A stretch of 64,000 nucleotides of DNA from Tepidicaulis marinus (lineage in GTDB: Bacteria; Pseudomonadota; Alphaproteobacteria; Parvibaculales; Parvibaculaceae): contig NZ_BBIO01000005.1 in assembly GCF_000739695.1 (NCBI RefSeq), positions 124,001 to 188,000 of the forward strand, read 5' to 3'. This document shows, in pieces, positions 1-64,000 of this stretch; the first letter of the stretch is position 1; each line of letters begins with the position of its first letter. The notes below the pieces were generated by a model, which was not told where the DNA came from, did not search any database, and saw nothing but the letters and a program-made list of their open reading frames with translations. The translations under genes were made by a program, and so were the position numbers.

Positions 1-612
1 GCGGCGGACGAGCCGCGCACGCCCGAAGACGATGCGCTGATCACCGGCTGCTCATCGATCTATAAGAGTCTCGAATGCGCCATCTTCATTGCCCAGCGCC
101 TCGGCGAGCCGAGCCGGCACTGGGCCGAAGCGCGCATGAGGCTCGGCGAGGCCTTACGCGAAAAACCTCACCGCTTCGACCGCACCTGGGAGCCCAAAGA
201 CCGCTTTTCCATGGACTGGTATTACCCGGTGCTCGCCGGTGTCTTTACCGGCCAGGCGGCGCGCGACCGGCTCGCCTCAAAGTGGGATATTTTCGTTGCC
301 GAGGGCAAAGGCTGCCGCTGCGTGCTCGACCAGCCTTGGGTGACGGTCGCCGAATCCGCCGAGCTATGCCTCGCGCTGCTCGTTTCCGGCGAGCGCAAGA
401 AGGCCGAAACGCTGCTTTCCTGGATCCATCAATGGCGCGCCGATTGCGGCGCCTATTGGATGGGCTATCAGTTCGAAAATGCCGTTGCCTGGCCGGATGA
501 AAAACCGGCCTGGACCGCCGCTGCCGTCATTCTGGCAACCGATGCCGTGATCGGCATGACACCCGCCGCGCCGCTTTTCTCAGGACGTCACCTCGCCGAG
601 GCGGCGGAGTAA
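1..612 (+). CDS. Prenyltransferase-like (alpha/alpha toroid) protein, 5'-truncated
   Basis: The frame is open from the first base, so the N-terminus lies outside the window; about 203 C-terminal residues are seen. The sequence is rich in Trp and aromatic residues, with a pattern such as WTAAAVILATDA near the end. This resembles the helical-hairpin repeats of prenyltransferase or squalene-cyclase toroid proteins found beside methyltransferases and glycosyltransferases in alphaproteobacteria. No catalytic motif can be assigned from the fragment. Its last 33 bases overlap the 3' end of the convergent methyltransferase gene. The coding frame is clear; the family call is from memory and only moderately sure. 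Confidence 0.55.
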   Translation, partial: AADEPRTPEDDALITGCSSIYKSLECAIFIAQRLGEPSRHWAEARMRLGEALREKPHRFDRTWEPKDRFSMDWYYPVLAGVFTGQAARDRLASKWDIFVAEGKGCRCVLDQPWVTVAESAELCLALLVSGERKKAETLLSWIHQWRADCGAYWMGYQFENAVAWPDEKPAWTAAAVILATDAVIGMTPAAPLFSGRHLAEAAE

Positions 613-1212
613 CCGCAGCGATTTCACCGCAGAAATTTCCTCGAAAAAGTTCGAGGCCAGCGCCATCTTGTAAATCTCGTATGGCGGACGCCCGCCATCT
701 GCCGGGTTCGGGAAAACATCGTGAATGGCGAGAATGCCGCCCGGCTTCACGAACGGCGCCCAGAGCCGGTAATCGTTCAGCGCATGTTCCATCGCATGGC
801 CGCCATCGATAAAGACCATGGCAAGCGGCGTCGCCCAGCCGCGTGCCGCGACCGTTGACGGAGCAACAAGCGGCACGACCGTATCCTCAAGCCCCGCCCG
901 GCGCAGCGTCTGGCGGAAGAGCGGCAGCGTGTTGAGCAGTCCCGTCTCCGGATCGTAAAGCTCGCTGTCATGATGCTCCCAGCCGACCTGATTTTCCTCT
1001 GAGCCGCGATGATGATCGAGCGCGAAAAGCACCGAGCCTGCCTTCTGGCACGCCGCCCCGAAATAAACCGTCGACTTGCCGCAATAAGAACCGATCTCCA
1101 GGCAGGGCCCGAGCGCGCCGGCCTCCAGCGCCGCGCCATAAAGCGCTTCGCCTTCCTTCGGGTCGAGAAACCCTTTCACGCTTTCCGGATCGATGGGCAG
1201 AGAAATACTCAT
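580..1212 (-). CDS. Class I SAM-dependent methyltransferase
   Basis: This 210-residue protein has a Rossmann methyltransferase core. Motif I is LEIGSYCGKST at residues 38-48 (SAM-binding glycine-rich loop). Further on is FIDGGHAMEHALNDY, typical of the Methyltransf_24 type, followed by VKPGGILAIHDV, the post-motif strand. The substrate cannot be told from sequence; relatives often sit in polysaccharide or glycan-modification loci, which fits the toroid-type neighbour. The two genes converge and overlap by 33 bases. Its start lies just before a pair of inverted intergenic repeats. Family confident, role unknown. Confidence 0.8.
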   Translation of the reverse strand: MSISLPIDPESVKGFLDPKEGEALYGAALEAGALGPCLEIGSYCGKSTVYFGAACQKAGSVLFALDHHRGSEENQVGWEHHDSELYDPETGLLNTLPLFRQTLRRAGLEDTVVPLVAPSTVAARGWATPLAMVFIDGGHAMEHALNDYRLWAPFVKPGGILAIHDVFPNPADGGRPPYEIYKMALASNFFEEISAVKSLRLLRRLGEVTS

Positions 1213-1250
1213 GGAAATGCTTTCGAAGATTTTTGCGGGGTTTTTAATAC

Positions 1251-1395
1251 GTCATCCCGCGACTTGTTCGCAGGATCCATTGGCCTTTCAAGACATAAAA
1301 GAACAGGTGATTTCGAGCAGCATCGCAGCATTCACAGCCGTTTTCCCTAACCAGCCGGAATGCGAGTGGACCCCGCGAACAAGTCGCGGGGTGAC
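1251..1395. repeat. Inverted pair of intergenic palindromic repeats (copies 1 and 2)
   Basis: Positions 1251-1280 and 1367-1395 carry two copies of a roughly 29-base element in opposite orientation, matching at about 26 of 29 positions. Each copy is itself palindromic (CCCGCGA..TTGTTCGCGGG type core). They fill most of the 202-base gap between the methyltransferase and the FAH hydrolase. Related copies lie at 17110-17136, 17177-17205 and 34497-34525, all between genes. Confidence 0.8.
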
Positions 1396-1414
1396 GGTGA
1401 CATTTTATGCCCCC

Positions 1415-2260
1415 TCACCGGTCCGCCACAAGGCGGGCGCGCTGCTCGCCGAGCCCGTCGATGCTCATGACGATCTCGTCTCCGGCTTTGAGGAATTGCG
1501 GCGGCTTCATGCCCGCGCCCACCCCGTCCGGCGTGCCCGACGCGATAATGTCACCGGGCAAAAGGCTCATGAACTGGCTGAGATAGGAAATGAGCTTGGC
1601 GACCGGATGTAGCATATCGCTTGAATGGCCGTTCTGGCGCACCTCGCCGTTTACCAGCGTGCGCAGCGTCAGGTTCTGCGGATCGGCGATCTCATCCGCC
1701 GTCACGAGCCAGGGGCCGATAGGGCAAAACGTGTCGCAGCTCTTGCCCTTGGTGAATTGGCCTGCCCGGTTCTTTTGAAAGTCGCGCTCGGACACATCGT
1801 TGAGAATGAGATAGCCGGCGACATGAGAAAGCGCTTCTTCCTCGCTCACATATTTTGCGGGCGCGCCGATCACCACGCCAAGCTCGACCTCCCAGTCGGT
1901 CTTCGTGGAAGTGCGCGGAATGACGATGTCGTCATAAGGCCCGTTAATGGCGCTGACGGCTTTTTGAAAAAGCAGCGGCTCGCTCGGCACCTCAGCGCCC
2001 GTCTCGCTCGCATGCATTTTATAATTAAGGCCGATGCAGAGAATTTTCCCCGCCCCCGCCACCGGCGCGCCAAGGCGCTGGCCTTCCGGGGCGAGCGGCA
2101 ATTTCGCCGGATTGATCTTGGCCAGTTTCGCAAGCCCTGCAGGCTCGAGCACGCAGCCGGCAATGTCGTCCACATGGCCGGAAAGGTCGCGGATGCGCCC
2201 TTCGTCATCCAGAATACCGGGCGTCTCATCGCCGCGTTTACCGTAGCGCACCAGTTTCAT
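1415..2260 (-). CDS. Fumarylacetoacetate hydrolase (FAH) family protein
   Basis: The 281-residue protein matches the single-domain FAH family, which cleaves carbon-carbon bonds or hydrates or decarboxylates 2-oxo acids using a divalent metal. The divalent-metal ligands are visible as E124 and E126 in DWEVELGVVIG and D155 in ILNDVSERD. The family segment LCIGLNYKMHASETG lies at about 74-88, and SGTPDGVGAG is near the C-terminus. Relatives are annotated as ureidoglycolate lyase or 2-hydroxyhepta-2,4-diene-1,7-dioate isomerase, but substrate cannot be decided here. The length is normal and no obvious pathway partner is adjacent. Confidence 0.85.
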   Translation of the reverse strand: MKLVRYGKRGDETPGILDDEGRIRDLSGHVDDIAGCVLEPAGLAKLAKINPAKLPLAPEGQRLGAPVAGAGKILCIGLNYKMHASETGAEVPSEPLLFQKAVSAINGPYDDIVIPRTSTKTDWEVELGVVIGAPAKYVSEEEALSHVAGYLILNDVSERDFQKNRAGQFTKGKSCDTFCPIGPWLVTADEIADPQNLTLRTLVNGEVRQNGHSSDMLHPVAKLISYLSQFMSLLPGDIIASGTPDGVGAGMKPPQFLKAGDEIVMSIDGLGEQRARLVADR

Positions 2261-2413
2261 CCGACGCCCTTTCTTAACCGTTTCTTACCTGCAACGCCCC
2301 GTTTGGAGCCATCTTTTGATCATTGCGGGTCCCTTTCTCCCGTTTCATCAACCAAAAGGCAAGAAAATCAAAGTTTACTATGAAAAAGCTTACATGGTTC
2401 GAGAGGATCCGCC

Positions 2414-3319
2414 ATGTCTGAACCGGCAGCCGCCCAAAGGGCGCAAAGGTCAGAAGATGCAGAGTTCGAGGCGATCGAACAAGCCGTGCTGGATACCCCG
2501 CGCGGGCGCTGGTTTCTGAAGGAATATGCGCGGCGCAACCGCCATGCCGATACGCGCGAACTTGCCGGGGCGATCGAAAAGCTGGGCCGCGCGGCCCTTG
2601 TCTCTGCCGAGCAAACCCATCTCGATGTGATGCGCCGCGAATTGCAGGAAATGAGCGCCTCGATCCAACAGACGCGCTCCGAGATTGCCGCCATCAAACC
2701 GGCGGACGAAGCTTCCGAGAACCGCATCATGGCGGCAACCGAGGAACTGGACGCCATCGTCACCGCAACCGAGCGGGCGACCTCCGATATTCTGGGCGCC
2801 GCCGAGCGGCTGCAGGAAATCGGCGAGAAGCTGCGCGCGCACGGTGTCGATGAAGAGCTGTGCGACGAGATCGACACCCACGCCACCAATATCTTCATGG
2901 CCTGCTCGTTCCAGGACATTACCGGCCAGCGCACGACGAAAGTCGTCAATGTGCTGCGCTATCTGGAGCAGCGCGTGAATGCAATGATCCAGATTTGGGG
3001 CGTCTCCAATAAGGACGGTCTCCAGGCGCCCGAAATCAAAGCCATGGACCAGCGCCCCGACGCGCATCTGCTGAACGGCCCGCAGGCCGAGGGTCAGGGC
3101 GTCGACCAGGCCATGATCGATGCCATGCTGGACGGGGATGCCGCCACGCTGGGAGAAAAGATCGACAAAGTAGCCGCCGCCATGGAAGCGGCAGCGCCCG
3201 AAACATCTGCCCAGCCTCCTGCCGCAGCGGAAAAGGCGCCTGCCCCGGCAGAAGCCAAATTGCCTGCCGAGGAAGATACGCCGATCGATCAGGAAGATAT
3301 CGACGCGCTCTTCGACTAA
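2414..3319 (+). CDS. CheZ-like protein phosphatase
   Basis: The 301-residue protein is largely helical (coiled-coil-prone at about 50-145) and carries FQDITGQR at residues 166-173. This matches the CheZ active-site segment: D168 and Q172 have the same spacing as Asp143 and Gln147 of E. coli CheZ, the residues that dephosphorylate CheY. An acidic, Ala/Pro-rich linker (about 230-285) leads to a C-terminal QEDIDALFD, resembling the CheZ tail that docks on CheY. No chemotaxis gene is nearby, so the response-regulator partner is unknown. GAGAGGATCC precedes the ATG. The active-site match is direct; the function is inferred. Confidence 0.75.
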   Translation: MSEPAAAQRAQRSEDAEFEAIEQAVLDTPRGRWFLKEYARRNRHADTRELAGAIEKLGRAALVSAEQTHLDVMRRELQEMSASIQQTRSEIAAIKPADEASENRIMAATEELDAIVTATERATSDILGAAERLQEIGEKLRAHGVDEELCDEIDTHATNIFMACSFQDITGQRTTKVVNVLRYLEQRVNAMIQIWGVSNKDGLQAPEIKAMDQRPDAHLLNGPQAEGQGVDQAMIDAMLDGDAATLGEKIDKVAAAMEAAAPETSAQPPAAAEKAPAPAEAKLPAEEDTPIDQEDIDALFD

Positions 3320-3427
3320 GGGTTTGTTCCAGGCTGCCAATAGCCGGACTGCAGCCTTTCGGCCGGCCCTCCCGCCTGCTATCAAAGGGCATTGCAATGC
3401 TCATAAGCAGAAAACAGGGAGAGCCCC

Positions 3428-4207
3428 ATGTCCGACGTCCTTCTCGTGGAAAAAGAAGGCGGTATCGCCACCGTCACGCTGAACCGCCCCAATGCCATGA
3501 ACGCGCTGTCGCGCGAGCTGCGCGCCGCGCTTGCAACGACCTTCGATGAACTGGAAGCGGATCCTGAAACCCGCGTCGTCATCCTGACCGGCGCCGGCGA
3601 CCGCGCCTTTACCGCCGGTCTCGACCTGAAGGAACTGGGCTCCGGCGGCGGCAATTTCTCCACCCAGGCCACCATCACCGACAAAGATCCGGTCACCTCC
3701 ATCGGCAAGTTTTCCGGCCCGGTCATCGGCGCCATTAACGGCGTTGCCATTACCGGCGGCTTTGAAATCGCCCTTGCCTGCGACGTGCTCATCGCCTCGG
3801 AGAACGCCCGCTTCGCCGACACCCATGCCCGCGTCGGCATTTTGCCGGGCTGGGGCCTCTCGCAGAAACTCTCCCGCCTGATCGGCATCTACCGCGCCAA
3901 AGAACTTTCGCTCACCGGCAATTTCATCGGCGCGGCGCAAGCTGCCGAATGGGGCCTCGTCAACCGCGTCGTGCCGCATAGCGAACTGCTTTCCACCTGC
4001 CGCCAGCTTGCCACCGACATGCTCTCGGTCGTGCCTGAATGCCTGCCCGCTTATAAAGCGCTGATCGATGAAGGCTTTGCCCAGAGCTTCGGCGAGGGAC
4101 TGAAAACGGAAGCCCGGGTTTCCGGAGAGGCGAACACAAAAGTGTCCTCCTCCGCCATCGAAGAGCGCCGCGAAGGCATCCGCCAGCGCGGGAAATCACA
4201 AGCCTGA
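3428..4207 (+). CDS. Enoyl-CoA hydratase/isomerase (crotonase) family protein
   Basis: This is a 259-residue crotonase-fold protein. The CoA-binding and oxyanion-hole segments are AFTAGLDLKEL (about 60-70) and NGVAITGGFEIALACD (104-119). The first catalytic glutamate of hydratases is present (E113), but the second, normally in a PE.xLG motif, is replaced by His133 in DTHARVGILPGWG. The reaction may therefore differ from simple hydration. GGGAG stands before the ATG. A hairpin follows at 4261-4285, suggesting a single-gene transcript. No beta-oxidation partner is adjacent. Confidence 0.85.
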   Translation: MSDVLLVEKEGGIATVTLNRPNAMNALSRELRAALATTFDELEADPETRVVILTGAGDRAFTAGLDLKELGSGGGNFSTQATITDKDPVTSIGKFSGPVIGAINGVAITGGFEIALACDVLIASENARFADTHARVGILPGWGLSQKLSRLIGIYRAKELSLTGNFIGAAQAAEWGLVNRVVPHSELLSTCRQLATDMLSVVPECLPAYKALIDEGFAQSFGEGLKTEARVSGEANTKVSSSAIEERREGIRQRGKSQA

Positions 4208-4260
4208 ACATTATAAGGCGCCTGCCTTACGCAGCGTCAATCTGCCCCTTCCGGGCCATA

Positions 4261-4289
4261 CGGGCCGCCTCTTCCAGGCGGCCCGTTTC
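4261..4289 (+). terminator. Hairpin terminator candidate after the crotonase gene
   Basis: A 10-base-pair GC-rich stem (4261-4270 with 4276-4285, loop CTTCC) is followed by TTTCGCTTC. The T-tract is short, so termination may be weak. Confidence 0.55.
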
Positions 4290-4364
4290 GCTTCGGCCCT
4301 ATTTCCTTTAAACTCTCCCCAAACAGAGCAGCCGGTCACCGGCGCCTATTGGAGGAGAGGTTTC

Positions 4365-6110
4365 ATGTACGATCTGGTTATCCGGGGCGGCACCGTTTAT
4401 GACGGCACCGGCAGCGCACCCTTTAAGGCCGACATTGCCGTCAAAGACGGCCTCATTGCCGAAATCGGCGAGATCGCCGGCACGGGCAAAGAAGAGATCG
4501 ATGCGGCGGGCCAGATCGTCACCCCCGGCTTTGTCGATGTGCATACCCACTATGACGGCCAGGTCACTTGGGACCCTTATCTGCAGCCTTCCACCTTTCA
4601 CGGCGTTACCACGGCGGTGATGGGCAATTGCGGCGTCGGCTTTGCCCCCTGCCGCCCGGACCGGCATGACTGGCTCATCGGCCTGATGGAAGGCGTCGAA
4701 GATATTCCGGGCACGGCGCTTGTCGAAGGCATCAAATGGAACTGGGAAAGCTTCCCGGAATATATGGATGCGGTCGACGCCTCCCCGCTTGCCCTCGATG
4801 TCGGTTTGCAAGTGCCGCATGGGGCCCTGCGCGCCTATGTGATGGGCGAACGCGGCGCGCGGCTTGAACCGGCAACACCCGAAGACACCGCCGAAATGGC
4901 CCGCCTCGTGAAAGAAGCGCTGGAAGCCGGCGCGCTTGGCTTCTCAACCTCGCGCACCGAAAAGCACCGCGACAAACACGGCGCGCACACGCCCACCTAT
5001 AAAGCCGAGCGGGACGAGCTGCACGGCATCGCCAAAGCCATGGGCGAAAGCGGCAAGGGCGTCCTTCAACTCATTGCCGACTTCCGTGATGTGGACGAGG
5101 AATTCGCCATGCTGCGGGGCATGGTGGAAATCTCCGGCCGGCCCATGTCCATGACGATCGAGCAGGACGACCGCTATCCCGACACTTGGAAGAACGTGCT
5201 GCGCAATATCGAAGAGGCCGCCGAAGCGGGCCTTCCCGTCAAAGGCCAGGTGCCGCCGCGCCCGACCGGCGTGCTGCTCGGCCTTTCTTCCTCACTCAAT
5301 CCTTTCCTGATGCATCAAACTTTCCGCGAGATTTGGGGCGCCCCGCTTGAAAAGCAGGTCGAGGCATTGCGCGACCCCGCCTTCCGCGCCCGGCTTTTGG
5401 CGGAAGAACCGGACTATCCGGCCGGTGAAATCGTCACCATGCTCTGCACCGCCTATCACAAGATGTATGAGCTCGGCGATCCGCCGAATTATGAGCCCTC
5501 GCCCGAAGACAGTGTCGGCGCCATGGCGGAACGGGACGGCAAGCCGCCGCGCGAAGTGTTGCTCGATCTCATGCTGAAACGGGACGGCCATGCGCTGCTT
5601 TACTTCCCGCTGATGAATTACACCGGCGGCAGCCTCGACGATGTCTATAAAATGATGACGCACAAGCACACCGCCTTCGGCCTTGGCGATGGCGGCGCGC
5701 ATGTGGGCATTCTCTGCGATGCCAGCTTCCCTACCACCATTCTCACCCATTGGGGCCGGGACCGCACGCGCGGGCCGAAGCTGCCGCTGGAATGGCTGAT
5801 CAACCGGCAGACACAGGCCAATGCCGAGTTGGTGGGCCTTCTCGACCGGGGCGTCCTTGCGCCCGGCATGAAGGCGGATATCAATGTCATCGATTTCGAT
5901 AGGCTGAAGCTGCGCGCGCCGGAGATCGTTTACGACCTGCCTGCCGGCGGCAAGCGGCTTATTCAGAAGGCGGAAGGCTATACCGCAACGATCATTTCCG
6001 GCACCCTCGCCTTCAAAAACGGCGAACCGACCGGCGCGCTGGTGGGTAAATTGCTGCGCGGGGCGCGGCCCCGTCCGCAAGGAGCGCAGATCGGCGCAGC
6101 CGCCGACTGA
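4365..6110 (+). CDS. Amidohydrolase, N-acyl-D-amino-acid deacylase family
   Basis: The 581-residue protein is a metal-dependent amidohydrolase. It opens with the beta-sandwich strand [15 protein letters not shown], then the metal motif [10 protein letters not shown] (H60, H62). Mid-protein [12 protein letters not shown] is typical of the D-aminoacylase branch. Late in the sequence are [15 protein letters not shown] (metal aspartate region) and [15 protein letters not shown], the closing strand. Family members remove acyl groups from N-acyl-D-amino acids or act on related amides; the substrate is not known. A strong GGAGGAGAGG ribosome site precedes the ATG. No signal peptide is seen, so it is probably cytoplasmic. 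Confidence 0.85.
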
Positions 6111-6133
6111 GCCACGATTTCTATTCCTATTGT

Positions 6134-6166
6134 GAATGGCGGCTTCTGCGGAAGCCGCCATTCCTT
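6134..6166 (+). terminator. Hairpin terminator candidate after the amidohydrolase gene
   Basis: A perfect 13-base-pair stem (6134-6146 with 6151-6163) with a TGCG tetraloop is followed by CTTTGCG. The stem is strong but the T-run short. It lies 24 bases after the stop codon. Confidence 0.6.
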
Positions 6167-6359
6167 TGCGTAACGCGACAAATGCGCGGATTGCGACAGG
6201 ATGAACGCGGCGGCGTGAAAATTTTAACCATTAGTAAACCATCGCAAATCACAGTTTCACATGAGGCAAAGCGCAACCGAAATTTCAACGAGGGTTTAAA
6301 GCGGGGGCATCGAAACTATCCGGCAAGCGGCACCATTTGGGCGCCCTTGGGAGAATGTC

Positions 6360-7619
6360 ATGCTTTCGGCACTATGGAATTGGCTGTCCGCTGAACAAGG
6401 GTACACCCCTCATGGGTTTTGCCTGGTTTGGGACCCGGCCCTCGTTTGGATCCATGTCGTCTCCGACGCACTGATCGCCCTTGCCTATTTCTCCATTCCC
6501 GCCGTTCTGTTCATCGCAGCGCGCCGCCGCCCGGACTTGAACCCGCACGGCGTTCTTTATCTTTTCAGCGCCTTCATCATTGCCTGCGGTGTGACGCATC
6601 TCTTCGGCATCGCCACCATGTGGAGCGCGCTTTATGCCGCCGAGGGCGTGGGTAAGGTCATCACCGCCACGATCTCCGTCGTTACCGCCATCGTGCTTTG
6701 GCCGCTTCTCCCGAAGTTTTTAAATTCGCCCTCGCGCGACGAATTAAAAAAAGCCCATTCGGACCTCGAAGCGCTGAACGAAAACCTGGAACGTATGGTC
6801 GAGGAGCGCACGCAGGCCCTGCAGGAAACATCGCAAAAGCTCGAAGCAGCGCTCGCTCAGGCCAAACAAAGCGCGCAGGAACGCACCTTGTTCTTCGCCA
6901 CGATGAACCACGAGCTGCGCACACCGCTCAACGCCATTGTCGGCTTTACCGACATGCTGGAGACCATGTGGGACAAGCTGCCCGAAGAGCGGCGCCGCAA
7001 CTATCTCAGCGACATCCGCGCCGCGGGCCTGCGCCTCAATGGGCTCGTCACTGAAATCCTGGAAATCGAGCGGCTGAAGGAAAGCCCGCGCGCGATCAAG
7101 GAAGGCGTGCGCTTTTCCCTTGCGGAGGCGGCCGCAAACGCCGTCAAAATGCTGAAAGGGCCGATCGAGGAAAGCGGTGCCCGCATCGCGCTCGACATTC
7201 CCGCGCAGATCGAACTCAAGGGGTTCCCGCAGGATTTCGAGCGAATCTTGACGAATTGCCTCTCCAACTCGATCAAGTATTGCGATAGGCAGCCGGAGAT
7301 CGAGGTCACCGCGCGCGTGACGCCGGACAACCGCGCCCGGATCATCGTCGCCGACAACGGCATCGGCATTCCCGCCAAAAGTTTGCGGGAGATTTTCGAG
7401 CCCTTCCGCCGGTTTCACGAGCACACCCACCCCGATATTCCCGGAACGGGGCTCGGCCTGCCGCTGATCCGCGAGCTGACCAGCCAGTTCGGCGGCACGG
7501 TGAGCTATCAAAGCACGGAAGGCAAAGGCACCACGGCCATCCTCACCTTCCCGCTCTGCGCGGAAGAAGGCGCCCCGGCCCGGACGACGAAGCCCATGAC
7601 CCCCGCGCTGCCCGCCTAA
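6360..7619 (+). CDS. Sensor histidine kinase with ethylene-receptor-like membrane sensor domain
   Basis: This is a 419-residue kinase. Residues about 28-117 form three membrane segments closely matching the plant ETR1/bacterial Etr1 ethylene-binding domain: SDALIALAYFSIP (D36, Y43, P47), then AFIIACGVTHL with C76 and H80, the spacing of the copper ligands Cys65 and His69 of ETR1. A coiled coil (about 125-175) leads to the phospho-acceptor H184 in NHELRTPLNAI, and then N-box NCLSNSIKYC, G1 DNGIGIP and G2 GTGLGLPL. There is no GAF or receiver domain and no adjacent response regulator. GGGAG precedes the ATG. Kinase certain; ligand inferred from the sensor domain. Confidence 0.88.
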   Translation: MLSALWNWLSAEQGYTPHGFCLVWDPALVWIHVVSDALIALAYFSIPAVLFIAARRRPDLNPHGVLYLFSAFIIACGVTHLFGIATMWSALYAAEGVGKVITATISVVTAIVLWPLLPKFLNSPSRDELKKAHSDLEALNENLERMVEERTQALQETSQKLEAALAQAKQSAQERTLFFATMNHELRTPLNAIVGFTDMLETMWDKLPEERRRNYLSDIRAAGLRLNGLVTEILEIERLKESPRAIKEGVRFSLAEAAANAVKMLKGPIEESGARIALDIPAQIELKGFPQDFERILTNCLSNSIKYCDRQPEIEVTARVTPDNRARIIVADNGIGIPAKSLREIFEPFRRFHEHTHPDIPGTGLGLPLIRELTSQFGGTVSYQSTEGKGTTAILTFPLCAEEGAPARTTKPMTPALPA

Positions 7620-7722
7620 GCGGCGCCTGCAGGCCGCCAAACCGCGCCCCGGTACAGGCCGCTGGACAGCGCCCCGCGCCTTTGCTATATCGCGTGCCTC
7701 TCCGCCCGCTTTCGCGGCATGG

Positions 7723-7798
<76 letters not shown>

Positions 7799-7831
7799 CT
7801 TCCCTCCCCAGCGATGAAAGCCGGACCGGCC

Positions 7832-8986
7832 TTACCAGAAGGCGCTGGGATTGCGGGTGATTTCCATATTGCGGTGAATATAGACGCTCATCAGAAGGCC
7901 GAAGCCGAACATCAGCGTCAGCATGGCCGTCCCCCCATAGGAGACGAGCGGCAGCGGCACGCCCACTACCGGCAAGAGCCCCATGACCATCGCCACATTG
8001 ATGCAGATATAAAGGAAGAAGTTGATCGTCACGCCCATGGCGATGAGCCGGCCGAACTGGTTGCGGGTCTGCAGCGAGACGCTGATCCCGAAAAAGAGCA
8101 CCATCATGTAAAGCCCGAGCAGGGCGATACCGCCGGCAAGGCCGAGCTCTTCGGCAAGCATCGTAAAGATAAAGTCCGTGTGTTTTTCCGGTAGGAAGTT
8201 GAGATGGGCCTGCGTGCCTTCCATGAAACCTTTGCCGAAAAGCCCGCCCGAGCCGAGCGCGATCTTGGACTGGAGAATGTGATAGCCCGCCCCTAAAGGA
8301 TCGCTTTCCGGGTCGAGGAAAGTGAAAACACGCCGCTTTTGATAGTCGTGCAACATGTTCCAGGCAATGGGGAGCGCGGCAAGCGCGCCAACCCCGGCAA
8401 TGATGAAATAGCGCCAGGCAAGCCCTGCAAGGAACAAGAGCGCAACGCCGACCGCCCCGAGCAGCACCGCCGTGCCAAGGTCCGGCTGTTTGAGAACCAG
8501 CGCCACCGGCGCGCCGAGCAGAACGGCGGGCACGAAAAGATTGCGCAGGCGCGAGACTTCTTCATGGGTGAGCCCGTGGAAATACCGCGCCAGCGCCAGG
8601 ATCAGCGTGATCTTCATCAGCTCCGATGGTTGTAGCTGAACGATCCCGAGATTGATCCAGCGCTGCGCGCCCATGCCCGCAAAGCCGATAAACTCCACCG
8701 CGACGAGCAGTACCAGAGCACCCGCATAAGCAGGATAAGCAAGGTTCATCCAGAGCCTGATATCGACGAAAGCGGCCACGAACAAAATGACGATACCAAT
8801 GGCGAAGCGCACCATTTGCCGCGAGGCCCATGGATCGAAACTGCCGTCTGCCACCGAATAGAGCATGGCAAAACCCATGCTCGAAATAGCGAAAAGCAGG
8901 AGCAGAAAGCCCCAATTGAACTCCAGGAACTTGTCTTTCAGGCTGAGATCGCGCCCGCCGCCAGATGAGAAAAACGCATCGACCAT
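7832..8986 (-). CDS. rodA: RodA, SEDS-family peptidoglycan glycosyltransferase
   Basis: RodA polymerises lipid II glycan strands for side-wall elongation together with PBP2. The protein is about 384 residues of hydrophobic segments, with SEDS hallmarks WINLGIVQLQPSEL and, later, EKHTDFIFTMLAEELGL. An upstream in-frame ATG at 9007 exists, but GGGAGGG sits five bases before the ATG at 8986, which also lies only one base after the PBP2 stop, so 8986 is preferred. It is the last gene of the mreBCD-mrdA-rodA operon and ends just before the convergent tRNA gene. Confidence 0.95.
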   Translation of the reverse strand: MVDAFFSSGGGRDLSLKDKFLEFNWGFLLLLFAISSMGFAMLYSVADGSFDPWASRQMVRFAIGIVILFVAAFVDIRLWMNLAYPAYAGALVLLVAVEFIGFAGMGAQRWINLGIVQLQPSELMKITLILALARYFHGLTHEEVSRLRNLFVPAVLLGAPVALVLKQPDLGTAVLLGAVGVALLFLAGLAWRYFIIAGVGALAALPIAWNMLHDYQKRRVFTFLDPESDPLGAGYHILQSKIALGSGGLFGKGFMEGTQAHLNFLPEKHTDFIFTMLAEELGLAGGIALLGLYMMVLFFGISVSLQTRNQFGRLIAMGVTINFFLYICINVAMVMGLLPVVGVPLPLVSYGGTAMLTLMFGFGLLMSVYIHRNMEITRNPSAFW

Positions 8987-8987
8987 C

Positions 8988-10862
8988 TCAGCCCTCCCGC
9001 CATTCATTGGACCGGCGCATCGCGATCTCGCGTTGCGGGTGGCGCTCCAGTACTTTTTTCATCACATCGCGGGCGATCGGCGCTGCCGTGCCGGAGCCTG
9101 ACGAGCCGTGTTCCACGACAACGGAAATGGCATAACGCGGCGCATCCACCGGCGCGAAAGCGATGAAAAGCGCATGGTCGCGCTGGCGCCATTCCAAATC
9201 CTCGTTCTTGAGCACGCCGGATTCGCGTTCGGCCCGGGAAATGCGGCGCACCTGGGCCGTGCCGGTCTTCCCCGCAAGCTCCATTCCCGCTTCGGTAATA
9301 CGCGAACGGTAAGCCGTGCCGCCCGGAACGTTGGAAACCGAATCCATAGCCTTGCGCATCAACGCGAGGCCGGATTGGGAAAAACCGAGATCGGGGAGCG
9401 GGCCGTTCTGCGCAAGCTCGTTGCCCACCTTGCGCACGATGCGCGGGGTGACGGCCTTACCGCCATTGGCAAGGCGCGCCGTCATCACGGCAAGCTGAAG
9501 CGGCGTCGTCAGCAAGAAGCCCTGTCCGATGCCCGCAATCAGCGTTTCGCCCTGATGCCAAGGCTCGCCGCGCGTGGCCCGTTTCCAGCCCTGGCTCGGC
9601 ACAAATCCCTTTTTCTCCCCCGGCACTTCGAAGCCCAGCGTGTCGCCAAGGCCGAAGCGGCGCGCCATGGCCTCGATCCGGTCGATGCCGATGCGCTTGG
9701 CCACTTCGTAAAAATAGACGTCGCAGGAATGCATGATCGCGTCATGCATGTTCATCGCGCCGTGCCCGTGCTTCTTCCAGCAGTGGAAATCGTGGCTGCC
9801 GAGGGAATATTTGCCCGTACAGAAAACTTTCTGATTGGGATCGATCATCCCGCTTTCATAGGCCGCCAGCGCCACCACGGGCTTGAAAGTGGAGCCCGGC
9901 GGATATTGCCCGGCGATCGATTTGTTCAAAAGCGGGTTATAAGGATCGTTCAGCAGCGCATCCCATTTCTTTTGCGAGATGCCGACATTGAAATCATTGG
10001 GATCGAAACCGGGCGCGGAGACGATGGAAATCACATCGCCATTGTAAATATCCATGACGACGACGCTGGCGGATTCCCCGCGCAGCCGCTCGGTCGCCAG
10101 CTTCTGAACTTCCATATCAAGGGTCAGCGAAACCTGCGCGCCGGGCACGCCGGGGTCTTTTGCCAGCTCGCGGATCACCCGGCCATAGGCATTGACCTCC
10201 ACATGGCTTGCCCCTGCCCGTCCGCGCAGTTCCTGATCGAGCTCGCGTTCGATACCGCTCTTGCCGATGCGGAAGCCGGGCAATTTGAGCAGTGGATCGT
10301 CCTTGCCTTCAAGATCCTTTTCCGAAACGGCCGCCACATAGCCCACCACATGGGCAAGGTCGGGACCATAAGGATAATGGCGCGTATCGCCCACATCCGG
10401 CACGATGCCCGGCAGATCAGGCTCGTGAATATTCACTTCCGCAAAGGTTTCCCAGTCAAGGTTCTCCGCCACCAGAATAGGCAGGAACGAGGGAGAGGTG
10501 CGCGCATCCTTGATGATGCGGGCGCGCTGGCGGTCCGGCAGCGGCACGATGCGCGACAGCTTTTCCAGCGTCGCTTCGATATGCGGTGTTTGCTCGGGCA
10601 CCAGCATGACACGGAAGTTCTGACGGTTGGAGACCAAGACCTCACCGAAACGGTCGACGATCTCTCCGCGCAAGGGGGCAAGCAGGCGTTTGTTGATGCG
10701 GTTTTCCTCGGCCAGCATCGTGTACTCGCCGGACTTGATGATCTGCAGGTAATACATGCGGCTCGCCAGCGCGGTGAAGGCGGCAAATTGCAGCCCGCCG
10801 ATCAGCGCGGCGCGGCGGGAAAACGTCTTGTAACGGACGTTGTCCTTGCCATCCATCAGCAT
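8988..10862 (-). CDS. mrdA: Penicillin-binding protein 2 (elongasome transpeptidase)
   Basis: This 624-residue class B PBP crosslinks peptidoglycan during elongation. One membrane anchor lies at about residues 18-36, followed by a pedestal domain and the transpeptidase domain. Active-site motifs are PPGSTFKP (SxxK nucleophile), SCDVYFYEV (SxD motif of the PBP2 class) and KTGTAQV (KTG). Length is usual for the family. GGAGGG lies ten bases before the ATG. It is followed after one base by rodA, so the two are translationally coupled, and its partner genes mreBCD are immediately upstream. Confidence 0.96.
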   Translation of the reverse strand: MLMDGKDNVRYKTFSRRAALIGGLQFAAFTALASRMYYLQIIKSGEYTMLAEENRINKRLLAPLRGEIVDRFGEVLVSNRQNFRVMLVPEQTPHIEATLEKLSRIVPLPDRQRARIIKDARTSPSFLPILVAENLDWETFAEVNIHEPDLPGIVPDVGDTRHYPYGPDLAHVVGYVAAVSEKDLEGKDDPLLKLPGFRIGKSGIERELDQELRGRAGASHVEVNAYGRVIRELAKDPGVPGAQVSLTLDMEVQKLATERLRGESASVVVMDIYNGDVISIVSAPGFDPNDFNVGISQKKWDALLNDPYNPLLNKSIAGQYPPGSTFKPVVALAAYESGMIDPNQKVFCTGKYSLGSHDFHCWKKHGHGAMNMHDAIMHSCDVYFYEVAKRIGIDRIEAMARRFGLGDTLGFEVPGEKKGFVPSQGWKRATRGEPWHQGETLIAGIGQGFLLTTPLQLAVMTARLANGGKAVTPRIVRKVGNELAQNGPLPDLGFSQSGLALMRKAMDSVSNVPGGTAYRSRITEAGMELAGKTGTAQVRRISRAERESGVLKNEDLEWRQRDHALFIAFAPVDAPRYAISVVVEHGSSGSGTAAPIARDVMKKVLERHPQREIAMRRSNEWREG

Positions 10863-10890
10863 GAAACCCGGACCCTCCTGAACTTACCCA

Positions 10891-11424
10891 TCACAGCGAC
10901 GGCGCCAGTATGCGCTCGACCCGTGCAAAAAGTGTAGCAAAGATCGGAAACAGCGCCACCGTGACGATTAACTGTAACAATACCGGACCTGGCGGCAGCA
11001 CCCGCGCATAATAGAGCGAGGCAACGCTCCAGGCGATGGTCCCGGCCAAAAGCGCGGTCAGCGCAAAACCGGTCCAGAGCACCAGCGGCACGCGCCCGGC
11101 AAAAACCAGCCGCTGCGTCTGCACTACCCCGTAAATCACCACATAGGTGAACGCCCAAAGCCCGATCGGCCCGGCGCTCAAAAGATCTTGCAAAAGCCCC
11201 ACCGCGAACACCGCGTAAGGGGGAAAAGTTTCCGGCTGATGCGCCGCCCAATAATAAACCGCCATCAGGGCAAAGGCCGGCGCCACCTCGATGCCGACGA
11301 TCGAGCCGATGGGCACGAAGGTCAGAAAAACGCAAAAGAGCCCCACCAGAAACGGTAAGGTTAAGAGCGCCAGCTTGCCGGCCCGCGCGGCAGGTGTCGG
11401 GCCTATTGTCTCTTTCGGCTTCAT
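10891..11424 (-). CDS. mreD: Rod shape-determining protein MreD
   Basis: The 177-residue protein is strongly hydrophobic with about five or six membrane helices, as expected for MreD, the inner-membrane partner of MreC and RodA. It includes the family segment VGLLQDLLSAGPIGLWAFTYV. The ATG overlaps the mreC stop by four bases (ATGA), a sign of coupled translation. MreD is poorly conserved, so the name rests on topology plus its place between mreC and mrdA. Confidence 0.9.
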   Translation of the reverse strand: MKPKETIGPTPAARAGKLALLTLPFLVGLFCVFLTFVPIGSIVGIEVAPAFALMAVYYWAAHQPETFPPYAVFAVGLLQDLLSAGPIGLWAFTYVVIYGVVQTQRLVFAGRVPLVLWTGFALTALLAGTIAWSVASLYYARVLPPGPVLLQLIVTVALFPIFATLFARVERILAPSL

Positions 11425-12458
11425 TCGCCCGCTCCTCCGGCACCGGCGAGCGAGCCGCGAACGACGCCTCCCGCGGTACCTCCCGCGGTACCTCCCGCAG
11501 TACCGCCTGCCGTACCGCCCGCCGTACCACCCAGGGCGCCGTTTTGATCGGAAGCGGAAGGTTGCCCTTCCTCACTCTCTTCGCCCGGCACCGGCGCGGT
11601 CAATTTGGCCGGCGGGTTCTGCTCGGGCACGTCCATGGGGAAGCGGTATTGCAGCACACGGACCATATCGAGCCGGTTGCGGTTCGAGAATGTCTGGACG
11701 CGCAAATCGCCGTTTTCGGTTTGAATCACCGTGCCCACCGGCAGTCCCGGCGGCATCAGCCCGCCATGGCCGGAGGTCACCACATGATCGCCCGGCACGA
11801 CGCCGGAACCGGCGGGCAGAAATTCCAGTTTCGGCCAGACCGTGTTGTCGCCGGAAAGCACGGCCCGCTGGCGCGTCGGCTCGATGGTGACGGGCACCCG
11901 GCTGTTAAGGTCGGTCAGCAAAAGGATACGGCTTGCCCGCTCGCCCGCCGAAACGATACGCCCGATAAGCCCTTCGGAATCGACCACCGCCTGGCCGCTT
12001 TCGACACCGTGCTCATGACCGAGATTGACGATAAAGGTTTCAACGAAGGGCCCGCCCGTATCGCCGATGACGCGGCCCGTCACATAGTTGATGGAAGGGT
12101 CGAGCTGCACATTGAGCAGCGCTTCATAGCGGGCAAGGCGCGCCTGCAGCTTCAGCGCCTTTTCCTTCCAGGTCAAAAGCTCGGCATTTTCCTGGCGCAG
12201 GCGTTCGTTCTCGTCAAAGACATAGGCGAACTCATCCGTCCGCTCGACAAGGCGGCGGCCGGCGGCAACGGGGCGCGAGCCGAGCTCGAGCACTGGCGCG
12301 GCAAGGTCGGTGACGACCTGGCGGGCCTGATCGAAAACATAGGTTTCCGCCCGCCCCAGCAGCAAAAGCGCCACGGCCAGCGTCACCATGAAAATCAACG
12401 AGACGCGGTTGGAAACCCCGAGGATCGGCGGTGCTGGCCGGCTAAATGAATCCTGCAC
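11421..12458 (-). CDS. mreC: Cell shape-determining protein MreC
   Basis: This is a 345-residue bitopic protein with an N-terminal membrane helix (about 20-36), a coiled coil (about 75-110) and the periplasmic beta-domain that binds PBP2. The tail is unusual: after about residue 300 it becomes Gly/Ala/Thr-rich with five consecutive GGTA units encoded by a 12-base tandem repeat (about 11467-11532). The predicted start is GTG with GGGGGAT upstream. The mreD ATG overlaps its stop by four bases. MreC organises the elongasome between MreB inside and PBP2/RodA outside. Confidence 0.93.
   Translation of the reverse strand: MQDSFSRPAPPILGVSNRVSLIFMVTLAVALLLLGRAETYVFDQARQVVTDLAAPVLELGSRPVAAGRRLVERTDEFAYVFDENERLRQENAELLTWKEKALKLQARLARYEALLNVQLDPSINYVTGRVIGDTGGPFVETFIVNLGHEHGVESGQAVVDSEGLIGRIVSAGERASRILLLTDLNSRVPVTIEPTRQRAVLSGDNTVWPKLEFLPAGSGVVPGDHVVTSGHGGLMPPGLPVGTVIQTENGDLRVQTFSNRNRLDMVRVLQYRFPMDVPEQNPPAKLTAPVPGEESEEGQPSASDQNGALGGTAGGTAGGTAGGTAGGTAGGVVRGSLAGAGGAGE
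11467..11532. repeat. 12-base tandem repeat inside mreC
   Basis: About five and a half units of a 12-base repeat (unit GGTACCTCCCGC on the plus strand, drifting to GTACCGCCCGCC) encode the Gly-Gly-Thr-Ala repeats of the MreC C-terminal tail. The two ends of the array have different third-base variants, so it is not freshly amplified throughout. Confidence 0.85.
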
Positions 12459-12550
12459 GGATCACCATCCCCCATGCTTATCAGGAAACAACGGCTGGCC
12501 TTCCCCGGGTCAGGGCCCGAGCGAGGGCCCGCATGAGGATCAGTTACCCG

Positions 12551-13666
<1,116 letters not shown>

Positions 13667-13813
13667 TCAGTTTCGGCAATTATGGTGGCTAATTGGTTAA
13701 TAAGCTAAAAAAGACGGCATAAAAAGGGCCGCCAGCGGATTTTATCTTCCCCGGCGAAAAAGAATCCTGTCTTTCTTCTTTTCGCTCATCACGATCATGA
13801 GAAGCACGCGCGA

Positions 13814-14797
13814 TCAGGATGCCGCTTGCCGGCCGCCGCCCCGTCCCCGTTCCCTCACCATCGGAATCTCCGTCACCTGGCCGCGCCCTTCAAGCTCCCC
13901 GCGCCGCGCTTTGAGTTGGCCGACGAGAAAGTCCATCACCGTGCGCACATGGCCAAGCTGGGCAAGATCGTTGCGCGTCAAAAGCCAAAGTTCGAGCGCG
14001 CCGACGATCTCCGGCCCGAAGACCCGGTCAAGCCCCGGGTCTCTGTCGCCGAGGATACAAGGGAGCGCCGCAAGCCCGCAGCCTGCCCGCGCCGCCTCCG
14101 CCCGCGCCGCCGCGCTGGAGGAACGAAAGAGCGTATTGGCAGGCTTTTCGGCCCGTGACAGCCACCAGACCGGCCCGAGCGGGGTTTCGGAGCGGGGAAA
14201 ACCGATCACATCATGGCCTGCCAGATCGCCCATCGTGCCGGGGCGGCCGCGCTCCGCCAGATACTCAGCGCTCGCATAAAGGCCAAAGGCAAGATCGCCC
14301 ACCTTGCGCATCAGCATGTCGCCCTGGGTAGGCCGGGCCGCGCGGATCGCGACATCCACGTCTTTAAGCGGGTTGGCGATGCGCGGGGCGGCGGAAGCGC
14401 CCGACAGCATCGGGTCGGTCAAAAGCTCAATATCGAGCCCGTCATGTTGATCGCGGAAGGCGCGCAGCGCCGGGGCGATGACGGAGACGGCAATCACCTC
14501 GCCCGAGGCAAGGCGCACCGTGCCTTGCGTGCCCGCCGAAGCCGAGGCCGTGAAATCGCGCTGCAGGGAAGAAAGCCGCCGGTCCACCGGATCGAGAGCC
14601 TCCATCAGCTTTTCCCCTTCCGGGGTCAGCCGGTAGCCCGTGCGCTCGCGCTCGAAAAGCCGCGCGCCCAAATCCTCTTCCAGCGAGGACACGCGCCTTA
14701 AAACCGTAGTCGTATTGACGTTGAGCTGCTGCGCCGCGCCGGACAGGCTGCCAGCGCCCGCCACTGCCAGAAAAAACCGCAAATCGTCCCAGTTCAT
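13814..14797 (-). CDS. LysR-family transcriptional regulator
   Basis: The 327-residue protein has the LysR winged helix-turn-helix at residues 1-60 (DLRFFLAVAGAGSLSGAAQQ then TTTVLRRVSSLEEDLGARLFER), then a periplasmic-binding-type effector domain. The N-terminus starting MNWDDLRFF is typical of the subgroup that controls a neighbouring divergent gene, but none is present here: mreB lies downstream on the same strand and the MscS channel gene upstream. Its target is therefore unclear. The C-terminus is Arg/Gly-rich. Confidence 0.9.
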   Translation of the reverse strand: MNWDDLRFFLAVAGAGSLSGAAQQLNVNTTTVLRRVSSLEEDLGARLFERERTGYRLTPEGEKLMEALDPVDRRLSSLQRDFTASASAGTQGTVRLASGEVIAVSVIAPALRAFRDQHDGLDIELLTDPMLSGASAAPRIANPLKDVDVAIRAARPTQGDMLMRKVGDLAFGLYASAEYLAERGRPGTMGDLAGHDVIGFPRSETPLGPVWWLSRAEKPANTLFRSSSAAARAEAARAGCGLAALPCILGDRDPGLDRVFGPEIVGALELWLLTRNDLAQLGHVRTVMDFLVGQLKARRGELEGRGQVTEIPMVRERGRGGGRQAAS

Positions 14798-14892
14798 TGC
14801 CCGGCCCTCATTGATCGTGCCGCCGCAAGCCTAGCGCGCGGGCCGGGCCTCTTCACTCGATTTTTGCAAAAAAGGTTATGCGTTTATGCAAA

Positions 14893-15792
14893 TCAGACGG
14901 AATCGGGGTTTTTGGCAAGGTTTTCCGCCGCTTTTGCCTCCGCTTTCAGCCGCCTGAGCAGGGAAAACCCTTCTCGCAGCAGCGTCTGCTCCACCTCTGC
15001 GGCGGCTGAAACCGGCAGGAAGACCCCAAGCTCCAGCACCGCCTGACCGGCCGCCGTCAAATGCAGATTAAGCTCCGGCTCGACGGAGAAGACGGTGGAA
15101 TCGGTCCGCTTGGCAAGGCGCTTGGCATGGGCCTCGGCCTGCGCGCGATAGGGTGTAACGGCCTTGGCCGCGATCTCACGCAGCCCCTTTTCCGCCGCAG
15201 CCGGATCCACTTCATCGGCCAGCGGAAACTCGACGCTATGGCGGATGAAATCTCCGACGAAACTGTAACGCTTGACCGGCGAGGTCAGAAAGACGCTGTT
15301 GGGCAGCGTGACGATGCGGCCCGTATAGCGCCCGATCTGCGAGCCTTGGCCCACTTCCAACAGTGTGGTGGTAAGAAGGTGCCGCTCCAGCACCTCCCCC
15401 CGGTGCTCGCCGATGCGCACTACCTCCCCGGGTTCCGCCGCCTCGCCGCTGCCGCGGATCACCGCGCCCGCAAAACACATGAGAAGTTCTTTCGTCGCAA
15501 TGGCAATGGCGGCGGCAACGACGGTAAGCGAGAGCGCGAAGGTGCGCAGCTCCGGCGCCCAGATGATGACGATGCCGATAACGCCGATCACCAAAAGGCC
15601 GAGGCGGAGCTGGTCCTGAATACGGCGCTTCATCTGCCGCGGCAGGCGCTGGCGGCGGCGCAGAAAATGCCCGGCAATAGCGCGGATCGCCAGAAGCGCC
15701 CCGATCAGGATCAGCGTATTGAGAAGCTGCGGACCCCCTTCGGTGAAAAACCGCCAAAGCCCCTCGCCCATGCCGGCGATCTCTCTTTCCAT
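14893..15792 (-). CDS. MscS-family small-conductance mechanosensitive channel
   Basis: This 299-residue protein has membrane segments at about 19-40, 58-76 and 80-110. The pore-lining region and cytoplasmic beta domain appear as GEVVRIGEHRGEVLERHLLTTTLLE and GRIVTLPNSVFLTSPVKRYSF, diagnostic of MscS. It starts two bases after the purT stop, so it shares purT's transcript. Such channels release solutes on hypo-osmotic shock. The link with purine synthesis is positional only. Confidence 0.88.
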   Translation of the reverse strand: MEREIAGMGEGLWRFFTEGGPQLLNTLILIGALLAIRAIAGHFLRRRQRLPRQMKRRIQDQLRLGLLVIGVIGIVIIWAPELRTFALSLTVVAAAIAIATKELLMCFAGAVIRGSGEAAEPGEVVRIGEHRGEVLERHLLTTTLLEVGQGSQIGRYTGRIVTLPNSVFLTSPVKRYSFVGDFIRHSVEFPLADEVDPAAAEKGLREIAAKAVTPYRAQAEAHAKRLAKRTDSTVFSVEPELNLHLTAAGQAVLELGVFLPVSAAAEVEQTLLREGFSLLRRLKAEAKAAENLAKNPDSV

Positions 15793-15794
15793 GA

Positions 15795-17000
15795 CTATTC
15801 CGACCCTTTCACCGGACGTACCTTGCTTGCGGCAAGAACGGCGCGGGCGCGCGCTTCGTTCACATCGCTCCCGCGCGCCAGCGCCACGCCCATGCGCCGT
15901 CGCTCAAAGGCTTCGGGTTTGCCGAAGAGCCGGATATCGGCGCCGGGAACGCCAAGCGCCTCCTCGACGCCTTCAAAGGCAATGCCCTTTTCCTCCATGC
16001 CGCCATAGATGACCGCACTGGCGCCCGGCTCGCGCAAAGAGGCATCGACGGGCAGGCCCAGAATGGCGCGGGCATGCAGCGCGAACTCGCTTTGATATTG
16101 CGTGGCCAGCGTCACCAGCCCCGTGTCATGGGGGCGCGGGCTCACCTCGGAAAACCAGACATCCTCGCCTTTGACGAAAAGCTCGACACCGAAAATGCCC
16201 CGCCCGCCAAGATTGGCGGTCACTTCACGCGCGATCTCCCGCGCCCGCTGCCGCGCTTTCACCGGCATTGCCTGGGGCTGCCAGCTTTCCACATAATCGC
16301 CCTTCTCCTGGCGGTGCCCCACCGCTTCGCAGAAAAAGGTCTCCACCTCGCCCGAGGCGCCAAGCGCGCGCACGGTGAGCTGCGTGATTTCATAATCGAA
16401 ATCCACAAGCCCCTCGACGATGACGCGCGGCCGCGCCACGCGCCCGCCTGCCATGGCATAGTCCCAGGCGGCCTCGAGGTCCTCTTCCCGCGTCACGAAG
16501 GATTGCCCCTTGCCGGAAGAGGACATGACGGGTTTGACGAAACAGGGACAGCCTATGCCGCCCTTCACCGCCGCTTTCAGTTCTTGCGCGCTCGAGGCGA
16601 ACGCATAAGCGGAAGTCGGCAGGCCGAGCTCTTCGGCGGCGAGCTTACGGATGCCTTCCCGGTTCATGGTGAGCTGCGCGGCCCGCGCCGTCGGAATAAC
16701 CTCGGCAAGGCCTTCCGCTTCGATCTCCGCCAGCATGTCCGTCGCAATCGCCTCGATCTCCGGCACGATGAGATGCGGGCGCTCTTTTTCCACCAGCGCG
16801 CGGATGGCCGCCCCGTCCGTCATGTCGATCACATGGGCCCGGTGCGCCACCTGGTGCGCCGGGGCATTTTCATAACGGTCGACGGCAATCACCTCCGCGC
16901 CGAGACGCTGCAATTCGATCGCCACTTCTTTGCCAAGCTCGCCCGAGCCGAGCAGCATGATCTTCGTCGCCGACGGGCTGAGCGGTGTTCCGATACGCAT
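15795..17000 (-). CDS. purT: Formate-dependent phosphoribosylglycinamide formyltransferase 2
   Basis: PurT makes formyl-GAR from formate, ATP and GAR in purine synthesis. The roughly 401-residue ATP-grasp protein shows [22 protein letters not shown] (residues about 13-34), [10 protein letters not shown], the ATP-grasp loop [11 protein letters not shown], and [25 protein letters not shown]. An upstream ATG at 17033 is open, but AGGAGG stands four bases before the ATG at 17000, which is preferred. The MscS gene follows. Formate could come from the FrmA/FghA route encoded elsewhere in this window. Confidence 0.95.
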
Positions 17001-17109
17001 AAGGCCTCCTTCTGTTGCCCCCCTTTTACCCAAGGGAAAAGAAAGGGGCCAGCAAGGCGTTGCCGTCTGCGCCCTTTTCCTGCCCTAGCCATTGCATGAG
17101 GATGCCGCA

Positions 17110-17205
17110 TGGACCCCGGGACAAGCCCGGGGTGACAGCCCGGGAAAGAAGCACGGCCTTGCCACCTCCTCCGCCCGTCACCCCGGCCCCCATGCCGGGG
17201 TCCAT
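17110..17205. repeat. Inverted pair of intergenic palindromic repeats (copies 3 and 4)
   Basis: Copies at 17110-17136 (TGGACCCCGGGACAAGCCCG start) and 17177-17205 (GTCACCCCGGCCCCCATGCC start) lie in opposite orientation, 40 bases apart, between divergent purT and the arsR-type gene. They belong to the same family as those at 1251-1395 and 34497-34525. Confidence 0.8.
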
Positions 17206-17224
17206 ACAGCCTCCCGGCCCGCCC

Positions 17225-17267
17225 TTGACACCCGCCGAAATACCAACATATAAACACCTATTCATAT
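17225..17267 (+). promoter_or_regulatory. Promoter with overlapping SmtB/CzrA-type operator
   Basis: TTGACA at 17225-17230 and TATAAA at 17249-17254 are separated by 18 bases, a near-consensus sigma-70 promoter. An inverted repeat ATATAAA-N6-TTCATAT (17248-17254 and 17261-17267, six of seven pairs) covers the -10 element. This matches the ATATGAA-N6-TTCATAT form known for zinc-sensing SmtB/CzrA repressors. Binding there would block RNA polymerase, implying autoregulation of the downstream repressor-exporter operon. Confidence 0.8.
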
Positions 17268-17281
17268 ATCGAGAGGTCGAG

Positions 17282-17593
17282 ATGTTGAAACACCTCACAC
17301 AATTGGCCGATGACCACACCGCCGTCCTTGCGGATATGTTCAAGCTGCTGGGCGATCCCTCGCGGCTGAAAATCGTTATCGCGCTTTTGGACGGGCCGCT
17401 TTCCGTCGGCAGCATTGCCGAGCGGCTGAGCCTCTCCCCCTCTCTCGTCAGCCACCATCTGCGCCTCCTGCGCGCTGCGCGCATCGCCAGCCATGAGCGC
17501 CGGGGCCGGCAGATGCTCTATAGCGTGCATGACCATCACATCCGCTGCGTGATCGAGGACATGGTCGAACATGTCACGGAAGGCGCGGATTGA
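17282..17593 (+). CDS. ArsR/SmtB-family zinc-responsive repressor
   Basis: This 103-residue winged-helix repressor has recognition region SIAERLSLSPSLVSHHLRLL (residues 44-63). The alpha-5 metal site of zinc sensors is complete: D84, H86, H97 and E100, the spacing of SmtB (Asp104, His106, His117, Glu120). The Cys box of arsenic and cadmium sensors is absent. The frame is open further upstream to 17015, but that extension runs through the repeats and the promoter; GAGAGG precedes the ATG at 17282. The stop overlaps the CDF gene start (TGATG). It should derepress the exporters when zinc rises. Confidence 0.92.
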   Translation: MLKHLTQLADDHTAVLADMFKLLGDPSRLKIVIALLDGPLSVGSIAERLSLSPSLVSHHLRLLRAARIASHERRGRQMLYSVHDHHIRCVIEDMVEHVTEGAD

Positions 17594-18585
17594 TGGCAAC
17601 CGAACTCGACCACACCCATAGTCACGGGCACGATCATCATCACAGCCACGATCATGCCCATGACCACGCAAGCCACAGCCACGCCCCGCAGGTCAGCCAT
17701 GAGAACGAGCGGCGCGTCTTCTGGGCCATGCTCTTAACCGGCGGCTTCATGGTCGCGGAGGTCGCGGGCGGCCTCATGTCAGGCTCCCTCGCGCTCATCG
17801 CCGATGCCGGTCATATGGCGACGGATGCCGCCTCGCTGCTGCTTGCCTGGTTCGCCTTCCGCCTCTCCCGCCGCCCGGCGGATGGCGCGCGGTCCTACGG
17901 GTTTTACCGGGCCGAAATTCTGGCCGCCTTCGTCAACGGTCTTGCCATGATCGCGCTTGTGGTCTGGATCGCTTATGAGGCCGTCACGCGTTTCTTTCAG
18001 CCGGTGGAGGTTCTGGGCGGCCTGATGCTCGCGGTCGCCGCTGCCGGTCTCCTTGTCAATATCGCCGCCTTTGCCCTTCTTCATGGCGGGGCGGGCGACA
18101 ACCTCAACATCAAGGGCGCCGCCGTCCATGTCATGGGCGACCTTCTGGGTTCACTCGCCGCCATCGCCGCTGCCGGCATCATCCTTTGGACCGGCTGGAT
18201 GCCGATCGACCCGCTGCTCTCCCTTCTCGTTGCCCTGCTCGTGCTGCGCAGCGCCTGGTTCATCACCAAACAATCCGCGCATATTCTGATGGAAGGCACG
18301 CCGAGTGGCTTGAACCTCGGTGAAATGCGCGCGGATCTTTGCGGCCATATCGAAGGGGTGGAAGACGTGCACCATCTCCATGCCTGGTCCCTGACGCAGG
18401 AACGGCCCGTCGTCACCCTTCATGCCCGCATTAGCGAGGCGGCGGACGGCGACCGGGTGCTGCGGGACATCAACACACGTCTTGCCGAGGTTTTTTCGGT
18501 GAGCCATGCCACCGTGCAGATCGAGCGGGAAAGCTGCGAGGGCGATTGCGCCCCGCCCGCCGGGACGGCGACAGCCGCACATTGA
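17593..18585 (+). CDS. CDF-family zinc/divalent cation exporter (CzcD/ZitB-like)
   Basis: The 330-residue protein has a His-rich cytoplasmic N-terminus (about 13 His in the first 30 residues), six membrane helices and a C-terminal ferredoxin-like domain. The transport site is the zinc type HxxxD/HxxxD: H74 and D78 in DAGHMATDAAS, and H179 and D183 in VHVMGDLLGS. Such proteins export Zn(II), sometimes Cd(II) or Co(II), in exchange for protons. The ATG overlaps the arsR-type stop codon, so translation is coupled. A TTG three bases earlier is possible. Confidence 0.93.
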   Translation: MATELDHTHSHGHDHHHSHDHAHDHASHSHAPQVSHENERRVFWAMLLTGGFMVAEVAGGLMSGSLALIADAGHMATDAASLLLAWFAFRLSRRPADGARSYGFYRAEILAAFVNGLAMIALVVWIAYEAVTRFFQPVEVLGGLMLAVAAAGLLVNIAAFALLHGGAGDNLNIKGAAVHVMGDLLGSLAAIAAAGIILWTGWMPIDPLLSLLVALLVLRSAWFITKQSAHILMEGTPSGLNLGEMRADLCGHIEGVEDVHHLHAWSLTQERPVVTLHARISEAADGDRVLRDINTRLAEVFSVSHATVQIERESCEGDCAPPAGTATAAH

Positions 18586-18597
18586 AGGAGCACCCCC

Positions 18598-19245
18598 ATG
18601 TCTGCCGGATGCGATGATTGCTGCGCCGCCCCCACATCAGGCGAAATCGACAAGCCCTTCCGCCGCGCCTTATGGATCGCGCTTGTGCTGAACGGCGCCA
18701 TGTTCGCGGTTGAGCTTTACAGCTCCTTCCTCGGCCGCTCCGTTGCGCTGCAGGCCGATGCGATGGATTTCCTCGCCGACGCCGCCAATTACTCCATCTC
18801 GCTTTTCGTGCTCGGCATGAGCCTGCGCGCCAAGGCCATGGCCGCCTTCATCAAGGCGGGCACGATGAGCCTCTTCGGCCTTTGGGTCCTGGGCATGGCG
18901 CTCTACCGCGTGTTGCAAGGCGGCGTACCCGAGCCTTTCATCATGGGGCCCGTCGCGCTCCTTGCCCTTAGCGTCAATGTCGGCGTCGCGCTTTTGCTCT
19001 TCGCCCACCGTGAAGGCGATGCGAACCGGCAATCCATTTGGCTCTGCTCGCGCAATGACGCGATTGCCAATATCGCCGTCTTTGCCGCCGCCGGCCTTGT
19101 CTGGACGACGGGCCAGGGCTGGCCCGACATTCTGGTCGCCGTACTGATCGCCGCCCTCGGCCTTTCCGCCGCCTGGCGCGTCATCCGCCAGGCAAAAGGC
19201 GAATGGCGGGAGGGCGCAAGCCCTGCCCCGCACCCTTTAGTGTAA
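18598..19245 (+). CDS. Short CDF-like membrane protein with Cys-containing metal site
   Basis: This 215-residue protein has about six membrane helices aligned with the CDF fold but no C-terminal cytoplasmic domain. The site-A pattern is altered: D57 and D61 in DAMDFLAD, and C150 and D154 in CSRNDAIAN, where zinc exporters have His in the first position of the second pair. The N-terminus has a Cys cluster, CDDCC at residues 5-9. It starts 12 bases after the zinc exporter stop and is probably co-transcribed. It may move or assist with a softer metal; this is inference. The last nine bases overlap the convergent racemase gene. Confidence 0.8.
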   Translation: MSAGCDDCCAAPTSGEIDKPFRRALWIALVLNGAMFAVELYSSFLGRSVALQADAMDFLADAANYSISLFVLGMSLRAKAMAAFIKAGTMSLFGLWVLGMALYRVLQGGVPEPFIMGPVALLALSVNVGVALLLFAHREGDANRQSIWLCSRNDAIANIAVFAAAGLVWTTGQGWPDILVAVLIAALGLSAAWRVIRQAKGEWREGASPAPHPLV

Positions 19246-19908
19246 AGCGCCGAGCGCTGCCTTAAAGCCGCTTTCGGGGCTGGAGAGAACCGGAATGCCG
19301 CCTTCGCCGAGCAGCGCGGCGGCAGGCGCCATGGAGGCTTGCGCCAAAAGGATTGCCTGGCAGGAACAGCTCGCCTCCCGCAGCCGGGCCGCGATCGCGG
19401 CATGATAATCGCCGAGGGCGCCTTTCTGAAAAAGCGGCCAGAGATCGAAAAACACATGGCCGGAAACCTCGATCTCCTTGCCCGCCGCCTTGGCCGAAGA
19501 ACGCACCAGCTCCATGGTCGGCGCCAGCGTCGCTTCCAGGCACGCGGCAACGGCAATGCGCCCGCCCTTGCCCGCCGCTTCATCCGCCATCGGCCGGTCG
19601 ATGCGCATGATCCGCGTGCCCTCATAGGAAACTTCCTCGGCGACGGGCGCGAGCGTCGAGCAGGTGAGAACCACCACCTCAGCCCCGCGTGCCGCTTCCT
19701 TCAGCAAGGCCTCGCCCGTGTGGATGCGCAGCGCCGGCGTCAGCCCGCCCGCCTTTTCCGCTTGTTTGAGCAGATCCTCACGCACCACATGGCGCAGCTT
19801 CAGCCCCGGCGCCAGCCGGTCGCGCAAACCCTCGAACGTATTTATGTGCAAGGGCGAGGTATGTAAGAACGTCACGCGTTCCGGTGTGCCCCTATCAGGC
19901 GGTGTCAT
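19237..19908 (-). CDS. Aspartate/glutamate racemase-family protein
   Basis: The 223-residue protein resembles cofactor-independent Asp/Glu racemase-like enzymes. Candidate catalytic cysteines sit in VVLTCSTLAPVAEE and near REASCSCQAILLAQASMA, in the two halves of the fold. The ATG at 19908 is preferred: GGAG lies six bases upstream, while the longer open frame to 19950 runs into a hairpin at 19936-19960. The true substrate (amino acid, hydantoin or maleate type) is unknown. It follows ilvD and a small ORF on the same strand. Confidence 0.75.
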   Translation of the reverse strand: MTPPDRGTPERVTFLHTSPLHINTFEGLRDRLAPGLKLRHVVREDLLKQAEKAGGLTPALRIHTGEALLKEAARGAEVVVLTCSTLAPVAEEVSYEGTRIMRIDRPMADEAAGKGGRIAVAACLEATLAPTMELVRSSAKAAGKEIEVSGHVFFDLWPLFQKGALGDYHAAIAARLREASCSCQAILLAQASMAPAAALLGEGGIPVLSSPESGFKAALGALH

Positions 19909-19930
19909 CTTTTTCTCCATCGGCTCAAAG

Positions 19931-19960
19931 AAAAAGCCCGCCGCGATCATCGCGGCGGGC
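19931..19960 (-). terminator. Strong hairpin with T-run, between the ilvD region and the racemase gene
   Basis: A perfect 25-base palindrome (19936-19960) is followed on the minus strand by TTTTTCTTTG, a textbook rho-independent terminator for the ilv transcript. It ends only some 20 bases before the racemase start codon, leaving almost no room for a separate promoter after it. Confidence 0.85.
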
Positions 19961-19992
19961 CTTTGTTCCAGTGTCGGCTCTGCGTGATCGCG

Positions 19993-20160
19993 CTATGGGG
20001 CGGCTTTGGCCACGAGTTTAACGGCGGCGTGTTTCACTGCCGTTACAATGGCGATCACGGTTTTGGCGGCCAAAAGGCGCGCGGAATGGGCAGCTTCGCT
20101 TTTCAGCGAGCCGTGCAAAGACCGGGGCGCGATAGCGCCATATGCCCATTCCTGTGTCAT
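19993..20160 (-). CDS. Possible small Ala-rich protein downstream of ilvD
   Basis: An ATG-initiated frame of 55 codons begins 22 bases after the ilvD stop and ends before the terminator hairpin. The translation starts MTQEWAYGAIAPRS and ends with an Ala/Val/Lys-rich stretch (AKTVIAIVTAVKHAAVKLVA) that could form a cationic amphipathic helix. Most third codon positions are G or C, as in neighbouring genes. The ribosome site is weak (AGGG about 14 bases upstream). I recognise no family; it may be a real small protein or chance. Confidence 0.35.
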   Translation of the reverse strand: MTQEWAYGAIAPRSLHGSLKSEAAHSARLLAAKTVIAIVTAVKHAAVKLVAKAAP

Positions 20161-20182
20161 GAAGCGCAATCTGCCCTAAAAC

Positions 20183-22039
20183 TTAATTGCGTTCAATCTG
20201 AGAAACGTCACGCACTGCCCCGCGCGCGGCGTTCGAGACCATCGCCGCATAGGCCCGCAGTGCCTGGGAGACCTTGCGCGGGCGTTCCTCGGCCGGTTTC
20301 CAGGCATCGGCGCCCTTGGCTTCCATGGCCGCGCGGCGCTTGGCTAGCTCTTCATCGGAGAGCTTCACATTGATCGAGCGGGCGGGAATATCGATCTCGA
20401 TCAGATCGCCCTCCTCGATAAGCCCGATATTGCCGCCTTCCGCTGCTTCGGGCGAAGCATGACCGATGGAAAGACCGGAGGTGCCGCCGGAAAAACGCCC
20501 ATCGGTGATGAGCGCGCAGTCTTTCCCGAGCCCCATGGATTTGAGATAGGAGGTCGGGTAGAGCATTTCCTGCATGCCCGGCCCGCCCTTCGGCCCCTCA
20601 TAGCGGATGATCACAACATCACCCGCCTTGATGTCGCGCTTGGTGATGCGCGAAACCGCCTCTTCCTGGCTTTCGCAGACCCGCGCGGGGCCGGAAAACT
20701 TCCAGATGCTTTCATCGACGCCCGCCGTCTTCACGATGCAGCCTTCCTCGGCAATATTACCGAAGAGCACGGCAAGGCCGCCCTCTTTCGTGAAGGCTTT
20801 TTCTACCGAGCGGATGACACCGTTTTCCCGGTCCGTGTCGAGATCGAGATAGCGGCTCTGCTGGCTGAAAGCGACGGTGGTGCGCACCCCGCCCGGCGCC
20901 GCCTTGAAGAGCGTGTGCACCTCTTCGGAATTCGTGCGGGAAATATCCCACTTGTCGAGCGCCGCGCTCATGCTCGGCTCATGCACGGTGGAAACATCGC
21001 CGTGGATAAGCCCGCCGCGTTCGAGCTGGCCGAGAATGGCCATGATGCCCCCTGCCCGGTGCACATCCTCGATATGGACGTTCTGGACGGCCGGCGCGAC
21101 TTTCGAAAGGCACGGCACTTTGCGCGAAAGCTCGTCGATATCCTTCATCGTGAAATCGACGCCCGCTTCATTGGCGATGGCGAGCAAGTGCAGGATCGTG
21201 TTCGTCGAGCCGCCCATGGCAATGTCGAGCGTCATCGCGTTCTGAAACGCCTTGAAGGTCGCGATGCCGCGCGGCAGCACGCTCTCATCGCCCTGCTTGT
21301 AATAGCGGTCGGTCAGCTCGACGATCTGCCGCGCCGCCCGCAGGAAAAGCTCCTTGCGGTCCGCATGGGTGGCAACGATCGTGCCGTTTGCCGGCAAAGC
21401 GAGGCCGAGCGCTTCGGCTAGGCAGTTCATGGAATTCGCCGTGAACATGCCCGAGCAGGAACCGCATGTCGGGCAGGCGTTTTTCTCCAGCTCGTCCACT
21501 TCCGCGTCCGAACGGTTGGGGTTTGCCCCTTCGATAATCGCATCGATGAGATCGACCGCGATTTCCTTGCCGTCGACCACCGCGCGGCCCGCTTCCATCG
21601 GCCCGCCGGTCACGAAGATCGTCGGCACGTTGAGGCGCATGGTCGCCATCATCATGCCGGGCGTGATCTTGTCGCAGTTGGAAATGCAGACCATCGCGTC
21701 GGCGCAATGGGCATTGACCATATATTCGACCGAGTCCGCGATCAGATCGCGCGAGGGCAGCGAATAAAGCATGCCGTCATGGCCCATCGCGATCCCGTCA
21801 TCGACGGCGATGGTGTTGAATTCCTTGGCAACGCCGCCTGCCGCCTCGATCTCCCGCGCCACCATCTGGCCGAGGTCTTTGAGGTGCACATGGCCCGGCA
21901 CGAACTGGGTGAAGGAATTCACCACCGCGATAATCGGCTTGCCGAAATCCTCATCCTTCATGCCTGTCGCACGCCACAAACCGCGCGCGCCGGCCATATT
22001 GCGGCCATGGGTCGTCGTTCGGGAACGGTAAGGGATCAT
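20183..22039 (-). CDS. ilvD: Dihydroxy-acid dehydratase
   Basis: IlvD dehydrates 2,3-dihydroxy-3-methyl acids to the oxo-acid precursors of valine and isoleucine using an iron-sulfur cluster. The 618-residue protein starts [20 protein letters not shown]. Cluster cysteines lie in [11 protein letters not shown] and [17 protein letters not shown]; the C-terminal signature [20 protein letters not shown] is present. A longer frame to 22195 includes the ilvC terminator, so the ATG at 22039 with GAGG upstream is chosen. It is the last ilv gene of the cluster. Confidence 0.97.
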
Positions 22040-22094
22040 CTTCGCCTCTGTCGATTGCGGGTTGCCGGTTTTAAATTGGGCCGGTTCGGTTTTG

Positions 22095-22127
22095 AAAAAG
22101 GCCCGCCGCGCTCTCAGCGGGCGGGCC
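22095..22127 (-). terminator. Rho-independent terminator after ilvC
   Basis: A GC-rich stem (GGCCCGC at 22100-22106 pairing with GCGGGCC near 22121-22127) is followed on the minus strand by a run of five T (22099-22095). It sits between ilvC and ilvD, so ilvD may have its own promoter or depend on read-through. Confidence 0.75.
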
Positions 22128-22157
22128 CTGTCCATAAAAGGCTGCGCCTTAAGAGCG

Positions 22158-23207
<1,050 letters not shown>

Positions 23208-23320
23208 TTACCCGGTCAATTACCGCGCGAAGCGGCGCTCTTTCATCTTCAAGTCTCATAAGGCGGCGTGCCGCCCCTGAATTCTCTCGTCTCTAATTCT
23301 GCCGTCTTTCACCCAGCCGC

Positions 23321-23830
23321 TTACATGGCTTCCGGGCCGCGGGCGATGGAAACGACGCCGGTCCGCGTCACATCCACCAGGCCAAGGCCCCGCATCAGCC
23401 CGACAAAAGCGTCGATCTTTTCCGGCGTGCCCGTCACTTCGAAAATGAAGGACGTATGCGTCGTGTCGATCACGCGGGCGCGGAACGCATCGGAAAGGCG
23501 CAGCGCCTCCACCCGCTTCTCACCCGTGCCGGCGACTTTCACCAACGCCATTTCCCGCTCGACGGAGGGTGCCTGCACGGTCAGATCGACCACCTTGTGC
23601 ACCGGCACCAGCCGCTCGAGCTGGGCCTTGATCTGGGCGATGACCATGGGCGTGCCCGACGTTGCGACCGTAATACGCGAGGTATGCTCGGCATGGTCCA
23701 CTTCGGCCACGGTCAGGCTTTCGATATTGTATCCCCGGCCCGAAAAGAGCCCGACCACACGCGCCAGGACCCCTGCCTCGTTATCCACGAGGACGGCCAA
23801 TACATGGCGTTCTGATTTTTCTTCACTCAT
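23321..23830 (-). CDS. ilvN: Acetolactate synthase small (regulatory) subunit
   Basis: The 169-residue protein begins MSEEKSERHVLAVLVDNEAGVLARVVGLFSGRGYNIESL, an ACT domain that binds valine and gives feedback inhibition, followed by the C-terminal ACT-like domain. The open frame extends to 23890, but AGGA lies before the ATG at 23830 and the shorter protein has the usual length. It is the partner of the catalytic subunit 120 bases upstream. Confidence 0.95.
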   Translation of the reverse strand: MSEEKSERHVLAVLVDNEAGVLARVVGLFSGRGYNIESLTVAEVDHAEHTSRITVATSGTPMVIAQIKAQLERLVPVHKVVDLTVQAPSVEREMALVKVAGTGEKRVEALRLSDAFRARVIDTTHTSFIFEVTGTPEKIDAFVGLMRGLGLVDVTRTGVVSIARGPEAM

Positions 23831-23950
23831 GTTCTGTCCTGCGACCCGCCCCAAGCGGGCTCTTCTGGGTAGTGTGGTCCGGTGGCCCATCGGGCCGTCC
23901 CGGGCGGCTTATAGCCCATTCATCTGGGAAAGCGAAGCCTTGCCGGCTTC

Positions 23951-25708
23951 TCAGACCAGCATCTTGCCGGCTTCCGTCACCGTCGCCCCTTCCGGGTCGT
24001 CGCCCAGGATCATTTCGTTATGCGCGGCCCCGGACGGGATCATGGGGAAGCAGTTTTCCATCTTCTCCACCACGCAGTCGAAAATCACCGGGCCCGGTGT
24101 TTCGATCATTTCCATGATCTTGGCATCGAGCTCATCCGGATGCGTCGCCCGGATGCCGTGCCCGCCATAGGCTTCGGCCAGTTTGACGAAATCGGGCAAG
24201 GCTTCCGAATAGGAGTGCGAATAGCGCCCGCCATGCAGAAGCTCCTGCCACTGGCGCACCATGCCCATATATTCGTTATTCAGAATGAAAATCTTCACCG
24301 GCAGCATGAACTGCACCGCCGTCGACATTTCCTGCATGTTCATCAGGATCGAGGCTTCCCCGGCAATGTCGATCACCAGCGCGTCGCGGTGCGCGACCTG
24401 CGTGCCGATCGCCGCCGGCAGGCCGTAGCCCATCGTGCCGAGCCCGCCCGAGGTCATCCAGCGGTTCGGCTCCTCGAAATGATAATGCTGCGCCGCCCAC
24501 ATCTGGTGCTGACCGACTTCCGTGGTGATGAAGGTCTTGCGGTCCTTCGTCAGCTCGTAAAGCCGCTCCACCGCATATTGCGGTTTGATGGACGTATCGC
24601 TTTTGACATAGGCCAGCGACTTGCGCCCGCGCCAGGTCTCGATCTGCTTCCACCAGGTGGAAAGCGCGCTCTTGTCCGGCTGGCTGACTTTCGACTTCCA
24701 GACCCGGATCATGTCTTCAAGCACATGCGCGCAGTCGCCGATGATCGGCACATCCACATGCACGTTCTTGTTGATCGAGGAGGCGTCGATATCGATATGG
24801 ATTTTCTTCGAATGCGGCGCGAACGCGTCGAGGCGCCCCGTCACGCGGTCGTCGAAACGCGCGCCGACACAGATGATGAGATCGCTATCGTGCATGGCGT
24901 TATTGGCTTCATAGGTGCCATGCATGCCCAGCATGCCGAGCCATTGCGGGTCGGCCGCCGGATAGGCGCCGAGGCCCATCAGCGTCGAGGTGATGGGGTA
25001 GCCCGTGAGCTTGACGAACTGGCGCAGAAGCTGGCTCGCCATGGGGCCGGAATTGATGACGCCGCCGCCGGTATAAAAGACCGGCTTCTTCGCCGCCGCG
25101 ATCAGATCCACCGCCCGGTTGATGGCGCTCATGTCGCCTTTCACCTGCGGGCGGTAGGTCTTGTGGGAGACCTGCGCCGGGGTCCTATACTCGGCAGTCT
25201 GGAACTGAACGTTCTTGGGAATGTCGATAACGACGGGTCCCGGCCGGCCATGAGTGGCGACATGGAAGGATTCGTGCATGACCCGCGCCAGCTCGTCGGC
25301 GGAATTGACGAGCCAATTGTGCTTCGTGCAGGGCCGGGTAATGCCGACCGTGTCGCATTCCTGGAAAGCGTCGGTGCCGATGAGATGGGTCGCGACCTGC
25401 CCCGTCAGGCAGACAAGCGGAATGGAATCCATCAGCGCGTCCGTCAGGCCCGTCACGGCGTTCGTTGCGCCGGGGCCGGAGGTGACGAGCACGACGCCCG
25501 GCTTGCCGGTGGAGCGGGCATAGCCTTCGGCGGCATGAACCGCGCCCTGCTCGTGGCGCACCAGAATGTGCTCAATGTCGTTCTGCTTGAAAAGCGCATC
25601 ATAGATGGGAAGCACCGCGCCGCCCGGATAGCCGAAAATCACTTCGACGCCCTGATCGATCAGCGCTTTGACGACGATTTCTGCACCTGTCATTTCACGG
25701 GCGGCCAT
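23951..25708 (-). CDS. ilvI: Acetolactate synthase large (catalytic) subunit
   Basis: This ThDP enzyme joins pyruvate with pyruvate or 2-oxobutyrate as the first common step of branched-chain amino-acid synthesis. The 585-residue protein has the catalytic glutamate in RHEQGAVHAAEGYAR, the FAD/CoA-like middle domain, and the ThDP-Mg motif around DIAGEASILMNMQEMSTAVQ ending in LNNEYMGMV. It is cotranscribed in principle with ilvN. The 135-base leader after miaA contains several hairpins. Confidence 0.96.
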   Translation of the reverse strand: MAAREMTGAEIVVKALIDQGVEVIFGYPGGAVLPIYDALFKQNDIEHILVRHEQGAVHAAEGYARSTGKPGVVLVTSGPGATNAVTGLTDALMDSIPLVCLTGQVATHLIGTDAFQECDTVGITRPCTKHNWLVNSADELARVMHESFHVATHGRPGPVVIDIPKNVQFQTAEYRTPAQVSHKTYRPQVKGDMSAINRAVDLIAAAKKPVFYTGGGVINSGPMASQLLRQFVKLTGYPITSTLMGLGAYPAADPQWLGMLGMHGTYEANNAMHDSDLIICVGARFDDRVTGRLDAFAPHSKKIHIDIDASSINKNVHVDVPIIGDCAHVLEDMIRVWKSKVSQPDKSALSTWWKQIETWRGRKSLAYVKSDTSIKPQYAVERLYELTKDRKTFITTEVGQHQMWAAQHYHFEEPNRWMTSGGLGTMGYGLPAAIGTQVAHRDALVIDIAGEASILMNMQEMSTAVQFMLPVKIFILNNEYMGMVRQWQELLHGGRYSHSYSEALPDFVKLAEAYGGHGIRATHPDELDAKIMEMIETPGPVIFDCVVEKMENCFPMIPSGAAHNEMILGDDPEGATVTEAGKMLV

Positions 25709-25730
25709 GGGTCTTTTCCTTTGAAGCGCG

Positions 25731-25858
25731 GCGGAAGAACACCCTTCCGCTCAAACAAATCTCCGCGGCCCCTGATGCCGGCAACCCCAAAAATCCGGGG
25801 TTTTCGGGCGCTCAGCCGCGGAAAACGGGCGCAACCTACCCCCTCACCCGGAGGGGGT
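25731..25858 (-). promoter_or_regulatory. Structured leader between miaA and ilvI
   Basis: Three stems are visible: 25731-25750 (GCGGAAG/CTTCCGC) just upstream of the ilvI ribosome site, 25783-25802 (AACCCC/GGGGTT), and 25838-25858 (ACCCCCTC/GAGGGGGT) across the miaA stop. None is followed by a good T-run on the minus strand. I see no leader peptide rich in Leu, Val or Ile codons, so classical attenuation is not supported. Confidence 0.35.
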
Positions 25859-26821
25859 CAACCCAAAATCGTCAATAAATGAAAAGATTTCCTGAATTTG
25901 ACTTTCCATTTCTTGCGCCGAAAGCCTGTTCCACGAAATCATCTGATGCCGGAACCAGGTGCTTTGGCGCTTGGCATATTGCTTTGTCTGGGTCTTGGCC
26001 TGCTCGATGGCCGCCTCCAACGCCAGTTCTCCGGCCAGATGTGCCAGAAGCGGCGGCACGCCGAGCGCTTTCATGGCAGGCAAGTCCGGGCTGAGGCCCC
26101 GTTCGAAGAGCGCCGCCACTTCCTCGAGCGCCCCTTCCCCGATCATCTGATCGAAACGCCGGTCGATCCGCGCCCGAAGCCAAGTCCGGTCCGGATCGAG
26201 CACGAACCCCGCGCTCGCCCCGTCAAAAAGCGGCGCCCCCTTTTGCTGTTGCCAATGGGAAATGGGTTTGCCCGTCGCCTCCAGCACTTCAAGCGCCCGG
26301 GCGGTGCGCTGCGGGTCGGTCGGGGCGATCTTCGCGGCAGCCTCCGGATCGGCGCTCGCGAGCCGCGCATGGGCGCGGGCAAGGTTCTCGGCGACTTCCG
26401 CGCGGATCGCGGCGCGCACCTCCTCGGGAATGGCGGGCATCTCGGAAAGCCCTTCGACCAGCGCCTTGAAATAAAGACCCGTCCCGCCCACAAGGATGGG
26501 CAGCTTTCCGCGCGCCTCGATCTCAGCGATCTTGGCGGCGGCCATTTCCGCCCAGCGCTGCGCCGAGCAGGTCTCGGCAGGATCGAGCACGCCGTAAAGA
26601 TGATGCGGCTGCAACGCCTCTTCGGCGCGCGAGGGCCGCGCCGTCAGCACCCTCAGCCCTGCATAAACCTGCATGGAATCGGCATTGACGATTTCCCCGC
26701 CAAGCCGGGCGGCCAGGTCCAGCGCCAGCGCGGACTTGCCGCTGGCGGTCGGGCCTGCAATAAGGAGCACGCGGGGCCGCGGCCCCTTTTTCTCATTATC
26801 TATTTGCGGATCCGGCTTCAT
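25844..26821 (-). CDS. miaA: tRNA dimethylallyltransferase
   Basis: MiaA adds a dimethylallyl group to A37 of tRNAs that read UNN codons. The roughly 325-residue protein has the P-loop LLIAGPTASGKSALALDLA (about 20-38), the substrate motif NADSMQVYAGL, and LVGGTGLYFKALVEG. The C-terminal tRNA-binding segment QTKQYAKRQSTWFRHQ is intact. Its ATG (26819-26821) overlaps the oppositely oriented serB ATG (26820-26822). An internal GTG just before the P-loop is a possible alternative start. Confidence 0.95.
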   Translation of the reverse strand: MKPDPQIDNEKKGPRPRVLLIAGPTASGKSALALDLAARLGGEIVNADSMQVYAGLRVLTARPSRAEEALQPHHLYGVLDPAETCSAQRWAEMAAAKIAEIEARGKLPILVGGTGLYFKALVEGLSEMPAIPEEVRAAIRAEVAENLARAHARLASADPEAAAKIAPTDPQRTARALEVLEATGKPISHWQQQKGAPLFDGASAGFVLDPDRTWLRARIDRRFDQMIGEGALEEVAALFERGLSPDLPAMKALGVPPLLAHLAGELALEAAIEQAKTQTKQYAKRQSTWFRHQMISWNRLSAQEMESQIQEIFSFIDDFGLTPSG

Positions 26822-27707
26822 GCGCAACGTCCTGACACTAATCGGTTCTCCTAGGCAAGCCCTGACGCAGGATCATAGTAAAGCCGTTGCCGCTGCGTTG
26901 AACCTGGGTGCGGAACCGGCCTGGCTGAAAGAGGGACATGCCTGCGACTTTATGCTGGAAAGCAGGGAGGCGGAAAGCAGCGAGGAAAAAGCCCGGCAGG
27001 CGCTCGCCGGAGAGGCCATCGACATAGTCGCGCAGCCCCTCGCCCACCGGCGCAAGAAGCTGCTCGTCGCGGATATGGATTCCACCATCATCGAGCAGGA
27101 GTGTATCGACGAGTTGGCGGATGCGCTCGGCATCAAGGCGCAGATCGCCGAGATCACCGAGCGGGCCATGCGCGGCGAGCTTGAATTCGAGCCGGCGCTG
27201 CGCGAACGGGTCGGCCTTCTCAAAGGCCTCGGTATCGGCGAGCTTGAGCGTGTGCTGGAAACACAGATCACCGAAATGCCGGGCGGCCGCGCCCTTTGCG
27301 CCACGATGCGCGCCCATGGCGCGACCTGCGCGCTTGTCTCCGGCGGCTTTACGTTCTTTACCGCCCGAATCGCCGAAAAAGTCGGCTTCCAGCACAATCA
27401 GGCCAATGTGCTTTTGATGGAAGACGGCAAGCTGACCGGCAAGGTACAGGAACCGATCCTCGGCCGCCAGGCAAAGCTCGATGCGCTTCTTTATTTCAGC
27501 GCCGAGCTGGGGCTCAAGCCGGAAGAAACGCTGGCCGTGGGCGACGGGGCGAACGATCTTGCCATGATCGAAAAAGCGGGTATCGGCGTTGCCTATCATG
27601 CCAAGCCCGTGGTGGCCGCCGCCGCGCCCGCCCGCATCGATCACGGCGATCTCACCTCCCTGCTTTATCTGCAAGGCTATAGCGAAGCGGAAATCACTGG
27701 CCTCTGA
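26820..27707 (+). CDS. serB: Phosphoserine phosphatase
   Basis: SerB removes phosphate from phosphoserine in serine synthesis. The 295-residue protein has an N-terminal region of about 80 residues and a HAD domain with nucleophile D85 and D87 in ADMDSTIIEQE, motif II ALVSGGFTFF, and motif III/IV VGDGANDLAMI. The ATG shares two bases with the miaA start on the other strand. No good ribosome site precedes it, so a leaderless or alternative start is possible. A bidirectional terminator follows. Confidence 0.94.
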   Translation: MRNVLTLIGSPRQALTQDHSKAVAAALNLGAEPAWLKEGHACDFMLESREAESSEEKARQALAGEAIDIVAQPLAHRRKKLLVADMDSTIIEQECIDELADALGIKAQIAEITERAMRGELEFEPALRERVGLLKGLGIGELERVLETQITEMPGGRALCATMRAHGATCALVSGGFTFFTARIAEKVGFQHNQANVLLMEDGKLTGKVQEPILGRQAKLDALLYFSAELGLKPEETLAVGDGANDLAMIEKAGIGVAYHAKPVVAAAAPARIDHGDLTSLLYLQGYSEAEITGL

Positions 27708-27718
27708 CGCTGCGCCAA

Positions 27719-27752
27719 AGAAAAAGGCCCCGCATTGCGGGGCCTTTCTTTT
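27719..27752. terminator. Bidirectional rho-independent terminator
   Basis: GGCCCCGC-ATT-GCGGGGCC (27726-27744... core) is flanked by an A-rich run on the left and TTTCTTTT on the right. It can stop both serB from the left and the Do protease gene from the right. Confidence 0.9.
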
Positions 27753-27770
27753 AGCTCACGGCAGAAAACC

Positions 27771-29270
27771 TCAGCCTTCTTCGATCCTGACCGCGATGAA
27801 GCGCAGGTCCCCTGCGGTCGAAACCAGAAGCAGAACCGAGCGGCGGCCCTTTTCCTGTTCCGCTTTCACCCGCTCGACCACATCGGAAGGTGATTTCACT
27901 TTTTCTTGCGCCACCTCGACGATCACATCGCCCGGCCGGATACCCTTTTCCGCCGCAGGGCCCGCCGGATCGACGGAGGTAACAAGCACACCTTCCACAT
28001 CGTCGGGCAAGTTGAAGCGGCGGCGGCTATTGGCATTCAGTTCGCCGAGCGCAAGGCCGAGCGTCAGCGTCGGCTCATTGCTCTGATCCGCGTCCGGCTT
28101 TGCCGCGCCTTCCGCTTTCGCCTCGGCTTCCTCAAGACGGCCGACTTTCACTTCAAGCGTCACCTTGTCCCCGCCGCGCAGCACGGTCGTTTCCACTTCC
28201 CTGCCGATCTTCGTATCGGCCACGATACGGGGCAGATCGCGCATGCTCGGCACATCCTTGCCGTCAAAATCGATAATGACATCGCCCGCTTGAATGCCCG
28301 CTTCTTCGGCGGGACCGCCGGGGGTGACTTCCGCCACCAGCGCGCCTTTCGCTTCATCCATGCCCAGGCTCTCGGCAATCTCGTCCGTCACGGTCTGAAT
28401 GCGCACGCCGAGCCAGCCGCGGCGCGTCTCGCCATATTCTTTCAGCTGCTCGATGACCGGCATTGCCGTTGCCGAGGGGACGGAAAAGCCGATCCCGATG
28501 GAGCCGCCCGAGGGAGAAATGATCGCGGTGTTCACGCCGATCACCTCGCCTTCGAGGTTGAAAAGCGGACCGCCGGAATTGCCCCGGTTGATGGAGGCGT
28601 CCGTCTGGATGAAATCATCGTAAGGCCCGGCGTTGATGTCGCGGTTGATCGCCGAGATGATCCCCGCCGTCACCGTGCCGCCAAGCCCGAACGGGTTGCC
28701 GATCGCCACCACCCAGTCGCCGACGCGCGCCTTGGTCGAATCGCCCATCTTCACGAAAGGCAGCGGGCGGTCGGGCTCCACCCGCAAGACGGCGACATCT
28801 GTCTTCGGGTCGCGGCCCAGAACTTCTGCCGCCAGCGTCGTGCCGTCGGAGAAATTCACCTTGATCTCATCGGCCTGCTCGATGACGTGGTTATTGGTGA
28901 TGATGATCCCATCCGGATCGATGACGAAACCGGAACCGAGCGACTGCACCTTGCGCGGGGCTTGGCCGCCCGGCTGGCGCTGCAGAAAATCTTCGAAGAA
29001 TTCGTTGAAAGGCGAGCCTTCCGGCAGACCCGGCACCGGCGCGCCCGGCGCGCCCAGTTTCAGGGTTTGCGAGGTGGAGATATTGACCACCGCCGGGGAA
29101 AGCTTTTCGGCAAGATCGGCAAAGCTCTCAGGCGCCCCGCGCGCGAACGCAGGGGCCGCATAAAGCGCCAGCATCATCGCCGTCAGCGCCGCGAGCGCGG
29201 TAAGCAGACGCATGATACCAGGCGCTGCGTCCTGCCGTCTTGCCACTGCCGAGTTTTTCAACCTTGCCAT
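27771..29270 (-). CDS. Do-family periplasmic serine protease (DegP/DegQ-like)
   Basis: The 499-residue envelope protease has an N-terminal signal region (hydrophobic core MRLLTALAALTAMMLALYAA), a trypsin-like domain and two PDZ domains (about 275-365 and 395-490). The triad is visible: His in NNHVIEQADE, Asp in KTDVAVLRVE, and Ser in RGNSGGPLFN. It degrades or refolds misfolded outer-envelope proteins. AGGAG is eight bases before the ATG at 29270; an ATG two codons earlier is possible. It follows hflK-hflC-DUF2065, a known alphaproteobacterial arrangement. Confidence 0.93.
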   Translation of the reverse strand: MARLKNSAVARRQDAAPGIMRLLTALAALTAMMLALYAAPAFARGAPESFADLAEKLSPAVVNISTSQTLKLGAPGAPVPGLPEGSPFNEFFEDFLQRQPGGQAPRKVQSLGSGFVIDPDGIIITNNHVIEQADEIKVNFSDGTTLAAEVLGRDPKTDVAVLRVEPDRPLPFVKMGDSTKARVGDWVVAIGNPFGLGGTVTAGIISAINRDINAGPYDDFIQTDASINRGNSGGPLFNLEGEVIGVNTAIISPSGGSIGIGFSVPSATAMPVIEQLKEYGETRRGWLGVRIQTVTDEIAESLGMDEAKGALVAEVTPGGPAEEAGIQAGDVIIDFDGKDVPSMRDLPRIVADTKIGREVETTVLRGGDKVTLEVKVGRLEEAEAKAEGAAKPDADQSNEPTLTLGLALGELNANSRRRFNLPDDVEGVLVTSVDPAGPAAEKGIRPGDVIVEVAQEKVKSPSDVVERVKAEQEKGRRSVLLLVSTAGDLRFIAVRIEEG

Positions 29271-29449
29271 AAACATATCTCCTGATTGCGGCACTCGTTA
29301 TACTAAGCCGCTATGCCAGCCCGGGGATAAATGGGGATATCAGAAGGGTAGACATCGGAAAGCCGAATTCGTCCCGTGCCCTTACTGGCCAGCCCCGGCC
29401 CGTTCATCTGCCCATCCTGGGACAAAATATGGACGAAATGAGGCAGAGC

Positions 29450-29635
29450 CTACCCCCTCACCAGCCAGACGATCAAAAAACCGGCACCGAGCGCCGTCAG
29501 TCCGGCAAACCGCAAGGTGGCGTCGGGCATCTCTTTCGCCCGCTCCATCATGCGCTTCACACCGCCGGGAAAGGCGGCATAAAGGGCTCCTTCCAGTGCC
29601 AGAAAGAGCCCTATTGCTGCCCATAGATCATTCAT
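29450..29635 (-). CDS. DUF2065 small membrane protein
   Basis: This 61-residue protein has two hydrophobic helices (about 5-22 and 43-60) linked by a basic segment, GGVKRMMERAKEMPD, matching the DUF2065 family usually encoded beside hflC. Its role is unknown; context suggests a link to the HflKC complex or to the Do protease. It starts 25 bases after the hflC stop. Confidence 0.85.
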   Translation of the reverse strand: MNDLWAAIGLFLALEGALYAAFPGGVKRMMERAKEMPDATLRFAGLTALGAGFLIVWLVRG

Positions 29636-29660
29636 GACCGGGCCCGATACCGAATGAGGG

Positions 29661-30557
29661 TCACCGGCTCACCTGCCCATCTTCATCCTTGAAATACCGG
29701 AAGAAGTCGGAATCGGGCGAGAGAATGAGCGTCGTGGAATCGCCCTTCAGGCCGTCCCGGTAGGCTTGCATGGACCGGTAGAAAGCGAAGAAATCCGGGT
29801 CCTGGCCGAAAGCCTGGGCGAAGGTGCGGTTCCGCTCGGCATCGCCTTCACCGCGGATGCGTTCGGCATCGCGCTGGGCTTCGGCGAGAAGCACCGTCAC
29901 ATCGCGGTCGGCGCGCGAGCGCACACGCTGGGCCGTTTCCTGGCCTTGCGCGCGGAACTCGGCCGCTTCGCGCTCACGCTCCGTGCGCATGCGCCGGTAA
30001 ATCGCTTCACTGTTTTCAGTCGGCAGGTCGGCCTGGCGGATACGCACATCCACCACTTCCACGCCGAATTCCTGTGCAGCCACATTGAACTTTTCTTCGA
30101 TCCGCTGCATGAGCTCGGCGCGCTCGTCGCGCACCAGCGCTTCCAGCGTCGCCTCACCCAAAACGTTACGCAGATTGGAGAGGAAAATCGGCTGCAGCTT
30201 GTCGCTCGCCTGACGCATATCGCGCACGGACTGATAGAATTTCAGCGCGTCGACAATGCGGTAGCGGGCAAAGGCATCCACCACCAAACGCTTCTGATCG
30301 GAGGTGATGATCACCTGTCCGCCTTCCCCGCCAACCTGACGGGCAGAGGTAAGGTTAAGAACGCGCTTGTCGATATAAACCACGTTCTGGATGAAGGGCA
30401 GTTTGAAATGCAGCCCCGGCTCGCGTTCCTGGCTCTTCACATCGCCGAACTGAATGACGAGCGCCTGCTGCGTTTCATCGACCGTATAAACGGAGGACAG
30501 CCCGATAATGATAACGGCGGCGGCAAAAATAGCCGCGGCAATTGCGCTGGCTTTCAT
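29661..30557 (-). CDS. hflC: HflC, SPFH-domain modulator of FtsH protease
   Basis: The 298-residue protein has an N-terminal membrane anchor (about 5-23), then the SPFH/band-7 domain (VDETQQALVIQFGDVKSQ onward) and a charged coiled-coil region (about 185-245). With HflK it forms the membrane cage that encloses FtsH hexamers and controls degradation of membrane proteins. Its ATG overlaps the hflK stop (TAATG). Confidence 0.95.
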   Translation of the reverse strand: MKASAIAAAIFAAAVIIIGLSSVYTVDETQQALVIQFGDVKSQEREPGLHFKLPFIQNVVYIDKRVLNLTSARQVGGEGGQVIITSDQKRLVVDAFARYRIVDALKFYQSVRDMRQASDKLQPIFLSNLRNVLGEATLEALVRDERAELMQRIEEKFNVAAQEFGVEVVDVRIRQADLPTENSEAIYRRMRTEREREAAEFRAQGQETAQRVRSRADRDVTVLLAEAQRDAERIRGEGDAERNRTFAQAFGQDPDFFAFYRSMQAYRDGLKGDSTTLILSPDSDFFRYFKDEDGQVSR

Positions 30558-31642
30558 TACTGGGCCTCCTTCTTCTGCGACGCGCCCGGCGCAAGCTGGT
30601 TCAGGGGAAGATAGGGAACGGGGCCGCTGCCACCCGCTTTGGGATCGACGACGATCTTATTCATCCCGCTCAGCACGCCTTCCATCGTCTCCAGATAGAT
30701 GCGCTTGCGCGTAATGTCCTTGGCGCTCTTGTATTCGTTATAGATCGCCAGAAAGCGGTCCGCCTGACCTTGCGCCTGAGCAACGGTCTGCTCCTTATAA
30801 GCTTCGGCAGCCTGCAAAATCTGGTCGGCTTCACCGCGCGCCCGCGGCACGACCGTATTGGCATAAGCTTCCGCCTCGTTGCGCAGCCGCTCCTGGTCGG
30901 CACGGGCGGCCTGCACATCGCGGAACGCATCTTCCACGGGCTTGGGCGGATCGACCGACTGGAGCTGCACTTCGAGCACTTCGATACCCGCGCCATAATC
31001 ATTCAGCGTGTTTTGCACCAGCTCCTGCACTTTCAGCTGCACTTCGTTACGCTGGGTGGTCAAGAGCACTTGCAGACCGGAAGAACCGACGATCTCGCGC
31101 ATGGCGCTTTCGGCCACCGCTTTGACGACCGTATCCTTGCCTTCCACGTTGAAGAGATAATCCTGGGCATCGGCGATACGCCACAACACCACGAAATCCA
31201 CATCGACGATGTTTTCATCGCCCGTAAGCATCAGGCTCTCATCGATGCTGTTCTCACCGATATTCACCCGGTTGACCTTGGTCACAGAGGGGGAATAGAC
31301 CGTCTCGATCGGATAAGGCAGCTTGAAATGCAGCCCCGGCCCCGCCGTGCGCACCGCCTCGCCGAAGCGCAGCACCACGCCCTGCTGGTCCGTATCGACC
31401 CGGTAGAAAGAGCTCCAGCCCAGAAGGCCGAGGAGAATCAGCCCGACGACGATGAAGCCGCCGCTGCTACCGCCGCCCGAAGGCAATATGCCCCGAAGCC
31501 GCTCCTGACCTTTCCGGATCAGGTCCTCCAGATCCGGCGGCTCCTGCCCGCCCCGGCCGCCGCCGGAAGGAGGTTGACCCCAAGGCCCACGATTGCCGCC
31601 ATTTTGCCAGCCACCGCCGCCGCTCTGATTGTTCCAGGGCAT
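30557..31642 (-). CDS. hflK: HflK, SPFH-domain modulator of FtsH protease
   Basis: This 361-residue protein has the glycine- and tryptophan-rich cytoplasmic N-terminus typical of HflK (about 1-50, SGGGGWQNGG), a membrane helix (about 64-82) and the band-7 domain (VDTDQQGVVLRFGEA onward), then an Ala/Glu-rich coiled coil. It heads the hflK-hflC-DUF2065-protease cluster. The gap 31643-31829 separates it from the divergent Mrp gene and should hold both promoters. Confidence 0.95.
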   Translation of the reverse strand: MPWNNQSGGGGWQNGGNRGPWGQPPSGGGRGGQEPPDLEDLIRKGQERLRGILPSGGGSSGGFIVVGLILLGLLGWSSFYRVDTDQQGVVLRFGEAVRTAGPGLHFKLPYPIETVYSPSVTKVNRVNIGENSIDESLMLTGDENIVDVDFVVLWRIADAQDYLFNVEGKDTVVKAVAESAMREIVGSSGLQVLLTTQRNEVQLKVQELVQNTLNDYGAGIEVLEVQLQSVDPPKPVEDAFRDVQAARADQERLRNEAEAYANTVVPRARGEADQILQAAEAYKEQTVAQAQGQADRFLAIYNEYKSAKDITRKRIYLETMEGVLSGMNKIVVDPKAGGSGPVPYLPLNQLAPGASQKKEAQ

Positions 31643-31829
31643 TCAGCTCTTCCCTTAATGTTGCGCTGTCGGTTCCGTTCGCTTGCCGCGCCCGGCCGCT
31701 TTGAGGGCGCCGGACCGCACAAATTCTTATGCTGCCTTTGGAAAAAGGCCTTGAGGGGTTATATGACAGGCAGGCCACCCGCGCAATCATACCCCCTTCA
31801 GGGATATAGGAAGAGGACCGGCAATATCC

Positions 31830-32948
31830 ATGTCTGTAACAAGGGAAGACGTTCTAAAAGCCCTCTCGGCCGTGACCGAACCCGAAACCGGTAAAGACGT
31901 CGTGAGCGCGGGCATCGTGCAAGGGGTCGTCGTCAAGAACGGCAATATCGGTTTCTCCCTCGAAATCGACCCGAAAGAAGCCGAGGCGAAAGAGCCGCTG
32001 CGCCGGGCCTGCGAAGAAGCGGTCAAACAGATCAAGGGCGTTCTTTCCGTGACCGCCGTTCTGACTGCCCATAGCGACACGCCGTCCTCCTCCCGCCCCG
32101 CGCCCGCCGCGCCGAAGCGCGCGCCCTCCGCGCAAGCCGGCCCGCAAAACATTCCCGGCGTCAAAGCCATTGTGGCGGTCGCAAGCGGCAAGGGCGGCGT
32201 CGGCAAATCGACGCTCGCCGTCAACCTTGCCCTGGCGCTCGGCCATCTCGGCATGAAGGTCGGCCTGTTGGATGCGGATATTTACGGGCCCTCCGTGCCG
32301 CGCATGATGGGTCTTTCCGGCAAACCGCAAGTGAGCAAAGAAAAGAAACTCCTGCCGCTCGAAGCCTACGGCATCAAGACCATGTCGATCGGTTACATGG
32401 TCGATGACAGCACCGCCATGATCTGGCGCGGACCGATGGTGCAATCGGCGCTGACGCAAATGATGAGCGAGGTCGATTGGGGCGAGCTCGATGTGCTGAT
32501 CGTGGACTTTCCCCCCGGCACGGGCGATGCGCAGCTGACCATGGTGCAGCGGGTGCCGCTCGCCGGCGCCGTCATTGTGTCGACGCCGCAGGAAATCGCG
32601 CTGATGGATGCGCGCCGCGGCATTGCCATGTTCGAAAAAACCCATGTGCCCGTGTTCGGCATCGTGCAGAACATGGCCTATTACGAAGCGCCGGGCTCTG
32701 GCGAGAAGACCTATATTTTCGGGGAAGGCGGCGCAAAACGCGTGGCCGAGGAACTGCACGCCGACTTCCTGGGCGATGTGCCGCTCGTGCCGGAAATCCG
32801 CGCGGGCATGGATGAGGGCAAGCCCATCGTTGCCACCGATCCGGGCAGCAAGGCGGCCGCCCCCTTCATGGATATCGCAACGCGCCTGGCCGCCAAACTT
32901 TATGAGGAAGGCGGCACGAAGAAGCCGCCGAAGATTTCCATTTCATGA
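31830..32948 (+). CDS. Mrp/ApbC-family P-loop ATPase, iron-sulfur cluster carrier
   Basis: The 372-residue protein has a DUF59/MIP18 domain (about 1-85), a linker rich in Ala/Pro/Ser, and the ATPase with deviant Walker A GKGGVGKSTLAVNLA (about 121-135). In most family members a CxxC pair for the bridging cluster follows NM[SA]; here the segment reads NMAYYEAPGSGEKTYIFG with no cysteine. The loss fits some alphaproteobacterial relatives as I recall them. It probably assists Fe-S protein maturation. The promoter region is shared with divergent hflK. Confidence 0.9.
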   Translation: MSVTREDVLKALSAVTEPETGKDVVSAGIVQGVVVKNGNIGFSLEIDPKEAEAKEPLRRACEEAVKQIKGVLSVTAVLTAHSDTPSSSRPAPAAPKRAPSAQAGPQNIPGVKAIVAVASGKGGVGKSTLAVNLALALGHLGMKVGLLDADIYGPSVPRMMGLSGKPQVSKEKKLLPLEAYGIKTMSIGYMVDDSTAMIWRGPMVQSALTQMMSEVDWGELDVLIVDFPPGTGDAQLTMVQRVPLAGAVIVSTPQEIALMDARRGIAMFEKTHVPVFGIVQNMAYYEAPGSGEKTYIFGEGGAKRVAEELHADFLGDVPLVPEIRAGMDEGKPIVATDPGSKAAAPFMDIATRLAAKLYEEGGTKKPPKISIS

Positions 32949-33018
32949 AGCGCGCCTGCGCAAAAGAAAACGGCCGGTCCCGCAAAGGACAGGCCGCTTC
33001 GTTTTATGGCCCGAAGGA

Positions 33019-33360
33019 TCAGCGCCCTTCTTCGAGCGATGCCGTTTCGGTCACGCCCGCCGGGTTCGTCAGCTCCCACGTATCGCCCACGGAACGGCTT
33101 TCGGCCGAAGTGCAGTAAGGCTCGTTCTCGCCGGACGTGAAGCAAACCTCCTCGCCCTTCATTTCCCAGGTGCCGTCAACAGTGGTGCCGTCGGCCAGCG
33201 TCTGGCTATAGGTGCCGTCTTCATTGATATGCACCTGGCGCTCGCCGCTTTCCGGATTATTCACGACCACGGTATTGCCGTAGAAACTGGCCATCGGGTC
33301 GGCCATGGCAATGCCGGTCATGGACGCAAACGCAAACACAAGAGCTACGATGAAACGCAT
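33019..33360 (-). CDS. Small secreted protein of unknown function
   Basis: The 113-residue protein has a signal peptide (MRFIVALVFAFASMTGIAMA, probable cleavage after residue 20) and a mature part of about 90 residues, acidic, with two cysteines (EEVCFTSGENEPYCTS) that could form a disulfide. Repeated Gly-Thr-Tyr/Trp beta-strand patterns (DGTYSQTLADGTTVDGTW) suggest a small beta-barrel. A strong GAGGAGG precedes the ATG. I do not recognise a named family. Confidence 0.8.
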   Translation of the reverse strand: MRFIVALVFAFASMTGIAMADPMASFYGNTVVVNNPESGERQVHINEDGTYSQTLADGTTVDGTWEMKGEEVCFTSGENEPYCTSAESRSVGDTWELTNPAGVTETASLEEGR

Positions 33361-33485
33361 CTCTTTCCTCCTCGGTTATCCTGGATTTCCCCCAAAAACG
33401 CCGTGCATGCTGACATGCGTTAACCATAAGGACAAGAGCAAATCTGCACCCGGATGAAACAAATCCGGGCGCAGAGTTTTCTGGC

Positions 33486-34403
33486 TTACTTGTTGTGGAA
33501 GTTGAGCGGCAGCCCGGCACGCGGCCAGGTGCATTTCACAAGCCGCCCCGTGGAGGACAGCGTCAGATACGCCGTCTTCAGATCCTTGCCGCCGAAACAG
33601 ATATTCGTGGTGATGAAATCGCCGGTCGCAAAATGCTCGATCTTCGAGCCGTCGGGCGAAATGGATGTAATACCGCCATTGAAGATCGTCGCGACACAGA
33701 CATTGCCTTGCGCATCGACCGCCAGCGAGTCGAAGAAATTGAGCCCCTGCGGCGCGCCGACGAAATTGCCCGGCAAAGGCCCGTCGCTTTTCTTGATGAC
33801 GCCCGGCTTTTCGATGTCGAAGCCCCAAAGCCGGCCCGGCACCGTGTCGGCGACATAAACCGTCTTTTCATCCGGCGAGAGGCCAACCCCGTTCGGGCTT
33901 TCAAGCGGAAACACCGCTTCGGTGATCATCGAGCCGTCGGGCTTTGCATAATAAAGCGCGCCGCGGTCCTTGATGCGCCCGCGCGACTTGCCAAGATCGG
34001 TGAACCAGAAACCGCCCTCCTTGTCGAAGACGATATCGTTCGGCCCGTTCAAGGGACTGCCGTCGCATTCGGTGTAAAGCGTATCGACTTTTCCGGTCGC
34101 AAGATCGACGCGCTCGATGCGCCCGCCCGAATAATCCGGCGCGATGTCGCCCGGAATGGTCAACCCGTCCCGGTGATGCCATTCGAAGCCGCCATTGTTG
34201 CAAACATAAACCGCGCCGTCCGGCCCGATCGCCGCCCCGTTCGGCCCGCCACCAAGATCGGCGATGACTTCCACTTTGCCGTCTTCGCTGACGCGGCTGA
34301 GCGTGCCCCGCTCGATTTCCACCAGAATGACGCTGCCATCATCCATGGCGATCGGCCCTTCGGGAAATTTCAGACCGCTGGCAATTTCTTCCATCTCGAG
34401 CAT
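33486..34403 (-). CDS. SMP-30/gluconolactonase/LRE-family protein
   Basis: This is a 305-residue six-bladed beta-propeller of the SMP-30 type, a calcium- or zinc-dependent lactonase. Signature parts are ASGLKFPEGPIAM near the N-terminus (metal Glu), NGPNDIVFDKEGGFWFTDLG in the centre (metal Asn), and SPNGVGLSPDEKTVYVADT (metal Asn/Asp). The substrate is unknown; aldonolactones are typical for the family. It lies downstream of frmA-fghA on the same strand but is separated by 152 bases and a palindromic repeat. Confidence 0.87.
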   Translation of the reverse strand: MLEMEEIASGLKFPEGPIAMDDGSVILVEIERGTLSRVSEDGKVEVIADLGGGPNGAAIGPDGAVYVCNNGGFEWHHRDGLTIPGDIAPDYSGGRIERVDLATGKVDTLYTECDGSPLNGPNDIVFDKEGGFWFTDLGKSRGRIKDRGALYYAKPDGSMITEAVFPLESPNGVGLSPDEKTVYVADTVPGRLWGFDIEKPGVIKKSDGPLPGNFVGAPQGLNFFDSLAVDAQGNVCVATIFNGGITSISPDGSKIEHFATGDFITTNICFGGKDLKTAYLTLSSTGRLVKCTWPRAGLPLNFHNK

Positions 34404-34496
34404 GAAGCCCTCCCTGAAGTTGTGTTTATGGGAGGCATTCTGTCAGGCCGCTGCGCCGATGACTAGGGGAGCGCTGCGCGCATCACTTTCCCCACC

Positions 34497-34525
34497 GTCA
34501 CCCCGGGCTCGTCCCGGGGTCCATA
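34497..34525. repeat. Intergenic palindromic repeat (copy 5)
   Basis: A single copy of the GTCACCCCGGGCTCGTCCCG-type palindrome followed by GGGTCCATA lies between the SMP-30 gene and fghA. It is nearly identical to copies at 17110-17205. Confidence 0.8.
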
Positions 34526-34555
34526 CGGCCTATCCCCATGCCGCAGCATGAGAGT

Positions 34556-35398
34556 TCAGCTCAGCCGCACCCGGTGAAATTCCAGATGATCTTCGATGAA
34601 GGACTGAATGAAGAAATAAGAATGATCATAACCTTCCTGCCGGCGCAGGATGAGGCGCTGGCCGGCCTTCTCGCACGCTTCCTCGAAAAGCTCGGGCTTT
34701 AGTTGCTCGTCGAGAAACCCGTCCGCCATCCCCTGATCGATGAGAATTTCATCGAAGGCGTAGCGCGCCGCGCCGCTTTCCATCAAAAGCGCCGCATCAT
34801 GGGCGGCCCAGGCAGCCCGGTCCTTGCCGAGATAGGCGCTGAACGCTTTCTCCCCCCAGGGACAGCGCGCCGGGGAGACGATAGGTGCAAAGGCGGAGAC
34901 AGAACGGAAGAGATCCGGATGTTTCAGTGCAAGCGTCAGTGCGCCGTGCCCGCCCATGGAATGACCGGAGATCCCGCGCCGTTCCATATCGAGCGGAAAG
35001 TTCGCGCTCAGCACATCCTGCAGATCGCGAGTGATGTAGCTTTCCATCTTGAAATGCGCCGCCCAGGGCGCCTCACGCGCATCGAGATAAAAGCCCGCGC
35101 CTTGGCCAAGATCATAGGCCTCGTCATTGGCGACGCCTTCGCCGCGCGGGCTCGTATCGGGCGCGGCAATGGCAAGACCAAGTTCGCTTGCTTTACGGTA
35201 CGCACCCGCCTTCGTAGTGAAATTGTCTTCCGTGCAGGTGAGGCCCGACAGCCAGATAAGCAGCGGGAACGGTCCCTCCCCCTCCGGCAGGAAAAGCGAA
35301 AAGCGCATGGGCGTGCCCGTCGCCGCCGAACCGTGGCGGCAAATGAGAACGCGCCCGCCGAAACAGCGGTGCTCTTCGAGAATTTCCAGATCGCTCAT
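34556..35398 (-). CDS. fghA: S-formylglutathione hydrolase
   Basis: This 280-residue alpha/beta hydrolase of the esterase-D type hydrolyses S-formylglutathione to formate and glutathione. The nucleophile elbow SGHSMGGHGALTL and N-terminal LSGLTCTEDNFTTKAGA are diagnostic; the closing histidine lies in QEGYDHSYFFIQSF. The ATG overlaps the frmA stop by one base, so the two enzymes of formaldehyde detoxification are made together. Confidence 0.95.
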   Translation of the reverse strand: MSDLEILEEHRCFGGRVLICRHGSAATGTPMRFSLFLPEGEGPFPLLIWLSGLTCTEDNFTTKAGAYRKASELGLAIAAPDTSPRGEGVANDEAYDLGQGAGFYLDAREAPWAAHFKMESYITRDLQDVLSANFPLDMERRGISGHSMGGHGALTLALKHPDLFRSVSAFAPIVSPARCPWGEKAFSAYLGKDRAAWAAHDAALLMESGAARYAFDEILIDQGMADGFLDEQLKPELFEEACEKAGQRLILRRQEGYDHSYFFIQSFIEDHLEFHRVRLS

Positions 35399-36507
35399 CA
35401 GTAAACCACGACGGAACGGATGGAACGGCCCTCATGCATGAGATCGAAGCCTTTGTTGATCTCCTCGAGCGGCATCGTGTGGGTGATGAGATCGTCGATA
35501 TTGATTTTGCCGTCCATATACCAATCGACGATCTTGGGCACGTCCGTGCGCCCGCGCGCCCCGCCAAAGGCCGAGCCTTTCCAGGTCCGCCCCGTGACGA
35601 GCTGGAAGGGCCGCGTCGAAATTTCCTGGCCCGCGCCCGCAACGCCGATGATAACGCTCTCGCCCCAGCCCTTGTGACAGCATTCGAGCGCCTGGCGCAT
35701 CGTGTCCGTGCGCCCGATACATTCAAAGCTCCAATCCGCGCCGCCGCCCGTCAGTTCCACGAGATGGGCGACAAGATCGCCGCTGACCTCTTTCGGGTTG
35801 ACGAAATCGGTCATGCCGAATTTTTCGGCGAGCGGCTTTTTTGCCGGATTGATATCGACGCCGACGATCTGATCCGCGCCCACCATCCGCGCGCCCTGAA
35901 TGACATTGAGCCCGATGCCGCCGAGCCCGAAAACGACGACCCGCGCGCCCGGCGTCACCTTGGCGGTGTTGACCACCGCGCCGATGCCGGTCGTCACGCC
36001 GCAGCCGATATAGCAAACCTTGTCGAAAGGCGCGTCTTTACGGATTTTCGCCAGCGCGATTTCCGGCAGCACCGTGTAATTGGCAAAGGTCGAGCAGCCC
36101 ATGTAATGAAAGATGGGCTTGCCCTTATAGGAAAAGCGGCTCGTGCCGTCCGGCATCAGGCCCTGCCCCTGCGTCGTGCGGATAGCCTGGCAGAGATTGG
36201 TTTTGGGGTTGAGGCAATAATCGCACTCCCGGCACTCGGGCGTATAAAGCGGGATGACGTGATCGCCCGGCTTTAGCGAGGTCACGCCCGGCCCGCACTC
36301 GGCGACGACGCCTGCCCCTTCATGGCCGAAGATGGAAGGGAAAAGCCCTTCCGGGTCCTCGCCCGAAAGCGTGAAGGCATCTGTGTGGCAAATGCCGCTC
36401 GCCTTGATCTCCACCAGAACTTCGCCGGCTTTCGGCCCTTCCAGTTGAACCGTCTCGATCTCAAGCGGTTTTCCGGCTTCGAAAGCGACTGCCGCACGCA
36501 CGTCCAT
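35398..36507 (-). CDS. frmA: S-(hydroxymethyl)glutathione dehydrogenase (class III alcohol dehydrogenase)
   Basis: The 369-residue zinc alcohol dehydrogenase oxidises the glutathione adduct of formaldehyde. Catalytic zinc ligands are seen in [13 protein letters not shown] and FGHEGAGVV; structural-zinc cysteines are in [16 protein letters not shown]; the NAD loop is [15 protein letters not shown]. Length and motifs are those of glutathione-dependent enzymes. GGGAG precedes the ATG. It is the first gene of a two-gene operon with fghA; formate produced could feed PurT. Confidence 0.95.
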
Positions 36508-36625
36508 GGGGGCTCTCCCTGATTGGGTTTTAATTCTGGCTGGGTTCTGATTCCGGCGGGCATTGTCGGCAGCCAGCCCTCAACATGCAAGGCCGGGTCT
36601 TGGGCAAAGAGGCGAAAAACGCGTG

Positions 36626-37024
36626 CTACCAGACCGTCTCGAAACTTTCTTCCAGATAACCGAGCCAGCTCTCCACCCGGTACTTGTTGCCGCCGAAATC
36701 GGGCAGCGCCGTTTCGGAGCGCGAATAAATGGCGATGCTGGATTTGCCCTCGCCTTCCGCGCAGGCCTGGAAGGTCACGATCTCGGGCAGATTGAGAAAG
36801 AAGGAGCGCTGCACATAAGTGTGCTGCCCCTCGTCTCTGTCCTGCAGCCGCTCGACCATGCCGGGCTCGAGCTTGATGAGCCGGAGAAGCCGTTCCTCGA
36901 GCGCTTCGGGCGGCGCGCTGAAAACAGGGGAATAGCGATGCGGCACCGCCGCCTGACACAGGCCCTGAGGCGCGACGAGATAATGGCTGGCGGCGAAAGG
37001 AAGGGTCAGTGTTTCAAATTTCAT
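36626..37024 (-). CDS. DUF1499-family protein (copy 1)
   Basis: This 132-residue protein ends with the family pattern IAIYSRSETALPDFGGNKYRVESWL, as in DUF1499 proteins. It includes LVAPQGLCQAAVPHRYSPVF near the N-terminus. It is a diverged tandem copy of the next gene (37176-37574), with the same length and block order. No signal peptide or catalytic motif is evident. Function unknown. Confidence 0.75.
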   Translation of the reverse strand: MKFETLTLPFAASHYLVAPQGLCQAAVPHRYSPVFSAPPEALEERLLRLIKLEPGMVERLQDRDEGQHTYVQRSFFLNLPEIVTFQACAEGEGKSSIAIYSRSETALPDFGGNKYRVESWLGYLEESFETVW

Positions 37025-37175
37025 GGGGCACGCGCTCTTGTTTAAAGGCGCGGCAGGCCACCACGAACTGCCGGATCTGTTGCGGAAACTCTATCTACGC
37101 ACACGTTACGCACTGATACCTAGCACTGCTACCCGCGCTCTTAATGCGGCGCTTGTCCCAGCCGATGCGGACCTC

Positions 37176-37574
37176 TCACCCCTGCCGCCGCACTGCCTCT
37201 TCCAGCTTGGCGAGCCAATTGTCGATCCGCTTCTTATTTGCCCCGAGGTCAGACCAACCATAGACCGAGCGGCTGTAAAGCGCGAGGGTGGATTTACCGC
37301 CCTCCACCTCCAGCGCCTCGAAGGTGATCCAGTCGGGGAAACCGAGAAGCGCCGTGCGCTGAACGAATTCATGCTGGCCGGGCGCCGTTTCCACATTGCG
37401 CCGGCGCGTGCGCGGCTGCTTGAGAATGAGATCGCTCATCAGCGCATCGAGCTTTTCGCGGCTCATGGAAAATACCGGGGCCGTGCGATGGGGCGCAGCC
37501 TTCTCGCAAAACCCTTCCGGGGCGACGAGATATTGATTGGGAGAGGGCTTGAGCGTCAGCGTTCTGAAATTCAT
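37176..37574 (-). CDS. DUF1499-family protein (copy 2)
   Basis: The 132-residue protein starts MNFRTLTLKPSPNQYLVAPE and ends with LALYSRSVYGWSDLGANKKR, the DUF1499 hallmark block. Both copies share F-C-x-A-APH-x-APVF and YVQR/FVQR segments. It lies 36 bases downstream of folA on the same strand, followed by copy 1 after a 151-base gap. This suggests a local duplication after which the two diverged. Function unknown. Confidence 0.78.
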   Translation of the reverse strand: MNFRTLTLKPSPNQYLVAPEGFCEKAAPHRTAPVFSMSREKLDALMSDLILKQPRTRRRNVETAPGQHEFVQRTALLGFPDWITFEALEVEGGKSTLALYSRSVYGWSDLGANKKRIDNWLAKLEEAVRRQG

Positions 37575-37610
37575 CTGTCTTGTCCCTCCCGCCCGCCGGC
37601 CTTCGGCAAT

Positions 37611-38123
37611 TCAGCGGCGCTCATAAATGACAATGGAAAAATCCGCGCTGTCCTTTTCCCCGGCGGCATGGCGGGTGCGAGAGACCTCATGCCACTCCCC
37701 CTCATCGAAAGCGGGAAAATGAACATCCCCCTCCGGGCATGCATGCACTTCCGTGATATAGAGCCGCGTCGCCTTGGGGAAAGCGGCGCGGTAAATCTGC
37801 GCCCCGCCGATAATGGCAACCTCATCGACGCCGAGCTCGCGGGCGAGCGCCGCGCCGCGCGCGAGCGCCTCGTCCACGGAGCCTGCAACCTCCGCCCCTT
37901 CCGCCTGAAAGCCCGCCTGGCCCGTCACCACGATATTGGGGCGGCCCGGCAAAGGCTTTCTCGGCAGCGAATCCCAGGTCTTGCGGCCCATGATGATGGG
38001 CTTGCCCAGCGTCACGGCCTTGAAATGCCTCATGTCGCCGGAAATCTTCCAGGGCAGATCACCCCCCTGCCCGATCACACCGTTCTCGGCAATGGCGACC
38101 ACGAAGGAGATGTGAAGCGGCAT
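37611..38123 (-). CDS. folA: Dihydrofolate reductase
   Basis: The 170-residue enzyme reduces dihydrofolate with NADPH. It shows ENGVIGQGGDLPWKISGDMRHF at the N-terminus (substrate Asp/Glu region), the NADPH loop IIMGRKTWDSLP, and VAIIGGAQIYRAAFP. It follows thyA by 12 bases and regenerates the folate that thymidylate synthase oxidises, so the pair is functionally coupled. Confidence 0.95.
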   Translation of the reverse strand: MPLHISFVVAIAENGVIGQGGDLPWKISGDMRHFKAVTLGKPIIMGRKTWDSLPRKPLPGRPNIVVTGQAGFQAEGAEVAGSVDEALARGAALARELGVDEVAIIGGAQIYRAAFPKATRLYITEVHACPEGDVHFPAFDEGEWHEVSRTRHAAGEKDSADFSIVIYERR

Positions 38124-38135
38124 ATCCCGGCCCGC

Positions 38136-38930
38136 CTAAACCGCAACCGGGGCGGCGATATGCGGGTGGGGGTCGTAGCCCACCAGTTCGAAATCATCAT
38201 AGGTGAAGTCGAAAATACTCTTCACATCGGGATTGATCTTCATTTGCGGCAAGGGGCGCGGGTTGCGCTGAAGTTGCTTGTCCGCTTGTTCCAGATGATT
38301 GAGATAAAGATGCGCGTCGCCGAATGTGTGGATGAACTCGCCGGGCTGAAGCCCCGTCACCTGCGCGATCATCATGGTGAGCAGCGCGTAAGACGCGATG
38401 TTGAAAGGCACGCCGAGGAAAATATCCGCCGAGCGCTGATAGAGCTGGCAGGAAAGTTTGCCGTCCGCCACATAGAACTGGAAGAGGCAGTGGCAGGGCG
38501 GCAGCGCCATGTGATCGACATCGGCCACGTTCCAGGCCGAAACGATGAGCCGGCGCGAATCCGGATTTTTTTCGATCTGCTGAATGAGGTTCTTGATCTG
38601 GTCGATCTTCGTGCCGCCCGGCGCGGGCCAGCTGCGCCATTGATGGCCGTAAACAGGGCCGAGATCGCCGTTCTCATCCGCCCATTCATCCCAGATGCGC
38701 ACGCCGTTCGCTTTCAGATAGGCGATGTTCGTGTCGCCCGCCAGAAACCAGAGCAGCTCATGGATGATGGATTTCAGATGCAGCTTCTTCGTCGTCACCA
38801 GCGGAAAGCCCTCCGAAAGATCGAAGCGCATCTGGTGGCCGAAGACGGAGCGCGTGCCGGTGCCGGTCCTATCGGACTTTTCCACCCCTTTGTCGCGCAC
38901 CAGCCGCATCAGATCGAGATATTGCTGCAT
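38136..38930 (-). CDS. thyA: Thymidylate synthase
   Basis: ThyA methylates dUMP to dTMP. The ATG at 38930 gives 264 residues beginning [15 protein letters not shown], the same length as E. coli ThyA; a longer open frame to 39125 is antisense to the dipeptidase gene and is discarded. Dihydrofolate and dUMP segments include [20 protein letters not shown], the catalytic cysteine in [12 protein letters not shown], and [20 protein letters not shown]. Confidence 0.96.
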
Positions 38931-39060
38931 CGGGCCCTTCCTGATTCTTTCGCCCGCCAGTCTAGCGCCCCTGCCCCGCTTGAGCCAGAATGGCGGCCAG
39001 CAGAGGGGCGCAAGAAATGCCCCGCCCGGCAAAAAGCTGGGGAAAAATGGGGAGCAGAAA

Positions 39061-40227
39061 GTGAAAAAAGCAGTTTTGATCGGGCTCGGCCTTGTGGTGG
39101 CGGCCGCCGTCGCCGCCCTTGCCATCGTGCCGGGCTATCTGGAAAGCACCACGAATGTGGTCGAGGAGCACGCCCCTTACGAGATCGGGGAGGCCTCCTC
39201 CGCGCTGCATGAAAGCCTTGTCATCGCCGATCTGCACTCCGACACGCTGCTCTGGGCCCGCGATCCCTTGTCGAGGGCCGATCGCGGCCATGTGGATGTG
39301 CCCCGCCTCGTGGACGGCAATGTGGCGCTGCAGGTCTTCTCCGTCGTCACCAAAGTGCCCCAGGGCCTGAACTATGACGAGAACACCGCCGATAGCGACC
39401 AGATCACCCTGCTTGCCATGGTGCAGCACTGGCCGGCCCGCACTTGGCGCAGTCTCTTGGAGCGCGCGCTTTATCAGGCCGAAAAACTGCAAGCCGCCGA
39501 AGCCGAAGCGCCCGAAGCCCTGAAAGTCGTGCGCACGAAAGCGGATTTGGAAGCGGTGTTGAGCGCGCGCGCCGAAGGCAAGGAGATTGTCGCCGGGCTG
39601 CTGGCGACCGAGGGCCTTCATCCGCTGGAAGGCGACGCCGCCAACGTAAAAGTGCTTTACGACGCCGGCTACCGGATGATGGGCTTGCATCATTTCTTCG
39701 ACAATAAACTGGGCGGCTCGCTGCACGGGCTTTCGGGCGCGGGACTGACCGATTTCGGCAAGGAGGTCGTGCGCGAGCTGGAAGCGCAAGGCGTCATGAT
39801 CGATGTCGCCCATTCCTCGCCCGCCGTGGTGGAGGATGTGCTGGCGATGACGGATAGCCCGATCTTCGTGTCCCATACCGGCGTCAAAGGCGCCTGCAAC
39901 ACCGCGCGCAACCTCGAAGACGATTTGATGAAGCGCATCGCCGAACGCGGCGGCGTCATCGGCATCGGCTATTGGGACGGCGCGGTCTGCAAGATCGATC
40001 CGGCGAATGTCGTCAAATCCCTGCGCTATGCCGCCGACCTTCTGGGCGCCGATCATGTCGGCCTCGGCTCAGACTATGATGGCGGCACGACGGTTCTTTT
40101 CGACACATCGGAACTTGCCGTCCTGACGGAGGAAATGCGCAAGGCCGGTTTCACGGATGAAGAAATCCGCAAGATCATGGGCGGCAATGTCATCCGCGTC
40201 TTCAAGGAGCAATTGCCCGCGGGCTAG
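39061..40227 (+). CDS. Membrane-anchored dipeptidase (peptidase family M19)
   Basis: The chosen start is GTG at 39061, six bases after GGGGAG, giving 388 residues; the frame is open far upstream but only as a shadow of thyA. An N-terminal helix ([20 protein letters not shown]) acts as a signal or anchor. The zinc-binding HSD of renal-type dipeptidases is seen in [12 protein letters not shown], with further ligands in [10 protein letters not shown] (bridging Glu), [12 protein letters not shown] and [13 protein letters not shown]. The C-terminus has [10 protein letters not shown] and [10 protein letters not shown]. It probably cleaves dipeptides outside the cytoplasm. Confidence 0.9.
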
Positions 40228-40236
40228 GCCTGCCCC

Positions 40237-40911
40237 TCAAGCTGCAAGCGTGCGGAAACGGAAATGGCCCGTCTCGGGGAAAAGCCCGAGCCAGTCGCCA
40301 TATTCCGTGCCGCGCCCCATATTGTGAATGACGCGCCGGCGCCCGGTAAGCGGTGAGGTTTTCGCGCTCACCACCACGATATGCGGGCGGCCGAAAACGT
40401 TTTGCGTCACAAGATCGCCGGGCCTGTAACTCCCGTCTTTCACCTCCGCTCCTTGGCGGGCGAAAAACGCGGCAAGGTTCGGCACGCGCCGGTGGTCGAT
40501 ATTGGGGTCGGGTTTTTTAAGCCCCCAGTGAGGCGGATAGTCGGCAAATGCGGCGCGCATATCTTCATGCACCAGCTCCTGCAAATCGAGGCCGAGCCCG
40601 GCCCTGTAAGCGCGGATCACCACGTCTGTGCACACGCCCCGCTCCAGCGGCACATCGCCGCCCGGATAATCGAGCCTCACATAGGAAGGATCGTAGCGCC
40701 GGGTGAGGCCGATCTGCGCCTCCGCCGCGATGATGAGCTGGCGCGCTGGCTCAGGCAGGTCCTCACCCAAGACCGTGTCGAGGGCCGCGCCACGCGCCTC
40801 CCCCGCCTCGGACGAGCCGGCGCAGCCGGGCATGGAAAAAAGCGCGCCGCCCGTCAAAGCGCCGCTGAAAAGAGTGCCGAAGCCGCTAAGAACCTTCCTG
40901 CGCGTTATCAT
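40237..40911 (-). CDS. DUF1287 (NlpC/P60-like fold) exported protein
   Basis: The 224-residue protein starts with ITRRKVLSGFGTLFSGALTG, a twin-arginine-like export signal ending near a lone cysteine (MPGC, a poor lipobox). The mature part has the DUF1287 core: ERGVCTDVVIRAYRAGLGLD with a candidate catalytic Cys, LVHEDM, NIDHRRVPNL with His, and DLVTQNVFGRPHIVVVS. An upstream frame to 41001 has no ribosome site; AGGGCGG precedes the ATG at 40911. Function unknown, possibly a cell-wall or peptide hydrolase. Confidence 0.82.
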   Translation of the reverse strand: MITRRKVLSGFGTLFSGALTGGALFSMPGCAGSSEAGEARGAALDTVLGEDLPEPARQLIIAAEAQIGLTRRYDPSYVRLDYPGGDVPLERGVCTDVVIRAYRAGLGLDLQELVHEDMRAAFADYPPHWGLKKPDPNIDHRRVPNLAAFFARQGAEVKDGSYRPGDLVTQNVFGRPHIVVVSAKTSPLTGRRRVIHNMGRGTEYGDWLGLFPETGHFRFRTLAA

Positions 40912-41124
40912 CGCACCGCCCTTTATTCTTAAAGTCAGTGCCCCGCGCCCGAGCGCATTCAAACGGCGGGAAATGGCGGCAATGGGGAGCAAAAAGGGCA
41001 AGAATGTGCCGGGCGCAGGCTTGTTGCAGAAAGCACAAGACTTCTCTCAGTCAGGCGCCCTTCACCCTTTATTTGCCGCTCATGATGCTTATATTACGTC
41101 TGTCGGCATTGCCGACTATGGCGA
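40912..41124. other. Intergenic region upstream of ssrA
   Basis: This interval lies between the DUF1287 start and the tmRNA acceptor piece. It should hold divergent promoters. Apart from the hairpin at 41102-41116 and a possible -10 at 41090-41095, I see no gene or strong motif. Confidence 0.4.
41102..41116 (+). other. Hairpin at the 5' side of the tmRNA gene
   Basis: GTCGGC-ATT-GCCGAC can fold directly upstream of the acceptor piece. TATATT at 41090-41095 could be a -10 element, but no good -35 is seen. It may be the leader of the tmRNA precursor. Confidence 0.4.
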
Positions 41125-41440
41125 TAAACGGACTACGTAATAAGCCTATCGGACCCGGGGGCAGTACCCGGCGCCTCCACCAATATCCCCGCGCTTGAAA
41201 CAGTTTTGCGGGCTTCAGGGGGGCGAAACAGGATCGACGAGGGTGTAAAGGTAGTTTTTTCGCTCGGCATGGTAGCCACCGTTATCGGGCCAAACTTGAT
41301 AGTTGCCAACGACAACTATGCTGAAGCACGTCTCGCTGCCTAAGCAGTGCGACAGCTTCGAATTAAGCCCTAGCCGTTAGCACGGTTAGGCGGGGTTCGA
41401 GGGCACCTGGCAACAGAAGCCCTCACTTATCCTCTGCTCT
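41125..41440 (+). ncRNA. ssrA: Transfer-messenger RNA, circularly permuted two-piece form
   Basis: The acceptor piece comes first: T stem 41055+100 region at 41155-41159 with 41167-41171, acceptor strand CGCCTCC at 41172-41178, then ACCA ending at 41182. A spacer (41183-41218) with a CCCGC/GCGGG hairpin separates it from the coding piece, which starts GGGGGCG at 41219. The two strands pair over seven bases with a G-U at the third pair, the alanine identity mark. GTAGTT (41251-41256) can pair with GACTAC (41131-41136) as helix 2. The tag frame from GCC at 41305 reads ANDNYAEARLAA and stops at 41341-41343. Hairpins at 41369-41390 and 41399-41424 follow. Outer ends are approximate. tmRNA frees stalled ribosomes and marks products for ClpXP. 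Confidence 0.95.
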
Positions 41441-41641
41441 TACCGCAGCGCCTCAGCAGGACAAATGGCTGGAGGGTGTCCGGTCTGCCCATTTCGGCGG
41501 CACCTGATGTGGCGCGGCAGCAACGCCGCTTTGACACCGCCGCCCGGATGCACTAGCTCACTTGCCAGCCCGCCGGGCGCAAGGCAGGCTTGCAAAGCGG
41601 CAAATTTGGCAGATTCGGCAAAAGGTTGAGGTTGAACACCC
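41441..41641. other. Intergenic region between ssrA and sspB
   Basis: About 200 bases with no supportable gene. It should hold the 3' processing end of the tmRNA coding piece and the sspB promoter; I see no clear -35/-10 pair or strong terminator. A poor AGGTTGAGG lies before the sspB ATG. Confidence 0.4.
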
Positions 41642-42148
41642 ATGGCTGACACTCCCTCCCAAGATCTCATGCGCTACGATTTGATGGCGCAGGAAGCGCT
41701 GAAAGGCGTGGTGCGCAAGTCGCTGGAGATTGCGGGCAAGGAAGGGCTGCCGGGCGAGCACCATTTCTACATCTCTTTCCGCACCAATGCGTCGGGCGTG
41801 CAAATTTCCGACCGGCTGAAAGAGCAATATCCCGAAGAAATCACCATCGTGCTCCAACATCAGTTCTGGGACCTCGAGGTTTCCGAAAAAGGCTTCTCCG
41901 TGCACCTCTCCTTCAACAAGGTGCCGGAACGGCTGGTCGTGCCTTTCTCCGCGCTTCTGGGCTTTTTCGACCCTTCCGTCCAATTCGGCCTGCAATTTGC
42001 CCAAAACGAAGAGGCAGTAGCGGCCGCGCCCGGCGAAGAGACGGTGCCCGCCGATGAGCCGCCCGCCGGGGAAGAAGGCGAGCCGGCCAAAAGCGGCGAA
42101 GCAGGCGGCGACGTGGTCAGTCTCGACGCTTTCCGCAAGAACAAATAA
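41642..42148 (+). CDS. sspB: SspB, ClpXP adaptor for ssrA-tagged proteins (alpha type)
   Basis: The 168-residue protein has the SspB tag-binding domain in its first 115 residues ([60 protein letters not shown]), an acidic Pro/Glu/Gly linker, and the C-terminal [11 protein letters not shown] that docks on ClpX in alphaproteobacterial SspB. It captures tmRNA-tagged polypeptides and delivers them to ClpXP. It lies directly downstream of the tmRNA gene that makes those tags. Confidence 0.95.
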
Positions 42149-42164
42149 TGCGCCCTCCTGTCCC

Positions 42165-42196
42165 GCCGCGCCCTTGCCGGCAGGGCACCGCGCGGC
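42165..42196 (+). terminator. Weak terminator candidate after sspB
   Basis: GCCGCGC (42165-42171) pairs with GCGCGGC (42190-42196), with an inner CCCT/AGGG. CTTCGCTTGG follows, so the T-tract is poor. Confidence 0.4.
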
Positions 42197-42299
42197 CTTC
42201 GCTTGGCGCTCCCGCTCCTGCGTGCTAAATCAGCCCCCAAAATCGCCCTTCCGCCTGGTGCGGGCGGGCCATGACGCTGTTTTTCAGGGAGACCGACGC

Positions 42300-43691
42300 A
42301 TGAGCAAGACCCGCACCGAGACCGATTCCTTCGGCCCGCTGGAAGTACCCGCCGACAAATATTGGGGCGCGCAGACCCAGCGCTCCCTCGGCAATTTCAA
42401 GATCGGCGGCGAAACCATGCCGAAGCCGCTCGTGCGGGCGCTGGGCATCATCAAGCGCTCGGCCGCGCTCGCCAATATCGCGCTCGACAATATCGATCCG
42501 AAAATCGGCCAGACCATCGCCGAGGCCGCGCTGGAAGTGGCCGAGGGTAAGCTCGACGATCATTTCCCCCTCGTCGTCTGGCAGACGGGTTCGGGCACCC
42601 AGTCCAACATGAACGCCAACGAAGTCGTCTCCAACCGGGCGATCGAAATGCTGGGCGGCACGATGGGCTCAAAAGACCCGGTTCATCCGAACGATCATTG
42701 CAACCGCTCGCAATCCTCGAACGATACCTTCCCCACCGCCATGCATATCGCAGCGGCCGAGGAAATCACGCACCGTCTGGTGCCTGCGCTGCAGCAGCTG
42801 CGCAATTCGCTGAACGACAAAGCTGAAGCCTTTAAAGACATCATCAAGATCGGCCGCACCCACACGCAAGATGCCACGCCGCTGACGCTCGGCCAGGAAT
42901 TTTCCGGCTATGTGGCGCAGGTCGAAAACGGCATCCGCCGCGTGGAAACCGTTCTGCCCGCGCTTCTGGAACTCGCCCAAGGCGGCACGGCGGTCGGCAC
43001 CGGCATCAATGCCAAAATCGGTTTTGCGGAAAAATTCGCCGAGGAAGTGGCGAACTTCACGAAACTGCCTTTCATCACCGCGCCCAATAAGTTCGAGGCG
43101 CTGGCAACGCACGATGCCTGTGTGGAAGCACATGGCGCGCTCAACACCGTTGCCGTTTCGCTCTTCAAGATCGCCAACGATATCCGGTTCCTCGGCTCCG
43201 GCCCGCGCTCGGGCCTTGGCGAATTGCAGCTGCCTGAAAACGAGCCGGGCTCCTCCATCATGCCGGGCAAAGTGAACCCGACCCAGTGCGAAGCGCTCAC
43301 CATGGTCTGCGCGCAAGTGATGGGCAACCAGACGACGGTAACGTTCTCCGGCAGCCAGGGCCATTTCGAGCTTAATGTCTTCAAGCCCGTCATCGCCTAT
43401 AACATCCTGCAATCGATCCGCCTTCTGGCCGATGCGAGCGTCAGCTTCGCGGAGAACTGCGTGGACGGGATCGAGGCGAACCGCGAGCGCATTGCCGATC
43501 TCATGGAACGCTCTTTGATGCTGGTCACCGCGCTCGCACCGAAAATCGGTTATGACAACGCCACGAAAATCGCCAAAACCGCGCATAAGAACGGCACGAC
43601 GCTGCGCGAGGAAGCGGTGAAAGGCGGCTATGTCACGGAAGAAGAGTTTGACCAGACGGTGCGCCCGCAGGATATGATCGCTCCTCAGTAA
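42300..43691 (+). CDS. fumC: Class II fumarate hydratase
   Basis: FumC interconverts fumarate and L-malate in the TCA cycle without an iron-sulfur cluster. The 463-residue protein begins [29 protein letters not shown]; the catalytic-loop signature [13 protein letters not shown] and the [14 protein letters not shown] and [19 protein letters not shown] blocks are intact. The frame is open upstream into sspB, but GGGAG lies before the ATG at 42300. Length is normal. Confidence 0.97.
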
Positions 43692-43729
43692 ATTCGGGGC
43701 CCTCAATATCGGGGCAAAGGGGAGCAGGC

Positions 43730-43993
43730 TTGGGCAAAATCGTCAAACGCTCGGTCAGCATTGCAGGCCACCGCACCAGCATTTCCCTTGAGCGGCCCTT
43801 TTGGGAAGGCCTGAAGGAACTGGCCTGCTCCCGCAAGGTTTCGGTCAACGAACTGATCCGCCAGATAGACGCGGGGCGCGAGGAAGAGGAAAACCTCTCA
43901 AGCGCGCTCCGCGTTTTCGTTTTCAAGGAAATGGTTCCGGCAAGAGCCTGCGCGGCAACAAAAGATGCGCCCGAAGACGGCGAACCTAGCTGA
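43730..43993 (+). CDS. Ribbon-helix-helix protein (RHH_4 type)
   Basis: This 87-residue protein starts at TTG (43730), six bases after GGGGAG; there is no in-frame ATG near. The segment KRSVSIAGHRTSISLERPFWEGLKEL followed by KVSVNELIRQID matches the RHH_4 family, where the first strand and two helices form a dimeric DNA-binding fold. Members of this family often lie next to fumC in alphaproteobacteria. Target unknown. The C-terminus is acidic and not conserved. Confidence 0.82.
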   Translation: MGKIVKRSVSIAGHRTSISLERPFWEGLKELACSRKVSVNELIRQIDAGREEEENLSSALRVFVFKEMVPARACAATKDAPEDGEPS

Positions 43994-43998
43994 AATCT

Positions 43999-46900
43999 TC
44001 AAGACGCTTTGTCGGGCCGGGCCTGCGGGCGCGGCGCTTCGGGCACTTCGGAGGCCCCTTCGACGGCAGGCGCATTGTCATTTGCTGCGTCTGGGCCATT
44101 TGACGCTTCGGGGGCCGCGTCCGGCTTTTTCTCCGGCGTCTCGATCAACTCTTTCAAATCTTCCGGCAATTCTTTGACACCGGCTTCCTCGATCTGTTTT
44201 TCGAGCAAGTGCCGCGCCATGAAGGCCTCCACCGCCACGGTGTCAAAGCGGCTTTGCAGCGCGCGCAAAGGCCCTGCGGAAACGAAGCTAAGTGCGGGCA
44301 CGCCCTCAGGCGCGGGCAAAGGCAATGTCAGCTCGGTGTCGCCATGCAGGCGCGGCAGATCGATATAGGATTTGCCGGTGGCGCCGGGGCTGAGCGGTAT
44401 GTCGAATTCGGCATCGACCGTTTGCACCAGCCCTTGCTCGATATTGAGCGGGGCGGCAATGCGCGTCACCGCCGTTTGCCCATCGTCGAGCGTGCGCTCT
44501 TTCAAGGCCGCGAAATTCTCAATGTCTTTCAGCTCCGCAAGACCCATCGAAAACGCATCGAGGTCGAAGCCGTTGAAAACACCGTTCTCGAAAAGAAGCT
44601 GGCCGCTGCCGCCAAGCGAAGAGATGAGCGCCAGCCAGGAGCGTCCCTTGCCTTCCATCTGAAGGCTGAGACCAAGCTCGCCGCGCCCGGCGCTTTCGCC
44701 TAAGGCAAGGCCTGTGGCCTGCGCTGCGTCCGCCGATTCCAATGAGAGCGTCATGCCGATGCCGGGCTCGCTCTCACCCCCTTCAAAGCGCATACCCATG
44801 GTAAGCCGGCTATCGGCGAACGTGCCGGTGAAGGGCGTGAGCGACAGTACGCCGCTATCAACCGCGACCCGGCTTTCCGCCTCCCCGATGCGCAGGCCCG
44901 CAAGCTCCAGGAGGTCTGCTTTCACATTGAGCTCGGCGGTGAAATCGCTCAGCGCCGACCAATTAAGCGGCGTTGTCGGCCAGACATCGCCCGGCGCCAC
45001 GCCCTCGGAGAAAACCGGATCGAGCGAGAGGCGCGAGAGTTCGATATCGCCGGAAAGATGGCCCGGCGTTTCGCCCGCCGCCATTTTCCAGCCAAGCGTG
45101 CCGGAAGTGCGGAACGTGCCCGCCACCGCTTCGAGCCCGCCTACTTGCAGCATCCCCTCTTCAAGCGCCACATCGCCGCCCGCAACGACGCCGCCCCCTG
45201 CCCCATTGCGGGTGAGCAGCCGCATCAGCCCCGCAGCTTTGCCCTCATTCCAGCCGAAGCCCTGCACCAGGGCTTCAAGGCGCGGGGCGGAAATGTCGAT
45301 CCGGCCGGCGAATTTTTCCGGCGGCCAGACGGGGGCACCCTCCAGCTTGCCTTTCGAGGAAACATGAAAACCGTTGGCCGTCAGCCGCGCGCCCACATCG
45401 TAAGGGCCGCCCTCTTCACCCGCCCCTTGCAGGCGCAGCTCGCCGCTTTCGCCCACCTCACCGCCGGGCGCAAAGCCAAGCTCGCGCAAGAGCGCCGCGC
45501 TGCTTTCATTGTTGATGGAAAGAACGCCGTCATAAAATGCCTTGCCCGCTTTTTCGCGGCGGCGTTTGATCAGCGCCTTGAGAGAACTTTCCGCGGCGCG
45601 GCCTTCCAGGTCGATACTGGCAAAATGGCCCGCGCCCTCATCTCCTGCTTCGGCTTGCGCTTCGAAATAAACCGAAAGCGGCGTAAAACCGGCCTGCTGC
45701 CACTCATCGCCAATGAGCCCGAAAAAAGACGTGCCCGGCTGCGGCGCATCGATGCGCCCTTGCAGCGCACCGACCGGCTCACCGCTCATGCCCGCAAGCC
45801 GGCCCGAAAGCGAAAGCGAAGCCCCGTCCGGACCTGACAAGCGCAGATGATCGATGGCAAGCGCCCCTTCGCGCAAAGCCGCCTCGGCATCGAACTGCGC
45901 TATCTGCCAATTTTCGAAAGACACATTGCGGCCCGTCGTCACCAGGCTGACATCCCGGCCTTTTGCAAGTGTGCGCGGGTCCTCGGGTAAAAAGGAAAGC
46001 AGCGGCGCAAACGGCGTGAGGTCCACATCCGCGCCATGCGCCTCGATGCTGACCGCCTGCCGCTCGACACGGGCAAGGGAAAGCCCGCCGCGCAAATTCT
46101 CCACCCCTGCGGCACCAAGCGCAGCCTCGATATTGTAAAACTGCCAAAGCGTATCGGAGAGCGCCAGAGTGCCCTCAAGCTTGAGCGGCACCGCCCCGCC
46201 ATTGACCTGTCCCGTGCCCCCATCCGCCAGCCAGGCGGCGAAGAGCTGCGTATTGGGCGCGCTCAGATCGAACGTGCCGTCATACCGCCGCTTGCCGTTG
46301 GCATTGATGCGGCGCTTGCCGCGCACCGAAAAACGGGCGCCGTGAGGCAAGGTGAGCGCCGCTTCCTCAAGCCGCCAGCCTTCCTCATCCCGCAGCACCC
46401 GGGCGGAAAAGTCCTTTGCCGAGCGGTCTTGAAACAGAACCCCTTCGGCTTTCAGCTGCGTCTCGAAATTCATATCGTCAGGCACATAAGAAAGCAGCGC
46501 GGCGACGGCATCCCCGGTTTCGGGACCGGCGATATAAGGATCGAGCGCAAGCGAGGTTGCGGAAAGATCGAGCGAGGCGCGCGGCACGTTCGTCAACGAC
46601 AGTGCCGCCTCCCCTTTCAACGTGCCGCCGGGAATATCGACGACGAGCGTGCGCAGCCGCGCCTCATTCTCGCCGGCAACCAGCCCGGCATTGAGATTGA
46701 CGAGCGGCGCTCCTTCCTCCCGGATGCCTGCCTGCGCCTGAAACGCGCCGTCGAGCCGGCCCGCCCGCGAAAACTCCGTGGCGATGCCGGAAAAGCTGAG
46801 ACGGGACCGGGTTTGCGGATAGGAAAGCGCAACGGAAACCGGAAAGGCCTTGGTGCCCGCGAATTCGCCCACCGCAAGTTCCACCGTTCCTTGCCCGCCC

Positions 46901-47487
46901 GACTGGACGAAGCCAAGATCGGCGCGCAAGGGGCCGAGAAGCGAAGCGGCGGAGAAGGTACCGGCAATCTGCGTAAAACTGGTTTTCCTCCCGGAGCGCA
47001 GATCTTGATAATGCACGGTGCCGCGCCCGAGCCGCGCGCTGGCAAGGCTGATCGATTGCGGGTCCACATAATCGTCCGCCCCCGGATCGGACACATTGAT
47101 GGGCGAGGTCCAGTCGAGCCGCCCATCCTCATCCACCGTGATATTGAAAACGAAATCGGACAGGCGCACATGCGTCACCTCGACATCGCCGCGCAGAAGC
47201 GGGGCAAGCGCGACCTCCCCTTCCACGGAGCCGATATCGGCCAGCGGCGCGGCGCCTTCAGGCGCGCCCGCTTCACGCAGGCTCAGTCCGCCAAGCTGAA
47301 AGCGCGGGGCGGGCAAAAGGACGAAATGAATGTCACCGGAAAGTTCCGCCTGCCAGCCCGTGGCATCGCTCAGGCGGTTTTCGATTTCGCCGCGAAACGA
47401 ATTCCAGTCGACGAAACTCGGGCCGATCAGCGCGGCAAAGAGAACGACAACGATAAAGGCAGCAATATAAGACAGTACGGAATTCAC
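43999..47487 (-). CDS. AsmA-family envelope protein
   Basis: The 1162-residue protein has an N-terminal membrane helix (SYIAAFIVVVLFAALIGP), then FVDWNSFRGEIENRLSDATG and HFVLLPAPRFQLGGLSLRE, as in AsmA proteins, and a long repetitive beta-rich body of the kind that bridges the periplasm. The C-terminal AsmA_2 region includes GSGQLLFENGVFNGFDLDAF. The last 60 residues are Ala/Pro/Glu-rich and probably disordered. AsmA-like proteins are thought to move phospholipids or to shape the outer membrane. It stands alone between convergent and divergent genes. Confidence 0.88.
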   Translation of the reverse strand: MNSVLSYIAAFIVVVLFAALIGPSFVDWNSFRGEIENRLSDATGWQAELSGDIHFVLLPAPRFQLGGLSLREAGAPEGAAPLADIGSVEGEVALAPLLRGDVEVTHVRLSDFVFNITVDEDGRLDWTSPINVSDPGADDYVDPQSISLASARLGRGTVHYQDLRSGRKTSFTQIAGTFSAASLLGPLRADLGFVQSGGQGTVELAVGEFAGTKAFPVSVALSYPQTRSRLSFSGIATEFSRAGRLDGAFQAQAGIREEGAPLVNLNAGLVAGENEARLRTLVVDIPGGTLKGEAALSLTNVPRASLDLSATSLALDPYIAGPETGDAVAALLSYVPDDMNFETQLKAEGVLFQDRSAKDFSARVLRDEEGWRLEEAALTLPHGARFSVRGKRRINANGKRRYDGTFDLSAPNTQLFAAWLADGGTGQVNGGAVPLKLEGTLALSDTLWQFYNIEAALGAAGVENLRGGLSLARVERQAVSIEAHGADVDLTPFAPLLSFLPEDPRTLAKGRDVSLVTTGRNVSFENWQIAQFDAEAALREGALAIDHLRLSGPDGASLSLSGRLAGMSGEPVGALQGRIDAPQPGTSFFGLIGDEWQQAGFTPLSVYFEAQAEAGDEGAGHFASIDLEGRAAESSLKALIKRRREKAGKAFYDGVLSINNESSAALLRELGFAPGGEVGESGELRLQGAGEEGGPYDVGARLTANGFHVSSKGKLEGAPVWPPEKFAGRIDISAPRLEALVQGFGWNEGKAAGLMRLLTRNGAGGGVVAGGDVALEEGMLQVGGLEAVAGTFRTSGTLGWKMAAGETPGHLSGDIELSRLSLDPVFSEGVAPGDVWPTTPLNWSALSDFTAELNVKADLLELAGLRIGEAESRVAVDSGVLSLTPFTGTFADSRLTMGMRFEGGESEPGIGMTLSLESADAAQATGLALGESAGRGELGLSLQMEGKGRSWLALISSLGGSGQLLFENGVFNGFDLDAFSMGLAELKDIENFAALKERTLDDGQTAVTRIAAPLNIEQGLVQTVDAEFDIPLSPGATGKSYIDLPRLHGDTELTLPLPAPEGVPALSFVSAGPLRALQSRFDTVAVEAFMARHLLEKQIEEAGVKELPEDLKELIETPEKKPDAAPEASNGPDAANDNAPAVEGASEVPEAPRPQARPDKAS

Positions 47488-47647
47488 GCGCCCTCCCCGA
47501 CTGTCATCGCAAGACGACCCCTTCGGTCCGGTTCATGGGTTTGAAGGTGGCGGCCCCCACAACCTGCCACAAACATTGGATGCCCCTTGTATTTGGCAAA
47601 GCCCGGCTTGATGCTATGGCAGAAAACCGGTCTTCAGCGGGGAAATT

Positions 47648-47941
47648 ATGGGTTCTGACAAAGGAAATATAGTTAATTTCTCGGATTTCCGGCAAAAATC
47701 CAAAAAATCCGGCAAGAAAGAGACCCGCCAGGAAAAAGCCACCAAGGCCGCTGCGAACAGGGTCCGCACCGGGCGCACGGGCGCGGAAAAGAAAGCCGCC
47801 AAGGCGCTCAAAGAAAAAGAACGCCGCCTGCATGAAGGCCGCCGCCTCGCCCCGCATGACGGCCTGCAAGGAGAAACGGCGAAAGTGCCCGCAAAGAGCA
47901 AGAACCGTGAAGACGAATCGGGAGGTACCGAAGAGACATGA
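47648..47941 (+). CDS. DUF4169-family small basic protein
   Basis: The 97-residue protein is rich in Lys, Arg, Ala and Glu. The pattern IVNFSDFRQKSKKSGKKE, then NRVRTGRTGAEKKAAKA and HEGRRL, fits DUF4169, a small alphaproteobacterial family of unknown function. It is probably an extended helix able to bind nucleic acid or ribosomes, by composition only. Its stop overlaps the ATG of the CoA-transferase gene by four bases, so the two are cotranslated. Confidence 0.78.
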   Translation: MGSDKGNIVNFSDFRQKSKKSGKKETRQEKATKAAANRVRTGRTGAEKKAAKALKEKERRLHEGRRLAPHDGLQGETAKVPAKSKNREDESGGTEET

Positions 47942-49146
47942 CAAAGGCGCAAACCTCGCCAGCGGAATCCGCCGCAGGCCCGCTTTCCGGCATCAAGATT
48001 GTCGATCTGACCCGCGTGCTCGCCGGTCCTTACTGCACCATGGCGCTTGCCGATCTCGGCGCGCGCGTCATCAAGGTGGAACTGCCCGGGCGCGGCGACG
48101 ATGCGCGCCATATCGGCCCCTTCATCGACAAGAAGTCGGCCTATTTCATGTCCGTCAACCGGGGTAAGGAATCCATCGCACTCAACCTGAAGCTCGAAGA
48201 AGACCGGGAGATTTTCGAAGCGCTTTTGGAAGATGCCGATGTACTGGTGGAAAATTACCGCCCCGGCACCATGGAAAAACTGGGTTATGACTGGGAGAGC
48301 CTGCATGCACGCTTCCCCCGCCTCATCTATGCCTCGGCAAGCGGCTTCGGCCAGACCGGCCCTTACCGGGAAAAGCCCGCCTATGACATGGTGGTGCAAG
48401 GCATGGGCGGGATCATGAGCCTGACGGGCCATCCGGGCGGCGAGCCGACGCGGGTCGGCACCTCGATCGGCGATATCGGCGCAGGGCTTTTTACCGCCCT
48501 TGGCATCGTCAGCGCGCTTTACGAGCGCACGCGGAGCGGCACGGCCCAGGGAGAAGGCCGGCGCATCGACGTTTCCATGCTCGATTGCCAGATCGCCATG
48601 CTGGAAAACGGCATTGCCCGCTATTTTGCGACCGGCAAGGTGCCGGGCCCGCTCGGCGCGCGCCATCCTTCCATCACCCCGTTTCAGGCGTTCAAAGCGA
48701 AAGACGGCTATCTGACCATCGCAGCGGGCAACGACACGCTCTTCACCAGGCTCTGCGAACTCCTTGGCCTGCCGGGCCTTGCGGGCGATGCGCGCTTTAC
48801 CTCAAATGAAGCACGCTGCCAGAATGTCGAGGCGCTGACGGCGGCGCTCGAAGCGCGCCTCACGGGCGAACCCGTCAGCCACTGGCTTGCGCTGCTTGGG
48901 GATGCGGGCATTCCCTGCGGACCCATCAACAATGTCGAACAGGCGCTCAGCGATCCGCAAGTTCTCTTCCGCAACATGGTGGTTTCAACCGAAGACCCGG
49001 ATGTGGGCGAGGTGCGCATGGCGGGCAATCCCGTCAAAATCTCCGGCTTTGCGGACCCGGCGGCCCGGGCCCCCGCGCCCGAACTCGATTCCGGCCGGGA
49101 GAGGCTTCTGGCCGAGCTTAAAGCCCGGAAAAAGGCCGCCGAATAG
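47938..49146 (+). CDS. CaiB/BaiF (family III) CoA-transferase
   Basis: The 402-residue protein matches family III CoA-transferases: LSGIKIVDLTRVLAGPYCTM near the N-terminus, AYFMSVNRGKESIALNLK, and YREKPAYDMVVQGMGGIMSLTG around the expected catalytic aspartate, followed by GHPGGEPTRVGTSIGDIGAG. These enzymes move CoA between organic acids; acceptors include succinate, carnitine, formyl and oxalate in different members, and the one here is not known. It follows DUF4169 with a four-base overlap. A TetR gene lies downstream on the same strand. Confidence 0.87.
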   Translation: MTKAQTSPAESAAGPLSGIKIVDLTRVLAGPYCTMALADLGARVIKVELPGRGDDARHIGPFIDKKSAYFMSVNRGKESIALNLKLEEDREIFEALLEDADVLVENYRPGTMEKLGYDWESLHARFPRLIYASASGFGQTGPYREKPAYDMVVQGMGGIMSLTGHPGGEPTRVGTSIGDIGAGLFTALGIVSALYERTRSGTAQGEGRRIDVSMLDCQIAMLENGIARYFATGKVPGPLGARHPSITPFQAFKAKDGYLTIAAGNDTLFTRLCELLGLPGLAGDARFTSNEARCQNVEALTAALEARLTGEPVSHWLALLGDAGIPCGPINNVEQALSDPQVLFRNMVVSTEDPDVGEVRMAGNPVKISGFADPAARAPAPELDSGRERLLAELKARKKAAE

Positions 49147-49191
49147 CGCAAAAACCTGCATTTCCTTGCGAAAATCCACCCTTCCCGCAGG

Positions 49192-49209
49192 TGACTGACC
49201 AGTCAGTAA
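49192..49209 (+). promoter_or_regulatory. Palindromic operator upstream of the TetR gene
   Basis: ACTGAC-CA-GTCAGT (49194-49207) is a perfect six-base-arm inverted repeat with weak extension on each side. Its position just before the TetR coding region suggests an autoregulatory TetR operator. Confidence 0.65.
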
Positions 49210-49252
49210 CATGTATGATCGGGCCCGTAATCCAAAACCGGGGATGGTCGCC

Positions 49253-49894
49253 ATGGAATACAAGGACAGGGTGGAAGCGGCATTGGGAAAAGGCACGATG
49301 CGCCGGCGCAGCGACAGGCCGCAGGCCATTATCTCCGCTGCGATCCGGCTGGTGGGCGAGCACGGCTTCGCCACTACCCGCCTTGAAGATGTGGCGGAGG
49401 CGGCGGGCGTGTCCAAAGCCGCGATCTATCTTTACTTCGAAAGCAAGGAAGACCTGTTCTTCGCCCTGGTGCGCGAAGGCGCCTTGCCGACCGTCGCCGA
49501 CACCAATGCCGCCGTCGCCCGCCATGAAGGCTCGCTCTCCGATCTCCTGCAGGAAATCATTCTCGGCATCGGCCATCTCATGGCGCATACGGAGCTCGGG
49601 ACGATCGTGAAGATCGTCGCCGCTGAAGCGCGCAACTTCCCCGAGCTTGTCACCTATCACCGCGACGAAGTGGTGGCGCGCGCCATGGGGACCATTTCCA
49701 GCGTCATCGAGAAAGGCATTGCTTCGGGCGAGTTCCGCCCTTGCGATGCGCGCGCTCAGGCTGCGCTTTGCATCTTCCCGGTGCTGATGAACGGGATCTG
49801 GATGAACTCCATCGGTCCCGATCCGAGCATCGTCGACCCCGATGCGCTGCTGAAAGCCCATGCGGAAACCTTTATCCGCGGCATCGCCGCCTAA
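49253..49894 (+). CDS. TetR/AcrR-family transcriptional regulator
   Basis: This is a repressor of about 213 residues. The N-terminal helix-turn-helix is IISAAIRLVGEHGFATTRLEDVAEAAGVSKAAIYLYFESKEDLF; the rest is the ligand-binding domain, which ends with a TetR_C-like WMNSIGPDPSIVD region. The frame is open to an ATG at 49211, but that start touches the operator palindrome at 49194-49207, so a start at 49253 (or 49244) is more likely. Ligand and targets are unknown; the upstream CoA-transferase is the obvious candidate neighbour. It overlaps the convergent oxidase gene by four bases. Confidence 0.9.
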   Translation: MEYKDRVEAALGKGTMRRRSDRPQAIISAAIRLVGEHGFATTRLEDVAEAAGVSKAAIYLYFESKEDLFFALVREGALPTVADTNAAVARHEGSLSDLLQEIILGIGHLMAHTELGTIVKIVAAEARNFPELVTYHRDEVVARAMGTISSVIEKGIASGEFRPCDARAQAALCIFPVLMNGIWMNSIGPDPSIVDPDALLKAHAETFIRGIAA

Positions 49895-51291
49895 ATCCCG
49901 GCGAGCTTGCCCGGATTGAGCAGATTTTCAGGATCGAGCGCCTGTTTCACCGCCCGCATCAAGGGCAGCGTGTCGCCATGCTCTTCGGCAAGGAAGGCTT
50001 GCTTGCCCGAGCCAATACCATGCTCGCCGGTGGACGTGCCGCCAAGGGCGAGCGCGCGCGTCACCATCCGGTCATGCAGGCGCTTGGCCTCCGCCACCTC
50101 CCCCGCATCGTCCGGATCGATCAGCATGATCGTGTGGAAATTGCCGTCCCCCACATGGCCGACCAAAGGCGCAAGAATGGAAGAAGCATCGAGATCGGCG
50201 CGCGTTTCGCGGATGCAGCGGGCAAGCTGCGAAATCGGCACGCAAACATCCGTCACCATGCCGTTCTTGCCCGGCGCCAGCGCGCGGGCAGCGTAATAGG
50301 CATTGTGCCGGGCTTCCCAGAGCCGGTTTCTGTCTTCCGCCTTCACCGCCCAATCAAAACCGCTGCCGCCATGGGCCGAGGCGATCTCCCCGAACTCAGC
50401 CGCTTGCTCCTCGACACTTTTCGCCGAACCGTGAAATTCCAGAAAGAGCATCGGCTGTTCGGGCAAGGAAAGTTTGGAATAGGCGTTGCAAGCGCGCACC
50501 TGCAGCGCATCCAAAATTTCGATCCGCGCCACCGGCAGGCCGCATTGAATGGTTTCGATGACGGAGGCGACGGCGCCTTCGATATCCGCAAAGGCGCAGA
50601 CGGCGGCGGCCATGGCTTCCGGTACGCCGTAAAGTTTCAGCGACAGCTCGGTGATGAGGCCGAGCGTGCCTTCCGAACCGATGAGCAAATGCGTCATGTC
50701 GTAGCCGGCAGCGGATTTGCGCGCCCGCCCGCCCGTCTCGATCACCTCGCCCGCCGCCGTCACGGCCTTGAGGCTAAGCACATTCTCGCGCATCGTGCCG
50801 TAGCGCACGGCATTCGTGCCCGAGGCGCGCGTTGCCGCCATGCCGCCCAGCGTCGCATTGGCGCCCGGATCGACGGGAAAGAAGAGGCCTTTATCGCGCA
50901 GCTCTTCGTTAAGCTGCTTGCGCGTAACGCCCGCTCCCACCCGCACGTCGAGGTCTTCTGCATTGACCGCAAGCACCCGGTTCATACGGCTGAAATCGAA
51001 AGAGATGCCGCCGGAAGGCGCGGCCACCTGCCCCTCGAGCGAGGTGCCTGCGCCAAAGGCGATGATGGGCGTCTTATGCGCGCGGCAAAGTTTTACTGCT
51101 TCTGCGACTTCTTCGGTGCATTCGGGATAGAAAACACCGTCGGGCGCCGCCGGGATATGCCAGCTTTCATCGCGTCCATGCGCCTCGCGCTGCGCGGCAT
51201 TGAGCGAAAAGCGCTCGGCAAAGCGCGCGGCGAGCGCATCCAGCAAAGCGGCGGGCGCATGACGGTTTTCTGCGGCAGGATGAATATTCAT
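49891..51291 (-). CDS. FAD-binding oxidoreductase, GlcD/D-lactate dehydrogenase family
   Basis: The 466-residue flavoprotein has the FAD-binding PP-loop region IIAFGAGTSLEGQVAAPSGG and VDPGANATLGGMAATRASGTNAV, then a GlcD-type C-terminal domain ending LVGHVGDGNFHTIMLIDPDD and STGEHGIGSGKQAFLAEEHG. It probably oxidises D-lactate, glycolate or another D-2-hydroxy acid. A longer open frame to 51456 is discarded: GGAG lies six bases before the ATG at 51291. It converges on the TetR gene and diverges from the thioesterase gene. Confidence 0.9.
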   Translation of the reverse strand: MNIHPAAENRHAPAALLDALAARFAERFSLNAAQREAHGRDESWHIPAAPDGVFYPECTEEVAEAVKLCRAHKTPIIAFGAGTSLEGQVAAPSGGISFDFSRMNRVLAVNAEDLDVRVGAGVTRKQLNEELRDKGLFFPVDPGANATLGGMAATRASGTNAVRYGTMRENVLSLKAVTAAGEVIETGGRARKSAAGYDMTHLLIGSEGTLGLITELSLKLYGVPEAMAAAVCAFADIEGAVASVIETIQCGLPVARIEILDALQVRACNAYSKLSLPEQPMLFLEFHGSAKSVEEQAAEFGEIASAHGGSGFDWAVKAEDRNRLWEARHNAYYAARALAPGKNGMVTDVCVPISQLARCIRETRADLDASSILAPLVGHVGDGNFHTIMLIDPDDAGEVAEAKRLHDRMVTRALALGGTSTGEHGIGSGKQAFLAEEHGDTLPLMRAVKQALDPENLLNPGKLAGI

Positions 51292-51425
51292 CGACATCTC
51301 CTGCAGGCAGGCTAATCCCTTCGCGCGCTGCGGCCAAGCGCCGATGAAACCTTGCGCCCGCCCATCAAACTCCCCACTTTGACAAAGCGCCTGCGCCCGC
51401 AAAAGATAGACAAAAGGAGCCAACC

Positions 51426-51935
51426 ATGCCGGACCACGCGAATTCTCCCGCCGCACCCTATGTAACGCCGACCCGCAAGGTCGAACCGGCGTGGATCGAT
51501 TATAACGGCCATATGAACATGGCCTATTACAACCTTCTCTTCGACAATGCGCTCGACGCTTTGTTCAACGATCTCGGCATCGGTTGGGACTATACGAAAG
51601 AAGGCAAGTTCTCCTGCTTCATCGGCGAGATTCATGTGACCTACGCCCAGGAACTCAAAGAAGGCGATCCTGTACGCATCGAATATCAGCTGCTCGACTG
51701 GGACGAGAAACGCATGCATTATTTCGGCAAGATGTATCACGCCGAAAAAAATTACCTCGCCGCGACTTCCGAGCAGATCAGCCTTCATGTCAGCCTGGAA
51801 ACCCGCAAGACCGCGCCTTTTCCGGCCCATGTGCAAGAAAAGCTGGAAAACCTGATGGATCGGCACAAATCTCTTGCCGTCCCTGCCGAAGTCGGCCGCG
51901 TGATCGGCATCCGGCGCAAGAAAGAGAGCGCGTAA
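51426..51935 (+). CDS. Hotdog-fold acyl-CoA thioesterase
   Basis: This 169-residue protein is of the 4-hydroxybenzoyl-CoA thioesterase type: WIDYNGHMNMAYYNLLFDNALD (residues 21-42) carries the family's Asp/His-Met-Asn active-site pattern, and the C-terminal half has the long helix and strands of the hotdog fold. It hydrolyses an acyl-CoA; the chain is unknown. AGGAG precedes the ATG. It is 135 bases from the divergent oxidase start and seven bases before the pentapeptide gene. Confidence 0.85.
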   Translation: MPDHANSPAAPYVTPTRKVEPAWIDYNGHMNMAYYNLLFDNALDALFNDLGIGWDYTKEGKFSCFIGEIHVTYAQELKEGDPVRIEYQLLDWDEKRMHYFGKMYHAEKNYLAATSEQISLHVSLETRKTAPFPAHVQEKLENLMDRHKSLAVPAEVGRVIGIRRKKESA

Positions 51936-51942
51936 CCTGCCC

Positions 51943-52467
51943 ATGAGACTATTACCTGCCGCATCGATCCTGACCTTCGCCTTTTTCCTGGCGCTGACGG
52001 GGGCCGGATTTGCACCTAAGGCACATGCGCTCGCCAATTGCTCGGCCCCGCCGGCGCCGGGCGTCGATTGGAGCCGCTGCGTTTTCGGCGAGGTGGCTTA
52101 TGAAGAAGCCGACCTTTCCGGCGCCCGGCTTGTGGGCGCGCGGCTGAAACATTCGACTTTTACCGGCTCGAATTTCACCAATGTGGAAGCGCGCGGCGCG
52201 AAATTCGTCAGCGCCGACCTTCAAAGCAGCCGCTTCGATGGCGCCGATCTGACCGATGCGGACATGACAAAAGCAAAATTGCAGGGTGCCAGCTTCAAAG
52301 GCGCCAAATTGCGCCGCACGCGTCTCTTCCGGGCAAATCTGCAGGGCGCCGATTTCACGGGTGCCAATCTCGACCAGACGGACTTCCTCCATGCCGATCT
52401 GACAGGGGCCACCTGGACCGATGGCAAGCATGTCTGCGGGGAAGGCTCCATCGGCCGATGCAAATAA
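51943..52467 (+). CDS. Exported pentapeptide-repeat protein
   Basis: The 174-residue protein has a signal peptide (hydrophobic LTFAFFLALTGAGFA, cleavage likely after AHA) and then about 18 pentapeptide repeats of the A(D/N)LXX type, from DLSGARLVGARLKHS to NLDQTDFLHADLTG, which fold as a square beta-helix. It ends with WTDGKHVCGEGSIGRC, a capping motif seen in secreted members, with two cysteines. Start seven bases after the thioesterase stop, so cotranscribed. Function unknown; not of the gyrase-protecting cytoplasmic type given the signal. Confidence 0.85.
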   Translation: MRLLPAASILTFAFFLALTGAGFAPKAHALANCSAPPAPGVDWSRCVFGEVAYEEADLSGARLVGARLKHSTFTGSNFTNVEARGAKFVSADLQSSRFDGADLTDADMTKAKLQGASFKGAKLRRTRLFRANLQGADFTGANLDQTDFLHADLTGATWTDGKHVCGEGSIGRCK

Positions 52468-52563
52468 CCGGGTAAATTGCTGTGCAAATAGCTGCGGGAA
52501 AATCTGCGCAAAGACCTCGCTAACCCCTTTCAGCTAGGGTAAACCTCCTACTGGAGGTTGCGG

Positions 52564-54255
52564 ATGGGCAAGCAGCAGACCGATTGGCTGAAACGGGCAG
52601 CAGACCGGCTCAAAGGTCTGTTCCACCCGTTCTTCAACATGTTCTTCGACCGGCCGATCGAAGAAAATCTGCGTGAATTCTGGGCCGAGCGGCATGTGGT
52701 CGTTTGGCTTGCAGCGCTGGCCGCCGGCATCATCGCCGCTTATGGCACCATCGCCTTCCGCTTGGCCATTGCAGGCGTCCAGTTCCTTTGGATCGGCACG
52801 GGGCGGGAGGCCATCACCTCCCTCCTTTATGAAACACCCTGGTGGCAGGTCATGGCAGGGCCCGTGGCCGCCGGTCTTCTCGTCGGGCTCGTCATCGATT
52901 TCTGGCTGCCGGGCAAACGCCCGCGCGGGGTCGCCCAGGTGATCGAGGCCGCGCACCTGAATAGCGGACGCATGCCCTTCCGCGAAGGGCTGGTAAGCGC
53001 CGGCCTTGCCGCCGTCTCTCTTGGCGCAGGCGCAAGCGCGGGCCGCGAAGGCCCTGCAGTGCATCTTGGCGCAACGCTCACCTCCAAGATTGCAACATAC
53101 CTCAAGCTGCCGCCGGATATGAGCCGGGTGCTGCTGGCCTCAGGCGTTGCAGCAGCAGTGTCCGCGTCCTTCAATGCGCCGCTCGCAGGCGTGCTCTTTG
53201 CCCATGAGGTGATCCTCGCGCACTACGCCTTGCGCGCTTTCGTGCCCACCACCATCGCCTCCGTCGTCGGCACGGCGATCGTGCGCTTTCATATCGGCGA
53301 TCAGCCCGCCTTCTCTCTGCCCGACTATGTGATCATGTCCTATTGGGAGTTTCCGGCCTTTGCGCTTTTGGGCGTCGTTTGCGCCGTTGTTGCCATCAGC
53401 TTCATGATGTCTTCTTTCGTTGCCGATCATATCGTCGGCAAGATCCGCATCCCGCTCTGGATGAAACCGGCCATCGGCGGGCTTCTGATCGGCGCCATCG
53501 GCCTTCTCTTTCCCGAAGTGCTGGGGGTGGGCTATGAAGCCACCGACAATGCGCTGAAACAGAATTACGGGCTCTGGCTGCTCATCGCCCTGGTCGCCGC
53601 CAAGATCATCGCCACGGCGATCACGCTTGCCGCCCGCTTCGGCGGCGGTGTGTTCAGCCCCTCGCTTTATCTGGGCGCCATGGCAGGCGGTGCCTTCGGC
53701 ATTGTGGCGGCCAGCATCTCCCCCGGTCTTGCCTCCGAGCATGGCGTTTATGCCATCGTCGGCATGGGTGCGGTTGCCGCTGCCGTTCTCGGCGCGCCGC
53801 TCTCTTCCACCATCATGGTCTTCGAGCTGATCGGCACTTATGAAGTTGCGGTGGCGCTCCTGCTTGCCAATTCCATTTCCACCGCCTTGACCCAGGCGGT
53901 GATCGGCAAGAGCTTTTTCCATTGGCAGCTCGAACAGCGCCATCTCCACCTGCATGAAGGCCCGCACCGGCGCGTGCTCCTTTCGCTCCATGTGCGCGAT
54001 CTCATGACATGGTATGACACGCCGCGCCCGCAACCGGACCTCGAAGAAGACAGCGAATCGCCGAGGCCCCCACGCCTCGTGCCGGGCGACAATCTGGGCA
54101 AGGCGCTGGGCCTGATGGAAAGCCGGGAGCTGAGCACCTATCCCGTCTCCCATCCTGATGATTCCGGCATGATTGTCGGGGAAATCACCGAAAAACGGGC
54201 CCTGCGCGCCTTCAATGACGCGCTGATCATGGCGACCCGCGAAGAGCACCATTAG
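52564..54255 (+). CDS. ClC-family chloride channel/transporter with C-terminal CBS region
   Basis: The 563-residue protein has the ClC fold with gating glutamate E162 in AGREGPAVHLG. After NAPLAGVLF, where E. coli ClC has Glu-Glu (the second is the proton glutamate Glu203), the sequence is AHEVI: E215 then V216. Valine at this place is the form found in ClC channels rather than in H+/Cl- exchangers. The selectivity segment is GKRPRGVAQV. A CBS-like domain follows (about 480-560, LSTYPVSHPDDSGMIVGEI). GGAGG lies six bases before the ATG; the TTG at 52558 is not used. Confidence 0.92.
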   Translation: MGKQQTDWLKRAADRLKGLFHPFFNMFFDRPIEENLREFWAERHVVVWLAALAAGIIAAYGTIAFRLAIAGVQFLWIGTGREAITSLLYETPWWQVMAGPVAAGLLVGLVIDFWLPGKRPRGVAQVIEAAHLNSGRMPFREGLVSAGLAAVSLGAGASAGREGPAVHLGATLTSKIATYLKLPPDMSRVLLASGVAAAVSASFNAPLAGVLFAHEVILAHYALRAFVPTTIASVVGTAIVRFHIGDQPAFSLPDYVIMSYWEFPAFALLGVVCAVVAISFMMSSFVADHIVGKIRIPLWMKPAIGGLLIGAIGLLFPEVLGVGYEATDNALKQNYGLWLLIALVAAKIIATAITLAARFGGGVFSPSLYLGAMAGGAFGIVAASISPGLASEHGVYAIVGMGAVAAAVLGAPLSSTIMVFELIGTYEVAVALLLANSISTALTQAVIGKSFFHWQLEQRHLHLHEGPHRRVLLSLHVRDLMTWYDTPRPQPDLEEDSESPRPPRLVPGDNLGKALGLMESRELSTYPVSHPDDSGMIVGEITEKRALRAFNDALIMATREEHH

Positions 54256-54329
54256 GCCCCTCTCAAAGAGGCCTCGACGGGGGAGCCCAAGCTGGTTTTC
54301 CGCGCCGGAAATGAGTAAGGTCCGGCATC

Positions 54330-56657
54330 ATGCCGCAAGACGATCCCTTTGACCTTGGCGCGATCCCGGAAGAGGAAACCGCCCGCTCCATCAGCGCCGC
54401 TGCCAGCGCCGGCATGCGCCCGCCTTATCTGCAAGGGCTGAACGCCGAGCAGCAGGCCGCCATCGAGGCGCTGGAAGGCCCGGTTCTGGTGCTGGCCGGG
54501 GCCGGCACGGGCAAAACACGGGTTTTGACGACACGCCTTGCCCACCTGCTTGCCACGCGCAAGGCCTGGCCGGGGCAAATCCTCGCCGTGACCTTCACGA
54601 ACAAGGCCGCCCGCGAGATGCAGGAGCGTATCGGGAGGCTGATCGGCGGGGTGGTGGAAGGTATGCCCTGGCTCGGGACGTTCCACTCCATCGGCGCGAA
54701 AATTCTGCGCCGCCATGCCGAGCTGGTGGGCTTGCGCTCCGATTTCACGATCCTCGACACGGACGATCAGATTCGCCTCCTCAAGCAGCTCATCGAGGCG
54801 GAAGGCATTGACGAGAAGCGCTGGCCGGCGCGCCGCCTTGCCGCCCATCTCGACACCTGGAAGAACCGCGGGCTGACGCCGGACCAAGTGCCCCAGGGCG
54901 AAGCCTTCGCTTATGCCAACGGCAAAGGCGCGGAGCTTTATGCCGCTTATCAGGCGCGGCTTAAAGTGCTGAACGCCGCCGATTTCGGCGATCTGCTGCT
55001 CGAATGCCTGCGGCTTTTCCAGGAGAACCCGGATGTGCTGGCGGAATATCAAAACCGCTTCCGCTACATGCTGGTCGATGAATATCAGGACACCAATGTC
55101 GCCCAATATCTCTGGCTGCGTCTCCTCGCCCAGCAGCATAAGAACATCTGCTGCGTCGGCGATGATGATCAGTCGATCTATGGCTGGCGCGGGGCGGAAG
55201 TCGACAACATCCTGAAATTCGAAAAGGATTTTCCAGGCGCGAAAGTCATTCGCCTCGAACAGAATTACCGTTCGACGCCGCATATTCTGGGCGCCGCTTC
55301 TGGCCTTATCCGCGCCAATGAAAGCCGGCTCGGCAAAACGCTCTGGACCGAGCTCGATGAGGGCGAGCGCGTCACCGTGCAAGGGGTTTGGGACGGGGAA
55401 GAGGAAGCCCGCCAGATCGGCGAGAAGATCGAAGACATGATGCGCGAGGGCCATCCCTTGCACGAGATCGCCATCCTCGTGCGCGCGAGCTTCCAGATGC
55501 GCGAGTTCGAAGACCGTTTCATCAATCTCGGCCTGCCCTACCGGGTGGTGGGCGGTCCGCGCTTTTACGAGCGCATGGAAATCCGCGATGCCAATGCCTA
55601 TTTCCGCCTGATCGCGCAGCCCGATGACGATCTGGCCTTCGAGCGGATCGTCAACAAACCGCGCCGGGGCCTTGGCGACAAGGCGGTGCAGACATTGCGC
55701 CAGCTTGCCCGCGCGCAAAACATTTCGCTGATGCGCGCCGCCCGCCTTCTCATTCAGTCCGAAGAGCTGAAGCAGCCCGCGCGGCGCAACCTCACCGCCT
55801 TTATCGAAATGGTGGACCGCTGGCGCCATCTCATGGCCAGCATGCCGTATACCGAGCTTGCCGAAATCGTGCTCGATGAGTCGGGTTATACCGAGATGTG
55901 GCAGAACGACAAGTCCGCCGATGCGCCGGGCCGCCTCGACAACCTGAAAGAACTGGTGCGGGCGATGGAGCATTTCGAGAACCTTCTGGGTTATCTCGAA
56001 CACATTTCCCTTGTCATGGATGTGCAGCAGTCGGAGAGCGAAGACAAAGTCAATCTCATGACGCTCCATTCGGCAAAGGGGCTGGAATTCGACACGGTCT
56101 TCCTGCCGGGCTGGGAGGAAGGGCTGTTCCCCCACCAGCGCGCGCTCGATGAATCGGGCCTGGCGGGGCTCGAGGAAGAACGGCGCCTTGCCTATGTAGG
56201 CATTACGCGGGCGAAGAAACGCGCCCATCTTTCCTTTGCCGCGAACCGGCGCATTCACAATCTCTGGCAAAGCGCCATTCCTTCCCGCTTCATCGACGAG
56301 CTGCCGCGCGAGCATGTGGAAGTTCTGGAAGCGGAGACGGGCTACGGCTCCTATCAAAGTTTCGGCCAGAGCCGCTTCGAGCACAGTTTCGAGACGAGCG
56401 ATTATGGCAGCCCGGGCTGGCGGCGCGCCCAGGCCCATGGCGGGGCGATGCGCACGAAAGCGCCGCAGATCGAGGCGCAAGCCGAACTTGTCGCCACTTC
56501 CGATCCTGCAGCCTCGCGCTATGAGGTGGGCGAGCGTATCTTCCACCAGAAATTCGGCTATGGCCGCATTCAGTTTATCGACGGCAACAAGCTGACCGTG
56601 GATTTCGAAAAGGCTGGCATCAAGAAAGTCATCGACACGTTTGTGGAGCGCCACTAG
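54330..56657 (+). CDS. uvrD: ATP-dependent DNA helicase UvrD/PcrA
   Basis: The 775-residue SF1A helicase has Walker A LAGAGTGKT (about 55-63), motif II LVDEYQDTN, motif III GDDDQSIYGWRGAE, motif IV EQNYRS, motif V MTLHSAKGLEFDTVFL and motif VI YVGITRAKKRAHL. The last 45 residues (RYEVGERIFHQKFGYGRIQF onward) are the Tudor-like RNA-polymerase-binding domain of PcrA/UvrD. It acts in nucleotide excision repair, mismatch repair and removal of stalled complexes. It is followed by prmA three bases after the stop. Confidence 0.96.
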   Translation: MPQDDPFDLGAIPEEETARSISAAASAGMRPPYLQGLNAEQQAAIEALEGPVLVLAGAGTGKTRVLTTRLAHLLATRKAWPGQILAVTFTNKAAREMQERIGRLIGGVVEGMPWLGTFHSIGAKILRRHAELVGLRSDFTILDTDDQIRLLKQLIEAEGIDEKRWPARRLAAHLDTWKNRGLTPDQVPQGEAFAYANGKGAELYAAYQARLKVLNAADFGDLLLECLRLFQENPDVLAEYQNRFRYMLVDEYQDTNVAQYLWLRLLAQQHKNICCVGDDDQSIYGWRGAEVDNILKFEKDFPGAKVIRLEQNYRSTPHILGAASGLIRANESRLGKTLWTELDEGERVTVQGVWDGEEEARQIGEKIEDMMREGHPLHEIAILVRASFQMREFEDRFINLGLPYRVVGGPRFYERMEIRDANAYFRLIAQPDDDLAFERIVNKPRRGLGDKAVQTLRQLARAQNISLMRAARLLIQSEELKQPARRNLTAFIEMVDRWRHLMASMPYTELAEIVLDESGYTEMWQNDKSADAPGRLDNLKELVRAMEHFENLLGYLEHISLVMDVQQSESEDKVNLMTLHSAKGLEFDTVFLPGWEEGLFPHQRALDESGLAGLEEERRLAYVGITRAKKRAHLSFAANRRIHNLWQSAIPSRFIDELPREHVEVLEAETGYGSYQSFGQSRFEHSFETSDYGSPGWRRAQAHGGAMRTKAPQIEAQAELVATSDPAASRYEVGERIFHQKFGYGRIQFIDGNKLTVDFEKAGIKKVIDTFVERH

Positions 56658-56660
56658 GCC

Positions 56661-57587
56661 ATGTCATCTCCTCCTGCAGGCGCGGAAAACGGCGCCGGTC
56701 AATGGAAAGCCACGCTGGTGCTTGGCGCCGATCTCGTCAAAGCGGATATAGCCGATGCGCTTTCCGATTTCTGGCAATGGGTGGCGGAGCCGGAACCTGT
56801 CGCCGTCTCGCTGATCGAAGTGGAAGAACATGTCAGCTGGGCGGTCGAGGCCTATTATCTGGAAGAACCCGATAAAGAGGTTTTGCGCAAAGCCCTTGCC
56901 CCGTTCTTCAAGGAGCACGGCGCGGCGATGCCGCCCATCGAGGTGGAGCAATTGCCCGATCTCGATTGGGTGGCCCGCTCCCTCGAAGGGCTGACGCCCA
57001 TCGAGACCCAGCGCTTTTTCATTCACGGCGCCCATAACCGCGATATACGCCCGGCGGGTAAATATACGCTCGCCGTGGAAGCAGGCCTTGCCTTCGGTAC
57101 GGGGCATCACCCCACGACCTATGGCTGCCTGACCACGATCGAGGAAATCGCGCGCCGGCGGCCCATCACGAATGCGCTCGATCTGGGCTGCGGGACGGGG
57201 CTTCTCGCCCTTGCTCTTGCCCGCCTCACACGGCGCAAGGTGCTTGCCAGCGACATCGACCCCGTAGCGGTCAAAGTGACGAAGGAAAATGCGGCGGCCA
57301 ACGATCTCGGCCCCTTTATCGAGGCGGTAACGGCGCGGGGCTTTGCCCATGGCCGGATCACGCGGAAAGCACCGTTCGATCTCATCGTTGCCAATATTCT
57401 CGCCCGCCCCCTCGTTTCCCTTGCCAGGGACATGGAGCAGCATCTGGCGCCCGGCGGAGAAATCATCCTTTCCGGCATTCTGGGAGCCCAAGAGAACATG
57501 GTGGCAAGCGCCTTCCGCGACCAAGGCCTCCATCTTTTCCGCCGCCAGATCATCGGCGATTGGGTAATCTTGCATCTGAAAGGCTAA
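56661..57587 (+). CDS. prmA: Ribosomal protein L11 methyltransferase
   Basis: PrmA trimethylates ribosomal protein L11. The 308-residue protein has an N-terminal substrate-recognition domain and the SAM-binding core AGLAFGTGHHPTTYGCLTTI, then ALDLGCGTGLLALALARL (motif I) and DLIVANILARPLVSLA. The start is three bases after the uvrD stop and has no strong ribosome site of its own; it is probably coupled to uvrD. Confidence 0.93.
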   Translation: MSSPPAGAENGAGQWKATLVLGADLVKADIADALSDFWQWVAEPEPVAVSLIEVEEHVSWAVEAYYLEEPDKEVLRKALAPFFKEHGAAMPPIEVEQLPDLDWVARSLEGLTPIETQRFFIHGAHNRDIRPAGKYTLAVEAGLAFGTGHHPTTYGCLTTIEEIARRRPITNALDLGCGTGLLALALARLTRRKVLASDIDPVAVKVTKENAAANDLGPFIEAVTARGFAHGRITRKAPFDLIVANILARPLVSLARDMEQHLAPGGEIILSGILGAQENMVASAFRDQGLHLFRRQIIGDWVILHLKG

Positions 57588-57633
57588 ACGCCTCCCTCTT
57601 GACCTGCCAGCCGCCGGAGCACACTTTATCCCC

Positions 57634-59451
57634 ATGTTTCAGACATATGATGACAGTGCAGACCCCACCCTCGGCGCCGCACGCGTCGCCCGCCTGCGCG
57701 CCCTTTTGAAAGAAGAGGGCCTTGCGGGCTTTCTCATTCCCCGCGCCGACGAACATCAGGGCGAATATGTGCCGCCCCGCGCCGAGCGCCTGAAATGGCT
57801 GACCGGCTTTTCCGGCTCCGCTGGCATGGCCGCGGTGCTGGAGGAAAAAGCCGCCGTCTTCGTCGACGGGCGCTATACGCTGCAAGTGCGCGAGCAGGTC
57901 GACACGGAGATTTTCGAGACCTGCCACATGGTGGACATGCCGCTCGGCACCTGGCTTGCCAAACACCTGAAAGGCGGCGCGAAGCTTGCCTATGATCCTT
58001 GGCTCCACACGGTGGACGGCGTGGCGCGGCTGAAAAAAGCGCTGGCCGGAACCGGCGCCGAACTTGTGCCCGTCACGGAAAATCTCATCGACCGGATCTG
58101 GGAAGACCAGCCCCCGCCCCCCGCGGCAAAAGTCGAAGCCCATAGCGCCGAACTTGCCGGGGAAGCGGCGCAGGAAAAACTCGCGCGGGTGGCCAAGGTG
58201 CTGGAAGACAAAAAAGCCGACGCCGCGGTTCTCACCATGCCGGATTCCATTGCCTGGCTTTTCAATATACGCGGCGGCGATGTTTCCCATACGCCGCTGC
58301 CGCTTTCCTTTTCCATTTTGCGGGCCGATGGCAGCGCCGATCTTTTCATCGACAGCGCCAAGCTGAGCGATGAGACGCGCGCGCATCTGGGCAATGTCGT
58401 CACGCTGCATGAGCCGGATGCTTTCGGCGTCAATCTCGGCGAGCTTGGAGAAAGCGGCGCCCATGTGCAGATCGATCCGGCAAGCTGCGCGGATTGGATC
58501 AACAGCAAGCTTCTTGCCTCCGGTGCGAAGGTCCAGCACGGCGCGGACCCGTGCGAGCTGCCGAAAGCCTGTAAGAATGCGCGCGAAGTGCAAGGCGCGA
58601 AAGACGCCCATGAGCGGGACGGCGCGGCGCTTGTCCGTTTCCTCGCCTGGCTCGATGCCCACGCCCCGCTTGGCGAGGTGGATGAGATTTCAGCGGCCAA
58701 GCAGCTGGAATCCTTCCGCGCCGAAACGGGCGCGCTCAAAGACATCAGCTTCGACACGATCTCGGGCGCGGGCGAGCACGGTGCCGTCGTTCATTACCGG
58801 GTGACGGAGGCCACAAACCGGAAGCTCAATGTGGGCGAGCTTTATCTCGTCGATTCCGGCGCGCAATATCTCGACGGCACGACGGATGTGACGCGCACCA
58901 TCGCCATCGGCAAACCGTCGGCGGAAATGAAAGACCGTTTCACCCGCGTGCTCAAAGGCCATATCGCCCTTTCCATGGCCCGCTTCCCGGAAGGCACGAC
59001 CGGCGCGCAGCTCGACGCGCTGGCCCGCATGGCGCTTTGGCAAGCCGGGCTCGACTTCGACCATGGCACGGGCCACGGCGTCGGCTCTTATCTCTCCGTT
59101 CATGAAGGCCCGCAGCGCATCTCAAAAGCCGGGCACGAGCCGCTGCGCCCCGGCATGATCGTCTCCAACGAGCCGGGCTATTATAAAACCGGTGCTTACG
59201 GCATTCGCATCGAAAACCTGCAGGTCGTCACCCCCGCTGCCATGATCGATGGCGGCGAGCGGCCCATGCTCGGTTTCGAAACGCTGACCCTCGCCCCCAT
59301 CGACCGGCGGCTGATCGACCCTGCCCTTTTGAACGCGGATGAGCGCGCCTGGCTCAACGCCTATCACGCACGGGTGGAAAAGGTGCTGAAGGAAAAACTG
59401 ACGGACGGGCAGGAACAAGCCTGGCTCAGCGAGGCCTGCCGCCCCGTCTGA
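57634..59451 (+). CDS. pepP: Aminopeptidase P (Xaa-Pro aminopeptidase), long form
   Basis: This is a 605-residue M24 metallopeptidase of the three-domain (eukaryote-like) type, with two creatinase-like N-terminal domains and the catalytic domain at about 325-540. Metal ligands are D and D in DSGAQYLDGTTDVTRTI, His in HGTGHGVGSYLSVHEGP, and two Glu in SNEPGYYKTGAYGIRIENL. It removes the N-terminal residue from Xaa-Pro peptides. It closes the uvrD-prmA-pepP group and converges on ligA. Confidence 0.93.
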   Translation: MFQTYDDSADPTLGAARVARLRALLKEEGLAGFLIPRADEHQGEYVPPRAERLKWLTGFSGSAGMAAVLEEKAAVFVDGRYTLQVREQVDTEIFETCHMVDMPLGTWLAKHLKGGAKLAYDPWLHTVDGVARLKKALAGTGAELVPVTENLIDRIWEDQPPPPAAKVEAHSAELAGEAAQEKLARVAKVLEDKKADAAVLTMPDSIAWLFNIRGGDVSHTPLPLSFSILRADGSADLFIDSAKLSDETRAHLGNVVTLHEPDAFGVNLGELGESGAHVQIDPASCADWINSKLLASGAKVQHGADPCELPKACKNAREVQGAKDAHERDGAALVRFLAWLDAHAPLGEVDEISAAKQLESFRAETGALKDISFDTISGAGEHGAVVHYRVTEATNRKLNVGELYLVDSGAQYLDGTTDVTRTIAIGKPSAEMKDRFTRVLKGHIALSMARFPEGTTGAQLDALARMALWQAGLDFDHGTGHGVGSYLSVHEGPQRISKAGHEPLRPGMIVSNEPGYYKTGAYGIRIENLQVVTPAAMIDGGERPMLGFETLTLAPIDRRLIDPALLNADERAWLNAYHARVEKVLKEKLTDGQEQAWLSEACRPV

Positions 59452-59463
59452 GCGTTCCTTAAC

Positions 59464-63257
<3,794 letters not shown>

Positions 63258-63265
63258 GCCCGCCC

Positions 63266-64000
63266 CTAAAAAACGGATTTCCAGGCCTGGCTGATCCAGG
63301 ACGCTTCGTTTTCTTTCGGCTCCAGCCCTTTACCGGCCAGAAGCGTATAACTGTCCTCATACCAGCGGCTGCCGGGGAAGTTATGCCCCAGCACCGCCGC
63401 CGCCGTCTGCGCTTCAGGCGCAATGCCGAGCGAGAGATAGGCTTCCGTCAGCCGGTGCAGCGCTTCGGGCGTGTGCGTCGTGGTCTGGTAATTTTCGATC
63501 ACGGCGCGGAAGCGGTTGATCGCGGCAAGATAGTTGCGCTGATTGAGGTAGTAGCGCCCGATCTCCATTTCCTTGCCCGCTAGGTGGTCGATCGTCAGTT
63601 CCAGCTTCAATTGCGCGTCGCGGGAATATTTGCTGTCAGGGTAACGCCGCAGCACTTCCAGAAGCGCGGCATAGGCCTGCTCGGTGATCTTCTGGTCGCG
63701 GCGCACATCCGAGATGCGCTCGTAATAGGAAAGCGCGACAAGGTAATGCGCGTAGGCAGCCTCATCGCCGCCCGGATATAGCGCGATGAACCGCTGCGCC
63801 GCCAGAATGGCCGTGTCGTATTCGTTGATCTTGTAATAGGTATAAGCCGCCATCAGCATGGCCCGGCGTGCCCAGACCGAATAGGGATGCTGGCGCTCCA
63901 CTTCGTCGAACTCGGCTGCCGCCCGGCGGTAATCCCCCGCCTCCAGATAATCGAGCGCCTTGTTGTAAATGGCCTCGACGGGGCGTTCTTCATAAGCGAT
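63266..64000 (-). CDS. bamD: Outer-membrane assembly lipoprotein BamD, 5'-truncated
   Basis: The frame is open to the window edge, so the signal peptide, lipobox cysteine and start are outside; about 244 residues are seen. Tetratricopeptide-like repeats are evident: EAIYNKALDYLEAGDYRRAAAEFDEVERQHP, then YDTAILAAQRFIALYPGG and LLEVLRRYPDSKYSRDAQLKL. BamD scaffolds BamA for insertion of outer-membrane beta-barrels. It sits upstream of recN-ligA, as in many alphaproteobacteria. A GTG at 63901 is inside the protein and is not its start. Confidence 0.93.
   Translation of the reverse strand: MAYEERPVEAIYNKALDYLEAGDYRRAAAEFDEVERQHPYSVWARRAMLMAAYTYYKINEYDTAILAAQRFIALYPGGDEAAYAHYLVALSYYERISDVRRDQKITEQAYAALLEVLRRYPDSKYSRDAQLKLELTIDHLAGKEMEIGRYYLNQRNYLAAINRFRAVIENYQTTTHTPEALHRLTEAYLSLGIAPEAQTAAAVLGHNFPGSRWYEDSYTLLAGKGLEPKENEASWISQAWKSVF

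Follow-up and report, generated by a model that had tools for sequence, protein, structure and literature searches.

The closest described relatives of the kinase analyzed here are the bacterial ethylene receptors AzoEtr1 and SynEtr1 and the plant ETR1/ERS proteins. Ethylene sensing by bacteria is, as such, already known. For ETR1, one Cu(I) ion is bound per monomer and has been modelled at C65/H69 (PMC6586836). When produced in yeast, residues 1-130 of AzoEtr1, from Azospirillum brasilense Sp7, bind ethylene, and binding is lost from cells in which the gene has been disrupted (PMC11819568). AzoEtr1 shares with the Tepidicaulis marinus kinase the ETR1_N domain, all seven ethylene residues and a C-terminal histidine kinase, but its sensor and kinase are separated by a PAS domain, and its gene overlaps a single-domain response regulator gene (PMC11819568). 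SynEtr1 (slr1212 of Synechocystis) and plant ETR1/ERS likewise have the N-terminal ethylene-binding domain in common with it, but in them the kinase is preceded by GAF or phytochrome-like domains and some also have a receiver, all of which are missing here; SynEtr1 has a known regulator, slr1213, and signalling by the plant receptors is mainly kinase-independent (PMC6682694, PMC11819568).

The gene examined here lies in a 64-kb stretch of T. marinus DNA, referred to as the window (Table 1). Judging from its sequence, we consider it probable (roughly 0.8) that it encodes a bacterial sensor histidine kinase of the ethylene-receptor type, dependent on Cu(I) and acting via an unlinked response regulator. 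According to this model, a single Cu(I) would sit within three transmembrane helices between C76 and H80, close to D36, and the copper would bind ethylene or a similar small alkene. The ensuing change would reach the HisKA/HATPase_c core via the coiled coil and alter the autophosphorylation of H184, a decrease being probable, as has been proposed for ETR1, SynEtr1 and AzoEtr1. Phosphate would then pass to a response regulator whose gene lies in another part of the genome.

Domain architecture of the kinase

A Pfam search identified the ETR1_N family (PF25487) with an E-value of 8.1e-35, which excludes a chance match, and with a score of 119 bits, the cut-off being 27. The T. marinus genome contains no other ETR1_N domain, and the same search returned zero matches in 14 control genomes. 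Three hydrophobic segments, centered on residues 28-48, 67-85 and 98-116, fall where the helices of the domain are expected. The kinase boxes are complete, with H184 in HELRTP, the N-box from residue 299, DNGIGIP at 332, FEPF at 346 and GTGLGL at 362. The preliminary description of the protein as a histidine kinase with an ethylene-receptor-type sensor is borne out at the sequence level by three Pfam domains and an intact catalytic core. NCBIfam models yielded only generic kinase matches, all below cut-off, and a promoter scan did not find a sigma-70-like site.

Pfam detected no GAF, PAS or receiver domain anywhere in the 419 residues, including the GAF domain that characterizes plant ETR/ERS receptors, and no domain of any kind between sensor and HisKA, in agreement with the earlier claim that the coiled coil leads straight into the kinase core. 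Since the coiled coil alone joins sensor and kinase, the protein offers a simple system for measuring the effect of copper/ethylene binding on kinase activity.

Table 1. Coordinates of the kinase gene, its predicted functional elements and stand-alone ETR1_N genes of phage contigs.
Feature	Sequence	Position	Strand	Basis
Kinase gene, 419 aa	window	6360..7619	+	ORF, Pfam domains, 90% identical ortholog in UBA4490
ETR1_N ethylene-binding-type TM domain, residues 28-122, three helices	window	6441..6725	+	PF25487, AzoEtr1 identity, model
D36 codon (ETR1 Asp25 equivalent)	window	6465..6467	+	alignment; invariant in 22 aligned domains
C76 codon (ETR1 Cys65 equivalent, predicted copper ligand)	window	6585..6587	+	alignment; invariant in 22 aligned domains
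H80 codon (ETR1 His69 equivalent, predicted copper ligand)	window	6597..6599	+	alignment; invariant in 22 aligned domains
Coiled-coil linker, residues 123-174, directly into HisKA	window	6726..6881	+	no Pfam domain; model helix 126-161
HisKA dimerisation/phosphoacceptor domain with H184, residues 175-240	window	6882..7079	+	PF00512 E=1.8e-15; HELRTP at 184
HATPase_c catalytic domain, residues 291-399	window	7230..7556	+	PF02518 E=2.5e-26; N, G1, F, G2 boxes intact
Phage stand-alone ETR1_N	L113	6001-6495		
Phage stand-alone ETR1_N	L114/L115	5983-6369		
Phage stand-alone ETR1_N	L116	3839-4222		
Phage stand-alone ETR1_N	L119	5995-6501		
Phage stand-alone ETR1_N	L129	3962-4342		
Phage stand-alone ETR1_N	L132	3962-4342		
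Phage stand-alone ETR1_N	L134	3830-4312		
Phage stand-alone ETR1_N	L135	3977-4363		
Phage stand-alone ETR1_N	L137	3808-4176		
Phage stand-alone ETR1_N, Maribacter phage Colly_1	L122	4932-5801		

The layout was compared across the class. Of 385 alphaproteobacterial genomes sampled, 28 contained PF25487, and a Pfam scan of 21 ETR1_N proteins returned 17 kinases and 4 sensor domains alone. In 13 of the 17 kinases no domain intervenes between sensor and kinase core, and the other four have a PAS domain; no response regulator was found in the stretch examined around three of the EBD (ethylene-binding domain) kinases (L026, L022, L033). The preliminary description was right that a GAF domain, a receiver and a neighboring regulator are missing, but this does not make the protein distinctive: their absence is a recurring alphaproteobacterial pattern.

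The predicted ethylene/copper site

The sensor was aligned with Arabidopsis ETR1 and 31 alphaproteobacterial ETR1_N proteins. All seven residues of the ETR1 ethylene-binding set (D25, Y32, I35, P36, I62, C65 and H69) have counterparts, namely D36, Y43, I46, P47, I73, C76 and H80; the earlier assignment of D36, Y43, C76 and H80 to Asp25, Tyr32, Cys65 and His69 is thus matched in the alignment, and I46, P47 and I73 complete the set. The comparison was repeated with AzoEtr1 as read from the plasmid record of strain Sp7, where it has 525 aa, a length in agreement with PMC11819568. AzoEtr1 is 47% identical to the kinase over 111 residues without a gap, and the same residues were matched. Together with the curated family match, these comparisons argue for a putative copper/ethylene site of the ETR1 type. 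Across 22 aligned domains, residues H18, C21, D36, Y43, I46, P47, C76, H80 and K99 do not vary. By analogy, C21 may stand in for the N-terminal cysteines through which plant receptors are linked as dimers, a role that has also been suggested for a single cyanobacterial cysteine (PMC6682694).

If Cu(I) is bound, the real signal might still be copper availability, CO, O2 or redox state, or another alkene, with ethylene binding incidental. The Cys/His pair is a copper site as such, and no ethylene-related genes were identified. We nevertheless regard this alternative as unlikely, since the equivalents of I35, P36 and I62 are also conserved, which are needed for ethylene binding and are not modelled as copper ligands, and since high-affinity ethylene binding is known from the nearest bacterial homologues tested (PMC11819568; PMC6682694). 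The genome encodes two copper P-type ATPases, which could manage copper.

The sensor was modelled with AlphaFold over residues 1-162, using eight input sequences (mean pLDDT 77). The model presents helices at 26-56, 62-85 and 92-122, followed by a long continuous helix at 126-161. The three helices expected of the domain were accordingly predicted, and C76 and H80 are placed four residues apart on the second of them. D36 precedes the turn near residue 59 by 23 residues and H80 follows it by 21, a spacing from which we infer that both should lie at a similar depth in the membrane. A PDB profile search with the ETR1_N domain returned no solved relative; a PDB fold search with the sensor model found only generic helical bundles, with a best Z of 8.5, in the common range, and a fold search of a viral library with the same model gave no significant match, so that neither fold search was informative.

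A match to the ETR1_N family does not in itself dictate the motif, since four of the aligned domains (L028, L029, L031, L032) have lost several site residues and in a fifth (L034) the cysteine is replaced by glycine. These five proteins possibly sense something else. Such losses in relatives could suggest that the domain here is likewise degenerate and a non-sensing membrane anchor on an ordinary kinase. Here, however, the site is complete and the sensor evolves slowly. Scanning genome contigs with the whole protein recovered one true ortholog, the other matches being unrelated kinases. This ortholog, encoded at the same genomic place in Rhodobiaceae bacterium UBA4490, a metagenome-assembled genome of the same genus, is 90% identical overall and 94% identical in the sensor, with dN/dS values of 0.04 for the sensor, 0.07 for HisKA and 0.13 for the catalytic domain. 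The domain with the predicted ethylene site is under purifying selection within the genus, and a non-sensing anchor appears very improbable.

Kinase core and partner regulator

The preliminary description had noted that no regulator adjoins the gene, and this extends to the entire window, which contains neither a receiver domain nor a second kinase; a partner response regulator would hence be encoded elsewhere in the genome. Receiver domains number about 34 in the genome, which also has many unlinked kinases, and comparison of its response regulators with those of relatives gave best matches of about 35%, which do not discriminate among candidates. Genes for DivK, PleD and CtrA are present, as named from their sequences and gene order.

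Among the closest counterparts is L026, an uncharacterised EBD kinase of 409 aa from another alphaproteobacterial family (genome G380), which is co-linear with the T. marinus protein and 42% identical over 391 residues, shows the same succession of sensor, coil and kinase, has no nearby response regulator and provides the nearest kinase core in the tree (support 96/94). Its neighbors differ, and include malate synthase and, just downstream, a possible PilZ-type gene. On sequence reading, the latter looks like a short PilZ-type (c-di-GMP-binding) gene; it lies at 9662-10033 of L103, about 50 bases 3' of L026 and on the same strand. The EBD kinases of the Novosphingobium plasmids ES2-1 and THN1 have the closest sensors among plasmid records (58-59%) and also lack an intermediate domain, but they carry a different kinase core, with an AHDFNN-type H box, and an overlapping single-domain response regulator gene. 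These plasmids (L120, L121) are conjugative, which suggests that such receptors spread horizontally. In ES2-1, the EBD kinase pair lies about 0.8 kb from a cas9 gene.

Given the unlinked regulator, the kinase could belong to the PdhS/DivJ/PleC network and phosphorylate DivK or PleD, thereby connecting ethylene or copper to cell cycle and polarity. The presence of the DivK-PleD and CtrA genes would fit such a role, as would the motif of DHp helix 1, HELRTPLNAIVGF, of a type found in about 20 kinases of the genome, and the PdhS-like DHp domains of other EBD kinases (L022, L033, L028). The resemblance to PdhS is nonetheless confined to this first helix, since the FGP..G..RY and SG.HLL.LINDILDLSK signature is absent from the second. 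The kinase-core tree, which is weakly supported and contains no named PdhS references, places the core with L026; its grouping with L016, L037 and L044 is weak, and it is not firmly joined to PdhS-like kinases. Membership in this network is possible but improbable. A broader idea, that short orphan EBD kinases (this one, L026, L022, L033 and others) couple copper/ethylene sensing to hubs such as DivK/PleD, is a speculation to which we assign still less weight; if true, a gas would steer cell cycle or polarity via shared hubs, with no dedicated pathway.

Distribution and probable gain in Tepidicaulis

Among 40 genomes of the family and order, ETR1_N was detected in two, those of T. marinus and UBA4490, so that the kinase adds a compact, regulator-free receptor of the ethylene type to an alphaproteobacterial lineage whose remaining family is without one. 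In G242, from another genus of the same family, the D-amidohydrolase, enoyl-CoA hydratase, CheZ-like and FAH genes and rodA occur in the same order, and kinase and tRNA-Lys are both absent from the interval between amidohydrolase and rodA; the other relatives inspected present a tRNA-Lys near rodA and no kinase. Because the kinase is restricted to this genus and sits between conserved neighbors, the simplest reading is that the gene was probably gained there. Its G+C and GC3 contents resemble those of its neighbors, which argues against its having been acquired very recently from a compositionally different donor. A tRNA-Lys(CTT) gene at 7723-7798, right after the kinase gene, is a possible insertion landmark, and a tmRNA gene lies at 41087-41434 of the window.

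Stand-alone and split ETR1_N proteins

A search of viral contigs revealed that phages, too, encode ETR1_N proteins that stand alone (Table 1); those from phage contigs are 120-170 aa long, and cultured Maribacter phages have one of 289 aa. In those that were aligned, the copper Cys and His are conserved, and the Asp is often replaced by His or Asn. Several of the genes adjoin Amidase_3, Phage_lysozyme2, weak Phage_lysozyme, CHAP/tail-lysozyme or Rz-like spanin genes, and given these lysis-type neighbors a lysis-cassette or holin-like role is possible for these small membrane proteins. A literature search combining phage, ethylene receptor and holin found nothing, and the proteins are apparently undescribed in the literature covered; they may represent a newer finding than the ETR1_N kinase itself. 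Genes encoding ETR1_N alone (138-140 aa) were also observed at 7693-8109 of L107 and 8391-8813 of L108, where they overlap or abut the next histidine kinase gene and are followed by response regulator genes; sensor and kinase seem in these cases to be separate proteins, forming split ethylene sensors.

Follow-up and report, generated by a model that had tools for sequence, protein, structure and literature searches.

The window analysed here is a stretch of 64,000 nucleotides from Tepidicaulis marinus. An earlier note on it, made from the letters alone, read a transfer-messenger RNA gene with its two halves in reversed order. The question raised by this locus is whether it is a genuine ssrA gene, of which form, and where its ends lie.

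Identity of the locus

The genome has one ssrA (tmRNA) gene, which is this locus, and it has the circularly permuted two-piece form usual in Alphaproteobacteria. The covariance-model search that the earlier note had proposed was run against Rfam, and the alphaproteobacterial model RF01849 (alpha_tmRNA) matches at 41064–41427 with 310.2 bits (family cut-off 50 bits, E-value = 1.3e-89) over its full length, model positions 1–355 of 355. The merged model RF04321 (tmRNA_permuted) also matches, at 41120–41343 (147.7 bits, E-value = 3.3e-29), and ARAGORN independently calls a permuted tmRNA at 41087–41434 with the tag ANDNYAEARLAA. All three agree with the earlier reading that the acceptor half precedes the coding half. 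The further remark that such a gene is easily missed is not borne out by two standard tools, Rfam and ARAGORN, both of which find it. The limits first given for the gene, 41125–41440, place it roughly correctly, however the start is about 23 nt late and the end lies 13 nt beyond the Rfam end at 41427. The start at 41125 is too late because the covarying 5′ hairpin of the acceptor RNA would be lost.

RF01849 has only one match in the whole genome (3.48 Mb assembly, 99.98% complete). A one-piece tmRNA was ruled out, as no match to RF00023 exceeds the cut-off genome-wide; there are nine weak matches 76–108 nt in length, the best of which (76 nt) scores 43.7 bits against 47, and these are taken for putative tRNAs. 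The beta- and cyanobacterial models RF01850 and RF01851 are not among the three Rfam matches listed for the window, a listing that gives just the top match of each clan. A decayed, non-functional ssrA copy with the real gene elsewhere is very improbable, since this is the sole RF01849 match in a nearly complete assembly, its score is high, and the tag, stop codon, acceptor stem and CCA are all intact.

The features expected of an RF01849 member in sequence and gene content are present: permuted order with a short spacer, a seven base pair stem with G3-U70, a tag, a covarying structure and SmpB. A standard alphaproteobacterial permuted ssrA is the best explanation of the locus, with a probability of about 0.99. 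It is an ordinary member of a known family and leaves the knowledge of tmRNA unchanged. What is gained is confirmation that it was read correctly from the raw sequence, and gene boundaries that are now set.

Of 190 genomes sampled evenly across the class, 176 have RF01849 (174 of them above the cut-off) and 14 gave no match; when completeness of at least 90% and contamination of no more than 5% are required, the figure is 146 of 153. Among relatives it is present in 39 of 41, although some of these also belong to the 190. For comparison 55 loci were aligned, consisting of the locus itself and the best-scoring others from the 190-genome and relatives sets; this sample is biased to good matches and many of its members come from the same family as T. 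marinus.

Organization of the gene

The features of the locus are collected in Table 1.

Table 1. Features of the ssrA locus and the adjacent sspB gene (positions in the window)
Feature	Position	Strand	Detail	Basis
Putative promoter	41067–41095	+	-35-like CTTTAT 41067–41072, 17-nt spacer, -10-like TATATT 41090–41095	comparison of 55 loci
Acceptor RNA (3′ tRNA-like half, transcribed first)	41102–41182	+	about 81 nt, ends in CCA; 5′ end inferred	Rfam alignment
5′ hairpin of acceptor RNA	41102–41116	+	GTCGG/CCGAC	comparison of 55 loci
T arm	41155–41171	+	stem CCGGG/CCCGG (41155–41159/41167–41171), loop 41160–41166	direct reading
Acceptor-stem 3′ strand and end	41172–41182	+	CGCCTCC 41172–41178, discriminator A41179, encoded CCA 41180–41182	
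Spacer	41183–41218	+	36 nt, can fold as hairpin; between CCA and coding 5′ end; not part of the mature RNA in relatives	
Coding RNA (5′ tRNA-like half, tag frame, 3′ pseudoknot)	41219–41427	+	209 nt	Rfam
Tag reading frame	41305–41343	+	ANDNYAEARLAA and stop TAA	ARAGORN
3′ pseudoknot and hairpin	41390–41424	+	GC.GGGT 41390–41396 with ACCT.GC 41405–41411; hairpin 41399–41404/41419–41424	
sspB, ClpXP adaptor for tmRNA-tagged proteins (function by family)	41642–42148	+		PF04386, E-value = 8e-47

A direct reading of 40800–41800 bears out every sequence element named in the earlier note, among them the CCA that comes before GGGGGCG. GGGGGCG (41219–41225) and the acceptor-stem 3′ strand form seven pairs, of which the third is G41221-U41176; the alanine mark that had been recognised here, G3-U70, is present in all 55 loci. 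The strands of the acceptor RNA that pair with the coding RNA lie within 41120–41151. The length of the acceptor RNA, 81 nt in this genome, ranges from 77 to 89 nt across the 55 loci. ACCA is encoded in 53 of them. In the other two (L009 and L010) the CCA is incompletely encoded, as ACCT and ACCC, and therefore the tail would need enzymatic completion.

The tag codons can also be read directly (GCC AAC GAC AAC TAT GCT GAA GCA CGT CTC GCT GCC TAA), and give the tag of the earlier note and of ARAGORN. The frame begins with an alanine resume codon and has an Ala-Ala end followed by the stop. The identical tag occurs in 20 of the 55 loci, own locus counted. Two loci, L049 and L052, have tags of 22 and 25 residues when read by rule, AKNNMASVAANDNAPVAFAIAA and AKDSINDNTPALVAANGNYLAARAA, about twice the normal length; these look like internal duplications of the normal tag.

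The T loop, GGCAGTA, does lack TTC as had been noted, however it is not unusual. GGCGGTA is found in 28 loci, GGCAGTA in 25 and GGCAGTG in two, so that the pattern GGC[A/G]GT[A/G] holds in 55 of 55, and the RF01849 consensus gives the same reading without TTC. As judged from this comparison the TTC-less loop is a clade trait and no anomaly, because the 55 loci and the Rfam consensus agree and departures have been in print since 2005. The available part of that 2005 paper describes a change of U342 to G in Caulobacter and two guanines in the Reclinomonas mitochondrion (PMC1168896). The loop here begins with GG, whereas for Caulobacter one changed base is named in that part and for the Reclinomonas mitochondrion two guanines.

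Enzymes that process tRNA cut at CCA ends and at tRNA-like 5′ ends. That the permuted gene yields a single uncut RNA is about as improbable as a decayed copy: the spacer is bounded by CCA on one side and by a tRNA-like 5′ end on the other, both of them cutting sites of the tRNA enzymes, and two-piece products are published, in the texts available, for Caulobacter, Sinorhizobium meliloti and Orientia.

Covariation of the structure

Placed on the 55-locus alignment, the Rfam structure has standard pairs in 95.4% of cells, and both sides vary in 23 of its 35 pairs. It has a covariation score of 0.369; shuffles give 0.151, and slid versions no more than 0.078. The 5′ hairpin of the acceptor RNA is paired in 97.8% of cells and four of its five pairs vary on both sides. 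Two places speak against it: the weakest helix, 41130–41136/41251–41257, has 85.5% of cells paired, and the pair 41147–41241 is non-standard in 27 of the 55 loci. The acceptor and T stems give little evidence either way because most of their pairs never vary (five of seven and three of five are invariant, respectively); matched changes in the acceptor stem are seen in four of 55 loci.

The 3′ hairpin and pseudoknot are left unpaired in the RF01849 model. In the 55 loci 98.2% of their cells are paired and eight of 12 pairs vary on both sides; the covariation score was reached by none of 500 shuffles and the count of both-side changes by one of 500. A hand-anchored check of the 3′ ends, from which L048 was left out (it lies at a contig end), finds pairing in 318 of 324 cells for the hairpin and in 309 of 312 for the pseudoknot; in this check of the 55 loci the pseudoknot pattern is missing in L027 and L052.

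A chance tRNA-like and ORF-like pattern mistaken for a tmRNA, which a 12-codon tag taken alone would be weak evidence against, is extremely improbable in view of the E-value of 1.3e-89 over the whole model, the agreement of a second program and the covariation across 55 loci.

A probable promoter and the start of the RF01849 model

The first 39 positions of RF01849, which correspond to 41064–41101 in this locus, are unpaired and carry a CTT..TATATT pattern. A box matching TATATT in at least five of six positions, picked after inspection of the loci, is found in 51 of the 55 loci and in 70 of 1100 upstream-flank windows. With the addition of CTT 16–18 nt upstream of such a box, the figures are 42 of 55 loci and one of 1100 windows. 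At the locus itself the pattern sits directly upstream of an acceptor RNA of published length. A scan of 40900–41700 on either strand found no sigma70-type promoter of E. coli-type consensus, and a consensus scan of the same region, also on either strand, found no terminator.

The unpaired start of RF01849 is probably promoter DNA rather than transcribed RNA. It is read in this way because the boxes recur in the loci and adjoin an acceptor RNA of published length. This matters for the mapping of 5′ ends in these genes.

The spacer

Spacer lengths in the 55 loci range from 9 to 61 nt and the sequences are variable. Three loci with spacers shorter than 15 nt were left out of the folding analysis. 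The remaining 52 spacers fold better than their dinucleotide shuffles, with a mean z of -1.66; z is below -1 in 36 and above 0 in six. Flank controls of equal length show a mean z of 0.03 downstream (n = 51) and -0.06 upstream (n = 155), against -1.71 for the 52 spacers in that comparison. When 24 of the 55 loci are dropped as near relatives, so that roughly one per family is kept, 28 spacers average a z of -1.42. The T. marinus spacer is only mildly stable (z = -1.35). From these folding statistics the spacer hairpin likely aids folding of the acceptor stem for processing.

By a rough rule, two of the 55 spacers (L002 and L003) combine a stable hairpin and a T-rich tail. A terminator-like role of the spacer is not proposed because only these two fit and the T. 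marinus spacer does not.

Neighbourhood of the gene

By Pfam, the gene order in 38136–43993 of the window is thymidylate synthase, M19 dipeptidase, DUF1287 protein, ssrA, sspB, fumC and a ribbon-helix-helix protein. sspB begins 214 nt past the end of the coding RNA. In the fetched flanks of the 55 loci (1500 nt, except for L048, L052 and L054), sspB is found downstream in 40, thyA in 22, fumC in 19, M19 in 17 and DUF1287 in eight; the M19 count was made after removal of a query overlap with thyA on the other strand.

Of the 190 genomes examined, 130 are among the 150 matches listed for RF01849 and also among the 150 listed for SspB. In 99 of these 130 an SspB match lies on the same strand at most 1500 nt downstream of ssrA, and in 107 at most 3500 nt downstream; of the remaining genomes, 12 carry the two genes on separate contigs, and in 11 the distance is larger or the orientation is not the same. 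The median gap between ssrA and sspB in the 40 loci is 112.5 nt, and it is at most 150 nt in 23; these gaps are approximate because start codons were picked by rule. A terminator-like site lies between the two genes in three of the 40.

That the two genes recur side by side gives a lead on co-expression that can be tested. A tentative and rather doubtful proposal, drawn from the order of the genes, the short gaps and the folding statistics, is a joint one: in many Alphaproteobacteria ssrA and sspB may form one transcription unit, in which 3′ maturation of the tmRNA would also generate the 5′ end of sspB mRNA and so tie production of the tag to the supply of its adaptor, and the spacer hairpin may at the same time be a selected processing element.

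The part of PMC2245857 available describes both tmRNA-flanking genes as conserved among the alphaproteobacteria compared there, and its main text has no occurrence of "sspB"; PMC4131195, in the part available, treats the neighbours of smpB. No statement of ssrA-sspB linkage was found in the literature searched, subscription papers being mostly outside it and the sources available in part. Other papers may already describe the linkage, and no priority is claimed.

The rescue system

The partners of a tmRNA are encoded in the genome. There is one SmpB match over the cut-off (PF01668, E-value = 5.5e-59), the sspB gene of Table 1 gives the only PF04386 match, and ClpX has one match over the cut-off with four weaker ClpX-model matches below it. 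Among the 80 SspB loci listed, the nearest from a named relative is that of Rhodobiaceae bacterium UBA4490 (86%), followed by others at 60%–67%, largely Parvibaculum. The sequence, its covarying structure, the single copy and the presence of the partner genes are matters of observation.

Promoter use, cleavage, charging, tagging and degradation are pictured here by analogy with relatives and from established tmRNA knowledge. One precursor would be transcribed from the putative promoter near 41067–41095, and tRNA-processing enzymes would excise the 36-nt spacer between the CCA and the coding piece. The acceptor RNA and the coding RNA would then be held together by pairing in the acceptor stem and in the helices under it. 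Charged with alanine and bound to SmpB, the complex would enter stalled ribosomes and add the tag A+ANDNYAEARLAA, and the tagged protein would be recognised by SspB and ClpXP for degradation.

Comparison with known tmRNAs

The original paper on the two-piece tmRNA of Caulobacter is that of Keiler et al. in 2000. The one-piece tmRNA of RF00023 has the same functional parts and mechanism but is not permuted. The beta- and cyanobacterial forms (RF01850 and RF01851) are permuted and two-piece like the alpha form, and their models are clade-specific; in the part of PMC3978253 available the two-piece design of these groups is described as independently evolved.

Closer parallels are found within the class, as far as the available parts of the sources describe them. 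In Orientia, Northern blots show a 372-nt precursor together with products of about 80 and 240 nt, and RNA-seq coverage matches them (PMC7335160). The S. meliloti ssrA gives Northern sizes of 82 and 204 nt, and smpB is unlinked (PMC2245857); the T. marinus gene is likewise two-piece, with predicted sizes of about 81 and 209 nt, and the differences are ones of sequence detail. Caulobacter tmRNA consists of two chains of 83 and 213 residues with small pseudoknots (PMC1168896). The T. marinus gene resembles it, in what that text covers, in permuted order, two predicted chains, alanine resume codon, pseudoknots and the G-U pair of the acceptor stem, and differs from it in sequence detail only, i.e. 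the tag ANDNYAEARLAA, the 36-nt spacer and a T loop that starts with GG.
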